The position numbers were made by a program, and so were the translations under genes. The notes under the pieces were generated by a model. The model was not told the DNA's origin. It searched no databases and saw only the letters and a list, made by a program, of their open reading frames with translations. This document shows positions 1-64,000 of a DNA stretch of 64,000 nucleotides, piece by piece. Each line of letters starts with the position of its first letter. Position 1 is the first letter of the stretch. Location: contig NZ_AP025516.1 in assembly GCF_023169885.1 (NCBI RefSeq), forward strand, positions 1,736,001 to 1,800,000. The letters run 5' to 3'. The stretch is from Desulfofustis limnaeus. GTDB lineage: Bacteria > Desulfobacterota > Desulfobulbia > Desulfobulbales > Desulfocapsaceae.

Positions 1-279
1 AACTATGCCGCCGCCAAGGCGGGCCAGATCGGCCTGACCCGGACCCTGGCCAAGGAGGTGGCCCGCAAAAAGATCACGGTAAACTGTGTTTCACCCGGCT
101 TTATCGATACTGATTTTATTGGCGATCTCACCGAGGAACAGCGGACGACCTACCGGAAACTGGTACCCATGAAACGGTTCGGCACCGCCGCCGAAGTTGC
201 CGACGCCATCTTGTTCCTGGCCTCGGAAAAGGCCTCGTACATCACCGGAACGGTGCTTGAGATAACGGGAGGATTATAA
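1..279 (+). CDS. fabG: 3-oxoacyl-ACP reductase FabG, C-terminal part (5' truncated by window)
   Basis: The reading frame is open from base 1 and ends with TAA at 277-279. It encodes about 92 residues that match the C-terminal half of a short-chain dehydrogenase of the FabG type. The first residues (NYAAAKAG) carry the catalytic Tyr and Lys of the YxxxK motif. The stretch VNCVSPGFIDTDF follows, and the protein ends in the SDR tail YITGTVLEITGGL. FabG reduces 3-oxoacyl-ACP with NADPH in fatty-acid elongation. The stop lies 1 base before the ATG of a FabZ-like dehydratase, so the two are probably one operon carrying out consecutive steps. The cofactor-binding N-terminus lies outside the window, so a specialised acyl-chain role cannot be excluded. 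Confidence 0.88.
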   Translation, partial: NYAAAKAGQIGLTRTLAKEVARKKITVNCVSPGFIDTDFIGDLTEEQRTTYRKLVPMKRFGTAAEVADAILFLASEKASYITGTVLEITGGL

Positions 280-280
280 G

Positions 281-721
281 ATGGATAAACGGATCTCATC
301 ATTGATACCGCACCGTCCGCCGTTTCTCTGGGTCGACAAAATCATTGCGACAACGGTCAATTCGATAACGGCGGAAAAAAGGATCCCAGACGATCTCGAG
401 GTCTTTTCCGGTCACTACCCGGGCCGGCCGCTCTTGCCTGGAGTCCTGCTCTGCGAGGCCATTTTTCAAACCGGCGCTCTGTTGATAGCAACCATTCTCG
501 AGAAAAAAAGCGAAGACAACGCCTATCAGCAAAAGATTCCGGTGCTGACCAAGATCACTGGCGCCAAATTCAAACGCCAGGTATTGCCGGGGGACACGGT
601 GCAGATGACGGTCGACCTCATCGAAACGGTTGCTTCTGTCTGTTTCTGCAAGGGAATTGCCCGGGTTAACGGCAAGGTTGCCCTCAAAACCGAATTTTCC
701 TGCGCCCTGGTGGCGCCCTGA
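281..721 (+). CDS. FabZ-like 3-hydroxyacyl-ACP dehydratase (hotdog fold)
   Basis: This 146-residue hotdog protein resembles FabZ. It has the N-terminal PHRPPFLWVDKI segment, the active-site GHYPGRPLLPGVLLCEA (catalytic His, with Glu eight to ten residues after the PG turn), and a C-terminal GDTVQMTVDL strand. FabZ removes water from 3-hydroxyacyl-ACP to give enoyl-ACP. The ATG follows the fabG stop by 1 base, and a GGGAGG ribosome-binding site lies in the end of fabG. It diverges from housekeeping FabZ in using HYPG rather than HFPG and in a longer middle loop (LEKKSEDNAYQQ). A role in a specialised lipid pathway encoded upstream is therefore possible (inference). Confidence 0.85.
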   Translation: MDKRISSLIPHRPPFLWVDKIIATTVNSITAEKRIPDDLEVFSGHYPGRPLLPGVLLCEAIFQTGALLIATILEKKSEDNAYQQKIPVLTKITGAKFKRQVLPGDTVQMTVDLIETVASVCFCKGIARVNGKVALKTEFSCALVAP

Positions 722-779
722 TTTTCGATCTTGATCCATAACTGCTTGCGATAACGTTTTTTTTCTCTGTAACGAGCTG

Positions 780-807
780 TTGACGTTTTCCCGAAAAAAG
801 GTAATAC
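780..807 (+). promoter_or_regulatory. Candidate sigma-70 promoter of the tol operon
   Basis: TTGACG at 780-785 is followed after a 16-base spacer by TAATAC at 802-807, about 90 bases before the tolQ start. The 722-896 gap holds no supported gene. The -35 is near consensus and the -10 is weaker. Confidence 0.45.
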
Positions 808-896
808 TCTGCCCGGTTTGTCCGCGCTTGACGAGGCAAGTTACCTACCCCTGTTCTGCGATTTTCTTTGCTCCCAATCTCAAAGGATGAGAAACT

Positions 897-1595
897 GTGC
901 AACTCTCAATCACCCAGATGATCTTACATGCCGGACCTGTCGGCCAGATGGTCATGGTCCTGCTCCTCTTTTTTTCCATATTCTCATGGACCATCATCTT
1001 CATGAAGGGGCGGTTGTTTCGCAACGTCCGCCTGGACTCGGAAGATTTTCTCGAGGCGTTCTGGTCGTCGAAGACCCTCAGTGAGGCCAGCAAGGCCGCC
1101 GATGAGTTTACCTTCAGTCCCGAGGCTGCCGTCTTCAAGGCCGGATTCAACGAGTTGAAAAAGATCAACTCCATTCGCAACCGGGGTGATGAGGCCGCCA
1201 AAGAGACGCTGGAAATGCAATTGGCGACCATGGATAACCTGAAACGGGCGTTGCGCAAGGCAGAGACGGAGCAGTTGAACCGCCTGGGCCATCTGTTGCC
1301 GTTTCTCGCCACCACCGGCAGTGCCACCCCGTTCATCGGACTTTTCGGCACGGTCTGGGGCATCATGGTCTCGTTTCACGACATCGGCCAGCGCGGCTCC
1401 GCCTCTCTGGCGGTGGTCGCCCCCGGTATCTCCGAAGCGCTGGTGGCCACCGCCGCCGGCCTTGCCGCAGCGATTCCGGCCGTAATTTTTTACAACTTCT
1501 ACGGCAATAAACTGAGTCGGGTGCATGATAGCATGCTGAATTTCTCAACCGATCTGCTCAATCTGGTCGAGCGCGATCTGTTGAGCCGCGTGTGA
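897..1595 (+). CDS. tolQ: TolQ, MotA/TolQ/ExbB proton-channel protein
   Basis: This 232-residue inner-membrane protein has three predicted transmembrane segments: near residues 14-34, then a conserved GLFGTVWGIMVSF block near 150, and GISEALVATAAGLAAAIPAVIFYNFY near 180-205. TolQ and TolR form a proton-driven stator that energises TolA for outer-membrane constriction at division. The start is GTG at 897, with AAGGA at 883-887. It is the first gene of a compact tolQRAB-cpoB run. The operon context (tolB downstream) separates it from ExbB. Confidence 0.93.
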   Translation: MQLSITQMILHAGPVGQMVMVLLLFFSIFSWTIIFMKGRLFRNVRLDSEDFLEAFWSSKTLSEASKAADEFTFSPEAAVFKAGFNELKKINSIRNRGDEAAKETLEMQLATMDNLKRALRKAETEQLNRLGHLLPFLATTGSATPFIGLFGTVWGIMVSFHDIGQRGSASLAVVAPGISEALVATAAGLAAAIPAVIFYNFYGNKLSRVHDSMLNFSTDLLNLVERDLLSRV

Positions 1596-1607
1596 GGGGG
1601 CATCGTC

Positions 1608-2030
1608 ATGGGACCTGTTTCCGGGAACGGTAGAAAGCAATTGATGGCAGATATCAACGTGACCCCGTTGGTGGATGTCATGCTGGTGTTGTTGATCATC
1701 TTCATGGTTACCGCCCCGATGATGACCCAGGGACTGGACGTGGACTTGCCCCAGACCACCGCCAAGGCCCTGCGGCAGGATGAGAACCCGGTCGTGGTCA
1801 CGGTGGACAAGGAGGGACAGATCAGTATCGACAATATCCCGTATGAGCCGAAGGCCCTTGTTCAGGAACTGAGCAAACTCCCGGATGAAAAAAAAGAGGA
1901 ACCGATCTATCTTCGAGCCGATAAGGCCGTTTCCTACGGAGTTGTGGTGGCGGTCATGGCCGACATTAAGAAGGCCGGCTTCGATAAACTCGGGATGGTA
2001 ACCGAGCCGGCAGCCGAGGAAAAACAATAA
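1608..2030 (+). CDS. tolR: TolR, ExbD/TolR family protein
   Basis: This 140-residue protein has a short cytoplasmic tail, one transmembrane helix (about residues 20-41) and a periplasmic domain. The conserved Asp of the TolR/ExbD helix is Asp23 in INVTPLVDVMLVLLIIF; in this family it carries protons. The ATG has AGGGGG about 7 bases upstream and follows tolQ by 12 bases. The protein works with TolQ as the proton-motive-force motor of the Tol-Pal system. Confidence 0.93.
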   Translation: MGPVSGNGRKQLMADINVTPLVDVMLVLLIIFMVTAPMMTQGLDVDLPQTTAKALRQDENPVVVTVDKEGQISIDNIPYEPKALVQELSKLPDEKKEEPIYLRADKAVSYGVVVAVMADIKKAGFDKLGMVTEPAAEEKQ

Positions 2031-2033
2031 GAC

Positions 2034-2936
2034 GTGACGCAGCATTCCCCGAGCACATACGATGGGTATCAAACCTGGCTGGTTCCAGTCAATCTCGCCG
2101 TCGGTTTCCATCTGCTGGTCGCCCTCAGCATCGTCTTTCTTCCGGGCATGTTTAAGACCAAACCGAAGTTCGAGGACATTTACACAGTCAACCTGATCAG
2201 CATGAATGATCAGCCGGTCGCGGAGGCGCCGGCGCCGCCGGCAGAACCGCCGCCACCCGAACAACCGGCCGAGCCCGAGCCGATTAAGCCGGAGCCGGCC
2301 GCCGTCAGCATCACCCCCCCGGCCGAGGCCCCACCGGAAGTTGCACCGAAACCGGTCGAGCCTGTCTCGTTAAAACCGTTGAAAAAGAAAATCAAAAAGA
2401 AGATCGAGCCGGAGGAAAACCGTGATCTGGCCAGGCAAAAAGAGGCCGAGCGGTTGCGCCGGCAGCGCCTGGCTGAGGCCTTGCGAGCCGAGCAGGAAGC
2501 GGCCGAGCAGGCCCGTATCGCTGCCGAAGAGGCGGCCCGGCAGCAACGGTTGCTGGAACAGCAACTTGCCCAGATCAGGCAGCAGGCCCGAGCCACCGCC
2601 TCGACCCCGCCCCGGTCCGGATCAGGGTCTTCCAGCACGTTAACCATCCTGGAAAAGCAATACCTTTCAACCATCACCGGCCATATTCAAAGATTCTGGG
2701 CTCTGCCCGACCTGATGAAATGGGATGCCGATATCCGTGCCGTTGTGGTGATAACGGTGGCCCAGAACGGCACCATAGTCAGACAGTTTTTCGAACAGAA
2801 GTCCAGCGACCCCACGTTTGATCAGTTTGTCAGGAAAACGCTGCAGGATGCCAACCCGCTTCCCGCCATTCCGCCAGCATTGCGGAAAAACAATTTCGAG
2901 GTGGGGCTGGTCTTCAGTCTCAAAGGTCTCAATTAA
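2034..2936 (+). CDS. tolA: TolA-like energy transducer with TonB-type C-terminus
   Basis: This 300-residue protein has one N-terminal membrane anchor (about 19-38), a Pro/Glu-rich stretch (about 60-115), a charged Ala/Glu/Arg coiled coil (about 120-190) and a C-terminal alpha/beta domain (about 205-300). That final domain has the TonB/TolA pattern: WALPDLMKWDADIRAVVVITV, then GTIVRQFFEQKSSDPTFDQFV. TolA spans the periplasm and couples TolQR to outer-membrane partners. The GTG start lies 3 bases after the tolR stop. The Pro-rich region is TonB-like, but the tolB neighbour favours TolA. Confidence 0.85.
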   Translation: MTQHSPSTYDGYQTWLVPVNLAVGFHLLVALSIVFLPGMFKTKPKFEDIYTVNLISMNDQPVAEAPAPPAEPPPPEQPAEPEPIKPEPAAVSITPPAEAPPEVAPKPVEPVSLKPLKKKIKKKIEPEENRDLARQKEAERLRRQRLAEALRAEQEAAEQARIAAEEAARQQRLLEQQLAQIRQQARATASTPPRSGSGSSSTLTILEKQYLSTITGHIQRFWALPDLMKWDADIRAVVVITVAQNGTIVRQFFEQKSSDPTFDQFVRKTLQDANPLPAIPPALRKNNFEVGLVFSLKGLN

Positions 2937-2955
2937 CCCCTTATCGGTATCGCTC

Positions 2956-4242
2956 ATGAAACGATTTTTCATCATCCTGCTCGCCTGCTGTCTCTTCAGC
3001 CCGATGGTGGCCAATGCGCAACGGGTTTACCTCGACATCTCCGCCCCCGAGGCGCGCAAAATCCGCTTCGCCGTCCCCTGGTTCCAGAACAGCGGCACGG
3101 CCACCGGTCAGCAGGCCTATGGCAGAAATCTGTCCCAGACGCTGGCCAAGGCCCTTGCCTTTCACGGCATCATCGAAGTGGGCGAAACTGCTGCCGGCAG
3201 CGGTACCACCCACGAGGAATGGCAGCGGCTCGGCGTCGATTACGCCACTCTCGGCCGCTATACCATCTCCGGTGACAAGATTTCTCTGGAGATCAGACTG
3301 TTTGATGCCTCCTCCAACGACATGCTGATGGGGAAGTCCTATAGTGGCCCCTCTTCACAGACCGATGAGATGCTGTTCAAATTCACCGATGCGGTGATCA
3401 AGGAACTGACCGGCAAGCCGGGTCTCGCCACAACCCAGATCGCCTTTGTTTCGCAACCCCCGAACAAGCGTGAAAAAGAAATATATATTACCGATATACT
3501 GGGTAAAACGTTGCGGCAGGTGACCCGACATCAGAGTCTGGTCGTCTCGCCCCGCTTTTCCCCGGACGGCACCTATCTGTGCTATACGTCCTACCATAGC
3601 GGCAACCAGAACCTCTACATCACCGACCTGCGCCAAAACAAGACCACCCAGGCATTGTCCCGGCGACCCGGCATGAATCTGGCCCCGGCCTGGTCGCCGG
3701 ACGGCAACACCATGGCCGTCACCCTCTCCCATGAAGGGAATCCCGATCTCTATCTGATCAACCGTCGCGGGGAAATATTGAAGCAACTCACCCGCAATGC
3801 CGGAATCAACGTTTCACCAGATTTTTCGCCTGACGGCAGATACCTGGTATTCGTTTCGGATCGCAGCAAAAAACCGCAACTCTACCTGATGGAGCTGGCC
3901 ACCGGCAACACCCAGCGAATCACCTATGAAGGGACCGAGAACGCCGAACCATCCTGGTCGCCGACGGAAAACCTGGTGGTTTATTCGAGCCGTCGGGACG
4001 GGATCTATCAGCTCTGCACCGTTGATCCCTTCCGCGACCGGTCGGAAATGCAGTTGACCCAAGACAAGACCCACCACGAATCCCCGTTCTGGTCGCCCGA
4101 CGGCAATCAGATCATCTTCGCAAAAAGAGATGGCGCTGGTCACAAGATCTATGGAATAATGAAGAACGGTTCGTATCAGCGGATGCTCTTCTCATTGCCA
4201 GGTAGCCAGTCATACCCGCGTTGGGCCGTAAAAACCTATTGA
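2956..4242 (+). CDS. tolB: TolB, periplasmic beta-propeller
   Basis: The product has 428 residues from ATG 2956, which begins a clear signal peptide (MKRFFIILLACCLFSPMVANA). In-frame codons upstream overlap tolA and would bury the signal, so they were not used. An N-terminal D1/D2 domain is followed by a six-bladed propeller with repeated SPDG motifs (FSPDGTYL, WSPDGNTM, FSPDGRYL, WSPTENLV, WSPDGNQI). TolB links TolA to Pal and the outer membrane during cell constriction. It is 19 bases downstream of tolA. The usual pal gene does not follow it. Confidence 0.94.
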   Translation: MKRFFIILLACCLFSPMVANAQRVYLDISAPEARKIRFAVPWFQNSGTATGQQAYGRNLSQTLAKALAFHGIIEVGETAAGSGTTHEEWQRLGVDYATLGRYTISGDKISLEIRLFDASSNDMLMGKSYSGPSSQTDEMLFKFTDAVIKELTGKPGLATTQIAFVSQPPNKREKEIYITDILGKTLRQVTRHQSLVVSPRFSPDGTYLCYTSYHSGNQNLYITDLRQNKTTQALSRRPGMNLAPAWSPDGNTMAVTLSHEGNPDLYLINRRGEILKQLTRNAGINVSPDFSPDGRYLVFVSDRSKKPQLYLMELATGNTQRITYEGTENAEPSWSPTENLVVYSSRRDGIYQLCTVDPFRDRSEMQLTQDKTHHESPFWSPDGNQIIFAKRDGAGHKIYGIMKNGSYQRMLFSLPGSQSYPRWAVKTY

Positions 4243-4268
4243 TCAAATCTAGCTTATCGCCTGTTACC

Positions 4269-5303
4269 ATGAAAAAAATACCCTTGACCCTGCTCTGTGC
4301 CTTTATCGCTTCTCCTTTTCTGATGCAATGCGCATCCCAGAACGATCTCAACCAGATTCACTATCAGCTGCGCATGCTTAACAAAAAGGTGAGCGACCTG
4401 GAATCAGTCACTATTGATGACCTGCAGAAAAGACAGGCGTTGTCCGTCAGTCAGATCGATCGCCTGGAACAAGACCTCCTGGCCATGCGCAGCGGGCTGG
4501 AAGAGACCGGACACCTGAATCGCCGCTTGAATGAGCAGAGCAAGGAGTTGGAAGCGGCCTTTCGCACCTATACCCAGCAGGAGGAAGAAAAGCGCCTGAC
4601 GGAAATGCAGCGGCTTCAGCAGGAGATATCCCAGAAAGACCAGCAACTGGATAAATTGGCGGAGCAGATCAAAATGCAGCAAGAGAATCTGCAGGCCATC
4701 CAACAAGCCCGGGTAGACGAAGCTAAACGCAAGGCTGCCGCTGCCGCCCAGGCCGCCGAGGAAGCGAGGCAACGGGCCTCCTCGACAGCGACCGGCACTG
4801 CCGGGGTCATGGCGATTGAGGCCAGTAAGGCCAAGAAACTGGTGACCGGATCAGAGGCCCAGGCGGCCGTGCAAAATGAACCGGCACCTGAAACCCAGGC
4901 AGCGCCGCCGGCCGCCGTGGAGCAAGCGCCAGCACCGGTTCCTTCTGGAACCATCGCTCGAGGGAAGAGTCTGTACGAACAGGGGAAATTCCGGGAAGCC
5001 TACGCACTGTTCGAGGGTCTCGCCAAATCGGCCAACGCTCAGGAAGCGGTCGAAGCCCGTTATATGATGGGTGAATGTCTGTTTGCCCTGAAGGAGTACG
5101 ACCAGGCCATTCTCGATTACCAGACGATTATCACCAACTACCCCTCCAGCGCCAAAGCCCCGACCGCCATGATGCAGCAGGCACTGGCATTTGAGCGATT
5201 GAACGACAAGGATACGGCCAAGATCCTTTACAAGAAGCTGATTGCCTCCTACAAGGATTCTCCGGAAGCAGCCCAAGCGCAACAAAAACTGGGTGCTCAA
5301 TAA
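4269..5303 (+). CDS. cpoB: CpoB/YbgF-like lipoprotein with coiled coil and TPRs
   Basis: The product has 344 residues from ATG 4269. The N-terminus ends in a lipobox (FLMQC), which predicts a lipoprotein, whereas the E. coli CpoB is soluble and periplasmic. Residues about 30-170 are heptad-rich coiled coil. An Ala/Pro/Gln linker follows, then three C-terminal TPRs (SLYEQGKFREAYALFEGLA, ARYMMGECLFALKEYDQAILDYQ, AMMQQALAFERLNDKDTAKILYKKL). CpoB coordinates peptidoglycan synthesis with Tol. The gene sits where pal is normally found, so a lipidated CpoB might take on part of an anchoring role (inference). Confidence 0.85.
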   Translation: MKKIPLTLLCAFIASPFLMQCASQNDLNQIHYQLRMLNKKVSDLESVTIDDLQKRQALSVSQIDRLEQDLLAMRSGLEETGHLNRRLNEQSKELEAAFRTYTQQEEEKRLTEMQRLQQEISQKDQQLDKLAEQIKMQQENLQAIQQARVDEAKRKAAAAAQAAEEARQRASSTATGTAGVMAIEASKAKKLVTGSEAQAAVQNEPAPETQAAPPAAVEQAPAPVPSGTIARGKSLYEQGKFREAYALFEGLAKSANAQEAVEARYMMGECLFALKEYDQAILDYQTIITNYPSSAKAPTAMMQQALAFERLNDKDTAKILYKKLIASYKDSPEAAQAQQKLGAQ

Positions 5304-5339
5304 CCCGAAGGCGGAACAACCTGAAGTTATGCCCAGCAG

Positions 5340-6077
5340 GTGAAACGGAGCAGCAAACATCGACTGGATGAGCTGCTGGTTGCTCGGCACCTGGCCGACA
5401 CCGTTGACCAGGCTCGCGGTTTCATCGGCGCCGGCCGGGTGCTGGTCGACGAGCAGGTTGCCGATAAGGCCGGAGTGCGTTTCCCGGAAACCGCAGCCCT
5501 CAGAATTCGCCAGGCCAAACCGTTCGTATCCCGGGGAGGCGAGAAGCTGGCCGGTGCCCTCGATGTTCTTGACGTGAATCCCGCCGGCTGGGTCTGCGCA
5601 GACATTGGCGCCGCCACCGGTGGTTTCACCGATTGCCTGGTGCAACGGGGCGCTCGGATGGTCTATGCCGTTGACGTTGCCTATGGGATGCTGCATTGGC
5701 GACTTCGCCAAGACGCTCGCGTCATCGTCGTGGAACGCACCAACGCCCGGGACATCACTCGGCAGCACATCGACAGATCACTGGATCTGGCGGTCATCGA
5801 CGCCTCGTTCATCTCCCTTACCAAACTCATCCCACCGCTGCTGCCGTTGTTTGGCTCGATCACCAGAATCATCGCCCTGATCAAACCGCAGTTTGAGTTA
5901 TGCCGCGATGCCGTCGAACCAGGTGGCGTGATCCGCGACGAAAACCTGCAGCACGAAGTGGTCGAGGAGATTCGGCGATTCGGCGACGAGCAGGGCCTCG
6001 CCTGTCAGGGTATTGTTCCCTCCTCCCTGAAAGGGGCCAAGGGAAACCAGGAATATCTCATCTACTTTGTCGGCTAA
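5340..6077 (+). CDS. tlyA: TlyA-family rRNA (cytidine-2'-O)-methyltransferase
   Basis: This 245-residue protein has an N-terminal S4 RNA-binding domain (about 5-65, RLDELLVARHLADTVDQARGFIGAGRVLVD) and an FtsJ/RrmJ-type methyltransferase domain. The SAM site is CADIGAATGGFTDCL, and DLAVIDASFISL and ALIKPQFEL follow. Family members 2'-O-methylate 16S/23S rRNA; older annotations call them hemolysin A. The GTG at 5340 is the first usable start, because an upstream ATG runs straight into a stop. It follows cpoB by 36 bases on the same strand. Confidence 0.9.
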   Translation: MKRSSKHRLDELLVARHLADTVDQARGFIGAGRVLVDEQVADKAGVRFPETAALRIRQAKPFVSRGGEKLAGALDVLDVNPAGWVCADIGAATGGFTDCLVQRGARMVYAVDVAYGMLHWRLRQDARVIVVERTNARDITRQHIDRSLDLAVIDASFISLTKLIPPLLPLFGSITRIIALIKPQFELCRDAVEPGGVIRDENLQHEVVEEIRRFGDEQGLACQGIVPSSLKGAKGNQEYLIYFVG

Positions 6078-6117
6078 CCCGGTTTCTCCCAAGGGACTGT
6101 ACGGGTAATGCGTTTTC

Positions 6118-7557
6118 CTATCCTTTCTGCAACCGCTCGATCAAGGCCAGGAGTTCCTCACACTCAGTCCTGAGTGAAGCGGATATACCGGGGGCGGAAC
6201 GGGCTTCGCGGAAGTTCTCTTCCGCCAGTTTCAGTTTTCCCTCATACAAGTTGAATTTACCGAGAAAAAACCGGGACTGAGCAGTTTCTCCACGAGCGGA
6301 GAGGATGCGGCCGAGATCGAAGTAGACCTTTGAGAATTCCGGCATGGCGAACGCCACCTGGCGCAACAACCGTTCGGCGCTTTCCAGGTCGCCAAGTCGT
6401 TCCGAGACGTGGGCCAGTTGATAGGCGGCATACATATCCTGGGGATGCCGACGATACGCCTCGTCCAGCATAATTCGCGCCTGCTCGAATTCTCCTTGAC
6501 TGGCAAGGATTACCGCCTTGTCGATGAACAGGATTTGTTTTTCCGGCAGGGCACTGATGACGTGGTTCAATTTATCGAGTGCCTGGTCGTAATTGTTCTC
6601 CCGGAAGTCAAGCTGGGCGAGGCCGTAGCGGGCCATATTCCTGGCAAACGACGACGATCCTTGATCCTGGAGTTTGTTCCCCAGATAGGCGCGCACCGAC
6701 CGGTTATCTTTAATCTGGGTCATGATCCGATATTTGAACCGCAGGAAGGAGAAGTCACGCTCTTTTTGGGCCGGCGTCTTGTCGCCGCCAAGCCCTTCCG
6801 CACTCATCAGCGATTCCACATAATCGAGGCGAGCCTCCGGGTCGGGATGGGTCAGCAGATATTGCGGTACCTGGCCCATTCGATAGCGGGTAATACGCCG
6901 CATGGTCTGCAGCATCGCCTTCTGACCTTCTGGGTTTCTGTTGAGTTCCTTCAGCCAGTTATAGGCCAGCAGGTCCGCCTCTTTTTCGTCTTCCCGGCTG
7001 AAATAGAGCTGGGCGCTTTGTCCGGCTGCCAATGAACCGGCCAGCAGCGCTTGCGAAGCCGCTCCGCCTCCCCCCAAGGCAATGGCCGCCAAAGCAGCTC
7101 CGAGCGTGGCGATGTTGACGATGGTGCCCTTTTTCATGCGAGAAGCGAGGTGCCGTTTAACCACATGGCCTATTTCATGGGCGATGACCGATACCAATTC
7201 GTCCTCGCTATTCATGGATGAGATCAGTTCGGTATAAAAGAAGATCAACCCGGAAGGCGCGGCAAAGGCGTTGAACTGTTTGCTTTCGACAATGAAGAAT
7301 CGATAATCGAAGAATTGCAGGCCGGCCACTTCCAGTACCTCCTGGCCAAGGCCATTGAGATACTGGTGGAGATCCGGATCGCCGACAATGGGGAAGGCCT
7401 GGCGCACTTGATAGAGCAGCTTTTCACCAATCTCCCGTTCCTCGCCAATGGTGAATGCATATGATGGCCGCAGGCTACCGGCGACACATACGGCAACGAT
7501 AACGACAAGACAAACCATCTGTCGGAACATTTCGCTTATTGGTGATCGTGCAGCCAT
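6118..7557 (-). CDS. BepA-like M48 metalloprotease with TPR domain
   Basis: This 479-residue secreted protein has a signal anchor at about 13-34, an M48 zinc-protease domain with HEIGH at 127-131 and the third-ligand Glu in REDEKEADLLAY (about 193), and C-terminal TPR-like repeats (about 300-475). BepA-type proteases degrade or assist misassembled outer-membrane proteins such as LptD. The start at 7557 overlaps the oleD end by 22 bases. A second ATG at 7530 (MFRQM) would avoid the overlap, and neither has a strong ribosome-binding site. It is the last gene of the ole transcription unit. Confidence 0.87.
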   Translation of the reverse strand: MAARSPISEMFRQMVCLVVIVAVCVAGSLRPSYAFTIGEEREIGEKLLYQVRQAFPIVGDPDLHQYLNGLGQEVLEVAGLQFFDYRFFIVESKQFNAFAAPSGLIFFYTELISSMNSEDELVSVIAHEIGHVVKRHLASRMKKGTIVNIATLGAALAAIALGGGGAASQALLAGSLAAGQSAQLYFSREDEKEADLLAYNWLKELNRNPEGQKAMLQTMRRITRYRMGQVPQYLLTHPDPEARLDYVESLMSAEGLGGDKTPAQKERDFSFLRFKYRIMTQIKDNRSVRAYLGNKLQDQGSSSFARNMARYGLAQLDFRENNYDQALDKLNHVISALPEKQILFIDKAVILASQGEFEQARIMLDEAYRRHPQDMYAAYQLAHVSERLGDLESAERLLRQVAFAMPEFSKVYFDLGRILSARGETAQSRFFLGKFNLYEGKLKLAEENFREARSAPGISASLRTECEELLALIERLQKG

Positions 7558-8531
7558 GACACTAATCGTCTCTGTCCTTCTTCCAGGGAAACAACGGGTC
7601 GGTACCCGAAATCACGCTCCGCCCGGGCATGAGAGAAAAAATGCGAGCGTGAGAGCTGTTCTGCCAGGAAACGGGTCATTTTCGGTTCCTTTGCCGGACA
7701 AAAAACGGTATGAAACGTCTCGAGAAGCAAACCGGCCAGGTAGGCTGTTTTCCTCGAGACCTGCCGACTGACCGGGGCGATCTGGAGGTGCCGAAACAGA
7801 TCGTTGATCCACTGCCACAGTTCCACCGGACGTTCCTGACCGATAAAATAGGCCTTACCGCCGCAGATGCCACTGCTCGCCAAACATTTTTCGGCCAGGA
7901 GATGAGCGTGGACCACGTTATCGATGTAGCTGATGTCGACCCGGTTGTGCCCATCACCGACGATTTTCAAGTGCCCCTGCCTCCCTCGCTCGACGAGCCG
8001 GGGAATCAGATGCGGGTCTTCCGGTCCCCAGATCAGATGCGGTCGAATCGCACACGTCTTCAACCCGTCACCATGCTCCGCCAATACCATGCGTTCGGCA
8101 ATGGCTTTGCTACGGGCGTAATGACAGAGAAAGCGGGAGGCATAGGGAAGTGATTCATCACCGCCGTTGATGTCGCCGCGGTCGAAGACCACCGATGGGG
8201 TCGAGGTGTAGATGAGTCGTGACACGCCATGCGCCTTGCAAGCGGCCAGCACGTTGGCTGTGCCCTCGATGTTGGTGTGCCGATATGCTGGCCATGGACC
8301 CCAGATACCGGCCTTGGCCGCCACATGGAAGACGGTATCGATGCCGTCGCAACTGTCGTGCACCACGGCCCGATCACCGATATCGCCAACCCGGCAGGTG
8401 ACGCCGAGGGCTTCCAGATGTGGATAACGGTGTCGACCCAATACCGTCACCTGGCAATTCTGCTCCCGTAACCGCTTGGTCAGTGTCGCCCCGACAAAGC
8501 CGCCCCCACCGGTAACCAGCACCTTGTTCAT
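7536..8531 (-). CDS. oleD: OleD-like NAD(P)-dependent 2-alkyl-3-ketoalkanoate reductase
   Basis: This 331-residue extended short-chain dehydrogenase has the nucleotide-binding TGGGGFVG (7-14), the catalytic Ser/Thr in YTSTPSVVF (about 108-116) and YARSK at 138-142. It resembles 3-beta-hydroxysteroid dehydrogenase/OleD proteins, with GIWGPWPAY and RPHLIWGPED typical of the group. In long-chain olefin synthesis OleD reduces the 2-alkyl-3-keto acid made by OleA. The ATG overlaps the oleC stop by 4 bases (ATGA), implying translational coupling. The assignment rests on the oleB-oleC-oleD order as well as on sequence. Confidence 0.82.
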   Translation of the reverse strand: MNKVLVTGGGGFVGATLTKRLREQNCQVTVLGRHRYPHLEALGVTCRVGDIGDRAVVHDSCDGIDTVFHVAAKAGIWGPWPAYRHTNIEGTANVLAACKAHGVSRLIYTSTPSVVFDRGDINGGDESLPYASRFLCHYARSKAIAERMVLAEHGDGLKTCAIRPHLIWGPEDPHLIPRLVERGRQGHLKIVGDGHNRVDISYIDNVVHAHLLAEKCLASSGICGGKAYFIGQERPVELWQWINDLFRHLQIAPVSRQVSRKTAYLAGLLLETFHTVFCPAKEPKMTRFLAEQLSRSHFFSHARAERDFGYRPVVSLEEGQRRLVSWLHDHQ

Positions 8532-10168
8532 GGCTGTCCACCTGCCCTGCTGTTTGCCCAGACTTTTAGTTTTTCCCGGAATATTTTTGCATTGTGGCGA
8601 ATATCGACGGGAAATCCCGGGTGTATGAAAAAATAACGGATTGAAGCGGTCAGCGGGTGCGCGTGCGCCAGCGTTCTGACCTCACTGAGGACCTCTTCCG
8701 GGTCGCGGTGACATGTTTTTTCCCGTTCGATAACGATCGCTGGTATTTCTCCAGCACCGGCATCGATGCCGACGAGAGCGGAGCGAAACACACCGGGGTG
8801 GGTGTTGATGATTGCCTCGCAAGGAATGGTATGGAGGATGGAGGCGGCAGTGTGGACACGATGGGCCTTGCGTCCGCAGAACCAGAGCCTGTCCTGGTCG
8901 TCAAGATATCCGACGTCCCCCATGCGGTGCCAGAAGCCGGCTCCGTCAGGTATCTTGCTGTAGATCGTTTCCGCCTCATTATGATCGTAGGCCCTAGTGA
9001 CGACATCTCCTCTGACGATGATTTCGCCGATCTGGTTGCGGGGCAATTCGGTGCATTGGCTCAACCCGGTAAAAGGCTGGTCGGCTGGAGCGATGATCTT
9101 CAGGGAAATGCCCGGTAGAGGCCTACCGACGCACGCCCCTGCCCCGTTTTGCGTCTGCGTCCAGGTCTGTTCGAGGATCTCCCGACCTTCCATGGACACG
9201 ATGGGCAGGCTCTCGGTGGCCCCATAAGGGGTATGCACCTCGGCGTGGTCGCCGAGCATGCGGTAGACGCGCTCGATAAGCTCGCCGCTCACCGGTGCTC
9301 CGGCCATCAGCACCTTACGTAACGAGGGGCAGGCTCGATTATGCTGCAGACAGTACCGAGAAACCACGTTCCAGATGGCAGGAGAGCCGAATGAATAGGT
9401 GACCTGGAAGCGATTGATGGAGTCGACGAAGACCTCGGGGTTCACCTGCGCCGGTCGGCTCGGATCCATGTCGGGAATCACCGCAGTTGCGCCAAGCGCG
9501 GTGGAAAAGAGGGCGAATAGAGGGAATCCTGGTTGGTCCCGGTCCTCGGCCCCGATCCGGTAGTACGACCGGATATGTCGTAATTGTGCGGCAAAGATGG
9601 CGTGTTCGAAACGAACGCCCTTGGGTGGACCGGTGGATCCGGTGGTGAAGATGATGGCGGCAAGAGATTGCTCATCCGGCAGAAACACTGGAAAGTCGGT
9701 CGAGTCATGGCGCGCCGCGGCCGCGATCATGCCCCCCGTCCTCCGGTTGAGCAGAGAACCGACCGAAAAACGGCGTCTTACGCTCCTGAACGGCTGGCGA
9801 AACAACCTGCTGAGAAACACCGCGGCAGGGATCCCGATCAGGTGATCCGGCCGGACGGTCTCGATACACCGCAGCACGTTACGATAGCCCATCCCGGGAT
9901 CGATGAGGATCACCGGTGCGCCGAGACGAAACAGGGCAAAGGTGAGGCAGATGAAATCGGCCGACGGTTTAACCATGAGCATGACCCGCTGGCCGTGACC
10001 GATTCCGTTGTTGGCCAGATACGAGGCATAACGCCGTGACTGCAGGTCCAGTTCCTGGAAACTCAGGCTCCTGCCGGTACGGGCTTCAATGATCCCGGTC
10101 CTTGGGCCATGCTCGGCAGCAACCATCGAAAGCGTATCCGCAATATTGCTGATCACTGACTCCTCCAC
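8528..10168 (-). CDS. oleC: OleC-like beta-lactone synthetase (AMP-forming ligase fold)
   Basis: This 546-residue acyl-adenylate-forming enzyme has the ATP motif FTTGSTGPPKGV at 174-185, the A5-like TPYGATESLP and a C-terminal sub-domain with MGDVGYLDDQDRLWFCGRKAHRV. OleC converts 2-alkyl-3-hydroxy acids to beta-lactones using ATP. The frame opens at GTG 10168, directly after the oleB stop. A second GTG at 10156 has GGAGGA 4 bases upstream and is the better-supported start, which would remove four residues. The match to OleC over ordinary fatty-acyl-CoA ligases is by overall sequence character and by flanking oleB and oleD. Confidence 0.83.
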   Translation of the reverse strand: MEESVISNIADTLSMVAAEHGPRTGIIEARTGRSLSFQELDLQSRRYASYLANNGIGHGQRVMLMVKPSADFICLTFALFRLGAPVILIDPGMGYRNVLRCIETVRPDHLIGIPAAVFLSRLFRQPFRSVRRRFSVGSLLNRRTGGMIAAAARHDSTDFPVFLPDEQSLAAIIFTTGSTGPPKGVRFEHAIFAAQLRHIRSYYRIGAEDRDQPGFPLFALFSTALGATAVIPDMDPSRPAQVNPEVFVDSINRFQVTYSFGSPAIWNVVSRYCLQHNRACPSLRKVLMAGAPVSGELIERVYRMLGDHAEVHTPYGATESLPIVSMEGREILEQTWTQTQNGAGACVGRPLPGISLKIIAPADQPFTGLSQCTELPRNQIGEIIVRGDVVTRAYDHNEAETIYSKIPDGAGFWHRMGDVGYLDDQDRLWFCGRKAHRVHTAASILHTIPCEAIINTHPGVFRSALVGIDAGAGEIPAIVIEREKTCHRDPEEVLSEVRTLAHAHPLTASIRYFFIHPGFPVDIRHNAKIFREKLKVWANSRAGGQP

Positions 10169-11086
10169 CTAGAGTTGCAGAAAAGACTTGATCATTGGTT
10201 CCACAAAACCGTGTGCATCTTCGAGGAGATAATGACCGGCATGATCCAGATAGTGAGCCTGGGCGGCAGGGAACCGGGTGCGCCATTGCTGGAAGAAATA
10301 ATCGTTGAAGCAGAAATCCCGACCGCCCCAGATGATCAGCATCGGGGTGTGGTGGTCGGCAAAGATCGGGAGTTTGCTCTCGATGGCGGCCAGCGTCTGA
10401 TAAGATGGATGGCGCTCGGTGAGTGGGATGTCCCTGACGAAGCGATAGACACCTATCCGGTTCCGCCACGAATGGTAGGGGGCCAGATAAGCGGCAGCCA
10501 CCTCTTTGGCTAGCGGAGTACTGACCGCCATCCGGGTTGCCGGCCAGGCAAATCCGTTGCACCCGCGGACAATCAGCTCGCCGATGAGCGGCCAGCGGCA
10601 GATTCTGATGCGAAACGGAATACGGGTGGAGCGAAAGGCAGCGGTGTTGAGGATCACCAGTTTGTCGATCGTGGCATGGTGATCCACCCCGTAGCCGAGG
10701 CCTATCGCGCCGCCCCAATCGTGGACAACCATCGAAAACCGAGAAAGAGACAGCTTGTCAACGAGATAAGAGATATTGTCGATATGGTTTGCCAGGCGAT
10801 AGTCATAGGCAACCGGCTTGTCTGACAGACCGCAACCGAGATGATCCGGGGCTACGACCCGAAAACTGGTGGACAGGTGACTAATGACATGCCGATAAAA
10901 GTAGGACCAGGTCGGATTTCCGTGCAAAAGCAACACCACCGGCCCGGCACCTTCATCGATGTAGTGCATCCTGCCATGCGGCGCTTGTAGGAATCGGGAG
11001 GAAAACGGATAATCAGGAAGCACCGGGTCCGTTCCTCGCCCACGGCGTGGTGCAACCATTTTTCGCTGTGCTGCTGAATGATTCAT
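10169..11086 (-). CDS. oleB: OleB-like alpha/beta hydrolase (beta-lactone decarboxylase)
   Basis: The product has 305 residues from ATG 11086. It is of haloalkane-dehalogenase fold: HGNPTWSYFYR with the oxyanion segment at 55-65, nucleophile Asp123 in VVHDWGGAIG, and the C-terminal His in DHAGHYLLEDAHGF. OleB decarboxylates the beta-lactone to a cis-olefin. The open frame extends about 77 codons upstream into pepA, but those codons are pepA shadow, so the ATG just after the pepA stop was chosen. It abuts oleC. A plain dehalogenase is the main alternative, and the oleCD neighbours argue against it. Confidence 0.82.
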   Translation of the reverse strand: MNHSAAQRKMVAPRRGRGTDPVLPDYPFSSRFLQAPHGRMHYIDEGAGPVVLLLHGNPTWSYFYRHVISHLSTSFRVVAPDHLGCGLSDKPVAYDYRLANHIDNISYLVDKLSLSRFSMVVHDWGGAIGLGYGVDHHATIDKLVILNTAAFRSTRIPFRIRICRWPLIGELIVRGCNGFAWPATRMAVSTPLAKEVAAAYLAPYHSWRNRIGVYRFVRDIPLTERHPSYQTLAAIESKLPIFADHHTPMLIIWGGRDFCFNDYFFQQWRTRFPAAQAHYLDHAGHYLLEDAHGFVEPMIKSFLQL

Positions 11087-11093
11087 GGATCGC

Positions 11094-12647
11094 TTATGGT
11101 TTGGATGTGCCGGCGTCCCATGAGGTTTTCGGCCAGTGTCGAATAAAATCCAACAGCGTCCGGACCCCGATGCCGGATGGACCCTTGGGGATATAGGTTT
11201 TTTTGGTGAAATCCCAGGCGGTACCGGCGATGTCAAGGTGGGCCCACGGGGTCTTGTCGACAAATTTCTCCAGATAGGCGGCAGCGGTGATCGCCCCACC
11301 CTCCTTGCCGCCGACATTTTTTACATCGGCCACGTCGGATTCCAGTTGTTTACTGTATTCGGGATCCAGCGGCAAGCGCCACAGCGGTTCCCCCACCCGT
11401 TCCCCCGACTCGAGCAACAGCTGGGCCAGCTGGTCGTGGTTACTGAACAGTCCAGTGCGGTGGTGGCCGAGTCCGATGATAACCGCGCCGGTCAGGGTAG
11501 CCAGATCGATCACGCAGTCAGGCTTGAATTTTTCAATCCCGTAGGAAAGCGCATCGGCGAGAATCAATCTCCCTTCGGCGTCGGTATTGATCACCTCTGC
11601 AGTGATCCCGTTGTAGTGGGTTATGATATCACCCGGTTTGAGAGCATCGCCGCCCGACATATTATCGGTTGCCGGAACGACGGCGATCACGCGCACCGGC
11701 GGCTTCTCTTCGCCGATCGCCTGCATGACGGCCAGCACGGCGGCACCGCCGCACATGTCGTATTTCATGTCTTGCATGCCGGCCGCCGGTTTCAGACTGA
11801 CTCCGCCGGAGTCAAAGGTGATCCCCTTGCCGACCAGCAGGATGGTCGTATCGTGATGCGGCGGCTGGTAATCGAGGATGATCATCTTCGGCGGTTGCGC
11901 CGAACCCCGATTGACTCCCAGAATCCCGCCCATGCCGGAGCGTTGCAGGTGGCTTTTTTCCAGCACCCGGCATTTCATGTGCTCCATTTCACCCACCTGC
12001 CTGGCAAAATGGGCAAAATGCTCCGGTGTCCAGCTGCTGCCCGGTTCATGGGCCATATCCCGGGCCGTCCGGGTCGCACCAGCCGCAACCTGCGCCTGCC
12101 GGATCGCTCGTCGGGCCGTTTTTCGATCCCTGACTGAAAATGAGAGCATTTTGATGCCGGCAAAAGGAGGCTCATCCTCAGGTTTCTTCTTATATTTGTC
12201 GAACTGGTAATCGCCCAGCAAAACTCCCTCGCAGAGTTCTTCCACGCCCTCCCCCAGGTGGTCGGGTAAAAAGGTCGGGGCCACCACCAGACACGATTCG
12301 GCTTTGTATTGACGCGCAACGGCAGCGATCGATCCGCCGGCAGCACGTACCCGTTCCTTGAGCTGGCTCGGCTTCGTTTCTTCGTCCATAATGCCGATTC
12401 CCACCAACAATAAGCGTTTGGCGGCACAGGACACCGAGCCGCTGCCGTGATTCACGTGTACCATGGTGGTCTCTTCGTTCTTTCCTTTGACATCGCCCAA
12501 CTCATACAATTCCTTTACCACCGGTTCAACCAACGGATCACAGAGCGGCGCTGAAGATTTCTGCTCAGAGATGAGATATGCCAGCAGCGGTCCTTGATAG
12601 CGGTTGACATCGGTATCGGTTACGACGACTTTTGTTCTTTTCATCAT
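11094..12647 (-). CDS. pepA: Leucyl aminopeptidase PepA (M17)
   Basis: This 517-residue M17 aminopeptidase has an N-terminal macro-like domain and a C-terminal catalytic domain. The di-metal signature NTDAEGRLILADAL is preceded by VGKGITFDSGGVSLKPAAGMQDMKYDMCGGAAV, with the Lys and Asp metal and catalytic residues. It removes N-terminal residues from peptides in the cytoplasm. Two ATGs start the frame, and GGAGAA lies just upstream in the leader. It is the first gene of a minus-strand run continuing into oleBCD, with a 7-base gap to oleB. Confidence 0.93.
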   Translation of the reverse strand: MMKRTKVVVTDTDVNRYQGPLLAYLISEQKSSAPLCDPLVEPVVKELYELGDVKGKNEETTMVHVNHGSGSVSCAAKRLLLVGIGIMDEETKPSQLKERVRAAGGSIAAVARQYKAESCLVVAPTFLPDHLGEGVEELCEGVLLGDYQFDKYKKKPEDEPPFAGIKMLSFSVRDRKTARRAIRQAQVAAGATRTARDMAHEPGSSWTPEHFAHFARQVGEMEHMKCRVLEKSHLQRSGMGGILGVNRGSAQPPKMIILDYQPPHHDTTILLVGKGITFDSGGVSLKPAAGMQDMKYDMCGGAAVLAVMQAIGEEKPPVRVIAVVPATDNMSGGDALKPGDIITHYNGITAEVINTDAEGRLILADALSYGIEKFKPDCVIDLATLTGAVIIGLGHHRTGLFSNHDQLAQLLLESGERVGEPLWRLPLDPEYSKQLESDVADVKNVGGKEGGAITAAAYLEKFVDKTPWAHLDIAGTAWDFTKKTYIPKGPSGIGVRTLLDFIRHWPKTSWDAGTSKP

Positions 12648-12795
12648 GGTTCTCCTTGCATTGGCTTATGCCGGTTCGGCAGCCGTGCGCCATCGGCCGG
12701 CCGGGCCGGCATGACCTGTCTTTACTCTCGTAATTCGGAGACGGCATTACTATTATAGCAACATTTCATTCAGAATGTCTCAACGGAGAATCAGC

Positions 12796-13821
12796 ATGCT
12801 GCACACTCTCATTCTGGCCGTCTCTTCGGCTATCGTCGTATCAGCGGTCTGCTCGTTGTGCGAAGCGGTGCTTTATTCCATAACCACCAGTCAAGTCGAG
12901 ATGCTGAGAAAAGCCGGAACCAAGGCCGGCATGATTCTGCATCGGCTTCGGGAAGACATCGACGAACCGATCACCGCCATCCTGACGCTCAACACCATCG
13001 CCAACACCATCGGTGCCTCCATTGCCGGAGCAACGTTTGCCAAGATTTATGGCGAACAACATGTGCTGCTCTTTTCAGCGGCATTTACACTCGCCATCCT
13101 CATTTTCTCCGAGATCATCCCCAAGACCATCGGCGTTTCCTATTCTTTTCGACTGGCTTGGCTAGTGGCCGTGCCCATACGGGTCATGGTGTGGACCCTG
13201 AAGCCTATTGTCATCCTCTGTCGAGTGATTACCCGGCTGATCCCGCAGGATCGCAGCGAGGATATCATTTCCGCCCAGGAATTGCAGGCGATTGCCGCCC
13301 TGTCCCGCGAATCCGGACATCTTGAAGAGGCACAGGAGCGGGTCATCAGCAACATTATCGATCTAAAGCAAAAGACGGTCCGGCAGGTCATGACACCGCG
13401 CACCGTGACTTTTTCTCTGGAGGAAAGCCTGACGGTCAATGATGCCATGCAGAGGCTCAGCCAATTGACTTCCCACAGCCGGGTGCCGGTATACAGTGGC
13501 GAAACCGACAACGTTACCGGCATCGTCATGCGTAAAGACGTCCTGCTTGCTGCTGCTCAACAGAAAGCAGACAATCGGCTGCAGCAGCTGAAGATCCCTG
13601 TTCATTTCGTCCCGGAAACCATGCCTCTCAACCTGGTGCTGGTCGATTTCTTCGAGAAGCGTCAGCATCTCTTTGTGGTCGTCGACGAGTATGGATCGGT
13701 AACCGGTGTCATATCAATGGAGGACGTCCTCGAGGAAATCGTCGGGGAAGAGATCATCGACGAATCCGACCGAGCCAAGGATATGCGGGAACTGGCCCGC
13801 CGACGTGGCCGGCTCGCCTGA
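12796..13821 (+). CDS. CNNM-type (DUF21 + CBS) membrane protein
   Basis: The product has 341 residues from ATG 12796, chosen because GGAGA lies 6 bases upstream. An in-frame ATG at 12775 lacks such a site. The N-terminal DUF21 region (about 1-165) has three to four transmembrane segments, including the SEIIPKTIG motif. A CBS pair follows (about 190-320: VMTPRTVTFSLEES and VVDEYGSVTGVISMEDVLEEIVGEEIIDE). Relatives transport or sense Mg2+/Co2+. The usual C-terminal CorC/HlyC domain is missing; the protein ends soon after the CBS pair. It is divergent from pepA. Confidence 0.88.
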   Translation: MLHTLILAVSSAIVVSAVCSLCEAVLYSITTSQVEMLRKAGTKAGMILHRLREDIDEPITAILTLNTIANTIGASIAGATFAKIYGEQHVLLFSAAFTLAILIFSEIIPKTIGVSYSFRLAWLVAVPIRVMVWTLKPIVILCRVITRLIPQDRSEDIISAQELQAIAALSRESGHLEEAQERVISNIIDLKQKTVRQVMTPRTVTFSLEESLTVNDAMQRLSQLTSHSRVPVYSGETDNVTGIVMRKDVLLAAAQQKADNRLQQLKIPVHFVPETMPLNLVLVDFFEKRQHLFVVVDEYGSVTGVISMEDVLEEIVGEEIIDESDRAKDMRELARRRGRLA

Positions 13822-13840
13822 GAGGTGGTTATCTTTTCCC

Positions 13841-13922
13841 GTTCATGCGGATCGAGCGTACTTTCTTTCAGTTACCGGCAAAGAACCCGGTTGCACAGGC
13901 GCATGCTTGAGATGGATGAACC
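13841..13922 (-). repeat. MITE-like element copy A, 82 bp internal-deletion form
   Basis: Read on the minus strand, this element begins GGTTCATCCATCTCAAGC, continues with CGCCTGTGCAACCGGG as in the left half of the larger copies, and then joins directly to the right-half sequence GTTCTTTGCCGGTAAC. It ends in GATCCGCATGAAC. The termini are inverted repeats of each other (GTTCAT-C/G-C at both ends). It lies between the convergent CNNM and DegS-like genes. Confidence 0.75.
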
Positions 13923-13936
13923 TCTCTTGCGTGAAC

Positions 13937-15031
13937 TCACGGCACAGCGGTTAACTCGACGGCAACGGTGATCGTTTGACCGTCGCGGATGCAACTGAGC
14001 TCAACCGTATCCCCCACGCGGAAGGCTTCCAGTACGGATCGGATATCGTCGTAGGAATCCACTTTTTTGCCGGCAACAGCGACAATGATATCGCCCAGCA
14101 CCAACTCGCCGGCCGATTGCCTGGTTGGTCGCAAGCCGGCGCGCTGCGCTGGTCCCCCCGCCTCCACTTCTCTGATCAGGATTCCTTCAATGCCCAATTG
14201 TCGGGTGATCCTCTCGTCCACCAACGACGCCCCGATCCCCGGTTTGATCACTCGGCCATGTTTGATCAGTTCGGGAATGACCCGGTTGACTTCCTCGACC
14301 GGAACCGCAAAACCGATCCCGGCGTAGGCGCCGGACGGACTGTAAATGGCGGTATTGACCCCGATCAGCCGGCCGGCGCTGTCGAGCAAAGGCCCTCCCG
14401 AGTTGCCCGGATTGATGGCCGCATCGGTTTGAATGACGCCACGGATGGTACGTCCGGTAACGGCGGTGATTTCGCGGTTCAGCGCCGAGATGATGCCCGA
14501 GGTCATGGTCTGATCGAGCCCGAAAGGGTTGCCGATGGCAAACACCTTCTGCCCCACCAGCAGATCTCCTGCGGCGCCGATGGGAATGGGACGGAGTAGG
14601 TGGCGCGGGGCGCTGACCTGCAGGACGGCCAGATCTTTGTCCGGTTCAGCGCCAATCAGAACAGCCTTGTAGGTTGATTGATCAGCCATGGTGACTTGCA
14701 CCCGATTGGCGTCTGATATGACGTGATAATTGGTGACCACCCGACCGTCCTCGTCCCAGACGAAACCCGAGCCGGTACCGGCCGGGATCTCCACGGCGTT
14801 GAGCGAGAACAGACCGCGGCGCAGGGCAATGCTGGTGATGAACACCACCGACGGAGAGGTGTTGCGAAAGACCTCTATGGTGTTCAACTCATCGCTGGCC
14901 AGATCTCCGCGAGCGGTCACCGCCCGTGGCTCGGCATTATAGTTAACGGGATGCCGGAAGGATTCACCGAAAACTAACCAGAGGCCCACGGCGATCAGCA
15001 GCAGGATGATGAACGGGTTGAACCTGGGCAT
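13937..15031 (-). CDS. DegS/HtrA-like serine protease with PDZ domain
   Basis: This 364-residue protein has an N-terminal membrane anchor (about 5-24), a trypsin-like domain with His103 (NYHVISD), Asp133 (PDKDLAVLQV) and Ser211 (NPGNSGGP), and one C-terminal PDZ domain (about 265-360). A membrane anchor with a single PDZ is the DegS architecture. DegS senses unfolded outer-membrane proteins in the periplasm and starts sigma-E release. No anti-sigma gene is nearby, so the target is unknown. It is 51 bases downstream of mgtE on the same strand. Confidence 0.88.
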   Translation of the reverse strand: MPRFNPFIILLLIAVGLWLVFGESFRHPVNYNAEPRAVTARGDLASDELNTIEVFRNTSPSVVFITSIALRRGLFSLNAVEIPAGTGSGFVWDEDGRVVTNYHVISDANRVQVTMADQSTYKAVLIGAEPDKDLAVLQVSAPRHLLRPIPIGAAGDLLVGQKVFAIGNPFGLDQTMTSGIISALNREITAVTGRTIRGVIQTDAAINPGNSGGPLLDSAGRLIGVNTAIYSPSGAYAGIGFAVPVEEVNRVIPELIKHGRVIKPGIGASLVDERITRQLGIEGILIREVEAGGPAQRAGLRPTRQSAGELVLGDIIVAVAGKKVDSYDDIRSVLEAFRVGDTVELSCIRDGQTITVAVELTAVP

Positions 15032-15082
15032 AAAACGGGGAGACTCCTCTTGTGCGTGACGCGTCCTGGTCGGCGCTCATGC

Positions 15083-16477
15083 TCAGAGGCCGAGCATGAG
15101 CTTGGCCGTATAAAAATACATCAGCACGCCGACGATATCGATGGATGTGGTCACAAAGGGCCCGGTGGCAATGGCCGCATCGAAATCGAATCGCTTCAGG
15201 GCCAGCGGGATCAAGGCGCCAATGGTTGCCGACAGGGCCATGGTGCAGAAGATGGCGCTGCCGATGACTAGCCCCAGCAGGCGCAGCTCTTGGTGCAGGA
15301 AGAAGGAGAGTACGCCGAGAAACAGGCCGTACACGGCGCCAAGGATAATACCGACACGCATCTCTTTAAAAATCACCTTGAACCACGCGTTCATGTTGAC
15401 GCGGCCGGTGGCGATACCCCGAACGATAATGGTGGACGACTGGGTCGCGATGTTGCCGCCCATGCCCAAAACCACCGGGATGAAGGTTGCCAGGGCGAGC
15501 ACCTTGGCCAGCTCTTCTTCAAACGAGCCGATGATGACCATGGCCATGACCCCGCCGATCCATGAGGCAAAGAGCCACGGCGCTCGCAGCAGAGCGCTTT
15601 CGAAGGTCGACTTGAGCAGGATCTCCCGGTCCTTACCGGCACCGGCCATCTGCAGAAATTCCTCGGTCGCTTCTTCCCGAATGACGTCGATGATGTCATC
15701 GACGGTGATGATTCCAACCAGGTTATAGGCCGAATCCACGACGGGAACGGCGAGAAAGTTGTACTGGGAAACGATGTGCGCGACTTCACCCTGGGTGGTG
15801 TCAGTGCTGACCGAGATCACGTTGGGGTTCATGATGGTCTTCAATTTTCTGCTGGGAGAATTCATCAGCAGCTCGCGCAGCGAAATGACTCCGGCCAGTT
15901 TGCCTTCGCCATGGGTGATATAGAGATAGAAGACCATTTCCATTTCTTCGCTCTTCTGCTGCACAATGGCTATGGCCTCGCCAACGGTCAGGTATTCGTC
16001 CAGGCTCATAAACTCGGTGGACATCAAACCGCCGGCAGTCTCCGGATGGTATTGGAGCAGATCGTCGAACTCCTCGCGATCCTGCTGCTCCATATGCTTT
16101 CTGATCTCGTCTGCCAGCTCGGCAGGAATGGTTTCCAGCAGGTCGACGGCATCGTCGGTGGCCATGTCCGATACGATGTCAGCCAGGTATTGGGGGGGGA
16201 GTTGCTGGACCAGGGTCACCATGATGGCGTCGTCCAGTTCGCTGAGAAACTCGCCGACTTGCTTGGTTTGGGCGATGATATTGAATATCTTTTGTCGTTC
16301 GTCGTCGTTGAGGTGTCTGAAGACCCAGGCCATATCGGCCGGGTGGGTCTTGTCGATCAGCTTCAGCAGGTGGCCGGTGGCGCTGCGTCGGTTGAGACGT
16401 CGCACCATGTCGAGAAGGACCATGCCTTCATTGCCGATGAGTTCCCGTTTCCCTCTGTTGTCTTGCCCCATAGCCAT
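15083..16477 (-). CDS. mgtE: Magnesium transporter MgtE
   Basis: This 464-residue protein has the full MgtE layout: an N-terminal superhelical domain (about 10-140), a CBS pair (about 145-270, with VVDSAYNLVGIITVDDIIDVIREEATEEF) and a five-helix membrane domain. The membrane domain carries the selectivity motif GMGGNIATQSSTIIVRGIATGR. MgtE conducts Mg2+ inwards and is gated by Mg2+ at its cytosolic domains. It is transcribed divergently from the TPR-methyltransferase. I saw no M-box riboswitch in the short upstream gap. Confidence 0.94.
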   Translation of the reverse strand: MAMGQDNRGKRELIGNEGMVLLDMVRRLNRRSATGHLLKLIDKTHPADMAWVFRHLNDDERQKIFNIIAQTKQVGEFLSELDDAIMVTLVQQLPPQYLADIVSDMATDDAVDLLETIPAELADEIRKHMEQQDREEFDDLLQYHPETAGGLMSTEFMSLDEYLTVGEAIAIVQQKSEEMEMVFYLYITHGEGKLAGVISLRELLMNSPSRKLKTIMNPNVISVSTDTTQGEVAHIVSQYNFLAVPVVDSAYNLVGIITVDDIIDVIREEATEEFLQMAGAGKDREILLKSTFESALLRAPWLFASWIGGVMAMVIIGSFEEELAKVLALATFIPVVLGMGGNIATQSSTIIVRGIATGRVNMNAWFKVIFKEMRVGIILGAVYGLFLGVLSFFLHQELRLLGLVIGSAIFCTMALSATIGALIPLALKRFDFDAAIATGPFVTTSIDIVGVLMYFYTAKLMLGL

Positions 16478-16666
16478 GGTCGGATCTCTTGGTGAAAATA
16501 GTAAGCTTCCTTGCCACGTACAAAGGTTGGCGGTATAGTAGCGCTCTCATTTATAGTCAATCAGGTTCTATTTGCACGTCATTTTTCAAACCGCCAGGCA
16601 ATTAGAATCAACCGTTTCTCTTTGGTGCTCAGGCTGGTTATCTGCGTACCACAATCAACGCTGCTC

Positions 16667-17890
16667 ATGTCCTCTCTCCAACACATAGATTCGGAAGAAC
16701 GGCTCATCAAGGCCATACAGGAGGCCGTTGATCTGCATCGGTCGGGAGATCTGGCGGCTGCCGAAAGCTCCTATCGCCGCGTGCTGGACGTGCTTCCCGG
16801 TTCCTGGCAGATTCTCTACAATATCGGCTTGGTGCTGCATGAAAGCGGTCGCCTGGACGAGGCAATCGCCACTTACCATCAGGCACTGGATTGCGGTGGT
16901 GATGACCATGATCTTTACTTTAATCTCGCGCACGCCCACAAGCAACAGGGGCACCTCGATGCCGCCATCGATCTGTATCGGACGGCGCTGGCCGGTATGC
17001 CGAGCAGCACGGATGCCAGCTATAATCTGGCCGGCTGTTATCTTGCCAAAGGGAAGTACGAACCGGCACGGCAGTTGTACCGGGAAATCCTGCAAACCAA
17101 TCCCGACCATCTTTCGGCGCTCAACAACCTTGCCTACCTGGAGCATCGAACCGACAACGTTGACGTCGCCCTTGGTTACTATCGAAAGCTGCTCGCACTT
17201 TCTCCCGAGCACGCCGCTGCCGATTACATGGTGGCGGTGCTTACCGGCGCAGAGCGTTCCTCGGCTCCGGCCTCCTACGTGGAGGAGATGTTTGACCGTT
17301 ACGCGGATCACTACGAGGAGAGCCTCGTCTCCGAATTGTCGTATTCCGTTCCGGACCAACTCTTCCAGCTCCGGTGCAAGCGATGCGGTCAATCACGCGT
17401 TGCTGCCGTGCTTGATCTCGGCTGCGGCACCGGCTTAAGTGGCATACGCTTCGGAGAGATTGCCGACTGTCTGCATGGGGTGGACCTGTCCCGAAACATG
17501 TTGGCCGAGGCAGCGCGCAAAAAATGTTACGATACTCTCTATCATGCCGCTATCGAGTCGTTTCTCCAATCAAGCGAAACGCGCGCCTATGACCTGATCA
17601 TAGCTGCCGATGTGTTTGCCTATATCGGTGATGTACGGCAGGTATTTGCTCTTAGCCGGAAAAAGACGGTCGATGGGGGCTGGTTATTCTTTTCCGTTGA
17701 GGAACTGCGCGAGTCGGATTGCTCCATGCGACTCGGCCCCACTGGCCGTTTCGCCCATGGAGATCGGTGCATCAGGGAGCTTGCCGTTGAGACCGGCTGG
17801 CTCGTGGCCACCAGTGAAAAGGTGTTGCTGCGTCAGGAAAAAGGCGAATGGGTTCAAGGTGTTATATATGGCCTCCAGAACCTCAATTAA
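16667..17890 (+). CDS. TPR protein fused to a SAM-dependent methyltransferase
   Basis: The product has 407 residues from ATG 16667. Open codons extend further 5', but the protein-like sequence starts here. Residues about 10-185 are TPR units (GDLAAAESSYRRVLDVLPGSWQILYNIGLVLHESGRLDEAIATYHQAL and repeats). The second half is a class I methyltransferase with VLDLGCGTGLSGI and LHGVDLSRNML as motifs I and II. The NDRYADHY-like segment MFDRYADHYEESLV is typical of the TPR-methyltransferase group. The substrate is unknown. The gene ends inside the oppositely transcribed DUF2065 gene (8-base overlap). Confidence 0.82.
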   Translation: MSSLQHIDSEERLIKAIQEAVDLHRSGDLAAAESSYRRVLDVLPGSWQILYNIGLVLHESGRLDEAIATYHQALDCGGDDHDLYFNLAHAHKQQGHLDAAIDLYRTALAGMPSSTDASYNLAGCYLAKGKYEPARQLYREILQTNPDHLSALNNLAYLEHRTDNVDVALGYYRKLLALSPEHAAADYMVAVLTGAERSSAPASYVEEMFDRYADHYEESLVSELSYSVPDQLFQLRCKRCGQSRVAAVLDLGCGTGLSGIRFGEIADCLHGVDLSRNMLAEAARKKCYDTLYHAAIESFLQSSETRAYDLIIAADVFAYIGDVRQVFALSRKKTVDGGWLFFSVEELRESDCSMRLGPTGRFAHGDRCIRELAVETGWLVATSEKVLLRQEKGEWVQGVIYGLQNLN

Positions 17891-18083
17891 AAAGAGCGGA
17901 ACTCTGGACAAGCCAGCAGATCAACAGGCCGAGCCCGAGCGAGAAAAAACCGAAGAACCGCATGGTGGAGAGCGGAAGCTCCTGCAGTTTCGTCAGCCAC
18001 TCTTTCATCTTTTCCGGGGCCACGGCATACGGCAACCCCTCGACTATCAACACCATGCCGACCACGAGCAGCAGTAATTTCAT
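17883..18083 (-). CDS. DUF2065 (YjeT-like) small membrane protein
   Basis: This 66-residue protein consists of two hydrophobic helices flanking a short amphipathic loop: MKLLLLVVGMVLIVEGLPYAV, then LPLSTMRFFGFFSLGLGLLICWLV. The EGLPYA and MRxxG features fit the DUF2065/YjeT family of tiny inner-membrane proteins. In many proteobacteria such genes sit near hflC and purA; here purM is nearby but on the other strand. The function is unknown. The frame overlaps the TPR-methyltransferase stop by 8 bases. Confidence 0.75.
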   Translation of the reverse strand: MKLLLLVVGMVLIVEGLPYAVAPEKMKEWLTKLQELPLSTMRFFGFFSLGLGLLICWLVQSSALFN

Positions 18084-18138
18084 AACACACTGATGTACTT
18101 GAAAATTCAGTTCTTAACCAGGCTTTCCCGGATCGATA

Positions 18139-18283
18139 CCCGTTTGCGAGACGGGCATAAAGACTCAGCTACCGATAGGTACACCTGAGTCGGACGCACC
18201 AAACTATTTATGTTTACAAAACAAAAGAGATAAGGTACTAAAAAAGGCTCTCCAGCGCTGCTGAATGAGCCGTTTCCGGCTCA
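18139..18283 (+). other. Hairpin cluster in the purM leader region
   Basis: The 285-base gap before purM holds no gene but has a run of perfect stems. CCCGT/ACGGG pairs at 18139-18155. GACTCAG/CTGAGTC pairs at 18162-18191, with an inner TACC/GGTA. TGAGCCG/CGGCTCA pairs at 18266-18283 around a TTTC loop. A TTTACA box near 18213 followed after 17 bases by TACTAA could be a weak promoter between the hairpins. It matches no riboswitch class I recognise. Confidence 0.4.
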
Positions 18284-18368
18284 CGGTTTTACCGGTCCCG
18301 TCGCCATTGATACCGACAAGCCTATACCGACCGAAAGTATTACGCAATCACCTTTTCTATTGAAGGAT

Positions 18369-19421
18369 ATGAGCGAGAAGAGATCCACCACGTACCGCGA
18401 TGCCGGTGTCGATATCGACCAGGGAAACGCCTTTGTGCAAGGTATCAAAAGCATCGTCGGCGCCACTCATCAACGCGGCGTCTTGAATGAATTGGGCGGT
18501 TTTGCCAGCTTCTTTTCCATCGACAAAAACAGCTATACGAACCCGGTACTGGTTTCCTCCACCGATGGGGTCGGCACCAAACTGGCCGTGGCCATTCGCT
18601 GCCGCAAACATGATACCATCGGTATCGACCTGGTTGCCATGTGCGTTAACGATATCGTGGTCAGCGGGGCCAAGCCGCTCTATTTTCTCGACTATTTTGC
18701 GGTGGGCAAGCTCGAACCGGAGGTCGGTATCGAGATCATCAAAGGGATCGCCGAAGGCTGTCGCCAGGCCAAATGTGCCCTGGTCGGAGGCGAGACGGCA
18801 GAGATGCCGGGTCTGTACCGGGCCGGCGACTATGATCTGGCCGGATTCGTCACCGGTATTGTCGATCGTGATGATATTATCGACGGCTCGGATATAAAGG
18901 TCGGCAATAAGATCATCGGTCTGGCTTCCAACGGCCTTCATGCAAACGGCTATTCGCTGGTGCGCAAAATCTGCTTCGACGACCTCGGCCTTGAGGTCAC
19001 CGATTTCGTCGGCCCACTAGGGGTGACTCTGGGTGAAGAATTGCTTCGACCAACCAGAATCTATGTGCAACCGGTCCTCAACGTCATCAAGAATTTCAAG
19101 ATAAACGGCATGGTCCACAACACCGGGGGAGGCTTCTATGACAACGTTCCCCGGGTGTTGCCGAATGGCTGCAAGGCAGTTATTAACCGCTCCGCCTGGC
19201 CGACACCGCCGATATTCGCCTTTCTCGCCGAGCAGGGCGGCGTCGCCGAAGCGGAAATGTTTCGGACCTTCAACATGGGGATCGGTTTCATGGTGATCGT
19301 CGACGAGCGATCGTTGAACGATGTCCTGCACCAATTCACTGCTTTGGGTGAGAGACCCTATTACATCGGCGAAGTAGCCTCATGCGCCGACGGGGAACCG
19401 CCGGTGGAACTGATCGGTTGA
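18369..19421 (+). CDS. purM: Phosphoribosylformylglycinamidine cyclo-ligase PurM
   Basis: The product has 350 residues from ATG 18369 (MSEKRSTTYRDAGVDIDQGN), which aligns with the usual PurM N-terminus. A TTG three codons earlier is the alternative. Diagnostic blocks are DGVGTKLAVAI, DTIGIDLVAMCVNDIVVSGAKPLYFLDYFA, GGETAEMPGLY and HNTGGGFYDNVPRVLP. PurM makes aminoimidazole ribonucleotide from FGAM and ATP, step 5 of purine synthesis. A rho-independent terminator follows 26 bases after the stop. The purD-purE fusion lies 24 kb away, so purine genes are scattered. Confidence 0.96.
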   Translation: MSEKRSTTYRDAGVDIDQGNAFVQGIKSIVGATHQRGVLNELGGFASFFSIDKNSYTNPVLVSSTDGVGTKLAVAIRCRKHDTIGIDLVAMCVNDIVVSGAKPLYFLDYFAVGKLEPEVGIEIIKGIAEGCRQAKCALVGGETAEMPGLYRAGDYDLAGFVTGIVDRDDIIDGSDIKVGNKIIGLASNGLHANGYSLVRKICFDDLGLEVTDFVGPLGVTLGEELLRPTRIYVQPVLNVIKNFKINGMVHNTGGGFYDNVPRVLPNGCKAVINRSAWPTPPIFAFLAEQGGVAEAEMFRTFNMGIGFMVIVDERSLNDVLHQFTALGERPYYIGEVASCADGEPPVELIG

Positions 19422-19447
19422 TCGACGCGTGACCGAAGCTCAAGCCG

Positions 19448-19478
19448 GGCTGCCTCTCGATCGGGGCAGCCTTTTTTT
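19448..19478 (+). terminator. Rho-independent terminator of purM
   Basis: GGCTGCC (19448-19454) pairs with GGCAGCC (19465-19471) across a 10-base loop, followed by seven T residues. It overlaps the last bases of the convergent mog-like gene. Confidence 0.9.
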
Positions 19479-20025
19479 ATTGCTTGGATAGGGTGGCGCA
19501 GTCGGCCGGGGAGCCCTTGATCTTGTCGAGGGCGTGCGGAAAGGCGGCCATGACGGCGGCGACGTTTTCCAGGGCAGCCTTGCGACTCCCCGGCAGGTTG
19601 ACAATCAGACTCTGGCCACGGATGCCGGCCCGGCCTCTGGACAGAACGGCTTGCGGTGTAATGGCCAGACTGGCAGCTCGCATGGCCTCGGCGATACCGG
19701 GAATTTCCCGATCGAAGAGTTGATCCATGGCCTCAGGGGTCACATCGCTCGGCGACACGCCGGTGCCGCCCGTGGTGAGTACCAGATCGGCACGGTCCCG
19801 GTCGATGGCCGTGGTGACCGCGGCTACGATAGCGGGGATGGCATCGGCAACCAGGGCATAATGGCAGAACCGATACCCTGCCGCCTCGAATAATTCCCTG
19901 AGAGCGGGACCGCTGGTGTCCTGCCTCTCACCCCGGACACCCTTGTCGCTCATGGTGATAACGGCAAACCGGTAACCCCCAGGGGGGCCACCGGTTTGCC
20001 CGGATTGATCAGGATTGCTCTGCAT
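19477..20025 (-). CDS. MoaB/Mog family molybdenum-cofactor protein
   Basis: The product has 182 residues from ATG 20025. Earlier in-frame codons lie in the end of the EF-G-like gene and were rejected. The MPT-binding signature is LVLTTGGTGVSPSDVTPEA, with GIAEAMRAASLAITPQAVLSRGRAGIRGQSLIVNLPGSRKA downstream. Mog adenylylates molybdopterin before metal insertion. Molybdenum or tungsten enzymes are expected in an anaerobe of this kind. The start overlaps the upstream gene by 17 bases, suggesting coupling to the EF-G-like gene. Confidence 0.88.
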   Translation of the reverse strand: MQSNPDQSGQTGGPPGGYRFAVITMSDKGVRGERQDTSGPALRELFEAAGYRFCHYALVADAIPAIVAAVTTAIDRDRADLVLTTGGTGVSPSDVTPEAMDQLFDREIPGIAEAMRAASLAITPQAVLSRGRAGIRGQSLIVNLPGSRKAALENVAAVMAAFPHALDKIKGSPADCATLSKQ

Positions 20026-22075
20026 TGCGTGCGGCAACGATCTTATCGGCAATCTGGGTGGGAACCTCTTCGTAATGTGAAAACTCGATGGAGAACGAGC
20101 CAAGACCGCCGGTCATGGAGGTCAACTCATTGGCGTAGGTCTGGATTTCCGCCATCGGTACCTGGGCGGTGATGATTTCTCCTTTGGGCGACGAATCCAT
20201 GCCCATGACCTTGCCGCGCCGGGAGTTGAGGTCACCCATGATATCGCCGACACTGTCCTTGTGAACGGTGATAACGATGGTCATGATCGGCTCCAGCAAT
20301 ACCAGTCCGGCCTCCGGTGCCGCCTTTTTGAAGGCCAGCGATCCGGCGATCTTGAACGCCATCTCCGAGGAGTCGACGGTGTGGTACGAGCCGTCATAGA
20401 GGACCACTTTGACGTCGGTGACCGGATATCCGGCCATGACTCCCTTCTCCATGGCTTCCACAATGCCCTTTTCAACGGCAGGGCGATATTGTTGCGGGAT
20501 GACGCCGCCGACAATGCTGTCCACGAATTCGAACTTGCCACCCGGGATCGGTGATATCTCGATCCAGCAGTCGCCGAACTGGCCACGGCCGCCGCTCTGT
20601 TTCTTGTGGCGCCCTTGAGCCTTGGCCGATCCTCGGATAGTCTCCATGTAGGGGATCTTGGGCAGGCTCAGCTCCATCTCGACCCCGAATTTCTTTTTGA
20701 TCCGGCTGCCGACCACCTCCAGGTGCACCTGGCTCATACCGGATACCAGCGTTTCCCCCGTCTGCTGTTGACGGGACATCTTCAAGCTCAGGTCTTCGTC
20801 GAGCATCTTGCTGATGGAGGAAAAGAGCTTTTCTTCCTCTCCTTTCTTGGCGCTTACCGCATAAGTGATGACCGGTGCCAGAGGTTCGGGCGTCGGCAGG
20901 ATGACCTGGCGATCAGCGGCACACAAGGTGTCTCCGGTGGTTGTTTCCTTCAGCTTGGCGACCGCGACGATCATCCCCGGTCCGGCACTGTCGACCGGGC
21001 GCTGCTCTTTTCCTTCGATCAGGAACAGGTGGCCGAAGCGCTCGCTGGTCTTCTTGCTGGCATTGAAAAAGGATTCACCGGCAAGCGTTCCGGAGAAGAC
21101 CCTGAAGATGGTCAGACGGCCGGCATACGGATCGGCCATGGTCTTGAACACCAGACCGGCGAACGGCGCATCGGCGACTGGTGGGCACTCAACCGCTTCT
21201 TCGCTGTTCGGTTTGTGACCGCTGCGTGCCTTGCCTGCGGAGGGCGCCGGAAGGAAGTCGTTGATCAGGTCGAGGACGGCCGCTGTCCCTTTATTGGCGG
21301 TCGAGCTGACGACCGACACCGGGGCCACCTCACCGGCGGCGACAGCCTTTCTCAGCCCAGCGAGCAGCTCATCTTCGCTTAACGCGCCTTCCTCCAGGAA
21401 TTTTTCGATCAATTCCTCGTCGGTTTCGGCGATACTTTCCATCAAAGACTCACGATACATGGCCACTTCGTCGGCCATGTCATCCGGTATCGTCGCTTCC
21501 TTGAGAGTACCCTTGCCGTCGCCATCGAAGAGGAAGGCTTTGCCGGTGACCAGGTCGACAACGCCGCGGAATTGATCTTCAGCGCCGATGGGCAGGTGGA
21601 CAATCACTGGGGATAGGGGCAGCTGCTCCTTGATCTGGTCGACCGTCTGCAGAAAATTGGCCCGCTCCCGATCCATATTGGTCACCACGATCATCGACGG
21701 CAGCGAGCGATCGGCGATCAGGTCGGCGAATTTGCGGGTTTGACCCCGCACGCCGAGTACGGCACCGATCACGAAGAGGGCGCTGTCGCAGACGTGGGCG
21801 GCAAAAATCGTCTCGTTGAAAAAAGAATCCTCACCGGGGGTATCGATCAGGTAAATGTCGTGCTTTTTCCATTTGTAATTGTTGAACGAGGAGCTGATGG
21901 TGATCTTGCGATTGGCCTCTTCATCATCGTAATCCATGGTTGAGGTCCCATCATCGATCTTGCCCAGTCGGTTGTTTTTGCCAGCAGTATACAACATGGC
22001 CTCAGCCAGGGAAGTCTTGCCGCTATTGCCGTGTCCTATCAGAGCTATGTTCCTGACCATCGCTGTATCCTGCAT
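20009..22075 (-). CDS. Elongation factor G-like GTPase (EF-G paralogue)
   Basis: The product has 688 residues with an EF-G domain order. The GTPase domain has P-loop GHGNSGKTS, DTPGE in place of the usual DTPGH, and TNMD as the base-specificity motif. It is followed by translation-factor domains II to V. The effector loop reads RKITISSS instead of RGITI, and the Gly-His switch is altered. These changes mark the divergent EF-G-like (FusA2-type) family rather than housekeeping EF-G, and the function of that group is unclear. It is divergent from murJ across 287 bases. Confidence 0.85.
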   Translation of the reverse strand: MQDTAMVRNIALIGHGNSGKTSLAEAMLYTAGKNNRLGKIDDGTSTMDYDDEEANRKITISSSFNNYKWKKHDIYLIDTPGEDSFFNETIFAAHVCDSALFVIGAVLGVRGQTRKFADLIADRSLPSMIVVTNMDRERANFLQTVDQIKEQLPLSPVIVHLPIGAEDQFRGVVDLVTGKAFLFDGDGKGTLKEATIPDDMADEVAMYRESLMESIAETDEELIEKFLEEGALSEDELLAGLRKAVAAGEVAPVSVVSSTANKGTAAVLDLINDFLPAPSAGKARSGHKPNSEEAVECPPVADAPFAGLVFKTMADPYAGRLTIFRVFSGTLAGESFFNASKKTSERFGHLFLIEGKEQRPVDSAGPGMIVAVAKLKETTTGDTLCAADRQVILPTPEPLAPVITYAVSAKKGEEEKLFSSISKMLDEDLSLKMSRQQQTGETLVSGMSQVHLEVVGSRIKKKFGVEMELSLPKIPYMETIRGSAKAQGRHKKQSGGRGQFGDCWIEISPIPGGKFEFVDSIVGGVIPQQYRPAVEKGIVEAMEKGVMAGYPVTDVKVVLYDGSYHTVDSSEMAFKIAGSLAFKKAAPEAGLVLLEPIMTIVITVHKDSVGDIMGDLNSRRGKVMGMDSSPKGEIITAQVPMAEIQTYANELTSMTGGLGSFSIEFSHYEEVPTQIADKIVAARNAEQS

Positions 22076-22362
22076 CTGTTTCTCCTCACATTCTCTTGTT
22101 GAAAATCATGATAAGCTCATCGGTTGAGCTAGATGCTCGTTCCTGCGTGGGCGCTTCAGCGACCCCCACCATATATTCAATTCAAACTCGATAAAGTCAA
22201 GCTTCATTGAGGCGTACCTGCTAAATCATCGATGACGTGGGGGCGATTCCAAAATGACCGGGGAGTAAAAGAGGTTTTCCTGGAAAATGAGGCGGGAAGC
22301 GGGTAATCTGCAGCGGCTGTCGCAGGGTGTTGTCCCATTTTTTCCTTTTACCGTCACCTGCC

Positions 22363-23970
22363 GTGAGCAAGAGCGAAGACCCCTCCTCCGGATTGGCCAA
22401 ATCCGCCGCCACCGTTTCCATCGCCATTCTCCTGAGCAGAGTGCTTGGGCTGGTACGTGAACAGGTGTTTGCCGTCTTTTTCGGGGCGGGTTATGCCTAT
22501 GACGCTTTCGTGGTTGCCTTTCGCATCCCCAACCTACTTCGCGATCTGTTTGGCGAAGGGGCCCTCTCCGCGGCCTTTGTGGCGGTCTTCTCGGATTATA
22601 ATGCCAATCGCAGCGCCCAGGAGACCTGGCGCCTGGCGTCGCGGGTCCTCTGTTTCTTCGCCATTGCCCTCTCCGTGCTGGTTCTGCTCGGCTGTTTATT
22701 CGCCGAGCAGATCGTATCGGTCCTTGCCCCGGATTTCGGCATCGTCCCCGGCAAGCTGGCCCTGACCGAGACGATGACGGTTATCATGATGCCCTTCCTG
22801 CTCTTCATCTCTCTGGCCGCCGTGGTGATGGGCATGCTCAACACGAAGGGACGGTTTTTTGTTCCTGCCTTGGCATCGAGCTTCTTCAATCTCGGCTCGA
22901 TCATCGGCGGGGTCTCGCTCGCCTACCTGCTTCCCCATTACGGTTACCAGCCCATCATCGGTATGGCTTTCGGCACTCTCATCGGCGGTTTGTTGCAGTT
23001 GACCATTCAACTGCCGGCTCTGAGAAAGACCGGCTTTCGTTTCTCCCCGACGCTGCAGTTTAACGACCCCGGCCTGATCAGGATTCTCAAGTTGATGATC
23101 CCTGCCACCATCGGGCTCTCAGCCACCCAGATCAACATCTTCATCAATACCAACTTTGCCGCATCGTGCATCGAAGGCTCGGTTTCCTGGCTCAATTACG
23201 CCTTCCGGCTGGTGCAGCTGCCCATCGGCCTCTTCGGTGTGGCCATTTCCATAGCCGCCCTGCCGCTGTTGGCACGTCACGCCTCACAGGGAAAACAGGT
23301 GGAGTTGCGACGCACTTTCGTCTCCTCGCTGACCCTGGTGTTCATGCTGACGATTCCGGCGACGGTCGGTTTGGTCATCCTCGCTGAACCGATCATCGCC
23401 ATCCTTTTTGAGCATGGGGCCTTTACCGCCCTGGATACGAAAGCAACCGCGATTGCTCTGTCTCTCTATGCGGTGGGACTGTTCGCCTACTCGGCCAACA
23501 AGGTGATCGTTCCCGTCTACTACGCCATCAACGCCACCCGCTACCCGGTGATGGCAAGTTTTGCTGCCATTGCGGTCAATATCAGCATCATCCTCTTGAC
23601 CATCGACCACTTCCAGCACCGGGCCATCGCCTTCTCCACGTCGATCACCATGATCGTCAATTTCCTCTTTCTGGCGTTGATCCTGTATTGGAAGCTGGGC
23701 GGTTACCCGCTGGGCTATCTGGTTACAAACACCCTCAAGATAGCCGTTGCCGCAGTGGTGATGGGCGGTGTCTTGTATGCATGCGACGCGATCGCCACCC
23801 CCTTTGCCGGGCAGTACTCGCTAATCGTGCAGATTGTCACGCTGTTGGCCTTGATCGCCGGCGCCGCCCTCTTTTACGTGGGCCTGCTGCGCCTGTTCAA
23901 CATCCCGGAATTGGCTACCATGCTCGACAGCGCCCAGCGGCTGTGGCTGCGGCTCACCGGCCGACGCTAA
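22363..23970 (+). CDS. murJ: Lipid II flippase MurJ
   Basis: The product is about 535 residues with 14 predicted transmembrane helices. Its N-terminal block LAKSAATVSIAILLSRVLGLVREQVFAVFFGAGYAYDAFVVAFRIPNLLRDLFGEGALSAAFV contains the essential Arg residues of MurJ. MurJ flips lipid II across the inner membrane for peptidoglycan synthesis. GTG 22363 gives an N-terminus of family length; a GTG at 22327 is possible, and neither has a clear ribosome-binding site. It converges on the phasin-like gene with only 4 bases between stops. Confidence 0.93.
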   Translation: MSKSEDPSSGLAKSAATVSIAILLSRVLGLVREQVFAVFFGAGYAYDAFVVAFRIPNLLRDLFGEGALSAAFVAVFSDYNANRSAQETWRLASRVLCFFAIALSVLVLLGCLFAEQIVSVLAPDFGIVPGKLALTETMTVIMMPFLLFISLAAVVMGMLNTKGRFFVPALASSFFNLGSIIGGVSLAYLLPHYGYQPIIGMAFGTLIGGLLQLTIQLPALRKTGFRFSPTLQFNDPGLIRILKLMIPATIGLSATQINIFINTNFAASCIEGSVSWLNYAFRLVQLPIGLFGVAISIAALPLLARHASQGKQVELRRTFVSSLTLVFMLTIPATVGLVILAEPIIAILFEHGAFTALDTKATAIALSLYAVGLFAYSANKVIVPVYYAINATRYPVMASFAAIAVNISIILLTIDHFQHRAIAFSTSITMIVNFLFLALILYWKLGGYPLGYLVTNTLKIAVAAVVMGGVLYACDAIATPFAGQYSLIVQIVTLLALIAGAALFYVGLLRLFNIPELATMLDSAQRLWLRLTGRR

Positions 23971-23974
23971 GTCC

Positions 23975-24283
23975 TTACTTTTTTTCCATCGTTCCTAGTT
24001 TGTTTTTTATATCATCAAGCTCCGTCCGGATTGCGGCCAGGTCCTTTTTCGAGGCAAGATCCATCTTTTCCAGCAATGCCTGCACCTGCTCCTCAATCTG
24101 TTTCGTCAATTCCTGACGCGACTCCTCGGATTTTTTCAACAAGTCATCGACGAGTCGCTCACCCTCCTTCTCGGAGAGTTTCCCTTTATCCATGAAATCA
24201 CGGGCGATTTCCTCAACTTTGTCTTTGCTCAAACTCAACATGCCGATACCGGTGAACATTGCCTTCTTGATGAGATCGATCAT
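23975..24283 (-). CDS. Phasin-like coiled-coil protein
   Basis: This 102-residue protein has a short hydrophobic start (MIDLIKKAMFTGIGMLSLSKDKVEE) and is otherwise helical and charged with heptads (LVDDLLKKSEESRQELTKQIEEQVQALLEKMDL, then LDDIKNKL). This is the pattern of proteins called polyhydroxyalkanoate synthesis regulator phasin. No PHA synthase is in the window, so a link to PHA is not shown. It lies 4 bases downstream of the dihydrouridine synthase gene and is probably co-transcribed. Confidence 0.72.
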   Translation of the reverse strand: MIDLIKKAMFTGIGMLSLSKDKVEEIARDFMDKGKLSEKEGERLVDDLLKKSEESRQELTKQIEEQVQALLEKMDLASKKDLAAIRTELDDIKNKLGTMEKK

Positions 24284-24287
24284 CGGG

Positions 24288-25280
24288 TCAAACCTCCTCT
24301 GTTAATGATTGATTATCTGATTGTTCAAAGAAGACCGCTGCCCTCGTTCGTGCTTCTTTCATGCTTCCGCTGCTCTGGATGGTACTGGCTAAACTGTGGC
24401 CAAAGGGCAGAGAGGCTGCGAAATGATGGGTGAACTGTTTCAGCCGTCCCAATCTCCTCTCGGGAGGAAAACGTGCCATGAGCAGGTCGATGTAGGTAAA
24501 ATATAGCTGCTCAGGCGAAGAGTATGCAAGCGGCGATTTATGACCGTAGATGTCGCGAGCGATAGCAGAAATCAACCAGGGCCATTGCACCGCCCCTCTC
24601 CCGATCATCAGACCGTCGGCACCGGACAAGGTGAGGCAGTCTCTCGCATCTTGAACCGTGAAGATCCCTCCATTGGCAAAAAACGGTATGGAGAGTCTTT
24701 GAGGCAATACGTCGAGCAGCTGCCAGCGAGGTTTACGGCAGAATTTCTCACCGGCCAAGCGAGCATGCACGACAATCAGGTCTACGCCCTGCTCTTCCAG
24801 CATTCGGCAGGTCAGAAGAAGCGCGGCTGGATCGGCGGTAGGGCCGATTCGTATTTTAACACTCAACGGCAGTGTGGTGCTGGTGCGGATGCGGCGTAGA
24901 ACAGGCATTAGCCGATCGGGTCGCTCCAGCAGATACCGTCCCGCCCCCATTTTTCTCAGTTGCGGCGCGGGGCAGCCGAGGTTGAGATCGATGCCCTGGC
25001 CATTCAGTTCTTCGATTTTTCTGACAGCCGCGACAAGATCCGTGTCTTCGTTTGCCCATATCTGATAAAAGAGCGGGAATTCCAGGCTGCTCCGTATCAA
25101 TCCGGGAGTCAAGTCGGCATTTTCGGCAGGGAGCCGTTTGGCGCTCAACATCTCCGAATAGAGAAGTCCGACGCCGCCAAGCTCCACCAGCAACGAACGA
25201 AAGACCGAGTGAGTCAGTCCGACCATGGGAGCCAGGGCGAGCGGCGGATCTATTGAGAGGTTGTGGATCCTCAGTGCCAT
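24288..25280 (-). CDS. tRNA-dihydrouridine synthase (Dus family)
   Basis: This 330-residue TIM-barrel flavoenzyme has LALAPMVGLTHSVFR at the N-terminus, the catalytic region LNLGCPAPQLRKMGAGRYLL (active-site Cys), VKIRIG, and ADGLMIGRGAVQWPWL for FMN phosphate binding. Dus enzymes reduce specific uridines in tRNA with NADPH. Which of DusA, B or C it matches cannot be told by eye, but the short C-terminal helical domain suggests the B type. It is 66 bases downstream of the HEAT/PilZ gene. Confidence 0.9.
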   Translation of the reverse strand: MALRIHNLSIDPPLALAPMVGLTHSVFRSLLVELGGVGLLYSEMLSAKRLPAENADLTPGLIRSSLEFPLFYQIWANEDTDLVAAVRKIEELNGQGIDLNLGCPAPQLRKMGAGRYLLERPDRLMPVLRRIRTSTTLPLSVKIRIGPTADPAALLLTCRMLEEQGVDLIVVHARLAGEKFCRKPRWQLLDVLPQRLSIPFFANGGIFTVQDARDCLTLSGADGLMIGRGAVQWPWLISAIARDIYGHKSPLAYSSPEQLYFTYIDLLMARFPPERRLGRLKQFTHHFAASLPFGHSLASTIQSSGSMKEARTRAAVFFEQSDNQSLTEEV

Positions 25281-25346
25281 TTCACCGATTCCTCACTTCC
25301 AGGTCTTTTCTCTGCCGTCTGATAACGTGGGGCGACCCAGCTGATG

Positions 25347-27683
25347 TTACATGTTGAGATTGACCACCCGACTGACGTCAGGCGGGTCCATGTGGCGGTA
25401 GAAGCGGACATGAATGGTGAAATGCTGGGGTTTATCCTCTCTTCTCTGGATACCGACGATGGCTCCAAAGCATTTGAGAAGGTCGCCGTCAGCAAAGGCC
25501 AGCTCCGATACGATCTGTCGGCCGAGAAGCAGTCTGGCATTTTCGGGACTGGAAATGTGGATGGAAAAACAGAGCCCACCGCAGGAAATATCAAGCAGTT
25601 CTCCTCGGAATTTTCTCTTGCCGGCATTGCCGTAGGGATCGAGCAGAAGATTTTCCAGAAAAATGGAAACACCATAGCGTGGGAATTCTCGACGGTCGGC
25701 CCCTGCCATCTTCAGCAGGTCCGGGACGGTATCGTATCGGGAGCAATAGCTGAAGAGTTTTCCCGCCATGTCCGGGAATACCGCCCGCAGCGTCACGTAT
25801 TGTTCGTAGGTCAGTACATGGACCTGGGTTTCGATCTGGGCCGCCAGTGTTACCGTCCATACCGATGCTGAGAAAAACTGTTTGGCCCCGATGACTTCCC
25901 CCGGCCGAAACCGTTTTAAAAACGTCTCTCGGCCGCCGCACACACAGGACATGCGAACCAGGCCGCTGTTCACGAAATAGAGGCTCGGGTCGGTCTCGCC
26001 GGCCCGCACCACCAGTTCATCGGCCCTGTAGATTTCTTGTTTCATGGCAAAATACAGGGCGTTGAACTCCTCGGTCGTCATCTGCTCGTAGAGTTCGCTC
26101 CAAACGGCAATGTGGTGGTTACTCAGGGACGAGCTCTTCTCCTCCTCGATGATCTCGCCCAATCTGATCACCTCGGACAGCGCCAGCGGATTGATCTCCA
26201 GCAATTTCTCGCGCAACAACTCGGCCGACGCGAAATCTTTGTCACGTGCTGCGGTCACGGCGTTGGCAAACAATTTCTGACCAGCCCGCTCCAAGTCTCC
26301 TTGCGCCACCAGTTCCTTGATGCTTCTTTCGATCGTGCGGATTGAACCCGATTTCTCCCCGGCGGGGAAGAGGTACTCATCCTCCCGGCCGGCGAGCATT
26401 CCTCCTTTTGCTTGATCTTCATGGCGAAAACGCGGCTCGAGAACCAGCAGGGTATCGCTGGCCGCCACAATGACCGGATCAGCGGGGCCGGCATGCAGTT
26501 GTCGCTCCTCGATCAGTTCCTTGAGGGCCGGTATGACTTCCCGTGCGGCACAGAATTTAAACGAAATGCACAGCTTGACCAGCATCTCGATATAGGTTTC
26601 GCGATCAAACTGATCCCTTGCTTTGAGCAGGTCGAGCAAGGCCCGGGCGACATCTTCTCCACCCATTTGACTCAACTGCATGATGATCTGCATCTTCAGT
26701 TCGTCATGCACGAGCGGCAGCGCTTCGATCAAATGGCTTTTGAGTCTGTTGCCGCTGATCTTGACCATACAGCTCAACACCTGCTGTTGTACCCGTAAAT
26801 CATTATAGCTGAGATATGGTTTGACGATGGTGAATAAAGAACCGTTGTTCAGTTCGGAAATAATGAAGACGATGTTGCGAATGACATACCACGGCGGTTT
26901 TTTTTCCAGACACTCAGCGAGAACCGGGACGGCGACGCTGCCGGAACCGGGTATCAGTTTGATCAACTGCAGGCGCTCTTCCTTGTTTTGCGAATGCATC
27001 AAACGATTGAGCAGATAGATAACGGAGCGGCGTCCGAGGTTGACGAGAATGGCTTCCGACGTAAGCTTTCTGGGACTCTTGTCCTGCAGATAACAGTCGA
27101 CAAGGTCTTCCAGAACCGGTTTCGTGGCCAGACTCTCGAGCAATTTGGTCACCATGCCCCGTATCGTGCTGTTTCTTTGGATGACACCTTCTTGAATATG
27201 GTGCAGGGTAACCAGCAATTGTTCGACCGCCGACCACCACCTGGGGGTGGCCAGAAACTTCTGAGCATGCCGATGCACGTGACTGCAGGCCAGTCCGAAA
27301 CCACTGATGAACGTCTGCTCACATGCGAGCCATGAACTCAGCGGTTCAAAGGTGAGCAACTGGAGTTCGAGGTCGTTACTGGCATCAAACGCCCCGGCCC
27401 CTCGACAAAGGGCTTCAACCGCATGCTCCCGACGTCGCTCGTCCGGGTCGCATACCAGGCTGCCCACGACCGTGAGCGATTCTCTGACAATGTGCTGATC
27501 GCCGCCCTTGTAACAATGCAGGAGGAAGGCCCCGAAACCGGCGCGGAAATCACTGTTTTCCAGGACACCGAGGTCACCGGCCAGCAGCCGCTGCACCTCT
27601 TGCCCGATCTGGCCCCGCTTTTTTTCTTGTTCCGCTTCCAGCACTACCTGCCTGGCTTTTTCCAGGGCTCGTTGCTGTCTCAT
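25347..27683 (-). CDS. HEAT-repeat / cyclic-nucleotide-binding-like / PilZ protein
   Basis: The product has 778 residues and no obvious signal or membrane segment. Residues about 90-450 are HEAT-like helical repeats (GRRSVIYLLNRLMHSQNKEERLQLIKLIP and similar). Residues about 525-650 form a CAP-family cyclic-nucleotide-binding domain, but the phosphate cassette reads PGEVIGAKQFFSASVWTVTLAA without the usual Arg, so it may not bind cNMP. Residues about 663-770 are a PilZ domain with RREFPRYGVS and DISCGGLCF, the c-di-GMP-binding signature. It is probably a cytoplasmic second-messenger effector. The partner is unknown. Confidence 0.83.
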   Translation of the reverse strand: MRQQRALEKARQVVLEAEQEKKRGQIGQEVQRLLAGDLGVLENSDFRAGFGAFLLHCYKGGDQHIVRESLTVVGSLVCDPDERRREHAVEALCRGAGAFDASNDLELQLLTFEPLSSWLACEQTFISGFGLACSHVHRHAQKFLATPRWWSAVEQLLVTLHHIQEGVIQRNSTIRGMVTKLLESLATKPVLEDLVDCYLQDKSPRKLTSEAILVNLGRRSVIYLLNRLMHSQNKEERLQLIKLIPGSGSVAVPVLAECLEKKPPWYVIRNIVFIISELNNGSLFTIVKPYLSYNDLRVQQQVLSCMVKISGNRLKSHLIEALPLVHDELKMQIIMQLSQMGGEDVARALLDLLKARDQFDRETYIEMLVKLCISFKFCAAREVIPALKELIEERQLHAGPADPVIVAASDTLLVLEPRFRHEDQAKGGMLAGREDEYLFPAGEKSGSIRTIERSIKELVAQGDLERAGQKLFANAVTAARDKDFASAELLREKLLEINPLALSEVIRLGEIIEEEKSSSLSNHHIAVWSELYEQMTTEEFNALYFAMKQEIYRADELVVRAGETDPSLYFVNSGLVRMSCVCGGRETFLKRFRPGEVIGAKQFFSASVWTVTLAAQIETQVHVLTYEQYVTLRAVFPDMAGKLFSYCSRYDTVPDLLKMAGADRREFPRYGVSIFLENLLLDPYGNAGKRKFRGELLDISCGGLCFSIHISSPENARLLLGRQIVSELAFADGDLLKCFGAIVGIQRREDKPQHFTIHVRFYRHMDPPDVSRVVNLNM

Positions 27684-27856
27684 ACCGTGAACGCGCTTTG
27701 AGGAACGGAGGTTTTATCGAAAAGGCCCGGCGGCGTATCGCCGGGGAATCCATGAGTGCTGTCTCGATACATGGTGACTCTTATGATACGCCAGAAGATT
27801 GGAAAGGTGAAGCGAATGACAAAAAAACCGACCGTAGGTGCTGACAATTTCTGGTT

Positions 27857-27891
27857 CCTGTGCGATGCTCCGGACGGAAGCACCGCACAGG
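27857..27891. other. Strong hairpin between lipoprotein and HEAT/PilZ genes
   Basis: CCTGTGCG (27857-27864) pairs with CGCACAGG (27884-27891). After one mismatch, TGCT pairs with AGCA around a 9-base loop. A second perfect stem, CCCGGCG/CGCCGGG, sits near 27725-27745. No T-run follows directly on either strand. The 265-base gap holds no supported gene; an 84-codon minus-strand frame through it looks random. Confidence 0.45.
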
Positions 27892-27948
27892 TCGGAGGTG
27901 TTGCTGGAACCGCATGAGACGCATACTGCTCGAGAGTCCCTGTTGATC

Positions 27949-28440
27949 CTAATTGCCGATAGGCTCACCGAACGGGTTGAGTTTTTTTGAGGCGGCCATA
28001 TCCACGGTCAGATAGAGTTCCAGATAGGTCTTTCCCAGTGCTCCGCCGAATCCTTCCGACAAAACGACCATGCAGGTCTTGTTCGGCTTGGTGAAGGCCA
28101 ACAGAATGTTGTCGTAGCTAGCCTCACCAACATGCTTCCACTGGTTGTTTTTCATGGATGCGATGATGAAATCCTTCAGCGAATGCAGTTCCACCCGCCC
28201 CGAATAATGGAGAATGCCACCACGAAACGAGTCGGTTTTGATGGACATGGTCTTTTTCAGATTCAATTCCATATCCGCCGGCAGTTCAATGTCATCGAAA
28301 TTACTGACGACACTGGGGATCGGGCCGATTTCTGTAGCAGGAGGAACGGCGGTTGATTGCGACGCGCAGCTTGAGAAGAAGACAAGAGCGGTTAAGCTGA
28401 GCAGAGCGACGAGCCTGGTCTTGATGGTCTGGTTAAACAT
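27949..28440 (-). CDS. Conserved-looking lipoprotein of unknown function
   Basis: This 163-residue protein begins with a lipoprotein signal (LVALLSLTALVFFSSC), so Cys25 is the likely lipidation site. The mature part has a globular alpha/beta pattern with ILHYSGRVELHSLKDFIIASMKNNQWKHVGEASYDNILLAFTKPNKTCMVVLSEG. I do not recognise a named family with certainty; similar short lipoproteins occur in Desulfobacterota (inference). It is the first gene of the minus-strand run towards the HEAT/PilZ gene, but 265 bases with strong hairpins separate them. Confidence 0.75.
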   Translation of the reverse strand: MFNQTIKTRLVALLSLTALVFFSSCASQSTAVPPATEIGPIPSVVSNFDDIELPADMELNLKKTMSIKTDSFRGGILHYSGRVELHSLKDFIIASMKNNQWKHVGEASYDNILLAFTKPNKTCMVVLSEGFGGALGKTYLELYLTVDMAASKKLNPFGEPIGN

Positions 28441-28637
28441 GATGTTCCTCCATTTTCCTTGCCGGTATGGTTGATGATGTGTTCTAGTTGCCGGTGATCC
28501 GAACCGCCACCATGATCAACGGTGACGACTTGATCACACCAATTTGTGATACTATTTTGATTTGTCTCGGTTTACTGCTGTTGGAAGTGTAATCTATTCA
28601 TCGGAGAACTACAATAATTGTTGGCGACCGCTTCACG
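28441..28637. promoter_or_regulatory. Upstream region of the lipoprotein gene with two inverted repeats
   Basis: No gene is seen here. GATCAA (28514-28519) and TTGATC (28530-28535) form one inverted repeat. ATCACA (28533-28538) and TGTGAT (28545-28550) form another, 18 bases long. Either could be an operator for the divergent-facing lipoprotein gene. The second resembles a CRP/FNR-type half-site pair in the reversed order, so no regulator is assigned. Confidence 0.3.
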
Positions 28638-28885
28638 GTTCAACCCGGAACGAAGCCGAATACGGGTTAAACCTGGCGAGCAACAGCACGAGGGAGCCTT
28701 TGAGACGCAGGCGTACGCCTGTGCAACCGGGGAAACGAAAGGTGGCGATGGATAACGGTTCGCCAACGCCGGTCTGGCAGCCGTGGCGTGACGGCGATGG
28801 TGACGAAGCGCAGCGTTTGGAAGCGATGCCGTGTGCCGGGTTCTTTGCCGGTAACTCAAGAAAGGATGCTCAATCCGGATGAACC
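28638..28885 (+). repeat. MITE-like element copy B, about 248 bp
   Basis: The right terminus is CCGGATGAACC at 28875-28885, matching copy F exactly. The left terminus is a degenerate GGTTCAACCCGG at 28638-28649. Shared internal blocks are TGCAACCGGGGAA, GGCAGCCGTGGCGTGACGG, CAGCGTTTGGAAGCGATGCC and TTTGCCGGTAACTC. Near the left end an extra stem (about 28638-28676) pairs GGTTCAACCCG with CGGGTTAAACC. The element has no coding capacity. Confidence 0.78.
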
Positions 28886-28963
28886 ACATGTCAGCCTTAA
28901 AATATCAAATAACTGCCTGCGGTACATGCACCTTTATCAGGCCGCTTATAAGAAGATGAACCG

Positions 28964-29194
28964 ATGGTGCTCGAAACCTCTCCTCCTTGCCATGTAGTCG
29001 CTGTAGCGCATTACCCGATCCGGCTTAGCCAATTTTTAAAACTCGCTGATATCGTGGCGGATGGAGCAGCCGCAAAGGAACTGATCCGTCAACAACGGGT
29101 TTCGGTCAACTCCGCCGTCGAGCTCCGTCGTGGGCGGCAGCTGCAGAAAAATGACCGGGTGATAGTGGATGGCACCTGGTATACGTGCGGATAG
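28964..29194 (+). CDS. S4-domain RNA-binding protein (YbcJ/RlbA-like)
   Basis: This 76-residue protein is almost entirely an S4 domain: IRLSQFLKLADIVADGAAAKELIRQQRVSVNSAVELRRGRQLQKNDRVIVDG. The length and the LxxFLKxxxxxxxGxxAKxxIxxGxVxVNG-like pattern fit YbcJ-type small S4 proteins, thought to bind structured RNA. The ATG at 28964 has no strong ribosome-binding site. It lies 8 bases before rarA and is likely co-expressed with it. The immediately upstream DNA is repeat copy B. Confidence 0.82.
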   Translation: MVLETSPPCHVVAVAHYPIRLSQFLKLADIVADGAAAKELIRQQRVSVNSAVELRRGRQLQKNDRVIVDGTWYTCG

Positions 29195-29202
29195 TCGAGC
29201 CC

Positions 29203-30534
29203 ATGGCAGATTCATCCCCCCTTTTTGCAAAGGTTCCGCTGGCCGAACGCATGCGGCCAAGGACTCTCGATGAATTCTTCGGGCAAGAGCACCTTCTCGG
29301 CCCGGGAAAAGTCCTCCAGCGACTCATCGGCGCCGGGTCGATACCATCACTGATCCTCTGGGGCCCGCCCGGCTCGGGCAAGACCACCCTGGCCAAAATA
29401 ATCGCCCGCACCGTCGGTGGCCATTTCGTTTATTTTTCTGCCGTATTGTCAGGTGTCAAAGAGATCCGCGCCATTGTCGGCGAAGCCGAAGCACGACTGC
29501 AATCCGAATCGATAAAAACGATCCTGTTCGTCGACGAGATCCATCGATTCAATAAATCGCAGCAGGACGCCTTCCTGCCGCATGTGGAAAACGGATTGCT
29601 GACGCTCATTGGTGCCACCACCGAAAACCCCTCCTTCCAGGTGATCGCCCCTCTTCTCTCCCGTTGTCGGGTTCTGGTTCTCGAGTCTCTCACCCATGCA
29701 GATCTGGAGAAGATTTTCAGTCGTGCCCTGCACGATGAGGAACACGGCCTCGGCCGATATCGTCTGGAGATCGGTGCTGCGGCGATGGAGCTGCTGACGG
29801 CCTGTGCCAACGGTGATGCCCGTCGCGGCCTGACGATCCTCGAGGTGGCGGCCGCCATTGTCGTTCAGAAAGGGGGATCGGCTGATGCACCGCTTTGCCT
29901 CGCCCCTGAAGACATTGCTGAAGCTGCCCAGCAGAAGACCCTGCGCTATGACAAAGACGGGGAAGAGCATTACAACCTCATTTCCGCCCTGCACAAGAGT
30001 CTGCGCGACTCTGATCCGGATGGCGCCATCTATTGGTTCTACCGGATGGTGGAAGCGGGAGAAGACCCCCTCTATATCTCTCGGCGATTGGTTCGCTTCG
30101 CCTCCGAGGATGTCGGTCTCGCCGATCCACACGGACTGGTGCAGGCCAATGCCAGCCGTTTTGCCTATCAAGCCCTCGGTTCTCCGGAGGGGGTGCTGGC
30201 ATTGGCCCAAACGGTTGTCTATCTGGCCACCGCGCCAAAGAGCAACAGCGTCTACAAAGCTGCCAACGAGGTGAAGGCGGTGATAGCCAAGACCGGAACC
30301 CTGCCGGTGCCCATGCATTTGCGCAATGCCCCGACCTCGCTGATGAAGAATCTCGGATACGGGAAAGGGTATCAGTATGCGCATGAGCACGAATATGGAC
30401 TCATCGATCAACATCACTTGCCCCCCGAACTCAGCGACGCCCAGTTTTATCAACCGACCAATCGCGGGTATGAAGCAATGGTCAGGGATCGTCTGGAAAA
30501 ATGGCGGGCCATCCTCAAGGCGAGAAAAAAATGA
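29203..30534 (+). CDS. rarA: Replication-associated recombination protein RarA/MgsA
   Basis: The product has 443 residues from ATG 29203 (a GTG at 29185 would overlap the S4 gene). It is an AAA+ clamp-loader-like ATPase with Walker A GPPGSGKTT at 54-62, Walker B ILFVDEIHRFN, sensor 1 IGATTENPSF, and the C-terminal RarA tetramerisation region (YWFYRMVEAGEDPLYISRRLVRFASEDVGLADP). RarA acts at stalled or gapped replication forks. Its TGA overlaps the ATG of the following UshA-like gene (ATGA), so the two are translationally coupled. Confidence 0.95.
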   Translation: MADSSPLFAKVPLAERMRPRTLDEFFGQEHLLGPGKVLQRLIGAGSIPSLILWGPPGSGKTTLAKIIARTVGGHFVYFSAVLSGVKEIRAIVGEAEARLQSESIKTILFVDEIHRFNKSQQDAFLPHVENGLLTLIGATTENPSFQVIAPLLSRCRVLVLESLTHADLEKIFSRALHDEEHGLGRYRLEIGAAAMELLTACANGDARRGLTILEVAAAIVVQKGGSADAPLCLAPEDIAEAAQQKTLRYDKDGEEHYNLISALHKSLRDSDPDGAIYWFYRMVEAGEDPLYISRRLVRFASEDVGLADPHGLVQANASRFAYQALGSPEGVLALAQTVVYLATAPKSNSVYKAANEVKAVIAKTGTLPVPMHLRNAPTSLMKNLGYGKGYQYAHEHEYGLIDQHHLPPELSDAQFYQPTNRGYEAMVRDRLEKWRAILKARKK

Positions 30535-31673
30535 AACAACGATTTTTTCGTATGCTTGCGGCTGTCTGTCTGGTCAGCGGCCTGCTCTTCACTCCGCTCT
30601 GGTCGCCGTGCCACGCCGCCGGCGAGCGGTTTGCGGTCTTTTTTTCCGCCAATGGATTCGGCGAGCTGCAACCATGCGGTGGCTGAGGGGATAATCGACT
30701 GGGAGGTCTTCCCAGAAGATCAGGAAAGATCAAGCACATAGCCCAGGAACAAAATCTCAGTTACCTGCTGGTGGACGCAGGTAATCTCCTGTTCGGCACG
30801 AGCCGTTCCGGCCAGCTGGCCGACCAGCAGGAGAAAAGCGAGCTCATCGCCCAGGTGTATGGACAGATGGGCTATGACGCGGTTGCGGTTGGCCCCTATG
30901 ATCTTCTGGCCGGTATTGATGTTATACGCAAGACCGCTGAAAGGGGGGTACCCTGGGTGTCGGCCAACGTGAAAGACGAACAGGGTCGGCTGGTGTGTGA
31001 ACCGTACCGCCTGGTGCAGGTGGGGGCGCTGCGCATCGCCGTCATCGGTATGACCGGTTCAGCCACCGAGCCGGACAAGACCTACACGGTTGATGACGAT
31101 CTCCAACCGCTGAGGCCGATCATCTCTTCACTTGCCGGCGAGAACGACCTGATTCTATTGTTGAGCAGCCTGAGCAACGAGCAGAACAGAGAAGTGGCCC
31201 GGTTGTTTCCCGATGTGGCGATCATCATCCAGGCCGATCCCCAGCAGGAGGCCTTGCCGGCTCAGGTGCACGATCGCTCCCTGGTGGTGCAGCCGAATAA
31301 TCGTGGCCGGTATCTCGGATTTCTCCGCGTGGACTGGACCGGCGCCCCGTGGGGTATAGCGCCTGAGGCTGAGCGGGTTCGCCTGCAGGAACGAATTGCT
31401 TCCCTCACCCATCAGTTGCACCGCATCAGCAGACAGAATGATCGGAGCCATCAACCGGTGCTGGAGCAGAAGAGACAACAGGTGGAGCGACTGCGGGTAG
31501 AGGCCCGGGAAGCCCTGGCCCACCTCGAGCAACAGACGACAAAGGACACCATCCCGCTGCCAAGCGAGTATCAGTCTTTCTTCCTGCCGCTTGATGCCTC
31601 CACTCCGGAAGATCCGTCTATCCGAGATCTGCTTGATACGGCTGACCAGCTGGGCGTGTCATCCTCACCATAA
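30531..31673 (+). CDS. UshA-like candidate selenoprotein (in-frame TGA, Sec52)
   Basis: One reading frame runs from ATG 30531 to TAA at 31671-31673, interrupted only by TGA at 30684-30686. Read as selenocysteine, it gives 380 residues: a signal peptide (about 1-30), GFGELQPCGG-Sec-GDNRLGGLPRRSGKI with a Cys49-x-x-Sec52 pair, then a metallophosphoesterase/5'-nucleotidase-like body (LVDAGNLLF, YDAVAVGPYDLLAG) and a C-terminal coiled coil (about 280-345). The conserved-looking text on both sides of TGA and the hairpin at 30699-30715 argue against a pseudogene. Classic metal-binding motifs are reduced, so phosphatase activity is doubtful. The likely location is periplasmic. Confidence 0.82.
30687..30721 (+). 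promoter_or_regulatory. Candidate bacterial SECIS element (UshA-like gene)
   Basis: Starting 12 bases after the TGA, CTGGGA (30699-30704) pairs perfectly with TCCCAG (30710-30715). The apical sequence is AGGTCT, the same as the apical AGGUCU known from the E. coli fdhF SECIS. The loop G lies 19 bases from the TGA, inside the range usual for bacterial SECIS elements. Confidence 0.75.
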
Positions 31674-31675
31674 CA

Positions 31676-31713
31676 AAAGCCCGAGCCCCCGTTACCGGGA
31701 GTTCGGGCTTTGT
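31676..31713. terminator. Bidirectional terminator between UshA-like gene and ppaC
   Basis: AAAGCCCGA (from 31677) pairs with TTCGGGCTTT (ending about 31712), with an inner CCCG/CGGG stem. A-rich and T-rich flanks on the two sides suit termination of both convergent genes. Confidence 0.8.
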
Positions 31714-31751
31714 CCTACCGTTGGTGATAGTAAGTTCGGCGTGGTCGACTG

Positions 31752-32681
31752 TTAGCAGCCGAAAGCCTTCTGCAGATTCGGGATAGTCTGCTTTTTCCGG
31801 CTCATCATGCCGTCGATCCACATGGAGTTGTTCTGCAGCGTGCCGCCGAAGGCCTTCTCGATCAGGGCCGGGTCATCGGACAGGACAACCAGGTCAGTTC
31901 CTTCCTTGACCACGTCGGTGAGCATCAACAGAACGCTGTGACGCCCCTCTTCTTTCACGGCCTGCATGGCCTTGAGGAGATCGGCACGGACATCGGCAAC
32001 CTGGTCAATGGTGGCAAGTTCGAGCTGACCGACGCCGACTTTGCTTCCTTTCATGTCGAAGTCTTTGAAATCACGGAACAACAGATCTCTGGGAGGAACA
32101 CCGGCAACGGCCGATTTTGCTTTCAGCATATCCATGAACAGTGCGTCGGTATCGCTGACCCCGGCTACGCCCTTCAACTCTGCTACCGCTGCTTTATCGT
32201 CGGCGGTACAGGTGGGGGATTTGAAGTTGACCGTATCGCTGAGGATGGCTGCCAGCATACCACCGGCGACATTTTTGGGAATGGCGACACCGGCATCCTT
32301 GAACATCTTGTTCAGCACGGTGCCGGTACAACCAACCGGCTCGGCCCGGAACAGGATCGGGTTGTTGGTAGTGACGTCACCGATTTTGTGGTGATCAACG
32401 ATGGCAACAACTTCCGCCTGAGCGAGATTGGCGGGGCCCTGCGCGAGATCACTGAAATCGACCAAGGCAAGCTGCTTTCCGGCTGCATCGGAGATCTGTT
32501 CCGGCATGGACAGACCGAAGCGTTCAACAACCAGTTTCGACTCCGGGTTCAGGCCGTCCGGGCTGCACTGCATGCACGCCTTGGCGTCTTTTCCCTGGGC
32601 CTTCAGCAGAGCGGCATAGGCGATGGCTGAAGTAACGGAGTCGGTGTCGGGACTGGAATGGCCTACTACACAAATGGTCAT
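31752..32681 (-). CDS. ppaC: Manganese-dependent inorganic pyrophosphatase (DHH family II)
   Basis: This 309-residue family II pyrophosphatase has the N-terminal metal motif VVGHSSPDTDS (His8, Asp12, Asp14), LVDFSD, the DHH motif in AIVDHHKIGD, and the C-terminal DHHA2 domain ending in the SRKKQ substrate-binding sequence (MMSRKKQTIPNL). It hydrolyses pyrophosphate in the cytoplasm and needs Mn2+ or Co2+. No CBS insertion is present. It stands alone, converging on the UshA-like gene across a shared terminator. Confidence 0.95.
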   Translation of the reverse strand: MTICVVGHSSPDTDSVTSAIAYAALLKAQGKDAKACMQCSPDGLNPESKLVVERFGLSMPEQISDAAGKQLALVDFSDLAQGPANLAQAEVVAIVDHHKIGDVTTNNPILFRAEPVGCTGTVLNKMFKDAGVAIPKNVAGGMLAAILSDTVNFKSPTCTADDKAAVAELKGVAGVSDTDALFMDMLKAKSAVAGVPPRDLLFRDFKDFDMKGSKVGVGQLELATIDQVADVRADLLKAMQAVKEEGRHSVLLMLTDVVKEGTDLVVLSDDPALIEKAFGGTLQNNSMWIDGMMSRKKQTIPNLQKAFGC

Positions 32682-32905
32682 GTTTTCCTCCTGGAATAAA
32701 ATGGTTACCTATTTTCACATACCCTGAACTCTGTCACGGATCATGACATACGATGTTTTGATAGTCGCTTAAAATAGTGTTTTCACACTGTTCAGTCAAG
32801 CAAAAAGGGGGGACGATCAGCGCTGCGTCATGGGCGTCCCTCCCCTTGCGACAACCGGATAAGAGAGTGATTCTCAATGACATTCATGAACCGACAGGCA
32901 CGTCA
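32682..32905. other. Non-coding stretch upstream of ppaC
   Basis: This is the ppaC leader side. AAATAGTGTTTTCACAC near 32770-32790 is AT-rich and may hold the ppaC promoter. No gene, clear operator or RNA element is recognised. Confidence 0.3.
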
Positions 32906-33021
32906 ATTCATTCGTGACTTATAGACGTCGAAACGCTATAGTAAAACAGCGTTTGGATGCGATATCCGGCTCCGGGTCCTTTGCCGGTAATTCAAAAAAA
33001 ATCGATCAACCCGGACGAGCC
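32906..33021 (+). repeat. MITE-like element copy C, about 116 bp degenerate short form
   Basis: The right half is well preserved: AGCGTTTGGATGCGATATCC, then GGGTCCTTTGCCGGTAATTC and the end GATCAACCCGGACGAGCC, a mutated form of GCTCAATCCGGATGAACC. The left end, ATTCATTCGTGACTTATAGA, resembles the left ends of copies D and E. The internal middle part is missing. Confidence 0.6.
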
Positions 33022-33060
33022 TGCTGGTGTCTCCGGGGCCATCATCTCACCCTGTTCCCC

Positions 33061-34107
33061 ATGACCGACCAGAAACAGACCCCGCCCCCCACAACAAGAC
33101 GCACGAGAGCCTCGCGCCGAACTGCCTTTCTTGTATTCCTGCTTCTTGTCGCCGTCGGCGCCGGTGCGGTTTCATATTATCTGTTTCTCGACCGGCAACC
33201 GATCGCGGACCAGGCGACCGTCGGCCGTGACGAAGTGTCTCCCTCAGAACCGCTCACACCGCCGCTCCCCCAAGAATCGGCAGAGTCAACAAAACCGGGT
33301 CAAGGGATTGGTGCAGACCGGCAGAGCACGGTAGACGCCACCGGCACCGGAGATGAGCAAGCCCAGACGGGCGAGGCAAAATCTGACGATCAGATCGCAT
33401 CTCTTGCTTTGCCGACCATTGTGCCGACCCAGCCGACGCCGGTGACGATCGAGTCGGCGGACGGTGGGCCCGGTAAGCCGCAACAGGTCTGTCAACGCCT
33501 GTCCTCCACGGTGGCGGAATTTTATTCCACGCTTGATGCAAGACCATACATCAAGGACTTTCAATTGGGCGAAACAAGCAGCGCCTATTTCTCCCGGCTG
33601 ATTCAAAAGCTGGTGGACAATCCCCCGGTGGTCACCGGAGAAACCGACGACCTGTTCACCATTTTGCAGAATACTGCCCATTTCTTCCGCGTGCTGGGCA
33701 AGGACAACATCTTTATCCTCAAAGGCATTCTCGATCGCGAGAAAGATACGTTCGAACGGGTGCTGGCCGATTTCTACGAATTGACCGATTATCCCGGCTG
33801 TCTCAAGGATCGATTCGATCTGGCCATAGGAACGGAAGCGCTGTATCAGTATGCCGGTTTCTTCCTCAACACCATGGGCGGACGGCTCTATCTCTTCCGG
33901 CGTGATTCCATGTCGCGCATGGTGGTCAACTACTATGCCATACTGACCATCGATGAAGCCAATCGGGCCGGCAGAAACACCTACGGAATCGATCTGGCTC
34001 CGGCGATCGTGAGCCTGATAGACGAGATTGAATCGAGCAGCATCCACCTGAAGATGCGGGATCACTATCTGGACACCCTGTATGACTTGCAGGTCAAATA
34101 CCAGTAG
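33061..34107 (+). CDS. Inner-membrane-anchored protein of unknown function
   Basis: The product has 348 residues from ATG 33061. Upstream in-frame codons lie in repeat copy C and were rejected. A basic N-terminus (TTRRTRASRRTAF) precedes one transmembrane helix (about 22-45, FLVFLLLVAVGAGAVSYYLFL). A low-complexity Pro/Thr/Glu/Gln linker (about 50-135) follows, then a helical domain (about 140-348) with CQRLSSTVAEFYSTLDARPYIKDF and YPGCLKDRFDLAIGTEALYQYAGFFLNTMGGRLYLFRRDS. The globular domain presumably faces the periplasm. I recognise no family. It heads a same-strand run with the HExxH protein and M18 aminopeptidase genes. Confidence 0.75.
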   Translation: MTDQKQTPPPTTRRTRASRRTAFLVFLLLVAVGAGAVSYYLFLDRQPIADQATVGRDEVSPSEPLTPPLPQESAESTKPGQGIGADRQSTVDATGTGDEQAQTGEAKSDDQIASLALPTIVPTQPTPVTIESADGGPGKPQQVCQRLSSTVAEFYSTLDARPYIKDFQLGETSSAYFSRLIQKLVDNPPVVTGETDDLFTILQNTAHFFRVLGKDNIFILKGILDREKDTFERVLADFYELTDYPGCLKDRFDLAIGTEALYQYAGFFLNTMGGRLYLFRRDSMSRMVVNYYAILTIDEANRAGRNTYGIDLAPAIVSLIDEIESSSIHLKMRDHYLDTLYDLQVKYQ

Positions 34108-34160
34108 GCAGCGATGGACGTGAGCCTCTTCGCGGTGGCGATAGCCAAAAGAGCCTGCCG

Positions 34161-34871
34161 ATGACGAGGATTTCCCCTGCCCCGACCATCTCCCCGCCGG
34201 ACCGGAGTGGCCGCCAACTCCCCCAGCCGACCGTCGACCCGGCCGGGATCCGCCTGAATAAGACAGGTGCCGCTTCTCCGTATCCGGATCGCGTTTCCCT
34301 GTCTCGATCAAAACCGGAGGCAGGTACTGCTGCCGGGGCCAGCGACTCAACGTCGCATCCTGCGGGCCGACCAACCACCGACGTTGAGACCCTGAGCCAG
34401 TATCAACAACTCTTGCAGCTACAAAGCAGAGATCAGGAAGTCCGGGCCCACGAGCAGGCCCACCTGGCAGTCGCCGGTCCCTATGCCCGTGGCGCCGCCG
34501 CCTATGTCTATCAGCGCGGGTCCGATGGGAGGCTCTATGCGGTCGGTGGCGAGGTGGCCATCGACGTCGGCAAGGAACGAACGCCCGAGGCAACAATACG
34601 GAAAATGCAAACGGTTCGCCGGGCCGCACTTGCCCCGCTCAACCCTTCTGCGGCAGACCGGCAGATTGCCGCCCGAGCCTCACTGCTGCTGGCCCAGGCG
34701 CAGCAAGAACTGCAGATGGCAGGATACCGGGAACAACAAGGGGAAAAACAAGATGAGGCAACCGGATCCGAGGCAGCGCCCGATGACTCCGCCGCTGCCG
34801 CCATCGAGCGTAATCGAGGCCTGCGCTCCATTAAAGCCTACCAGCAGACCTCTGCCCTCTCTGATCGTTAG
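34161..34871 (+). CDS. Putative SprA-related/CJM1_0395-type metalloprotease
   Basis: This 236-residue protein has a disordered N-terminus (1-75, Pro/Ser/Arg-rich) and a core with EVRAHEQAHLAVAGPYARGAAAYVYQRGSDGRLYAVGGEVAID. HEQAH is an HExxH zinc motif; this block is typical of the putative metalloprotease CJM1_0395 (SprA-related) family. A Glu-rich tail follows. The activity of the family is not established. There is no signal peptide. The stop is 12 bases before the M18 start, so co-expression is likely. Confidence 0.8.
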   Translation: MTRISPAPTISPPDRSGRQLPQPTVDPAGIRLNKTGAASPYPDRVSLSRSKPEAGTAAGASDSTSHPAGRPTTDVETLSQYQQLLQLQSRDQEVRAHEQAHLAVAGPYARGAAAYVYQRGSDGRLYAVGGEVAIDVGKERTPEATIRKMQTVRRAALAPLNPSAADRQIAARASLLLAQAQQELQMAGYREQQGEKQDEATGSEAAPDDSAAAAIERNRGLRSIKAYQQTSALSDR

Positions 34872-34883
34872 GTGGAGCATCCC

Positions 34884-36200
34884 ATGGGAAGTGGTGACAA
34901 CCTGATTTCATCCCTATTCTCATTTCTGTCGGAAAGTCCGACCGCCTATCATGCGGCAGCCTCGATCCGCCGGAGGCTTCTGGCGGCAGGTTTCATCGAG
35001 GTGGCGGAAGATGCTCCGAACCGGGCTTTCCAGACGGCACGTTGGTTTGTCGTGAGAAACGGCGCGGTTGCCGCTTTTGCCCGCGGCGAAGCGGGGCCAA
35101 GCAACCAAGGCCTGCGCATTGTCGGTGCCCATACCGACAGTCCTTCTTTGAAGATTAAACCGAACCTGAGACAAGATCGCCCACCGTATCTGGTGGCCGG
35201 GGTCGAAGCGTACGGCGGCGCCCTGTTTCGCTCCTGGTTCGATCGGGAGCTGTCTGTCGCCGGGCGGGTTTGCTGCCGAACCGAGAACGGAGATATCGAT
35301 CACCTGCTGGTGGATTTTGAGGTCCCGCTCGTCTTCATCCCGAGCCTGGCGATTCATCTGGATCGGAAGGTCAACGAAGGGCAACCGATCAACGTGCAGA
35401 CGGACCTCAACCCGATCATCGGGATGAACCTCGATACGGATGCTTCGGACCTAACCGCCCTGCTCCAGCGACATCTGGAAAAACAATACCCGACACACAA
35501 AGCAGGCCGAGTCCTCTCCTTCGAGCTCTTCTGCTACGACCCGAGCAGACCGCGTCTGACTGGCCTTGACCAGTGCTTCATCACCGGACCGCGTCTCGAC
35601 AACCTGCTCAGTTGCCATGTGGCCGTTGAGGCGCTCTGCACCAGCCGAGGGACCGCCAACTGCCTGCTCTTATGTTTGAACCATGAAGAAATCGGTTCAC
35701 TGAGCAGCAGCGGAGCGGCCGGGTCGTTCGCTACCCAGGTGCTTGCGCGCCTGCTTCCTGACAGAGAAGAACGGGCGGCGTGCCTGTATAAATCCTTTCT
35801 GCTCTCTTTAGATAATAGTCACGCCACTCACCCCAACTATCGCGACAAGTCAGACGAGGCTCACCCGGTGCTGCTCAACCATGGCCCGGTGATAAAAATT
35901 AACGCCGCTCAGCGCTACAGCACCACTGCCGGCTCTGCCGCGCTGTTCAAGATCATCGCCGATGAAGTGGGCGTGCACCCGCAGGAATTTGTCATGCGCA
36001 GCGATATGGCCTGTGGTACCACCATAGGTCCCATGGCCTCGGCCGCCCTCGGCGTTGAAGCGGTCGATGTGGGTGTTCCCACCTGGGGAATGCATGCCAT
36101 TCGAGAAATGACCGGTTCGACGGACCCGGAGCTTCTGTTGCGGGTGGTCACGCATTTCTGCAATCGCTCCACCCTGCCGAAAAACCGCCACCACTGGTAG
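34884..36200 (+). CDS. M18 family aminopeptidase
   Basis: The product has 438 residues from ATG 34884, chosen because GGAG lies 6 bases upstream; a GTG at 34872 is in frame. M18 marks are GAHTDSPSLKIKPN (metal His and Asp), EAYGGALFRSWFDRELSVAGRV, NHEEIGSLSSSGAAGS (catalytic Glu pair) and the C-terminal GMHAIREM. The protein is a dodecameric zinc peptidase that releases N-terminal, often acidic, residues in the cytoplasm. Its stop lies within the stem of a rho-independent terminator. Confidence 0.94.
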   Translation: MGSGDNLISSLFSFLSESPTAYHAAASIRRRLLAAGFIEVAEDAPNRAFQTARWFVVRNGAVAAFARGEAGPSNQGLRIVGAHTDSPSLKIKPNLRQDRPPYLVAGVEAYGGALFRSWFDRELSVAGRVCCRTENGDIDHLLVDFEVPLVFIPSLAIHLDRKVNEGQPINVQTDLNPIIGMNLDTDASDLTALLQRHLEKQYPTHKAGRVLSFELFCYDPSRPRLTGLDQCFITGPRLDNLLSCHVAVEALCTSRGTANCLLLCLNHEEIGSLSSSGAAGSFATQVLARLLPDREERAACLYKSFLLSLDNSHATHPNYRDKSDEAHPVLLNHGPVIKINAAQRYSTTAGSAALFKIIADEVGVHPQEFVMRSDMACGTTIGPMASAALGVEAVDVGVPTWGMHAIREMTGSTDPELLLRVVTHFCNRSTLPKNRHHW

Positions 36201-36229
36201 CCGGCTGCTGGGGTGGTGGAGGCGTTTTT
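36186..36229 (+). terminator. Rho-independent terminator of the M18 gene
   Basis: CGCC-A-CCAC (36186-36194) pairs with GTGG-A-GGCG (to 36224), followed by five T residues. The stem includes the M18 stop codon. The T-run overlaps the end of the convergent calcium-loop gene. Confidence 0.75.
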
Positions 36230-37319
36230 ACACCACCAAATCGATCTGCTGTACCGTCCCGATCTGACCGTCTTCATTGAGGAAAATGGAACTGGAGCGG
36301 ACCTGACCCAGCAACTCGTTGTGGTCGTCTTTCAGAGAAAACGGGGTGCTTACATGGTCGAGATAGAGCGCGCCTACCCCTTTTTCACCTAAGGCGAAGA
36401 GTTTTACCTGACCGTCATCATCACGTGTCCATATCCGAAGTCGGTCATACACGTCGTCGGTCTCATCGATCCAACCGTTGCCGTCCTGATCGTAGGCCTG
36501 CAGATCGGCAAACCCGTTACCGCTTACGGGGCCGAACAGCTCGCCGCCATCGTTGATCACTCCGTCCCCATTACGATCAAGGGCCAGATAACCGCTGCCG
36601 GGGTTCACGAACCGAAGTTGGTCCTTACTGCCGTCACGATCGAGATCGAAGGAGAAGGTGGTATCGCTCAACTGCAGGTCAGTGCCTGCAAAATTGATCA
36701 CCAGGGGGTCCTTGAGTGCATCACCGGCTCGCAGTGAAAGGTATTCTTCGCTGAAAAAGGTTCGCTCCATGCTCAGATGGGCGCTGAAATCGATGGTTCT
36801 CCCATCTCCCGTGACAATTGTTCCGGTCGCACTGAACGTGGTTTTTTCCTGTTCGGCATAGGATTCGTGATATTCGTAGATCATGCCCCAGCCGGCCGAT
36901 TGCTCGGTTGGCTGGGCACCGTGGTCTGCCGATAAAGGCTCTCCCGGCGGGGTGGAAGATGCTTGTTGTTGATAAAAACGGCCCGGATCCTCCAGCACAA
37001 TCTTTTTGCCGGTCAATCGTTCGATCAGGGCTTTGAGGATGCGGATCTTCACATCGGCGATCGGCAGCTCCCCGGCCGGCACCGGTTCGGCTCTTCCCTG
37101 GATCGAGCGAGCCTTGGTTATGCCGCTGGTCGACAACGTCACCTGTTCCAGGTGTCCAGCAAGTGCCGTCGTCGTTCTTTCCTCCAGCCCGGGCAGATCT
37201 TGACGAGGTGCCGGAGGCGATTCTACCGTCTGCCAGAGCGTCAGTTTTTCACTGATCCGGTGTTCTTCCTGATACGCTCGTGCTGATTGCAAGGCGATGG
37301 ATGTGGTGGAAATGATCAC
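36228..37319 (-). CDS. Calcium-loop (EF-hand/VCBS-like) protein
   Basis: The product has 363 residues from GTG 37319, chosen because GGAGGG lies 7 bases upstream; the frame is open further but lacks such a site. The N-terminal half is polar and helical (ARAYQEEHRISEKLTLWQTV). The C-terminal half has three Asp-rich loops of EF-hand spacing: DLDRDGSKDQ, DRNGDGVINDGGELFG and DQDGNGWIDETDDVYDRLRIW. Similar proteins are annotated as VCBS-repeat or EF-hand proteins and may be exported without a classical signal. The role is unknown. It is monocistronic. Confidence 0.75.
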   Translation of the reverse strand: MIISTTSIALQSARAYQEEHRISEKLTLWQTVESPPAPRQDLPGLEERTTTALAGHLEQVTLSTSGITKARSIQGRAEPVPAGELPIADVKIRILKALIERLTGKKIVLEDPGRFYQQQASSTPPGEPLSADHGAQPTEQSAGWGMIYEYHESYAEQEKTTFSATGTIVTGDGRTIDFSAHLSMERTFFSEEYLSLRAGDALKDPLVINFAGTDLQLSDTTFSFDLDRDGSKDQLRFVNPGSGYLALDRNGDGVINDGGELFGPVSGNGFADLQAYDQDGNGWIDETDDVYDRLRIWTRDDDGQVKLFALGEKGVGALYLDHVSTPFSLKDDHNELLGQVRSSSIFLNEDGQIGTVQQIDLVV

Positions 37320-37427
37320 AGCTAAGCCCTCCGTGGCTTTTTGATGATGAAGGCAACCGGGAAGGGTCCCCCGTCCTGGGAGAACAATCCTTATCATCCT
37401 ATCGGCAGGAGAACGAAATTTCTTTAG

Positions 37428-37691
37428 GGCTCATCCGACTCATCCGTACGTCTTTACAACCGAGGAGGCGATGGGTATCGATGGAAAACGGTTCGCGGAG
37501 GCCCGCCGGCACGCCACAGCAGGCCCGCAGGGTTGCGGACAGGACGTCCGCAACTGACAGTAGGCCACGGATGGCCTGTCTGTCAGCCGTGGCGTGACGG
37601 CGACCAGGCCGAAGAGCAGCGTTTGGAAGCGATGCCCATCGCCGGGTTTGCTACCGGTAACTAAAAAAAGTACGCTCAATTCGGATGAATC
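37428..37691 (+). repeat. MITE-like element copy D, about 264 bp (longest copy)
   Basis: The left end GGCTCATCCGACTCATCC and right end CAATTCGGATGAATC are imperfect inverted repeats. Internal blocks match copy F (GGTTCGCGGAGGCCCGCCGG, GGCCACGGATGGCCTGTCTG, GAAGAGCAGCGT) and copy B. A roughly 45-base segment absent from F carries a perfect hairpin, GTTGCGGAC/GTCCGCAAC at 37532-37554. The 7-base stem GCCACGG/CCGTGGC follows. Confidence 0.8.
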
Positions 37692-37728
37692 TTCTTGAGG
37701 GGAAAGAAGTGCAAAAGAGCATCTATAT

Positions 37729-37747
37729 GATAATGATTATCTCTATC
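37729..37747 (+). promoter_or_regulatory. Candidate Fur box upstream of the seleno-cytochrome
   Basis: GATAATGATTATCTCTATC agrees with the classical 19-base Fur box (GATAATGATAATCATTATC) at 16 positions. It lies 144 bases before the cytochrome start. A possible promoter (TTGCGC, 17 bases, TAGAAT at 37817-37822) lies about 50 bases closer to the gene. Regulation by iron is inference. Confidence 0.5.
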
Positions 37748-37890
37748 AATCTGTTTTTTCTTGGACTTTTCTACCTGCTCCATTGGTTTTCCTTTGCGCC
37801 CCCCAGGCGCATATCGTAGAATAAATGTGCAGCTTATTACCGTAAAGGTTGATGTATTTCTGTTAACCATTTTCATCACAAGGAGGCACC

Positions 37891-39234
37891 ATGAAGAGAA
37901 CGTTCATTGTGGGGCTGGCCTGTTTTGCGATCACCGCTCTGGCGGCCTGGGGGGCATATGCCGCCGGTGGTCCAAAACCTGAGCCATTGCCGAAAGCCAA
38001 AACCATTCAAGAACTGGCTGAGCGATACGATTCCAGCCGGTGCATGGATTGTCATGAGGACATTCATGAGGAGTGGTCCAATTCGTTGCATGCCCGTTCG
38101 ATCCTCGGTACCCCCCGCACCGCGCCGACGATTATCACGGCAATCGAAAACGGTTTGAAGATCTTCCCCTACTCAGGGGTAACCAAGGACGAGGATATCA
38201 CCGTTGAGCACCTGATGATGTGTGCCAAGTGTCATCTGCCGCAGTTGGACGAGGCGACCGACGATGTGGCCCGGGAAATCGTCGCCACCATACGCGGTTG
38301 GCAACAAGCCTATAAAGATCAGAATTACGACAAGGTAGATGAACTGCAGGAAAGCCTGGAGAGCCTCAACATCGGCTGTGCGGTGTGCCACAACAAACTT
38401 GCCTTCATTCATAAATGGTCGGATGGCTATGCCCAACCTGACACCATTTACGGTGCCCAGGAAGGAGACCACGAAGACGAGACCTATAGCCAGATGGCAG
38501 AAGCGCCGGCACTCGGCGAATCCATTTTCTGCGGGCAATGCCACGGCCTCGGCCCGAATTTCGAGATGGACCACCCGTCGCAATGCGCCACGCTTTATGG
38601 CAGCTACCTCTACTCCTATGTGGCACACGGCGGCAGCGAATCCTGCCAGGAATGTCACATGGAGAAATCCGGTCTCGGCCACGATATGCAGGCCTATCGC
38701 AGCGAGGAAATGATTGACATGGCCCTGGACGTCTCCGTGGAAGGACGCTCGCTGTTCTGGCGAAAGAACCGGGACGAAGGAGTCGTGCCGATCGGTGTCA
38801 TCAACGTGGAAATCTATAACAAGGCGGGACATGTCATCCCCGACGGCTGACCGACTCCGAACCGGCTGGTCCTGGATGTGACCGCAAAAACCACTGATGA
38901 TAAAGTCGTTTACAACAGTCAAAAAATTTACATGCCGTTCCCCGGCAGATTGGGTCAAGGCAAAGAAATGGGACGTGGTCCCTACGAGAAGAGCGGCCTG
39001 TTGCGAGAAACGAGTATTCCGCCGATGAGCCGCAAACATGAGACCTTTGAAATCACCTACCCCTTCCAAGACGTCGACAAGGACGGGAAGTCCACACGGG
39101 AACTGCTGAAGGACGAATTGACCGTCACGGTGACCGTCTGGTACCTGCCCTTCGGCGAATTTGACGGGAACGAAGTGGCCTTCTTCGAAGAAGAGAAGAA
39201 TCTCGATCTGAAAACCGAATGGGTCTGGAGATAG
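37891..39234 (+). CDS. Pentahaem c-type cytochrome, candidate selenoprotein (Sec320), ExtKL-like
   Basis: One frame runs from ATG 37891 (AAGGAGG 6 bases upstream) to TAG 39232-39234, interrupted by TGA at 38848-38850. Read through, it gives 447 residues. A signal peptide (1-25) is followed by five CxxCH haem sites at Cys51, 111, 163, 214 and 252. Then come NKAGHVIPDG-Sec-PTPNRLVLDVTA and a beta-rich C-terminus. The AGHxxPxG-x-P motif is normal for this cytochrome group, with Sec at a position where Cys is expected in relatives. It resembles the multihaem (seleno)protein ExtKL of selenite/tellurite-reduction loci (inference from memory of the family). It is probably periplasmic. Confidence 0.82.
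38851..38889 (+). promoter_or_regulatory. Candidate bacterial SECIS element (cytochrome gene)
   Basis: CCGG (38862-38865) pairs with CTGG (38872-38875), including one G-U pair, around the loop CTGGTC. The loop GG lies 18 bases after the TGA. The stem is short, so this element is less convincing than the one at 30699. Confidence 0.45.
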
Positions 39235-39274
39235 CACGCCGCCCCCGTTCAAGAAGAAACAACCGTACCACGTG

Positions 39275-39316
39275 TCGGGAAGGGTGGCCGCTTCGGCCCC
39301 CTTCCCGATTTTTTTT
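39275..39316 (+). terminator. Rho-independent terminator of the cytochrome gene
   Basis: TCGGGAAGGG (39275-39284) pairs with CCCTTCCCGA (39299-39308), followed by eight T residues. It marks the true end of the gene beyond the internal TGA, and separates it from the rhodanese gene. Confidence 0.92.
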
Positions 39317-39347
39317 GTGCTGCCGTCAGCACCCCGCAGTATCTTAC

Positions 39348-39425
39348 GAATCATCTGACTCAAACGCACGTATCTGCAACCGGGGAGACGAAGGGTAACG
39401 CTGGGATACGGTTCACGGATTTCCG
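39348..39425 (+). repeat. MITE-like element copy E, left-half fragment
   Basis: The sequence AATCATCTGACTCAAACGCACG, then CTGCAACCGGGGAGACGAAG and GATACGGTTCACGGATTTCC, matches the left halves of copies D and F. No right terminus is seen before the rhodanese promoter region. The following 39426-39600 holds no gene and becomes very AT-rich. Confidence 0.6.
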
Positions 39426-39603
39426 CATGCTCTCGCGTCACTGCAGTCGCCTCCTGGTTCTGTCTTGCCTCTCGATCGGTTTCTGCTTATCTGAAGATAA
39501 TAAGGGAACAATGGTGCGGCCTCGAATCGCTGCCGAATACGAACACACGGCATGAGTCCGGTAGGAACAATGTTATATATTTATTAATTAATTATCTACT
39601 TTA

Positions 39604-39645
39604 TTGTTTGTCTGGGCTATGCTATAGTTCCTAAGAATCATTATC
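39604..39645 (+). promoter_or_regulatory. Candidate promoter and Fur-like half-site of the rhodanese gene
   Basis: A TATAGT hexamer at 39623-39628 follows an AT-rich tract, and AATCATTATC at 39636-39645 equals the right half of the Fur box. The site would overlap the start of transcription, as expected of a repressor. The -35 is not clear. Confidence 0.38.
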
Positions 39646-39682
39646 TGGTTCCCATTCAATCATTAACCAAGGAGGATACGGC

Positions 39683-41017
39683 ATGAAAATGAACTGGTTA
39701 CAAAAACTCGCTCCGCTGGCGGTTTTGACGCTGGTGTTGGTGCTCAACGGTTGTGCTAAGGACACAGCGGGAGTTGCAGAGAAAGCACAACCGACAGTTA
39801 AAGCCGAGACTCAGGCAGCGACTACGGTCTATACCGGTTCCATTGTCGGTATGTCCAACAAGGCGCAGACTGTCTCCATTGAGGTGGGCAAAGGCGCTGA
39901 TGCGCAGACCCATATGCTCAAGTTCGACGACCAGACCACCGGAATCGAACATGCCAAGTCCGGAGAAGCCGCCATCATCACCTGGGAGCAGCGCGGTGAT
40001 GACAAATTCGCCCTCGACATAAAACCGAAACTGGCCAAGCTCCCGGAAGGCATCACCGAGATCAAGGCCGACGAGTTGTACCAGCTGATCAGCGAGAACA
40101 AGCCGCTGACTTTGGTCGATGCCCGCCCCGAGACCCGGTACAACCAGGCCCATTTGCCCGGGGCCATCAACATCCCGGTACCGATGTTGAAAGAAAAGAA
40201 GGCAACAGTCCTGCCTGTTGACAAGAATGAACTGCTCGTCTTCTACTGCGGCGGCTACACCTGAGGCATGACCACCGAAAACGCCAGTTTGGCGAAAGAA
40301 CTTGGTTATACGAACATCCGTGGTTTCCTTGGTGGTGAACCGGCGTGGCTTGAGGCTGGGCATCCGGTGTATGCATCCTACGACTTTGTCGAAAAGGGCA
40401 ATATCGTCCTTATCGATCTGCGCGGCGGCGGCAAACCGGTTCAGGGCAGAATCTCGCGAGCCATTCCGCTCACCCTAGAGGAGTTGGAAAACCGGATCAA
40501 CGATATCCCGCGCAACGCTCCGGTCGTCCTCTACAGCGACAACGAGGATGAGACCATAGAGGCCTTCGAAGAGCTTCGCTGGCAAGGCTTTAAAAACGTC
40601 TCGCTGGTAAAGGGGAATTATCAGGGGTGGGTCGCGGCCGGCCGGCCGACCGTCGATGGACCGATCTTCTCCACCGAGATCAAATGGGTACGGCAGCTTG
40701 GTAAAGGCGAGGTCTCCGTTGCCGAATTCCGGAAGGCAACCCTTGGTCAACTGCCCGACACCTTCGTCATTGACGCCCGTACCGATGAGGAGATCGCTCA
40801 ACTCGGCATCTTCGCCAATACCGTCAATATCCCTCTGGACGAGATCCCCAAACGCATGAACGAGATCCCCAAAGATAAGCGGATCTTTATTCATTGCTCC
40901 ACGGGCGCCCGGGCCGACCTTGCCTATCGTGAGCTGGTGAAGCATGGCTACGACGTCAAGTTCCTGCTGTTGGACATCTCCGATCCCGAATGTGATTGTC
41001 CGATCATCAGACCGTAA
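39683..41017 (+). CDS. Triple-rhodanese lipoprotein, candidate selenoprotein (Sec194), ExtH-like
   Basis: One frame runs from ATG 39683 (AAGGAGG upstream) to TAA at 41015-41017, interrupted by TGA at 40262-40264. Read through, it gives 444 residues. A lipobox (VLNGC, Cys24) precedes a small beta domain. Rhodanese domain 1 (about 125-235) has the active loop FYC-GGYT-Sec-GMT (Cys189, Sec194). Rhodanese 2 (about 241-323) lacks its Cys (LYSDNEDE), and rhodanese 3 (about 360-435) has HCSTGAR with Cys405. The layout resembles the rhodanese-like protein ExtH of selenite/tellurite-reduction operons (inference). A terminator follows. It is outer- or inner-membrane-bound on the periplasmic side. Confidence 0.83.
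40265..40306 (+). promoter_or_regulatory. Candidate bacterial SECIS element (rhodanese gene)
   Basis: CGCC (40282-40285) pairs with GGCG (40291-40294) around the loop AGTTT, whose G lies 23 bases after the TGA. An outer ACCA (40271-40274) can pair with TGGT (40303-40306). Position and loop G fit a bacterial SECIS. Confidence 0.55.
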
Positions 41018-41042
41018 CCACGCTTCATAACTTCCCTTGCCA

Positions 41043-41078
41043 GGGAACAGTCGGTACAAACCGGCTGTTCCCTTTTTT
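41043..41078 (+). terminator. Rho-independent terminator of the rhodanese gene
   Basis: GGGAACAG-T-CGGT (41043-41055) pairs with ACCG-G-CTGTTCCC (41060-41072) around an ACAA loop, followed by six T residues. Confidence 0.94.
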
Positions 41079-41139
41079 GTTGTTCCCGTGTAGAGTGTGG
41101 CCGTCCTTAACCCTACCACCATCAACCACGACGAATGCC

Positions 41140-42822
41140 ATGAGTAACGAAGAACAAAAAGTCATCTACTCGATGATCAAGGTTAGTAAATTTTACGACA
41201 ACAAACCGGTACTCAAGGACATCTCCTTGTCCTACTTCTACGGCGCCAAGATCGGGGTGCTCGGCCTCAACGGTTCCGGTAAAAGCACCCTGCTGCGTAT
41301 CCTCGCCGGACGCGACAGCGAATTCAACGGCCGAACCGTCCTCTCCCCCGGATACACCATCGATTATCTGGAGCAGGAGCCACTGCTGGATACCGCAAAA
41401 ACGGTCAGAGAGATCGTCGAGGAGGGCGTCCAGGAAACGGTGGATCTGCTCAATCAGTTCAACGCCATCAATGAGCGTTTCGCCGAACCGATGAGCGATG
41501 AAGAGATGCAGAATCTGATCGAGGAGCAGGCGGCCGTCCAGGACAAGCTCGATGCCGCCTCCGCCTGGGATCTGGACAGCCGCCTTGAGATGGCCATGGA
41601 TGCACTCCGGTGCCCGCCGGCCGACACCCCGTGCGATATCCTCTCCGGCGGCGAAAAAAGACGGGTGGCCCTGTGCCGCATCCTGTTGCGTAAACCGGAC
41701 ATTCTCCTGCTGGATGAACCGACCAACCACCTGGACGCCGAGTCGGTAGCCTGGCTGGAACGTCACCTGCAAGACTATCCGGGCACCGTCATTGCCGTCA
41801 CCCACGATCGTTACTTCCTCGATAACGTTGCCGGCTGGATCCTCGAGTTGGACCGGGGAGTCGGCATTCCCTGGAAAGGAAACTACTCGTCCTGGCTGGA
41901 ACAGAAGGAAAAACGACTGGCCCTGGAGGAGAAACACGAGAGCGAGCGCCGCAAAACCTTACAGCGTGAATTGGAGTGGATCAGGATGTCGCCGAAGGGG
42001 CGGCGCAGCAAATCAAAGGCGCGCATCAACTCCTACGAGGAATTGCTCGCTTCCGGCAGCAGCGACCAGGTGAGGGATCTGGAACTCTACATCCCACCCG
42101 GACCGCGTCTAGGGAAAGTGGTCATCGAAACGGATGGCGTGCGCAAGAGCTACGGAGACCGGATTCTCATCGACAATATGAGTTTCAAGCTGCCCGCCGG
42201 CGGCATCGTCGGTGTCATCGGACCTAATGGTGCGGGCAAGACCACCCTGTTCCGCATGATTGTCGGTCAGGAACAGCCGGATGGCGGGACCATCACCAAG
42301 GGGGAGACGGTCAAGCTCTCCTATGTAGATCAGAGCCGGGATGCGCTCAACCCGGAACATACCATCTGGCAGGCCATCTCCGAAGGACAGGACACCATTT
42401 GGCTGGGGACCAAAGAGGTCAACTCCCGGGCGTACGTGGCCAGATTCAATTTTTCCGGAGCGGATCAGCAAAAAAAAGTGGGACTGCTCTCTGGTGGCCA
42501 GCGTAATCGGGTCCATCTGGCCAGGATGCTGAAAGAAGGCGGTAATGTGCTGCTGCTGGACGAACCCACCAACGATCTCGATGTCAACACGCTGCGAGCG
42601 CTCGAGGAAGCGTTGGAGCATTTTGCCGGTTGCGCGGTGGTCATTAGCCACGACCGTTGGTTTCTCGACCGCATCGCCACGCACATTTTGGCTTTCGAAG
42701 GAAACTCGGAGGTGGTCTGGTTCGAGGGGAACTACTCGGACTATGAAAAAGACCGGAAACGCCGTCTCGGAGCCGAAGCTGATCAACCGCACCGCATCAA
42801 GTACCGTCACCTGACCCGTTGA
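41140..42822 (+). CDS. ettA: ABC-F translation factor EttA
   Basis: The product has 560 residues from ATG 41140. It has two ATPase domains without membrane segments: GLNGSGKST and GPNGAGKTT as Walker [13 protein letters not shown] and [12 protein letters not shown] as signatures, [10 protein letters not shown] and [10 protein letters not shown] as Walker B. Between them lie a helical linker ([37 protein letters not shown]) and an arm segment in domain 1, as in EttA. EttA binds the ribosomal E site and gates the first translation step when ADP rises. A strong terminator precedes it, so it has its own promoter. Confidence 0.93.
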
Positions 42823-42859
42823 GCGCACCAGCGGGGGTGGTATGACGCCGACCGGTACG

Positions 42860-43186
42860 CTAGAGTGACTGCAATTCCTTGGTCAGCGCCTCCAACTCGG
42901 GATAATGGTCGTGGATGGCATGCAGGCGGTTGGTGCGAGCCTCGGTCTCTATGGCCAGGGCAAGGTCGCGGATACCCTGGATGCCAAGACTGGAAGCCGC
43001 CCCCTTGATGGAGTGGGCAGCCGCCCGGATCTGCTCCGGATCGTGACGCGCCAGACCGCTCTTGATCAGGCCCAGGTCGTTGGCACACGATGCCTTGAAC
43101 AACTCGAGAAGCTCCCGCAACAGATCGGCATCGTCGGCAGCTTGTTCCAAAGCGAATTCCTTGTTCCAGTTCAGGTTCGTCATCAT
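42860..43186 (-). CDS. Hpt (histidine phosphotransfer) domain protein
   Basis: The product is about 108 residues from one of two adjacent ATGs (43186 or 43183). It is a stand-alone Hpt helical bundle with the phospho-acceptor His in RAAAHSIKGAASSLGIQGI, preceded by ELLELFKASCANDLGLIKSGLARHDPEQI. Such proteins relay phosphate from hybrid kinases to response regulators. No kinase is adjacent; the partner may be elsewhere. It lies 99 bases downstream of the TsaC-type gene on the same strand. Confidence 0.82.
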   Translation of the reverse strand: MMTNLNWNKEFALEQAADDADLLRELLELFKASCANDLGLIKSGLARHDPEQIRAAAHSIKGAASSLGIQGIRDLALAIETEARTNRLHAIHDHYPELEALTKELQSL

Positions 43187-43285
43187 AAAGGCCGTGGTTA
43201 TGATGGGTTGTGGAGTTCCTGGCATGGTAGTGGCGCTCCTGACCATGCCGCCGTTTCATCGCGGCACTCGTTACCTCTCCCCTCT

Positions 43286-43927
43286 TCACTCAGGGCGTTG
43301 CTGCAGCAGGGTAAAGGCTATGCACCCCTGACGGAGCAATCGAAGTGTGCCGTCCTGCTGGCCGACAACCGTGGACGGCGGACCTGCGGCGCCGCTGCCG
43401 CCGTCCAGTATCAGATCCAGGCCGTCGGGGAATTGCGCCATCACCTCCTCCACCGAATAAGCCGGATTCCTGCCGGAGATGTTGGCGCTGGTTGCCGTGA
43501 TCGGTCCATCGACACGGCGGCACAGCTCAGCGGCCACCGGCGCTGACGACACACGCACCCCCACAGTCGCCGTACCACCGGTCAGCCAGCGAGACAGGCC
43601 GGGCCGCGCCGGAAAGATCAGGGTCAGCGGCCCCGGCCAGAATCGCTCCATCAGATCCAGATAACAATCAGGCACCGCAGAAACAATGGCCGGCAACCGA
43701 GATGGATGATCGATTATCAGCAAAATCGGCTTGATCGGCGGTCTCTTCTTGATCGCAAAGAGTCGCCGGAGTGCGGTTTCATTGAACGGGTCGACTCCCA
43801 GTCCATATGAGGTCTCGGTGGGAAAAGCTACGATTCCCCCACCTCGCACCCGTGCCGCAGCTCGGGCGATACCCTCGGCGTTGTCTGAGACAACCGAGCT
43901 ACCCTTTGAGGGCCCGGGCCTTTTCAT
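43286..43927 (-). CDS. L-threonylcarbamoyladenylate synthase (YrdC/Sua5 domain)
   Basis: The product has 213 residues from ATG 43927, overlapping the end of purDE by 29 bases. Longer in-frame extensions lie in purDE and are shadow. YrdC-domain features are GGGIVAFPTETSYGLGVDPFNE, the KKRPPIKPILLII block, RFWPGPLTLIFPA and ITATSANISGRNPA. The enzyme makes threonylcarbamoyl-AMP for the tRNA t6A modification. Only the YrdC domain is present, without the Sua5 extension. The overlap suggests translational coupling to purDE. Confidence 0.9.
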   Translation of the reverse strand: MKRPGPSKGSSVVSDNAEGIARAAARVRGGGIVAFPTETSYGLGVDPFNETALRRLFAIKKRPPIKPILLIIDHPSRLPAIVSAVPDCYLDLMERFWPGPLTLIFPARPGLSRWLTGGTATVGVRVSSAPVAAELCRRVDGPITATSANISGRNPAYSVEEVMAQFPDGLDLILDGGSGAAGPPSTVVGQQDGTLRLLRQGCIAFTLLQQRPE

Positions 43928-45674
43928 GGACTTCTTCGACCATTCTGGCCCTGAATTCAACAAGTTTTCGTGCCAGATCACTGTCTGCCAAGGCCAGGAT
44001 CCGGCAGGCCAGAACCGCCGCATTTTTGGCGCCGGCCTTGCCGATACCCATGGTCGCCACGGGAACACCGGGAGGCATCTGCACCGTCGCCAGCAACGCA
44101 TCCATGCCCCCGAGCGGTGAGGCGTCGAGCGGAACGCCGATGACTGGAAGGTCGGTGTGCGAGGCGATGACACCGGCCAGGTGGGCTGCCATTCCGGCAC
44201 CGGCAATGATGATTTGTATGCCGCGCTTGGGCGCCGTGCGGGTGTACTCCATGACCAGCTCCGGCGTCCGGTGCGCCGAGGCCACCGTCATCTCATAGGG
44301 TACGTGCATCTGTTCGAAAAAATCGGCGGCACTGCGCATGACCGGAAGATCCGAATCACTGCCCATCAAGATCCCCACAACCGCTGCTGCTTCTTTTTTC
44401 TTTGTATGTTTCATTGCTTTTTCTCCTATATCGTGGCGATACTGACATCCCGTCCAATCAATAGCACTGACCGCCTGATAGGCCTTTTCTCGGGCCGCAA
44501 TGACCGTTTCGCCCAAAGCGGTGACCCCGAGTACTCGGCCGCCCGCCGTTACCACGTGCCCCTTCACGGTCTTGGTGCCGGCATGAAAAACTTCAACGCC
44601 CGCCAGGGCTGCCGCCTTCTTTAGGCCCTTGATTCGTTTACCGCTCTGGTATGCTCCCGGGTAGCCGCCTGAGGCCATAACCACGCAGATTGCCGGCCGC
44701 GGGTCGATCTGCAGCCGAACCGTGTTCAATCGTCCGGCAATAACCGCCTCGATGATGTCAATCAGGTCATTTTCCAAACGCATCAGCAGCGGTTGCGCTT
44801 CGGGATCGCCAAAGCGGCAGTTGAATTCGAGGACGTTGACCCGGCCCTGGTCGATCATCAGGCCGGCGTAGAGCATGCCTTTGTAGGGGCGTCCTTCAGC
44901 GGCCATGCCTCGTATCGTGGGCAGCATGACATGGTCCATGACATAGTGTTCAATTTCCTCGGTCACGACTGGTGCCGGCGAATAGGCGCCCATACCGCCG
45001 GTATTCGGCCCGCGGTCCCCATCGAACACGGCCTTGTGATCCTGAGACGAGGGTAGAGGCAGCACGGTCTTTCCATCGGTAAAGGCGATAAACGATGCCT
45101 CTTCCCCGGTCAGACACTGTTCGATGATGATCTGGTTCCCGGCATCACCGAAGGCCTTTTGGTTCATGATCAGATCAATCGCCTGTTGAGCTTCGGCAAC
45201 CGTAGCCGCCACGATGACGCCTTTGCCGGCAGCCAGCCCATCGGCCTTGACGACCAGAGGTCCCCCTTGTTTGGCCACATATTTTTTGGCTTTTTTCGCA
45301 TCGTCAAAGAGTTTGAACGCAGCCGTCGGGATCTGGTACTTTGTCAGAAACTGCTTGGTGAATGCTTTGCTCCCTTCGAGAATGGCGGCCTTGCTGGTTG
45401 GTCCAAAGATGGCCAAACCACTGTTCTCGAACTCGTCAACGACCCCGGCGGTAAGAGATGCCTCCGGCCCGACAATGGTCAAATCGATCCGGTTCTGCCG
45501 GGCAAACTCAACCAGGGCTGCCGTATCGGTAACATCGATTGGCACGCAGCGGGCCAGGTCGGCGATACCGCCGTTTCCCGGTGCACAATAGATTTCGGAA
45601 ACGCGCGGGCTTTGTTTGATCTTCCATACCAGGGCATGCTCACGACCGCCCGATCCGATAACCAGTACCTTCAT
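43899..45674 (-). CDS. Fused PurD-PurE (GAR synthetase + N5-CAIR mutase)
   Basis: A single uninterrupted frame of 591 residues starts at ATG 45674 (AGGGGAG upstream). Residues 1-420 are PurD: VLVIGSGGREHALVWKI, the ATP-grasp VVKADGLAAGKGVIVA, GPNTGGMGAYSPAP and EFNCRFGDPEAQ. From Met421 it is PurE: GILMGSDSDLPVM, ASAHRTPE, IIAGAGMAAHLAGVIA, GVPLDASPLGGMDALLATVQMPPGVPVAT. PurD makes glycinamide ribonucleotide, and PurE moves the carboxyl group of N5-CAIR to CAIR. A GGAGAA ribosome-binding site and ATG remain at the junction, so separate PurE may also be made. Confidence 0.9.
   Translation of the reverse strand: MKVLVIGSGGREHALVWKIKQSPRVSEIYCAPGNGGIADLARCVPIDVTDTAALVEFARQNRIDLTIVGPEASLTAGVVDEFENSGLAIFGPTSKAAILEGSKAFTKQFLTKYQIPTAAFKLFDDAKKAKKYVAKQGGPLVVKADGLAAGKGVIVAATVAEAQQAIDLIMNQKAFGDAGNQIIIEQCLTGEEASFIAFTDGKTVLPLPSSQDHKAVFDGDRGPNTGGMGAYSPAPVVTEEIEHYVMDHVMLPTIRGMAAEGRPYKGMLYAGLMIDQGRVNVLEFNCRFGDPEAQPLLMRLENDLIDIIEAVIAGRLNTVRLQIDPRPAICVVMASGGYPGAYQSGKRIKGLKKAAALAGVEVFHAGTKTVKGHVVTAGGRVLGVTALGETVIAAREKAYQAVSAIDWTGCQYRHDIGEKAMKHTKKKEAAAVVGILMGSDSDLPVMRSAADFFEQMHVPYEMTVASAHRTPELVMEYTRTAPKRGIQIIIAGAGMAAHLAGVIASHTDLPVIGVPLDASPLGGMDALLATVQMPPGVPVATMGIGKAGAKNAAVLACRILALADSDLARKLVEFRARMVEEVHEKARALKG
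44412..44426 (-). promoter_or_regulatory. Internal ribosome-binding site and start of the purE part
   Basis: Inside the purDE frame, GGAGAA (44421-44426 on the minus strand) stands 6 bases before ATG 44414-44412, which begins MKHTKKKEAAAVVGILMGS, a normal PurE N-terminus. The same bases are read through in frame by purD as GlyGluLysAlaMet. Confidence 0.6.
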
Positions 45675-45963
45675 AGCTCCCCTCTCTTGCTCTTTCGTCG
45701 TTCCGGACTTCGCCAAGCCTCGACATGGCTTTGCACCACGGTGGTGTCCACTCAAAAGTAGCCGATTTGCAGATTCTTACAACGACAATGTCGATACCTC
45801 TCCGGGATCAATGAACGATAGCAAGATGACATTCAGAGTGCTCGGGCCACTGGCTCTGGCGGCGCTTGCTCGTCATAGACCAGCCAACCCCGCCGGCCGT
45901 GCCGTGGGCTTTCGCGCTTCCCCTAAGAGATAAGAACCACCGAGAAAATCTGCTTGCTGTCGA
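45675..45963. other. Non-coding gap between purDE and the TetR gene
   Basis: A perfect palindrome CACCAC-G-GTGGTG lies near 45733-45745. A GC-rich stretch (45845-45915) can fold, but no gene or known element is recognised. Confidence 0.3.
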
Positions 45964-46009
45964 TTGACAAAAGGTGAACCAATGAGTAGATGAATGAATA
46001 ACCATTCAT
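45964..46009 (+). promoter_or_regulatory. Promoter and TetR-type operator of the regulator gene
   Basis: TTGACA at 45964-45969 and, 17 bases on, TAGATG at 45987-45992 form a possible promoter. A perfect inverted repeat, ATGAATG-AATAAC-CATTCAT at 45990-46009, overlaps the -10 and the start of transcription. This is the size and base pattern of FadR/TetR-family operators with TGAATGA half-sites. Binding there would repress the regulator's own gene. Confidence 0.65.
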
Positions 46010-46039
46010 TTTAAGTATTCACCATTTTGCTCTATCGCC

Positions 46040-46630
46040 ATGAAGTCTTTAGAAAAACATAACAAGATACTCACTTCCGCCACCAAGGTCTTTGCCAAGA
46101 AAGGCTTCTTCAATGCGCGGATATCAGATATTGCCAAAGAAGCGAAAGTGGCCGATGGCACGATCTATCTCTATTTCAACAATAAATTCGATATCTTGAT
46201 CTCTGTTCTGGAAGAAGAGATCGGCAAGATCATCGAACAGATCCAGAAATCGATCGAGAAGGAAACGGACCCGCAAAAGATGCTCACCATCTTCGTTCAG
46301 AAGCATCTGGCGACAATGAAACAGAACCGGAACCTGGCCGAAGTCATTCATATCGAGCTGCGGCAGAGCGACAAGTTGGTCAAAGAGTACCGCAACAAGA
46401 CGTTCAAGCAATACATCAATGTCATATCCCACATCATCCAGCGTGGCCAGGAGCAGAACGTTTACCGAAAAGATATCAAGCCGGGGATAGCGAAAAGAGC
46501 GTTTTTCGGTGCACTGGATGAAGTGTCCAGGGTATGGGCGGAATCAACCGGCTCCACCTACAGTCTGGAGGAGACGACGGAGCAGATACTGGCGCTGTTT
46601 CTCAACGGTATGTTGGAAAAAAAGGCGTAA
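46040..46630 (+). CDS. TetR/AcrR family regulator (FadR/YsiA-like)
   Basis: This 196-residue regulator has an N-terminal TetR helix-turn-helix (about 8-54: ILTSATKVFAKKGFFNARISDIAKEAKVADGTIYLYFNNKFDIL) and a helical ligand domain. VADGTIYLYFxNKxDILI is typical of the acyl-CoA-responsive FadR/YsiA branch (family knowledge). Control of fatty-acid degradation genes is thus possible, though none is in the window. The ATG is 30 bases after a 20-base palindromic operator, which predicts autorepression. It converges on greA. Confidence 0.88.
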   Translation: MKSLEKHNKILTSATKVFAKKGFFNARISDIAKEAKVADGTIYLYFNNKFDILISVLEEEIGKIIEQIQKSIEKETDPQKMLTIFVQKHLATMKQNRNLAEVIHIELRQSDKLVKEYRNKTFKQYINVISHIIQRGQEQNVYRKDIKPGIAKRAFFGALDEVSRVWAESTGSTYSLEETTEQILALFLNGMLEKKA

Positions 46631-46633
46631 CCA

Positions 46634-46652
46634 ACCCCTTCCCGGTCAAGGG
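46634..46652. terminator. Hairpin between convergent tetR and greA
   Basis: CCCCTT (46634-46639) pairs with AAGGGG (46647-46652) around a 7-base loop, overlapping the last codons of greA. There is no T-run, so it may act weakly or need Rho. Confidence 0.4.
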
Positions 46653-47131
46653 GTGTTCGCCGCTATGATCCCCATCACCTCGAACTCTCTGGTGCCGCTC
46701 GGTGTGTGAGCAATTACGTCATCACCGACCTCCTTGCCGATCAGGCTGCTTCCCAACGGTGACAGCACGGATATCGATCCCTTCTTGACATCGGCCTCTT
46801 CCGGCCCCAACAGCTGATAGCTGATCTCCTCGTCGGTGTCCATATCCAGCAGGCGAACTATCGTTCCAAAAACGGCCCGATCACAACGGACTTTCGTGCA
46901 GTCGATGACCTCGGCACGACTCAGCTTGTCTTTGAGTTCAAGGATCCGACCTTCAATATGGCCTTGTCTTTCTTTGGCCGCATGATACTCGGCATTCTCC
47001 TTTAAATCGCCGTGACCGCGCGCCGTCTCGATCGCCATCACCACCTCTCGCCTATCTTTTTTCTCCAGACGATCAAGTTCTTCCTTGAGGCGTTGATATC
47101 CGGTCTTGGACATCGGAATCCGTTCAACCAT
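46646..47131 (-). CDS. greA: Transcription elongation factor GreA
   Basis: This 161-residue protein has a GreA coiled-coil N-terminal domain (MSKTGYQRLKEELDRLEKKDRREVVMAIETARGHGDLKENAEYHAAKERQGHIEGRI). The tip residues Asp and Glu are in GDLKENAEY. An FKBP-like C-terminal domain ends at SPLGSSLIGKEVGDDVIAHTPSGTREFEVM. GreA enters the RNA polymerase secondary channel and rescues backtracked complexes. A terminator of the upstream gene lies just before its start, so it has its own promoter. Confidence 0.94.
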   Translation of the reverse strand: MVERIPMSKTGYQRLKEELDRLEKKDRREVVMAIETARGHGDLKENAEYHAAKERQGHIEGRILELKDKLSRAEVIDCTKVRCDRAVFGTIVRLLDMDTDEEISYQLLGPEEADVKKGSISVLSPLGSSLIGKEVGDDVIAHTPSGTREFEVMGIIAANTP

Positions 47132-47144
47132 CGGTAACCTCCAT

Positions 47145-47183
47145 AAAAAAAAAGACCTGCCCGGTTGCTACAACCGGTGCAGG
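47145..47183 (-). terminator. Rho-independent terminator of the large TPR/barrel gene
   Basis: On the minus strand CCTGC-A-CCGGTTG pairs with CAACCGG-GCAGG (47156-47183), followed by a T-run (nine A on the plus strand at 47145-47153). Confidence 0.93.
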
Positions 47184-47203
47184 ACAGTAGCATACTACTT
47201 GTT

Positions 47204-50200
47204 TTACCAACGATATGCCAATGACGCGAGGGCGCTGTATCGCTCGTAATCTTCCGACCAATCCGTCGAGAATGTACCTTTTACTAAGAAGACCGGGGTC
47301 ATTTCAAGGAAAATGTTGATTTCCCCTTTCTGGACCAGCAGATCTCCCTCTTCAAAGCCAATGCCATAGAGTGCCGAAACATAGCTGGTGCCGCTTTGCA
47401 GTTTACCGGTCGGCCACAGCTCGATACGATATTCCCCACTCAACAGGTGTTGCCAGAATTTTCCGGGACTCCAGTAGGGGGGGGCAGAACCGCTGAGATC
47501 CTCTTGACTGTCGAGATCCACCTGGCTGATCGTATTCTCCAATTTCCGGTAGCGATACTTCACATCAAAAGAGCTTTCTTCCCAGAAAAACCGATAAGAA
47601 GCGAACACATTGAACTGTTTGCCATCATTATCGTCGTTGTAGTCGTGCAGCGAAAAATCGAAACCAAGAAGAAAACCGGGTAGATATTCAAGAGACATGC
47701 CGGCTTGAAATTGTTTCTTGTAGATACCTCGGTCCAGAGAAGCAATGGTGTCGGCCACCGGCTGCTGGTTTATGGCGGCAAACACATTGAGTTTGTCTTC
47801 CAATCTGCCGCGCAGGGCAATATCGTAGAGGAGATAGGATTCTCCACCGGTATCGAAATTCTCGAAACCGAGTTGCGCCTCCCCTTGCAGGTAATCGTTG
47901 AAAAAAATGGCGTAACGACTGTTGAGATAAACGCTTTTGGCCAGCGTTGTCGATTCGCTGTTGCCGTACTCGTTGCGACCGAACCAGACCCCGGCCTCAT
48001 GCAGCAAGGTTGGTGTAAACTGCAGATTGGCACCGGCATAACTCTGCGTGATGTCGATATGATCATCACGCCCCTGTTGTTCCGAATAGTGTACATCAAG
48101 AAGAAGATGCGGTTGTCGCTGTCTGACATCTTTTGCTGCAGCTTCCTTCAACTCCGGGATCTCGCGGTTGGTGTCGCGCAGCAGCTCGTACACCTGTGAT
48201 TCTTTCTGACGCTTTCCGATACGGCTGTAAATGGTGGCCAGATCCGGGTAGGAAGAGGCAGCGGCTGCCACATCGATATCCTGCAATTCCTGAAAACTTC
48301 GCTCGGCTTTGTAAAATTCACGAGTGCTCAAAGCCGACTTCGCCTCATACTCTTTATGGACGACCTTCCACCATCGATAGGTCTCGTAATAACGAGCCGA
48401 CAGCCGGGCGATGTCCTCGGCCCGATGGGCAACAAAGAAAGATGGGCTCATGACCCGGTCTAGAAACTCCTCCTCCCCTGGGGAAAACAAAACCTCCCGC
48501 TGGTGACGTGCCGGAAACAGATGGCGGAACGTCTCGGTCGAACTGATCACCTGGAACCCTTTCTCAATCTCTTGACGTACGGCACGCTGTAATGAGTCGT
48601 AGACACTCAGCGATTGCTCCCACTCATTGCCATTCCAGAGATCGCGAGCTCGGCTGAGCATCTGCTCGGGGGTGTCTGGAAGGGACGGCTGAGCTGAAAG
48701 AACGCTCTTCGATGTGGTGGCAGGGTCGAGCATGGCCACAAGGCGCTCGGTTTTTTGCTGGAAAAAGATCTCCTGGGGATAATTTCGGGACAGCTCAGCG
48801 TACATCGCGGCGGCTTGGCGGTATTCCTTGAGTTGCGTTAACGCGTGTGCCTGCAACGTCTTGCCTCGAACCGAGGTGGGAGACAACGTGATCGCCCGGT
48901 CCAGCAGCTGCATCGATTCTCTCGAAAATCCCCACCGTTGCAGCAGATGGGCCCCGTCCAGCAGATTGCTTAAAGCAGTGCCATCCTCGTTCCGGTGCAC
49001 CACTGGCTGCTGTTGGAGTAAAACGGAAACCGCCAGTAGAAACGGTTCGGGGAGCGCAGCGAGATGACGAGCAAACATCTGCAATCGTTGTTTACGTTGT
49101 TGCGGATCGTGGCCAAGATAGCGCAGAAAAAACATGGCAGTCTGCATCGACGACTCGGTAAGGGGGCCCGTGTCGATCTTTTGCTGCAGGTACGTTCCGA
49201 TCTTTTCCAATACGACTTTTCGGTCACCAAGGAGCCATTGCAGTCGCATATTCCGGTTGAAAATGGCGTCGTGCTGCTCGCTGGTTAAACGGTTTTTCAG
49301 ATCACTTTGGGCCACCAATTGATTGATCGTCCGCAGCCAGATCTGGGTCGTTGGGACATCATCTTGCTGCAGACTGTAGTCCGCCAACTGCAGCAAGGCG
49401 TCTATGGACTCGGGTTGCTCCGCCAGCACCTGACGCAGAAGCTGCTCCGCAGCAAAGACGGCTCCCCCGGCATGAAGGCTTCGTGCCTGGGCCAGTGACA
49501 GGGTTGCCCACAAACCGGAGTTCACACCAGTACCGGTCCGGACAGTATCGATTCGTTGCTGGGCTATGCCCAAAAGACCATTGTCGATCAAGGCGTTGAA
49601 ATAGGCCAGCAGCAACGGTTCATCCCGGTATCGTTGCAGCTTCGACTCGGGCAACAATCTCTCCAGAGCTGCAACGTCGCCGATGGCCCCGGCGAGCAGG
49701 ATCGCCTGCATCCGCACGGAAACGTCTCCTTCGTCGAGCCGTAGATAGTTGAGATAACTCTGCAACTCTTCCTCGTCTCGGCCCAAGGCGGCCTGACAGC
49801 GAGCCTGGAGCAGATAGAGGGAGCCGTCAAAAGAAACCGTTTTCGCGCCAACATGCAGATCGGCAAGACAGGCTTCGAAGCGACCGTTGCTAAAAGATAC
49901 CTCAACGAGTCGTTTCAACAGATCCAGGTCCTGGGGATTCTGCGAACTGAGAATACGCAGTACCGCTAACAATTCATCCGTTTTCCCGAGTTCCGCGAGG
50001 ATGTCAGCCATGGCCTTGAAGATCCCGATCCGATCGGGAGTGACGGTCGACAAATCCTGCCAGAGCATGTCGGCCCCGTCGTTTTCAACGATGGTCAACA
50101 AATCGTTGGCCAAAATAAGCTGGATATCGGCGATGTTGGCCGACACGTCTTCACCGCCGGGAAATTCCTTTTGATAGGTTTCATAGTAGGTGAGCGCCTT

Positions 50201-51274
50201 ATCCGGCCGGTCCAGGTGAAAGAGATGGATGTCCGCCACGGTCAATAGATATTTTTGACGCTCGATTCCCTGATCGACAAGCGTGAGCAGATGCGGTAGG
50301 GCCTTTTCTTCTTGATCTCTTTCCAGATAAAACGCGGCCAGCTTCTGATGGAGCTGCATATCCTCATCCCCGGCCTCGAGCAGGACAGGCCAGAGTTCGG
50401 CAGCCTGGTCGATGGCTCCGGCCTGCTCGAAGAACCGGGCGGTCTCCTTGAGAACCGGCGGGGGAACCCGGAACTTTTGCACGAGTTCGGTATAGTAATA
50501 CAACGACTTGGTCGTATCGCCGCTCCCGGCGCAAGCCCGGGCCAGTTCCAGTACCTGTTCCATCTCCGATTTTCCCCGCTGGTACAGCTGCTCCATCAAG
50601 GGGATGGCCAACGCGGTGTCACCTTTTGCCTGCAACGCCTGAGTCATTCCCTTCAAGGCCGAATCGGCGTGCGCATCGAGGGGATTCTGTTCGACCACCT
50701 GCCCGAAGAAATCGAGAGCCTGTTCGTAATCTTCCCTGGCCAGGGCAAGATTACCGGCACTGAGGAGATATTCCGTCTTTGACGGATTGATTTCCAGCAG
50801 ACTTTCCAGATAATAAGCGGCGCGCCGGTAGTCCTTGAGGCTGAGCAACACCGTGAAGAGTTCCCACTTAACCTCCTCAATGTGCGGTTTTTCGTTGAGA
50901 ACGGACAGATAACGCTCTGCTGCCGCAGCGAATTGCTGTTTCTGGGCCAAAAGCCGCGCCTCGTCCCAATCGCTCTTCCAGGCCGGCGTCGCCTGATCTT
51001 CCCCGACCATAATGATTGGTTTTTCCGGAGGAAACAGATCAACGGCCGGAACTTCGGCACCGGAGATCAAAACGGCTGCCAGCGATAACAGCAGGATGCG
51101 AGGGAACCCAAATACTCGCCGGCGTCTCAGTGCTGGTTCGGCAACACCGGGACGCTCATGTTCAGGGATGAAAGGGAGAGGCCCACCTCCGTAACCGGCC
51201 ACATTTCTGGTGGTTCGGGATTCGTACGGAGCGTACGGGTGGCAGAGTGGCTGTTGAAGTGTTCGGCTGCCCAT
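47204..51274 (-). CDS. Large TPR / outer-membrane beta-barrel protein (PelB/PgaA-like)
   Basis: The product has up to 1356 residues. A hydrophobic signal-like segment (RILLLSLAAVLISGAEVPA, about 57-75) follows an unusually long N-terminus, so the true start may be internal. Residues about 100-1010 are TPR and TPR-like helices. The last 300 or so residues are alternating beta strands ending in the aromatic residue of LASLAYRW, a typical outer-membrane barrel end. TPR plus barrel is the layout of the exopolysaccharide exporters PgaA and PelB. No polysaccharide synthase is adjacent, so the substrate is unknown. A strong terminator follows. Confidence 0.75.
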   Translation of the reverse strand: MGSRTLQQPLCHPYAPYESRTTRNVAGYGGGPLPFIPEHERPGVAEPALRRRRVFGFPRILLLSLAAVLISGAEVPAVDLFPPEKPIIMVGEDQATPAWKSDWDEARLLAQKQQFAAAAERYLSVLNEKPHIEEVKWELFTVLLSLKDYRRAAYYLESLLEINPSKTEYLLSAGNLALAREDYEQALDFFGQVVEQNPLDAHADSALKGMTQALQAKGDTALAIPLMEQLYQRGKSEMEQVLELARACAGSGDTTKSLYYYTELVQKFRVPPPVLKETARFFEQAGAIDQAAELWPVLLEAGDEDMQLHQKLAAFYLERDQEEKALPHLLTLVDQGIERQKYLLTVADIHLFHLDRPDKALTYYETYQKEFPGGEDVSANIADIQLILANDLLTIVENDGADMLWQDLSTVTPDRIGIFKAMADILAELGKTDELLAVLRILSSQNPQDLDLLKRLVEVSFSNGRFEACLADLHVGAKTVSFDGSLYLLQARCQAALGRDEEELQSYLNYLRLDEGDVSVRMQAILLAGAIGDVAALERLLPESKLQRYRDEPLLLAYFNALIDNGLLGIAQQRIDTVRTGTGVNSGLWATLSLAQARSLHAGGAVFAAEQLLRQVLAEQPESIDALLQLADYSLQQDDVPTTQIWLRTINQLVAQSDLKNRLTSEQHDAIFNRNMRLQWLLGDRKVVLEKIGTYLQQKIDTGPLTESSMQTAMFFLRYLGHDPQQRKQRLQMFARHLAALPEPFLLAVSVLLQQQPVVHRNEDGTALSNLLDGAHLLQRWGFSRESMQLLDRAITLSPTSVRGKTLQAHALTQLKEYRQAAAMYAELSRNYPQEIFFQQKTERLVAMLDPATTSKSVLSAQPSLPDTPEQMLSRARDLWNGNEWEQSLSVYDSLQRAVRQEIEKGFQVISSTETFRHLFPARHQREVLFSPGEEEFLDRVMSPSFFVAHRAEDIARLSARYYETYRWWKVVHKEYEAKSALSTREFYKAERSFQELQDIDVAAAASSYPDLATIYSRIGKRQKESQVYELLRDTNREIPELKEAAAKDVRQRQPHLLLDVHYSEQQGRDDHIDITQSYAGANLQFTPTLLHEAGVWFGRNEYGNSESTTLAKSVYLNSRYAIFFNDYLQGEAQLGFENFDTGGESYLLYDIALRGRLEDKLNVFAAINQQPVADTIASLDRGIYKKQFQAGMSLEYLPGFLLGFDFSLHDYNDDNDGKQFNVFASYRFFWEESSFDVKYRYRKLENTISQVDLDSQEDLSGSAPPYWSPGKFWQHLLSGEYRIELWPTGKLQSGTSYVSALYGIGFEEGDLLVQKGEINIFLEMTPVFLVKGTFSTDWSEDYERYSALASLAYRW

Positions 51275-51481
51275 GCGTCAGATAGACGGAGAGCTTGAAA
51301 AATTCGAAATTTCGTTCAAGATCGAGGCGCACAAGAACATTCTACCACAGGCATATACATGATATTGCCAGGATAAAATGTGTTTGCGCAACGATGAGAT
51401 TGGGCGAAATGGCAATTTTCCAAGGTTCCCTTACGGATAACGGTCTCAGATCAAACGAAACGATCGGCGCGTGTGCTGCTA

Positions 51482-52657
51482 TCAACGATAAAAGGAACGA
51501 ATCGTTTGTACAACATATTCCTGCATGGCCTCGGTCAGACCCGGATAAATCGGTAATGCCAGGGTCTCTTTGGCCGCCTGTTCGGTATGCTTCATCTCCG
51601 GCATGTCGGCCGAGTCGCTCAAACAGTGCTGCCGGTGCAGTCCGAGCGGGTAGTAAATCTCACTGCCGATGCCCTGCTCCTGCAGCCGGTCCCGCAGAGC
51701 GTCCCGCTCATGAACGCGGATAACGTATTGATTGTAGATGTGGTAGTTCACGTTCGTAGCACAGGACCGGGCCTGGGGCTCATGGACGGCCTCCGGTACC
51801 TGCAGCCGCTCATCGTCGGCAAAACCGAACGATGAGAAAAGGTCATGGTAGCGTTGAGCGTTACGGCGACGCTGGGCATGCCATGATTCCAGTCGTGGCA
51901 GTTTGACGCGGAGAACCGCCGCCTGGATGGGATCGAGCCGGAAATTGCCGCCAACCAGTGCATGATAATATTTTGGATGAGCACCGTGGTTGCGCAGCAG
52001 GGATACCTTTCGGGCAAACGATTCATCCTGGCAGATGACCATGCCGCCATCTCCGATGCCGCCCAGATTTTTACTGGGAAAGAACGAGAAACAACCGGCC
52101 AGCCCCATGCTGCCGGCCCGGGGCCACGTTCGGGCCGCTGCCAATGGCACCTGGGCGCCGATCGCCTGGGCGGCATCCTCGATAAGCGGCACCCCGTATC
52201 GTTGGGAAAGCCCAAGCAGTCGCTCCATATCGGCGCATTGCCCATAGAGGTGAACCGGTATCATCGCTTTGATCTTTCTACCCGCATCGGCTGCCAAAAT
52301 CTCCTCCACCCGATCCGGATTGATATTGAAAGAGATCGGATCAATATCGGCAAAGACCGGTCGGGCTCCGAGCCGCAGCACCACCCCCATCGTGGCGAAA
52401 AAAGAAAAAGGAGGAATCAGGACCTGATCACCGGGGCCGATATCCAATGCCATCAAAGCCACCAGCAGAGCGTCGGTGCCGCTGGAGACCCCGATTGCGT
52501 GGGAAGTGCCGCAATAATCGGCAACCTCCTGCTCCAATGCCTCGACCTCCGGCCCTTGAATGTAACGGGTGGAATCGATCACCTGGACCACCCGTTCAAT
52601 GATTTCTTCTCGTAACTCGCCGTGTTGAGGACGCAAATCCAGCAGTGGTACGTTCAT
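51482..52657 (-). CDS. DegT/DnrJ/EryC1/StrS-type PLP aminotransferase
   Basis: This 391-residue fold-type I enzyme of the sugar-aminotransferase family has VSSGTDALLVALMAL, DIDPISFNINPDRVEE, the Asp of IEDAAQAIGA (about 161) and the PLP Lys196 in CFSFFPSKNLGGIGDGGM, with YYPLGLHRQ at the C-terminus. Such enzymes aminate nucleotide-activated keto sugars for surface glycans. It lies 47 bases downstream of rpoH, and 207 bases before the TPR/barrel gene on the same strand, which is compatible with a surface-polysaccharide role. Confidence 0.92.
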   Translation of the reverse strand: MNVPLLDLRPQHGELREEIIERVVQVIDSTRYIQGPEVEALEQEVADYCGTSHAIGVSSGTDALLVALMALDIGPGDQVLIPPFSFFATMGVVLRLGARPVFADIDPISFNINPDRVEEILAADAGRKIKAMIPVHLYGQCADMERLLGLSQRYGVPLIEDAAQAIGAQVPLAAARTWPRAGSMGLAGCFSFFPSKNLGGIGDGGMVICQDESFARKVSLLRNHGAHPKYYHALVGGNFRLDPIQAAVLRVKLPRLESWHAQRRRNAQRYHDLFSSFGFADDERLQVPEAVHEPQARSCATNVNYHIYNQYVIRVHERDALRDRLQEQGIGSEIYYPLGLHRQHCLSDSADMPEMKHTEQAAKETLALPIYPGLTEAMQEYVVQTIRSFYR

Positions 52658-52704
52658 GTTTCGTCGTTGGTTAGGTGAAAGGGGGGGAGGCTTGGTCGGT
52701 CCGC

Positions 52705-53682
52705 TCAGGAGGATGATCCCGAGTTGTTGACAATGATTTTTTCACCGTCGAAGAAGTCGACGATATCGGGCATTTCCGTCTCCAGGTATTTTTTCATCTT
52801 GGCCAGCAGATTGACCTCGATCTGGCGGACCCGTTCCCGGGAAATGGCAAATTTGTCGGCGATGTTTTGCAACGTAAGCGGCTCGTCGTTGAGCAACCGC
52901 TCCTCGAGAATCATCCGTTCTTTGTCGTTGAGGGTTTCCTTCAACTTTTCGAGCAGTTCCTGAAGGCGTTGCTTCATCTCCTTGCCGGCGATCCGTGACT
53001 CGATACTTGGATCGTCACTGGGGATAAAACTCTTTTGTTCGTCGTCCGAGTCATTCTTAACCGGACTCTCGAGTGAGACATCCCAGCTGTCCATACGTTG
53101 ACTCATCTCGACGACTTCCTTCTCCTTGACGTTGAGACGCTCAGCCAACAGTTTCGGTTCCGGTTGAAATCCCTGGGCTTCGAGAAGTTTCTTCTCCTTG
53201 TTGAGACTGAAGAACAGTTTTCGTTGCGCCTGGGTCGTGCCGATCTTCACCAAACGCCAGTTGTCCATAATGAACTTGAGTACGTAGGCGCGAATCCAAT
53301 AGGCAGCATAGTAGGAAAATTTTACGCCCCGGTAAGGATCGAACTTCTTGGTGGCCTGCACCAAGCCCACGTTGCCCTCCTGAATCAGATCCATGAAATT
53401 CTGCATCCAGTATTTCTGAAAATCCATGGCAACTTTGACCACCAGGCGCAGGTTCGAGGATACCAAACGATAGGCGGCGTTGGGATCACCCGTCTCGCGA
53501 AACCGGATGGCGAGATCTTCGGTCTCTTCCCGGGACAGCAGCTCATACTGGCTGATCTCCTGCAAATAACGATGCAGGGCGGGGTTGCTGAGAACAGGGA
53601 GATTTTCGTCCTCAGACATGGAAACGAGCGGATTCTCGTGATCTTCCATTTCCAGCGCTAGTGCGTTATCATCTGTGCTCAT
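52705..53682 (-). CDS. rpoH: Heat-shock type sigma factor RpoH
   Basis: This 325-residue sigma-70-family protein has region 1.2 (LPVLSNPALHRYLQEISQYELLSREET), region 2 with FMDLIQEGNVGLVQATKKFDPYRGVKFSYYAAYWIRAYVLKFI, the RpoH-box-like QRKLFFSLNKE, and region 4 with LTLQNIADKFAISRERVRQIEVNLLAKMKKYL. The RpoH box separates it from RpoD and RpoS. It is longer than E. coli RpoH (284 residues), with an acidic N-terminal extension and tail. It probably directs chaperone and protease genes. It is divergent from lepA. Confidence 0.9.
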   Translation of the reverse strand: MSTDDNALALEMEDHENPLVSMSEDENLPVLSNPALHRYLQEISQYELLSREETEDLAIRFRETGDPNAAYRLVSSNLRLVVKVAMDFQKYWMQNFMDLIQEGNVGLVQATKKFDPYRGVKFSYYAAYWIRAYVLKFIMDNWRLVKIGTTQAQRKLFFSLNKEKKLLEAQGFQPEPKLLAERLNVKEKEVVEMSQRMDSWDVSLESPVKNDSDDEQKSFIPSDDPSIESRIAGKEMKQRLQELLEKLKETLNDKERMILEERLLNDEPLTLQNIADKFAISRERVRQIEVNLLAKMKKYLETEMPDIVDFFDGEKIIVNNSGSSS

Positions 53683-53988
53683 GTATGCCCGGCTCCAAGG
53701 GATCCTTGGTGTTTTCTTGAAAAACTTAGTAATCTACCCGATTGATCGAAAAGTGCAATTGCAATGTCTGCTCGCATGAGTTAGGGGGACCTGCCACACC
53801 GTCTATCCTACCATATCCTCGGCACGGAGAATATTTTATTTTTCATTTTTTCCCATTAGTGCTACAAGGAGCGCTTTTTGCCGTGATCGGTGATGGGAAG
53901 CTTGAGCCTTTCGAAGGTGCCATCGAGATCGAGACGTGCAAGCATGGGATGAATCGTTCATCCATTTGATAGTAATAGTTTTAATTGT
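53683..53988. other. Non-coding upstream region of rpoH
   Basis: No gene is supported; a 75-codon plus-strand frame at 53742-53969 has no recognisable protein features. The rpoH promoter should lie in 53683-53770. The rest is AT-rich and ends at repeat copy F. Confidence 0.35.
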
Positions 53989-54199
53989 GGTTCATCCGGC
54001 ACAAGCTTGCGTCTCTGCAACCGGGGAAGCGAAGGGTATCGCTTCCAAGCGGTTCGCGGAGGCCCGCCGGCGCGACACAGCAGGCCACGGATGGCCTGTC
54101 TGTCAGCCGTGACGTGACGGCTATGGGGCCGAAGAGCAGCGTGTGGAAGCGATGCCGTTTGCCGGTAGTCCAAAAACACATGCTCAATCCGGATGAACC
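53989..54199 (+). repeat. MITE-like element copy F, 211 bp, with perfect 11-bp ends
   Basis: The element starts GGTTCATCCGG (53989-53999) and ends CCGGATGAACC (54189-54199), perfect inverted repeats. Internal features shared with other copies are CTGCAACCGGGGAAGCGAAG, CGGTTCGCGGAGGCCCGCCG, GGCCACGGATGGCCTGTCTG, CCGAAGAGCAGCGT and GGAAGCGATGCCG. No obvious target-site duplication is seen. It sits about 90 bases before the lepA start and could carry or disturb regulatory signals. Confidence 0.85.
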
Positions 54200-54288
54200 T
54201 GAAAGGTTTTTGCACAAAGATGATCTGGGGCCAAACGGCGCTTGTTTCATGGTCCCTCACACACCCGGAGCAGGTTAAGGAACGATAT

Positions 54289-56094
54289 ATGATGAAAATG
54301 GATACTATTCGTAACTTCAGCATAATAGCACATATCGACCACGGCAAGTCAACCCTCGCCGACCGAATGATCCAGTTGTGCAATCTGGTGACTGAGCGGG
54401 AATTCAAGGACCAGATCCTCGACAACATGGACATTGAGCGCGAGAGAGGCATAACCATCAAGAGCCAGACGATCTGCCTCCCTTACACCGCCAAAGACGG
54501 CACCACCTACTCTCTGAATCTGGTCGATACTCCGGGACACGTTGATTTCAGCTACGAAGTGTCGCGGGCCCTGGCCTCCTGCGAGGGAGCCTTGCTGATC
54601 GTCGATGCCGCCCAAGGGGTGGAAGCCCAAACCCTGGCCAACCTCTACCTGGCCATGGAGAACGACCTGGTCGTCATCCCCGTTATCAACAAGATCGACC
54701 TGCCTTCCGCTGAACCGGAGCGTGTTTCGCTGCAGATCGAGGAAGATCTCGGTCTTGACGCCGAACTCATTCGACGGTGTTCAGCAAAGAACGGTACCGG
54801 CGTCGCCGAGATCCTCGAGGCCATCGTCGAACACCTGCCGCCGCCCCAGGGAGATCCGGCTAAACCGCTCCAGGCACGGATTTTCGACGCAACCTATGAT
54901 TCTTACCGCGGCACCGTCATCTCCTGCCGGATCATCAACGGTTCCGTCAAACCGGGGGACCAGATCATCTTCATGTCGACGGGTGCGGTCCATCGAGTCG
55001 AGGAAGTGGGCCTTTTTCGCCTGAAAAAGGAACCGAGCAAGTACTTGAGTGCCGGCCAGGTCGGCTACATTCTGGCCGGTATCAAATCGGTCGGAGATGC
55101 CAAGCCGGGCGACACCATCACCCTGAAAGACGCTCCCTGCTCTTCCCCGCTCTCCGGTTTCCGCGAGGTTCTGCCGGTCGTCTTCTCTTCCCTTTACCCC
55201 ATTGCCGCCGACGATTATGAGGATCTCGCCAGCGCCTTGGAAAAACTGCAGCTCAACGACGCCGCCCTCAGCTTCCAGAAGGATTCTTCGGCCGCTCTCG
55301 GATTCGGTTTCCGTTGCGGCTTTCTCGGCTTGTTGCATCTTGAAGTCGTTCAGGAACGCCTGGAACGGGAATTCGACATCTCACTCATTCTTACCGTACC
55401 ATCGGTTCGCTATCGTTTTATGCTGACCGACGACAGCGAACTCATGGTGGACAACCCGGCGCACTTCCCCGATCCGTCGAAAATATCCCTCATCGAAGAA
55501 CCCTACATCCGGGCCTCCATCCTCATTCCGGAACGATATATGGGTGTTGTCATGACCCTGTGCATGGAACGGCGGGGCGAAAACACCAAGTATCACTACC
55601 CGACCCCCGGCCGAATCGAATTCACTTGCGAGTTGCCGTTGGCCGAAGTGATCTATGATTTTTACGACCGGCTCAAATCGATTACCCAGGGCTATGGGTC
55701 GTTTGATTACGAAATGCTCGAGTATCGCCCCAGCGATCTGGTGAAGTTGGACATCCTGGTCAACGGCGAGGTGGTCGACGCCCTGTCGCAATTGGTGCAT
55801 CGATCAAATGCCAGGGCCAGAGGATTGGGCGCCTGCGAGCAACTGAAAGAAGAAATTCCCCGGCAGCTTTTCAAAATCGCCATCCAAGCGGCAATCGGCA
55901 ACAACATTATTGCCCGGACCAATGTCTCGGCGTTGCGTAAGGACGTGACCGCTAAATGCTACGGTGGTGATATCACCAGGAAAAGAAAATTGCTGGAAAA
56001 ACAAAAGGCGGGAAAAAAGCGGATGAAAACGGTAGGCAACGTAGACATTCCCCAGAGCGCTTTTCTTGCCGTCTTGAAACGTGATGCCGGTTGA
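54289..56094 (+). CDS. lepA: Elongation factor 4 (LepA)
   Basis: The product has 601 residues from ATG 54289, chosen because AAGGA lies 6 bases upstream; in-frame codons before it run into repeat copy F. GTPase motifs are AHIDHGKST, RERGITIKSQ, DTPGHVDFSYEV and NKIDLPSAEP. LepA-specific C-terminal features are GFRCGFLGLLHLEVVQERLEREF and the final domain with DVTAKCYGGDITRKRKLLEKQKAGKKRMK. EF4 back-translocates or rescues stalled ribosomes. It is monocistronic. Confidence 0.96.
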   Translation: MMKMDTIRNFSIIAHIDHGKSTLADRMIQLCNLVTEREFKDQILDNMDIERERGITIKSQTICLPYTAKDGTTYSLNLVDTPGHVDFSYEVSRALASCEGALLIVDAAQGVEAQTLANLYLAMENDLVVIPVINKIDLPSAEPERVSLQIEEDLGLDAELIRRCSAKNGTGVAEILEAIVEHLPPPQGDPAKPLQARIFDATYDSYRGTVISCRIINGSVKPGDQIIFMSTGAVHRVEEVGLFRLKKEPSKYLSAGQVGYILAGIKSVGDAKPGDTITLKDAPCSSPLSGFREVLPVVFSSLYPIAADDYEDLASALEKLQLNDAALSFQKDSSAALGFGFRCGFLGLLHLEVVQERLEREFDISLILTVPSVRYRFMLTDDSELMVDNPAHFPDPSKISLIEEPYIRASILIPERYMGVVMTLCMERRGENTKYHYPTPGRIEFTCELPLAEVIYDFYDRLKSITQGYGSFDYEMLEYRPSDLVKLDILVNGEVVDALSQLVHRSNARARGLGACEQLKEEIPRQLFKIAIQAAIGNNIIARTNVSALRKDVTAKCYGGDITRKRKLLEKQKAGKKRMKTVGNVDIPQSAFLAVLKRDAG

Positions 56095-56105
56095 TGTAGT
56101 CCGAA

Positions 56106-56167
56106 CCTGGCTGGCATGCTGCCTGTATGAGCAGCGCTCGCCAGTCAGGCCGACATGGATTCGGCCC
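56106..56167. other. Two stacked hairpins between lepA and the Cys-rich gene
   Basis: CCTG-G-CTGGC (56106-56115) pairs with GCCAG-T-CAGG (56140-56149), with an inner GCTGC/GCAGC. Next to it GGCCGA (56148-56153) pairs with TCGGCC (56162-56167). No T-run follows; the site lies between convergent genes and may limit read-through. Confidence 0.45.
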
Positions 56168-56177
56168 CGGCGCTGGG

Positions 56178-56450
56178 TTAATGGTCAACCCTGCCGCGAT
56201 ACGGCAGAATCATCGTGCTGATGTCGATCCCTTTGCGGATCATGATCTGCTCCATCTCCTGGCGTGACAAGATGCACTCTTCCTGCCGCGACAGGTAGAC
56301 GATGCAATCCTGGCAGATATTGAACGCGGCGCGGTCCACTTCACTGAACAAATCCCAGCAGTTCTTGTGCGGATTCAGCTTGGCAGGGCATTCCTTGTCT
56401 TCGGCGCAGTTCATGATGATCCAGCAGGGAAGGTGCGAGAAGGGTGACAT
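56178..56450 (-). CDS. Small cysteine-rich protein of unknown function
   Basis: This 90-residue cytoplasmic protein has six Cys arranged as WIIMNCAEDKECPAKLNPHKNCWDLF and NICQDCIVYL, followed by a helical tail. The CPA-x-NCW-x-CQDC pattern recalls small CW/metal-binding proteins common in sulfate reducers (inference), and could bind zinc or an iron-sulfur cluster. A second ATG at residue 13 (MNCAED) is an alternative start. It is 190 bases downstream of engB on the same strand. Confidence 0.7.
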   Translation of the reverse strand: MSPFSHLPCWIIMNCAEDKECPAKLNPHKNCWDLFSEVDRAAFNICQDCIVYLSRQEECILSRQEMEQIMIRKGIDISTMILPYRGRVDH

Positions 56451-56640
56451 GGTTCATCTCTCCTATGCGAGGGTCGGGTAGCGATGAACTGCGATTCTAA
56501 TGTATTGATTGACTCTGTTCAAGAGATTTTACCAGACGAGCAGCGAGGTGAGCACCTCCCCGGAACAAAAGTCTTTCAATCCGCGCACAAAAGCAGAAAT
56601 AAATCTTTTGTGCAAATTGTGCGCGTTTTGGGCGCGTCGG

Positions 56641-57237
56641 TCAAGACGCGCGTGAACCTTCCCCAAGCTTTTGGATTTTTTCAAGAAGCAGCTCTCTGCC
56701 CAGGCGATTTACCGAGGAAAAGACCACACGATCGGCGCTGCTGATACCATGACCGGCGTCGAGAAGAGCCGCCTGTCTGGTTCGTTCGTTGCCGGACAAC
56801 TTGTCGGCCTTGGTGTAGACTGCAAGAAAGGGGATGGATTGGCGGCGAAGCCAGTGGAGAAGCTCGCTGTCGAGCTGTTTGACGCCGTGTCGCAGATCCA
56901 TGATGACGACGACCCCGGCCAGCTGTTTTCTGGTTTCCAGATAGGCGGAGATCAGTTTGCCCCAGGAAAAGCGCTGCTCCTTGCCCACCTTGGCATAACC
57001 ATACCCGGGAAGATCGACGAAATACAGCGATTGCTGAACCAGAAAGAAATTGAGGCCGGTGGTCTTGCCCGGACGGGAACTCACCTTGGCCAGCTGCTTG
57101 CGATTGAGAAGCGTGTTCAGAAGACTGGACTTGCCCACGTTGGAGCGACCGGCGAAAGCAATCTCCGGCAATTCGTCGGTCGGCAACTGATCGAGACGAT
57201 GCGCACTGATGACAAACGTTGTCTCGAGGTAGTCCAT
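56641..57237 (-). CDS. engB: Ribosome biogenesis GTPase EngB (YsxC/YihA)
   Basis: This 198-residue single-domain GTPase has IAFAGRSNVGKSSLLN (G1), RPGKTTGLNFF (G2), VDLPGYGYAKV (G3), YTKADKL (G4) and FSSVNRLG (G5-like). EngB is needed for assembly of the large ribosomal subunit. The start lies 4 bases after the hisG stop, so it is co-transcribed with the his genes. The stop is followed by a GC hairpin without a T-run. Confidence 0.94.
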   Translation of the reverse strand: MDYLETTFVISAHRLDQLPTDELPEIAFAGRSNVGKSSLLNTLLNRKQLAKVSSRPGKTTGLNFFLVQQSLYFVDLPGYGYAKVGKEQRFSWGKLISAYLETRKQLAGVVVIMDLRHGVKQLDSELLHWLRRQSIPFLAVYTKADKLSGNERTRQAALLDAGHGISSADRVVFSSVNRLGRELLLEKIQKLGEGSRAS

Positions 57238-57241
57238 GGGC

Positions 57242-58114
57242 TCAGATCACCTTGTTCAACGGATATTCGATGATGCCCTGGGCGCCTCTGGCAATCAAAC
57301 GGGGAATGAGATCCCGGACGATATCCTCGGAGACGACGGTCTCCACCGAGAACCAGTTGGATTGATATAAATGGGCTATGGTGGGAGCGTTGAGACTGGG
57401 CAGGATGTCAACCACCTGATCGAGATCCTTGTCCTCGACGTTCATCTTCAGCCCGACGATCCGGTCGGCTCGGAGAGCCCCCTGCAACAGCAGGGAGATA
57501 TTCTCGATTTTGTGCCGTTTCCACGGATCAGCCCAGGATTGCTTATTGGCGATCAACTGGGTGTTGGATTCCATCAATTCGTGAATAATGCGCAAACCGT
57601 GTGCCCGAATGGTGCTTTCGGTCTCGGTTACCTCGACGATGGCATCGGCCAGTCCCGAGACGACCTTGGCCTCGGTTGCTCCCCAGGAAAATTCGATGGA
57701 TACGTCGATCCCGCGGGACTCGAAAAAACGTCTGGTCACGTTGACCAGTTCCGTGGCGATCCTTTTCCCCTGCAGATCCTCGATGGTTCTAATGCCGGAA
57801 TCGCCGGCCACGGCGATCACCCACCGGGTCGGTTTGTTGCTCACCTTGGAATAGATCAGATCGGCCACGATCACCGCATCTGACCCGTTTTCCAACGTCC
57901 AGTCCTTGCCGGTAATACCGGCATCGAGCATGCCCCCTTCGATGTAGCGGGACATTTCCTGGGGCCGACAGATGGAACAATCCAACTCGGGATCGTCTAT
58001 TTTAGGAAAATAGTTACGAGCGGCGGGCTTGATCAACCAGCCGGCTTTTTCAAACAGCTCGATGGTGGCCTTTTCCAGACTGCCTTTCGGTAGTCCCAAT
58101 TTCAGGATATTCAT
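57242..58114 (-). CDS. hisG: ATP phosphoribosyltransferase HisG, long form
   Basis: The product has 290 residues from ATG 58114 (GGAG 6 bases upstream); a TTG two codons earlier is rejected. Catalytic domains contain LKLGLPKGSLEKATIELF, DAGITGKDW, RIATELVNVTRRFFESRGIDV and DAIVEVTETESTIRAHGL. The C-terminal part (about 215-290) is the histidine-binding regulatory domain of the long form, so no HisZ is needed. It catalyses the first step of histidine synthesis. The order is hisI-hisG-engB. Confidence 0.95.
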   Translation of the reverse strand: MNILKLGLPKGSLEKATIELFEKAGWLIKPAARNYFPKIDDPELDCSICRPQEMSRYIEGGMLDAGITGKDWTLENGSDAVIVADLIYSKVSNKPTRWVIAVAGDSGIRTIEDLQGKRIATELVNVTRRFFESRGIDVSIEFSWGATEAKVVSGLADAIVEVTETESTIRAHGLRIIHELMESNTQLIANKQSWADPWKRHKIENISLLLQGALRADRIVGLKMNVEDKDLDQVVDILPSLNAPTIAHLYQSNWFSVETVVSEDIVRDLIPRLIARGAQGIIEYPLNKVI

Positions 58115-58162
58115 GGACAACTCCCACGTGACGGAGGCTCTTAAATACGATATGAAAACTGA

Positions 58163-58543
58163 TTATTTCTGGTACACGCTCTCCGGATCAAAAATCCGCT
58201 CGCCGATGATATGCAGGTCGTCTCCCTCGAGCCGGCGGTAGAAGCAGGACTGATAGCCCTCATGGCATGCGGCGCCGCCACGTTGCTCGACGAGATAGAG
58301 GATCGTATCCGCATCACAGTCGATGCGCACCTCTTGCACCAGTTGCACGTGCCCCGACGTCTCACCCTTTTTCCACAGTTTTTTTCTAGACCTGCTCCAA
58401 TAATGGGCGTGACCGGTACGTACGGTTTGCTCGAGCGCCTCACGGTTCACATAGGCAAGCATCAATACGGTACCGCTGACTGCATCCTGGACAATGGCCG
58501 GCACCAGGCCGTCCGGCGACTTATCGAAGTTAATGGTTATCAT
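58163..58543 (-). CDS. hisI: Phosphoribosyl-AMP cyclohydrolase HisI
   Basis: This 126-residue enzyme has the typical [47 protein letters not shown], and metal ligands in [32 protein letters not shown]. It opens the purine ring of PR-AMP, step 3 of histidine synthesis. HisE is not fused, so PR-ATP pyrophosphatase must be encoded elsewhere. It lies 48 bases upstream of hisG. The ATG at 58543 gives the family's normal start. Confidence 0.95.
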
Positions 58544-58605
58544 GGTAATTGCGGTGATGTTGCTCCGAGAACGGGATCTCCCTGCACCCCAGAGAGAATG
58601 AAAGA

Positions 58606-58624
58606 ACCGGTCGTGTCGACCGGT
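58606..58624. other. Inverted repeat upstream of hisI
   Basis: ACCGGTC and GACCGGT form a perfect repeat around 5 bases, in the gap between divergent hisI and the FKBP gene. It could be an operator or an RNA hairpin. Confidence 0.3.
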
Positions 58625-58681
58625 CCGGGGGCGTACAATATGAGGATGCTTTCATTTTGTCAAGAAATCGACCGAGAAAAT

Positions 58682-58710
58682 TTGACACTATTACCAGGAG
58701 CCACTAGTAT
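58682..58710 (+). promoter_or_regulatory. Sigma-70 promoter of the FKBP gene
   Basis: TTGACA (58682-58687), a 17-base spacer and TAGTAT (58705-58710) form a near-consensus promoter. The transcript would have a leader of about 120 bases. Confidence 0.7.
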
Positions 58711-58742
58711 TGTCGCGGTCCACGGAACGTGGCACCGACCAC

Positions 58743-58765
58743 CGGCACGCCGCAGCCGCGTGCCG
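58743..58765 (+). other. Hairpin in the FKBP mRNA leader
   Basis: CGGCACGC (58743-58750) and GCGTGCCG (58758-58765) form a perfect 8-base stem around 7 bases, about 75 bases before the FKBP start. Confidence 0.5.
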
Positions 58766-58840
58766 TCTACCTCATGGCAGCCGTCGTTCCACCGCGCAAA
58801 CAGATATGTCTCTCAAGGTACTGAGCAGGATGGAGTGTTT

Positions 58841-59293
58841 ATGACTAAGGCAAAGGTAACACAACACGACCGCATCACCCTGGCCGTTATCGGCAAACTC
58901 GATAACGGCGCACTATTCTATGAAGTTACTCCTCAAGAGCCGCTGGTCGTCGAACTTGGCGACAATCAGCTGCCCCCTTCGGTGGAGACCGCGCTGATCG
59001 GCATGCGCGTCGGCGAGACCCGTAAAATCCGCATCGATCCCGACGAAGGCTATGGCCCGCGCCTCAAGGATCTGCTGCACGAGGTGCCACGGCCAACCAT
59101 CGAAAAACGGTTGAAACCGAAGTCCGGAATGGTCATCTCACAGCAGGTGGAGCGGGACGGAAAAAAGTGCGTTGTGCCGGCGACGATCATCGAAGTGAAC
59201 GACGAGACCGTGGTGATCGACTACAATCACCCGCTTGCCGGCCACCACCTCACCTACGAACTGACGGTACTCGCCATTGAGGAGCCGGCCTGA
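58841..59293 (+). CDS. FKBP-type peptidyl-prolyl isomerase (SlyD-like)
   Basis: The product has 150 residues from ATG 58841, with GGAG 5 bases upstream; longer open codons to 58211 are shadow of hisI and the leader. The FKBP core has the inserted chaperone-like flap of SlyD types: VELGDNQLPPSVETALIGMRVGETRKIRIDPDEGYGPR, then VIDYNHPLAGHHLTYELTVLAIE. NHPLAGxxLxYxLxV is diagnostic of the SlyD-like group. The His-rich metal tail of SlyD is absent. It is cytoplasmic, assisting protein folding. Confidence 0.92.
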   Translation: MTKAKVTQHDRITLAVIGKLDNGALFYEVTPQEPLVVELGDNQLPPSVETALIGMRVGETRKIRIDPDEGYGPRLKDLLHEVPRPTIEKRLKPKSGMVISQQVERDGKKCVVPATIIEVNDETVVIDYNHPLAGHHLTYELTVLAIEEPA

Positions 59294-59435
59294 AACCGGA
59301 AGTTGAACCTCCCTGCAGCGTCCGGTCCGCTTGTCCGCAACGCCTCGAAAGCGGCGAAAAAAACCTGTACATTAGCAAAGCCGTATGTATAGAATTATGT
59401 GATTACCATAACCATTCTCGTTGCAGGGGTGCCGT

Positions 59436-62372
59436 ATGCATATTGAAGATGACGAAATCTTGCAGGGATTTATTGAAGAATCGCTGGAACATCTCGCCGA
59501 TATAGAAACCGATCTGCTGGCCATCGAAGAGACCGCGGAAAACATCGATGACGATCTGGTCAACAAGGTTTTCAGAGCCGCCCACTCGATAAAGGGGGGG
59601 GCGGGTTTCATGGGGTTGACGACCATTCAGGAATTGTCGCACGCCATGGAAAACGTGCTTGGCATGATCAGGGGCAAGACCCTCGTTCCCACCCCTGAGA
59701 TCATTAACGTTCTGCTGCTGGCATCTGACCAGCTGCAGCAGATGATCGAAGATATCCAAAATTCCAACGAAGTGGATATCAAATCGCACCTGATCCCCCT
59801 CAACGCCATCGCCAACGGCGAGTTTTCCGCCGCTGCGACGCCCGGCAAACGCCAGGTCCGCGCATCACAGGCCACAGCCGAAGAAGCATCGTCGCCAAAC
59901 GATCCGCCGGCAGCGAGCGGCGCCAACGAGTCATCAGCACCGACCACGACGTTCCAAACCGAGACCGAGCCGGACCGTGCACCGGCCGGTCTTGACCGGT
60001 CTGAGCAAGACGATGCCAACGATCCGCTCGACGTCGAGCAGCAGGAGGAACTGTTCGACGATTCAGGAGTCTTTTCTCCGCTCGAACACCTCACCCCCGG
60101 GAACAGCGCGAAAGAAAACGGATCCGCCGCCAAGGGGAAGGTGGAAACTTCGATCCGGGTCCACGTCAGCCTGCTTGACCAATTGATGACCCTGGCCGGG
60201 GAGCTGGTACTGAGTCGGAACCAGCTGCTGCAGACCATCGGCGGCGAAGATTTTCGCAATATGGAGGCGGTCGGCCAACGCATTGACCTGATCACCTCCG
60301 AGCTGCAGGAAGCGATCATGCTCACCCGCATGCAGCCGATCGGCAACGTCTTCAACAAATTCCCGCGGGTGGTCAGGGACTTGTCCAAAAAACTGGGCAA
60401 AAAAATAGACTTGACCATCATTGGCAAGGACGTGGAGTTGGACAAGACCATCATCGAAGCCATCAACGATCCCCTCACCCACCTGGTCAGGAACTCGGTG
60501 GACCATGGCATCGAGATGCCGGAGGAGCGCAAGAAGCTCGGCAAATCGGAAAGCGGCGTGGTCGTGCTCAAGGCCTTTCACGAAGCCGGCCAGGTGGTCA
60601 TCGAAATAATTGACGACGGTCGGGGCATCGATGGCGATGCCCTGGCCGCCAGTGCAGTCAACAAGGGCCTGCTGACCGTCGAACAGACGCAGGCCATGAG
60701 CGAAAAGGAGAAGGTCAACCTGATTTTTCTCCCCGGCTTCTCCACCGCCAAACAGGTGACCGACGTCTCCGGACGCGGGGTCGGCATGGACGTGGTCAAG
60801 ACCAACCTGGACCAGTTGGGCGGCCATGTGGATATCATCTCCGAGGTCGGACAGGGAACGACCATCTCCGTCAAGCTGCCGCTCACGCTAGCCATCATTC
60901 CCTGCCAGATCATCATGACCGGCGGCGAACGCTATGCCATCCCCCAGGTCAATCTCGAGGAGTTGCTGCGCATCCCCGCCCATCAGGTCAAAGAACGGAT
61001 CGAACGGGTCGGCACCGCCGAGGTGGTCCGCCTGCGCGGCAACCTGCTGCCGCTGATTCGCCTGGCGGACGTGATCGGTGCCGATCGCACCTATTATGAC
61101 CCGATGGAGGACTCCTTCAAGCGTGACCGGAGAAAACAAATCAGTGACCGGCGCAGCCAGGAATCGCCCCTGTTCCGCGACAAGGACAAAAAGCAGGACG
61201 AATCGGCTGCCGAAAGCAAAAGGCCCTCCAGGGCTCTCTCCGATCGCCGCGTCTCTCCGGCCAGCGCCCTCAATATCGTCGTCGTTTCCACCGGCTCCAT
61301 CAAATACGGCCTGATCGTCGATAAGCTGCAGGATTCTGAAGAGATCGTCATCAAGCCGCTGGGCCGGCACCTGCAACAGTGTAAAGGTTATGCCGGTGCC
61401 ACGATCATGGGCGACGGCCGCATCGCCTTGATCCTCGATGTCTCCAACCTGGCCCGAATGGCCAAGCTGACCTCGGTGGACGGCAGCGATCGGGCCACCG
61501 AACTGGCCCTGGCCGCCGAAGAAGCGGGCAAGGCCCGCAAGGACCGTCAGGCCCTGCTGGTCTTCAGAAGTGCCGACGACGAGCAGTTCGCCGTACCGCT
61601 CAACCAAGTGGAGCGGATCGAGAAGATCAAGAGCAAGGAGGTGGAGGTTGTCGGCGGTAAACGGGTCATGCAGTACCGCGGCGGCAGTCTGCCGCTGATG
61701 TGCATCGATGACGTGGCCATGGTCAAACCGCTGGCCGACCATGAGGATCTGTTGGTGGTGGTGTTCCACATCGCCTCGCATACCGTCGGGTTGCTGGCCA
61801 TCGGCCCCATCGATGCCCTGGAGATTACTGCCGACATTGACGAATCGACCTTGAAACAGACGGGGATCATGGGCTCCGCCATCATCAACGGCCATACGAC
61901 CATGCTGGTCAACGTCTTCGAGTTGACCCAGACCCTGCACCCGGAATGGTTCGAAAACCGCGAGGTGTTCGACTACGGGGACGGGTCCGGCCGCACGGCA
62001 CCGACCATTCTCATTGCCGAAGACTCAAATTTCTTCAGAAATCAGGTCAAAGGCTATTTGACCGAAGCGGGCTATCAGGTGGTTGAGGCCGAAGACGGTC
62101 AAATCGCGTGGGATCTGCTGGTCGACCATCGCGACGAAGTGACCCTGGTCGTCACCGACATCGAGATGCCGAACCTCAACGGCCTGCAGTTGACCGAACG
62201 GATCAAGTCCGACAAACGTTTTACCGGGCTGCCGGTAATCGCCCTGACCACTCTGGCCGGTGAGGAAGACGTGGCCCGAGGCAGAGCGGTTGGCGTTGAC
62301 GAGTATCACATTAAACTGGACAAGGAACGATTGATGGCCGCCGTTCACGATTACGTGAAACGTCGCCATTGA
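59436..62372 (+). CDS. cheA: Hybrid CheA kinase with two CheW-like domains and a receiver
   Basis: The product has 978 residues from ATG 59436 (AGGGG 7 bases upstream). The domains are: Hpt with His50 in RAAHSIKGGAGFMG; acidic linker (about 125-230); dimerisation and HATPase (NPLTHLVRNSVDHG-type motif DPLTHLVRNSVDHGIE, DDGRGID, GRGVGMDVVK); CheW-like domain 1; a linker; CheW-like domain 2 (about 700-840); C-terminal receiver (857-978) with Asp908 in VVTDIEMPN and Lys960. It phosphorylates CheB or receiver partners, and its own receiver may act as a phosphate sink, as in FrzE. cheW and cheB follow. Confidence 0.93.
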   Translation: MHIEDDEILQGFIEESLEHLADIETDLLAIEETAENIDDDLVNKVFRAAHSIKGGAGFMGLTTIQELSHAMENVLGMIRGKTLVPTPEIINVLLLASDQLQQMIEDIQNSNEVDIKSHLIPLNAIANGEFSAAATPGKRQVRASQATAEEASSPNDPPAASGANESSAPTTTFQTETEPDRAPAGLDRSEQDDANDPLDVEQQEELFDDSGVFSPLEHLTPGNSAKENGSAAKGKVETSIRVHVSLLDQLMTLAGELVLSRNQLLQTIGGEDFRNMEAVGQRIDLITSELQEAIMLTRMQPIGNVFNKFPRVVRDLSKKLGKKIDLTIIGKDVELDKTIIEAINDPLTHLVRNSVDHGIEMPEERKKLGKSESGVVVLKAFHEAGQVVIEIIDDGRGIDGDALAASAVNKGLLTVEQTQAMSEKEKVNLIFLPGFSTAKQVTDVSGRGVGMDVVKTNLDQLGGHVDIISEVGQGTTISVKLPLTLAIIPCQIIMTGGERYAIPQVNLEELLRIPAHQVKERIERVGTAEVVRLRGNLLPLIRLADVIGADRTYYDPMEDSFKRDRRKQISDRRSQESPLFRDKDKKQDESAAESKRPSRALSDRRVSPASALNIVVVSTGSIKYGLIVDKLQDSEEIVIKPLGRHLQQCKGYAGATIMGDGRIALILDVSNLARMAKLTSVDGSDRATELALAAEEAGKARKDRQALLVFRSADDEQFAVPLNQVERIEKIKSKEVEVVGGKRVMQYRGGSLPLMCIDDVAMVKPLADHEDLLVVVFHIASHTVGLLAIGPIDALEITADIDESTLKQTGIMGSAIINGHTTMLVNVFELTQTLHPEWFENREVFDYGDGSGRTAPTILIAEDSNFFRNQVKGYLTEAGYQVVEAEDGQIAWDLLVDHRDEVTLVVTDIEMPNLNGLQLTERIKSDKRFTGLPVIALTTLAGEEDVARGRAVGVDEYHIKLDKERLMAAVHDYVKRRH

Positions 62373-62407
62373 CCGATATTTCGACAACCTGCTGGATTGC
62401 CTAGCAA

Positions 62408-62896
62408 ATGACGGACCTGAGGGCGCCGCACCAAGACATTATGACCAAAAAGAAAATCGATACCACCAAACGCTTGATTGAACTCGCCACCTTTTACGTG
62501 GGCGATGCGCTCTGCGGGATGGACATCCTCAAGGTTCAGGAGATCAACAAACTGACTCAGATGACCAAAGTCCCGCAGGCGCCCGATTACGTGCTGGGGA
62601 TTCTCAACCTCAGGGGGCAGATCGTCACCATCATCGATCTGGGTAAAAAGATCGGGCTCGGTGAGACTGAATTGTCACCCGATTCGCGCAATATCATCGT
62701 CAACGACGCCAGCGGTCACGTGGGCCTGCTGGTGCGACAAATCAGTGATGTGGTGACCGCCGACATGGAACGCCGCGAACCCGCTCCGGCCAACATGCAC
62801 GGTATTCAAGGCGAATACTTTACCGGAGTCTACAAGACGGAAAACACGCTGATCGGTATTCTCGACGTCGAGAAGGTCCTCAGTATCGAGGAATAA
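62408..62896 (+). CDS. cheW: CheW-like coupling protein
   Basis: This 162-residue single CheW domain has ELATFYVGDALCGMDILKVQEINKLTQMTKVPQAPDYVLGILNLRGQIVTIIDLGKKIG, which holds the receptor- and kinase-binding surface, then VGLLVRQISDVV and GVYKTENTLIGILDVEKVL. It joins receptors to CheA. A second ATG (62441, MTKKKIDTTKRL) may be the true start, since neither has a strong ribosome-binding site. It lies 35 bases after cheA and 9 bases before cheB. Confidence 0.92.
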   Translation: MTDLRAPHQDIMTKKKIDTTKRLIELATFYVGDALCGMDILKVQEINKLTQMTKVPQAPDYVLGILNLRGQIVTIIDLGKKIGLGETELSPDSRNIIVNDASGHVGLLVRQISDVVTADMERREPAPANMHGIQGEYFTGVYKTENTLIGILDVEKVLSIEE

Positions 62897-62905
62897 TCAG
62901 GTACT

Positions 62906-64000
62906 ATGAGACCAGTTCGAACCATTCGCGTTCTCGTCGTCGATGATACCATCGTCTATCGCAAGGCGGTTTCCGACATCATCGAAGAGATTCCGGGAGC
63001 CGAGCTGGCGGGCGTGGCCCATAACGGCAAGATCGCCATGGCCAAGATCGCCAGCCTCAAGCCGGATCTGATCACCCTGGACATCGAGATGCCGGTGATG
63101 AACGGTATCGAGGTGCTGCAGGAGATCAAAAGGCAGCGCCTCGATATCGGCGTGATCATGCTCTCCACCTTGACCGCCGAGGGCAGCGACATGACCCTGC
63201 GGGCGCTCGAACTCGGGGCTTTCGATTTTATCCTCAAGCCGCAGCAGAGCGCCAACCAGCAGGAAGGTAAACGGCAGCTCAAGAGCCTGCTGCAGCCGAT
63301 GATCGAGGCCTTCGCCCGCTCCAAGACCGCCGCCCACCTGCTCACCGGCCGCTCCCCGAGCCAGCGTCCGGTGCCGGTGAAACGTCCGATTCCGGCCCCG
63401 GCAGCAACGGACCAACGGACCGGCTTCCAGGCCAGAGTATCGGAGCGGCGCTCCAGATCGGAAATCGTCGTCATCGGCGTATCCACCGGCGGCCCCAACG
63501 CTCTTGGTCAGGTATTGCCCGGATTGCCCGCCGATCTGGGGGTCCCGGTGCTTATCGTGCAACACATGCCGCCGGTGTTCACCAGATCACTGGCTGCCAG
63601 CCTCGACAAAAAATGTCCGCTGACCGTCAAGGAAGCAGTCGAACGGGAGCCGCTGCAGCCAAACGTCATCTACATCGCCCCGGGTGGCAAACAGATGAAA
63701 ATCATCGCCGCCGCCGACGGTGCCAATCGCATTATCAAGATTACCGACGACCCACCGGAAAATTCCTGCAAACCATCGGTGGACTATCTCTTTCGCTCGA
63801 TCGGCGACTATTACGTCAACCGCGCCACGGCCGTGATCATGACCGGCATGGGGTCGGACGGCACCAAGGGGTTGCAGGTGCTGAGAAACAAAGGGACGAG
63901 GATAATCGCCCAGAACGAGGAGACCTGTGTCGTGTTCGGTATGCCCAAGGCACCCATCGAGTTGGGCCTGGTGGACACCATCGTGCCGCTGAACCGGATC
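62906..64000 (+). CDS. cheB: CheB chemotaxis methylesterase (3' end cut by window)
   Basis: The frame is open from ATG 62906 to the last base (365 codons). The N-terminal receiver (about 8-125) has Asp59 in LITLDIEMPVMNG and the Lys of FILKPQQ. A basic Pro-rich linker (about 145-180) follows. The C-terminal methylesterase has the catalytic triad Ser193 (GVSTGGPNAL), His220 (VQHMPPVFTRSLA) and Asp318 (MTGMGSDGTKGL). CheB removes methyl groups from receptors after phosphorylation by CheA. Only a few C-terminal residues should be missing. No cheR or receptor gene is visible in the window. Confidence 0.95.
   Translation, partial: MRPVRTIRVLVVDDTIVYRKAVSDIIEEIPGAELAGVAHNGKIAMAKIASLKPDLITLDIEMPVMNGIEVLQEIKRQRLDIGVIMLSTLTAEGSDMTLRALELGAFDFILKPQQSANQQEGKRQLKSLLQPMIEAFARSKTAAHLLTGRSPSQRPVPVKRPIPAPAATDQRTGFQARVSERRSRSEIVVIGVSTGGPNALGQVLPGLPADLGVPVLIVQHMPPVFTRSLAASLDKKCPLTVKEAVEREPLQPNVIYIAPGGKQMKIIAAADGANRIIKITDDPPENSCKPSVDYLFRSIGDYYVNRATAVIMTGMGSDGTKGLQVLRNKGTRIIAQNEETCVVFGMPKAPIELGLVDTIVPLNRI

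Follow-up and report, generated by a model that had tools for sequence, protein, structure and literature searches.

The question raised by this locus is whether a TGA triplet inside the frame of a multihaem cytochrome ends the gene or encodes selenocysteine (Sec), and what a cytochrome with such a residue might do. The window analysed, a stretch of 64,000 nucleotides (64 kb) of the Desulfofustis limnaeus genome, contains the gene extKL on the plus strand at 37891-39234. The frame starts with an ATG at 37891, is closed by a TAG ending at 39234 and, with TGA read as Sec, encodes a pentahaem c-type cytochrome selenoprotein of 447 residues. It shows the five CxxCH haem motifs reported in the initial annotation, all of them before the Sec site: CMDCH at residues 51-55 (38041-38055), CAKCH at residues 111-115 (38221-38235), CAVCH at residues 163-167 (38377-38391), CGQCH at residues 214-218 (38530-38544) and CQECH at residues 252-256 (38644-38658). 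The Cys and His of the first motif are invariant (38/38), and the other four are placed by the frame motif and the 38-protein alignment. The TGA (38848-38850, residue 320) lies within a conserved motif, as described initially, which reads AGHVIPDG-U-PTPNR. A long open frame follows, although it contains 127 sense codons and not the 128 first given, a number that counts the stop. At this base composition, 127 codons in a row would be free of stops with a probability of about 0.003, and the results from homology, selection and Cys homologues are far stronger than that figure. Downstream of the second stop there is an intrinsic-terminator-like hairpin with a U run at 39274-39317 on the plus strand (-34.2 kcal/mol, z -5.44, none of 200 shuffles as stable), which agrees with the earlier view that a strong terminator is found only there. 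A simple terminator consensus scan does not list this hairpin and shows no plus-strand terminator-like site at the TGA. The N-terminus shows a hydrophobic helix at residues 2-24 in the structure model and a signal-like start by eye, and these features suggest that the protein is probably exported.

The read-through product is a full-length match to NF040886 (586.9 bits against a cut-off of 250, E 1.8e-176, model positions 7-423 of 423), the curated NCBIfam equivalog "multiheme c-type cytochrome (seleno)protein ExtKL", and the family named from the letters alone is thereby supported. The word "(seleno)protein" in that name implies that forms without Sec are known to the curators. All 38 aligned homologues match the model at 1e-10. 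The genome of D. limnaeus shows one close extKL copy. Of the named relatives found, Desulfofustis glycolicus DSM 9705 is the nearest, being 89% identical and having the genes around extKL largely in the same order. Among PDB sequences, the matches are entries of MccSep, "Multiheme cytochrome c selenoprotein": 9wt8, 9wta and 9wtb (E 6.5e-148), and 9wt9 and 9wtc (E 3.6e-148), with a U325A mutant named among others. The alignment spans residues 33-433 and sets residue 320 against the deposited X325, which is Ala in the U325A mutant; this comparison rests on the molecule names and sequences of the entries, and a literature search for MccSep found no paper on the protein. The protein is almost certainly a Sec-containing ExtKL.

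The TGA is present at the exact PDG-U position in 56 of the 57 relatives' loci, which were picked by similarity, a few of them being the same genome from two collections; there are 53 distinct 48-base stretches among the 57 sequences, the window included. A check for homologues ending at the TGA, suggested with the initial annotation, found none among the loci compared. In the order sample, 71 of 193 genomes (source genome included) show an NF040886 match over the cut-off, and the 78 matches comprise 72 with one TGA, one with a TGA and a TAG, and five with no stop. The phylum sample, which overlaps with the former, shows such matches in 31 of 297 genomes: 33 of the 39 have one TGA, five have none and one has a TAA, to which one further piece of an already counted frame is added; in both samples the stops are counted over the frame, the TGA column having been checked only in the 57 loci. 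All five stop-free matches of the order sample (L103 and L144-L147), which belong to one genus, carry Cys at the Sec column. Cys is also found in one of two tandem copies of genome G027 (L105) and in the copy L148 of genome G289, which has a TAA elsewhere in its frame. Cys forms at the column of residue 320 are thus found in seven homologues from three genera, and together with the aligned X325 of MccSep they uphold Sec at residue 320 as originally proposed. Two copies show neither Sec nor Cys, with Ile in L105 and Val in L026. These copies (L105:3062-4381 and L026:1555-2694) are ExtKL paralogues that retain all five haem motifs and have a changed loop, PDS-I/V; in a second frame of L026 the contig runs out before the Sec site is reached. 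Genome G027 contains a Sec form, a Cys form in tandem with the Ile form (L105), that is, the form with neither residue, and the Sec form is located elsewhere. The Sec, Cys and neither-type copies of this genome make up a natural mutant series.

The sequence downstream of the TGA is under purifying selection, a check that had also been suggested initially. In comparisons with 11 relatives, pN ranges from 0.072 to 0.205 and pS from 0.581 to 0.830; against D. glycolicus the values are 0.072 and 0.581, and the differences fall on codon positions 1, 2 and 3 in numbers of 12, 6 and 52. The downstream dN/dS ranges from 0.056 to 0.135 in the nine of 11 relatives for which it is computable, synonymous sites being saturated in the other two and in most upstream comparisons. 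A sequencing error or a pseudogene, in favour of which nothing was found, has a negligible probability in the face of this strong selection and of the same TGA in 56 of 57 loci.

Directly 3' of the TGA, the relatives share a SECIS-like hairpin, UGGUCC-UGGAU-G(U)GACCG (38867-38884, plus strand), with 22 nt between the TGA and its loop, which was located by synonymous constraint and covariation. The constraint scan (57 sequences, 1516 pairs below 75% identity) peaks at codons 324-331, where synonymous identity is 0.73, the highest of 439 eight-codon windows (mean 0.42, z 4.8); the windows ranked second to sixth overlap these codons. In 45 aligned stretches (44 distinct), a set from which presumed duplicate loci and eight stretches with a different hairpin (chiefly of Desulfuromonas type) were removed, 95.8% of the cells of the 6-pair stem are paired. 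Two stem pairs show compensatory changes, C-G to G-C in three stretches and G-C to A-U in one, and there are five unpaired cells at each of two stem pairs. The observed pairing, covariation score and number of changed cells are each reached by none of 500 shuffles, the two remaining stem measures are each reached by seven of 500, and slid versions of the stem are at most 65.9% paired. Single-sequence folding of this region of the window gives a stability like that of shuffles (z 0.38), and Rfam at the gathering threshold shows no family in the window. A single hairpin for all relatives was discarded, since RNAalifold returned no hairpin for the full set of 53 distinct sequences; on subsets of 35 and eight sequences it gave one hairpin each, with 10 sequences in neither subset, and two group-specific hairpins are needed to cover the relatives. 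The other hairpin, CCGAC-UGGUUCU-GUCGG, is found in L010, L015, L047-L049 and L059-L061 (mostly Desulfuromonas type) at a similar distance from the Sec codon. Comparison of the relatives thus places a putative SECIS hairpin directly 3' of the UGA.

The source genome contains genes for Sec decoding: a tRNA-Sec gene, selC (72.5 bits, over the cut-off), a SelB gene (364.7 bits) and two SelD genes (L077 and L078), both of which contain an in-frame TGA. No SelA was found in the source genome, where the expected stretch reads N in the sequence searched. Of the 28 genomes searched, the source genome included, 23 show a SelA match, among them the same-genus genome G297. The absence of SelA is uninformative because the flank of the G297 selA gene maps beside the N-reading stretch, and a loss of selA was dropped as an explanation, its expected place being unreadable. 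A weak match to PF03841 ("SelA") in the source genome was rejected as a substitute, since by eye the frame that carries it resembles a PLP enzyme of the cystathionine-lyase kind, and a search for SepSecS gave no match. UGA320 would be decoded as Sec via the downstream hairpin together with tRNA-Sec, SelB and SelD. By computation, a read-through family, Sec/Cys exchange, purifying selection, a covarying hairpin and the decoding genes other than selA are established.

These results bear on the older reading of the locus, in which the TGA is a real stop and extK and extL are two genes of a conserved operon. GSU2937+GSU2936 was put forward as a selenoprotein by Fujita et al. (2007, PMC1914089), who found neither a SECIS element nor a homologue without Sec and left an operon possible. 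Seven homologues that read through the site with Cys, the synonymous constraint and the hairpin directly 3' of the TGA, and a deposited MccSep sequence that continues through the site make two separate genes highly improbable. Comparison thereby answers both doubts of 2007, the lack of a Cys homologue and of a SECIS.

The structure model of the Sec-containing ExtKL (mean pLDDT 79.8, pTM 0.74), with Sec modelled as Cys and without haems, shows a haem domain made of helices and, at the C-terminal end, a beta-sandwich; Sec lies in a loop between the strands 298-310 and 325-333. The best solved relative among the matches listed is the pentahaem cytochrome c552 of Thermochromatium tepidum (5ze8; Z 21.6, rmsd 3.2, 307 residues aligned, Foldseek E 4.3e-12, TMq 0.52). 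The 50 matches listed by either structure search, in a library ending on 8 April 2026, include no MccSep entry. The His residues of the five CxxCH motifs and His67, His264 and His314 are invariant in the 38 aligned proteins, His194 is present in 37 and His174 in 36. The five extra His (67, 174, 194, 264 and 314) would be enough to fill the distal haem positions and leave Sec free. The related cable-bacteria sPHC family, likened to c552 5ze8, is placed among cytochromes with one or more five-coordinate haems in PMC11976967, which speaks against all five distal positions being filled by His.

Downstream of extKL, a gene on the plus strand at 39683-41017 encodes a triple-rhodanese protein (PF00581, 133.1 bits) with a lipobox-like start by eye and a TGA at 40262-40264, residue 194. 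This TGA is located in an active-site-like loop with the motif C-G-G-Y-T-U, i.e. C-x4-U, and the protein stays below the cut-off of all 19 NCBIfam models listed. The rhodanese adjoins extKL in six of 28 named loci, with a TGA in all six. In the close relatives L042, L044 and L065 it was not found in the sequence around extKL, and L045 ends at extKL. At E 1e-30, relatives of the rhodanese are present in 26 of 297 genomes, with 28 matches, 19 of them with one TGA and nine with none; among 12 rhodaneses compared, that of the source genome included, eight show TGA at the column and four show Cys. The rhodanese is therefore likely, judged from these alignments, to be a second selenoprotein beside extKL. 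ExtKL over the cut-off is found in 14 of the 26 rhodanese genomes against 31 of 297 overall (Fisher p 3.6e-9, kinship ignored). In those 14 genomes the two genes adjoin only in the source genome and in G289, are about 7 kb apart in G196, are widely separated on a single contig in G128 and G282, and are on different contigs in nine. These scattered positions count against a tight extKL-rhodanese pair. In G289, which belongs to another family, the rhodanese follows the Cys-type extKL.

Upstream of extKL, a 389-residue protein encoded on the minus strand at 36228-37397 shows no Pfam match at 0.001. For the short frame at 37709-37819, a search through the upstream DNA in nine relatives turned up nothing better than E 1.8. 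A repeat family, 72-82% alike, flanks extKL on both sides (37421-37700 and 39351-39419) and is also found at 28704-28883 and 53989-54200, with shorter matches at 13842-13890 and 32947-33018.

Downstream of extKL, Desulfuromusa kysingii (L050) and L047 have a 12-haem frame, a 9-haem frame and two further frames which, by place, should encode a Rieske protein and a cytochrome b. A porin was identified in L050, and the protein in the ExtH place has a rhodanese domain in L047 and not in L050. Six genes of the L050 cluster (ExtH place, porin, 12-haem, 9-haem, "Rieske" and "cytochrome b") have no match at 1e-3 in the window, in which only one frame shows two or more CxxCH motifs. By this search of six genes, an ExtHIJKL conduit, with the ExtI porin and partner cytochromes in the cluster, was not found within the 64-kb window. 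With no counterpart there to these partner genes, the function known from Geobacter may not carry over.

The best overall explanation, held with high confidence, is a Sec-containing, probably exported pentahaem ExtKL with a putative role in chalcogen redox chemistry; the chalcogen-reductase role taken by itself is tentative, a little short of an even chance. The initial suggestion that a redox site for metals or chalcogens may lie close to the haems is plausible. The protein would be an orthologue of Geobacter ExtKL/MccSep, probably an exported pentahaem c-type cytochrome, whose five His-ligated haems may form a short periplasmic electron wire. Sec320, in a beta-sandwich loop between two strands and six residues after the invariant His314, would therefore probably be close to a haem. 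As a selenolate, it could reduce a chalcogen compound with haem electrons, candidate substrates being selenite/tellurite or sulfur of the polysulfide/thiosulfate type, and the neighbouring rhodanese may pass sulfur or selenium to or from ExtKL. That extKL is paired with a probable Sec-rhodanese and has no Geobacter porin next to it is a hint that its substrate is sulfur or selenium rather than an extracellular metal. A broader proposal, speculative and on balance improbable, is that in the Desulfobulbales extKL and the Sec-rhodanese form a periplasmic module of two selenoproteins that can be separated from the porin-cytochrome conduit and acts to reduce polysulfide, other sulfane sulfur or selenium; in it the rhodanese lipoprotein would carry the chalcogen, the Sec of the cytochrome would take it over and the haems would supply the electrons.

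Two other roles were weighed against chalcogen reduction. Peroxide reduction is a common role of selenoproteins, and Sec320 might reduce peroxides with haem electrons in an enzyme of oxidative stress; the neighbours are a rhodanese and an aminopeptidase and not peroxide defence, a weak argument drawn from four scanned window proteins, and such an enzyme is quite unlikely. An electron conduit component for metals (Fe/Mn), in which Sec would ligate a haem or have a structural role instead of catalysing chalcogen chemistry, is unlikely too, though it deserves more weight. According to Jimenez Otero et al. (2018, PMC6148476), who describe for extHIJKL a partial role in metal oxide reduction, a G. 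sulfurreducens strain with extHIJKL alone reduces Fe(III) oxide to as much as 50% and Mn(IV) oxide to as much as 75% of the wild-type amount. The five haems and the fold related to c552 are also consistent with a conduit. Against it stand the window, with no porin or second CxxCH-rich frame, and His67, His174, His194, His264 and His314, which could fill the distal positions and leave Sec free. Exchange between Sec and Cys, moreover, is usual for catalytic redox residues.

Few cytochromes contain selenocysteine, and ExtKL is one of them. Both the family and its Sec are already known: the D. limnaeus gene is a sound further example and not a discovery. The selenoprotein lists of two reviews include a "cytochrome c family protein" (2022, PMC9312934) and ExtKL with NF040886 (2026, PMC13188914), and a literature search on Desulfofustis and selenocysteine found no paper. 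The points developed in this analysis are the Cys forms, the hairpin, the neighbouring Sec-rhodanese and the lack of conduit genes next to extKL, with no claim of novelty beyond the literature search. Compared with ExtKL, the c552 of T. tepidum has the same fold and shares the HxxPxG loop, which reads HxxPTG and is followed by Ala at the Sec column in the profile alignment. The rhodanese-like selenoproteins of forms 1-5, as set out in the 2026 review (PMC13188914), have rhodanese domains in common with the neighbour of extKL, whose motif C-x4-U differs. ExtKL was named by Jahan et al. (2018, PMC5877670), who report that loss of extI, which belongs to the same cluster as extKL, impairs selenite/tellurite reduction in G. 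sulfurreducens and call the role of extKL in that reduction preliminary. The G. sulfurreducens protein (GSU2937+GSU2936) likewise shows five CxxCH motifs and an in-frame TGA as described in PMC1914089, the likeness being drawn from the NF040886 score and the published description. At the level of the locus, the cluster genes of a full ext locus, taken from Desulfuromusa kysingii, have no match in the 64-kb window, and in D. limnaeus a different, probably Sec-bearing rhodanese is located downstream of extKL.
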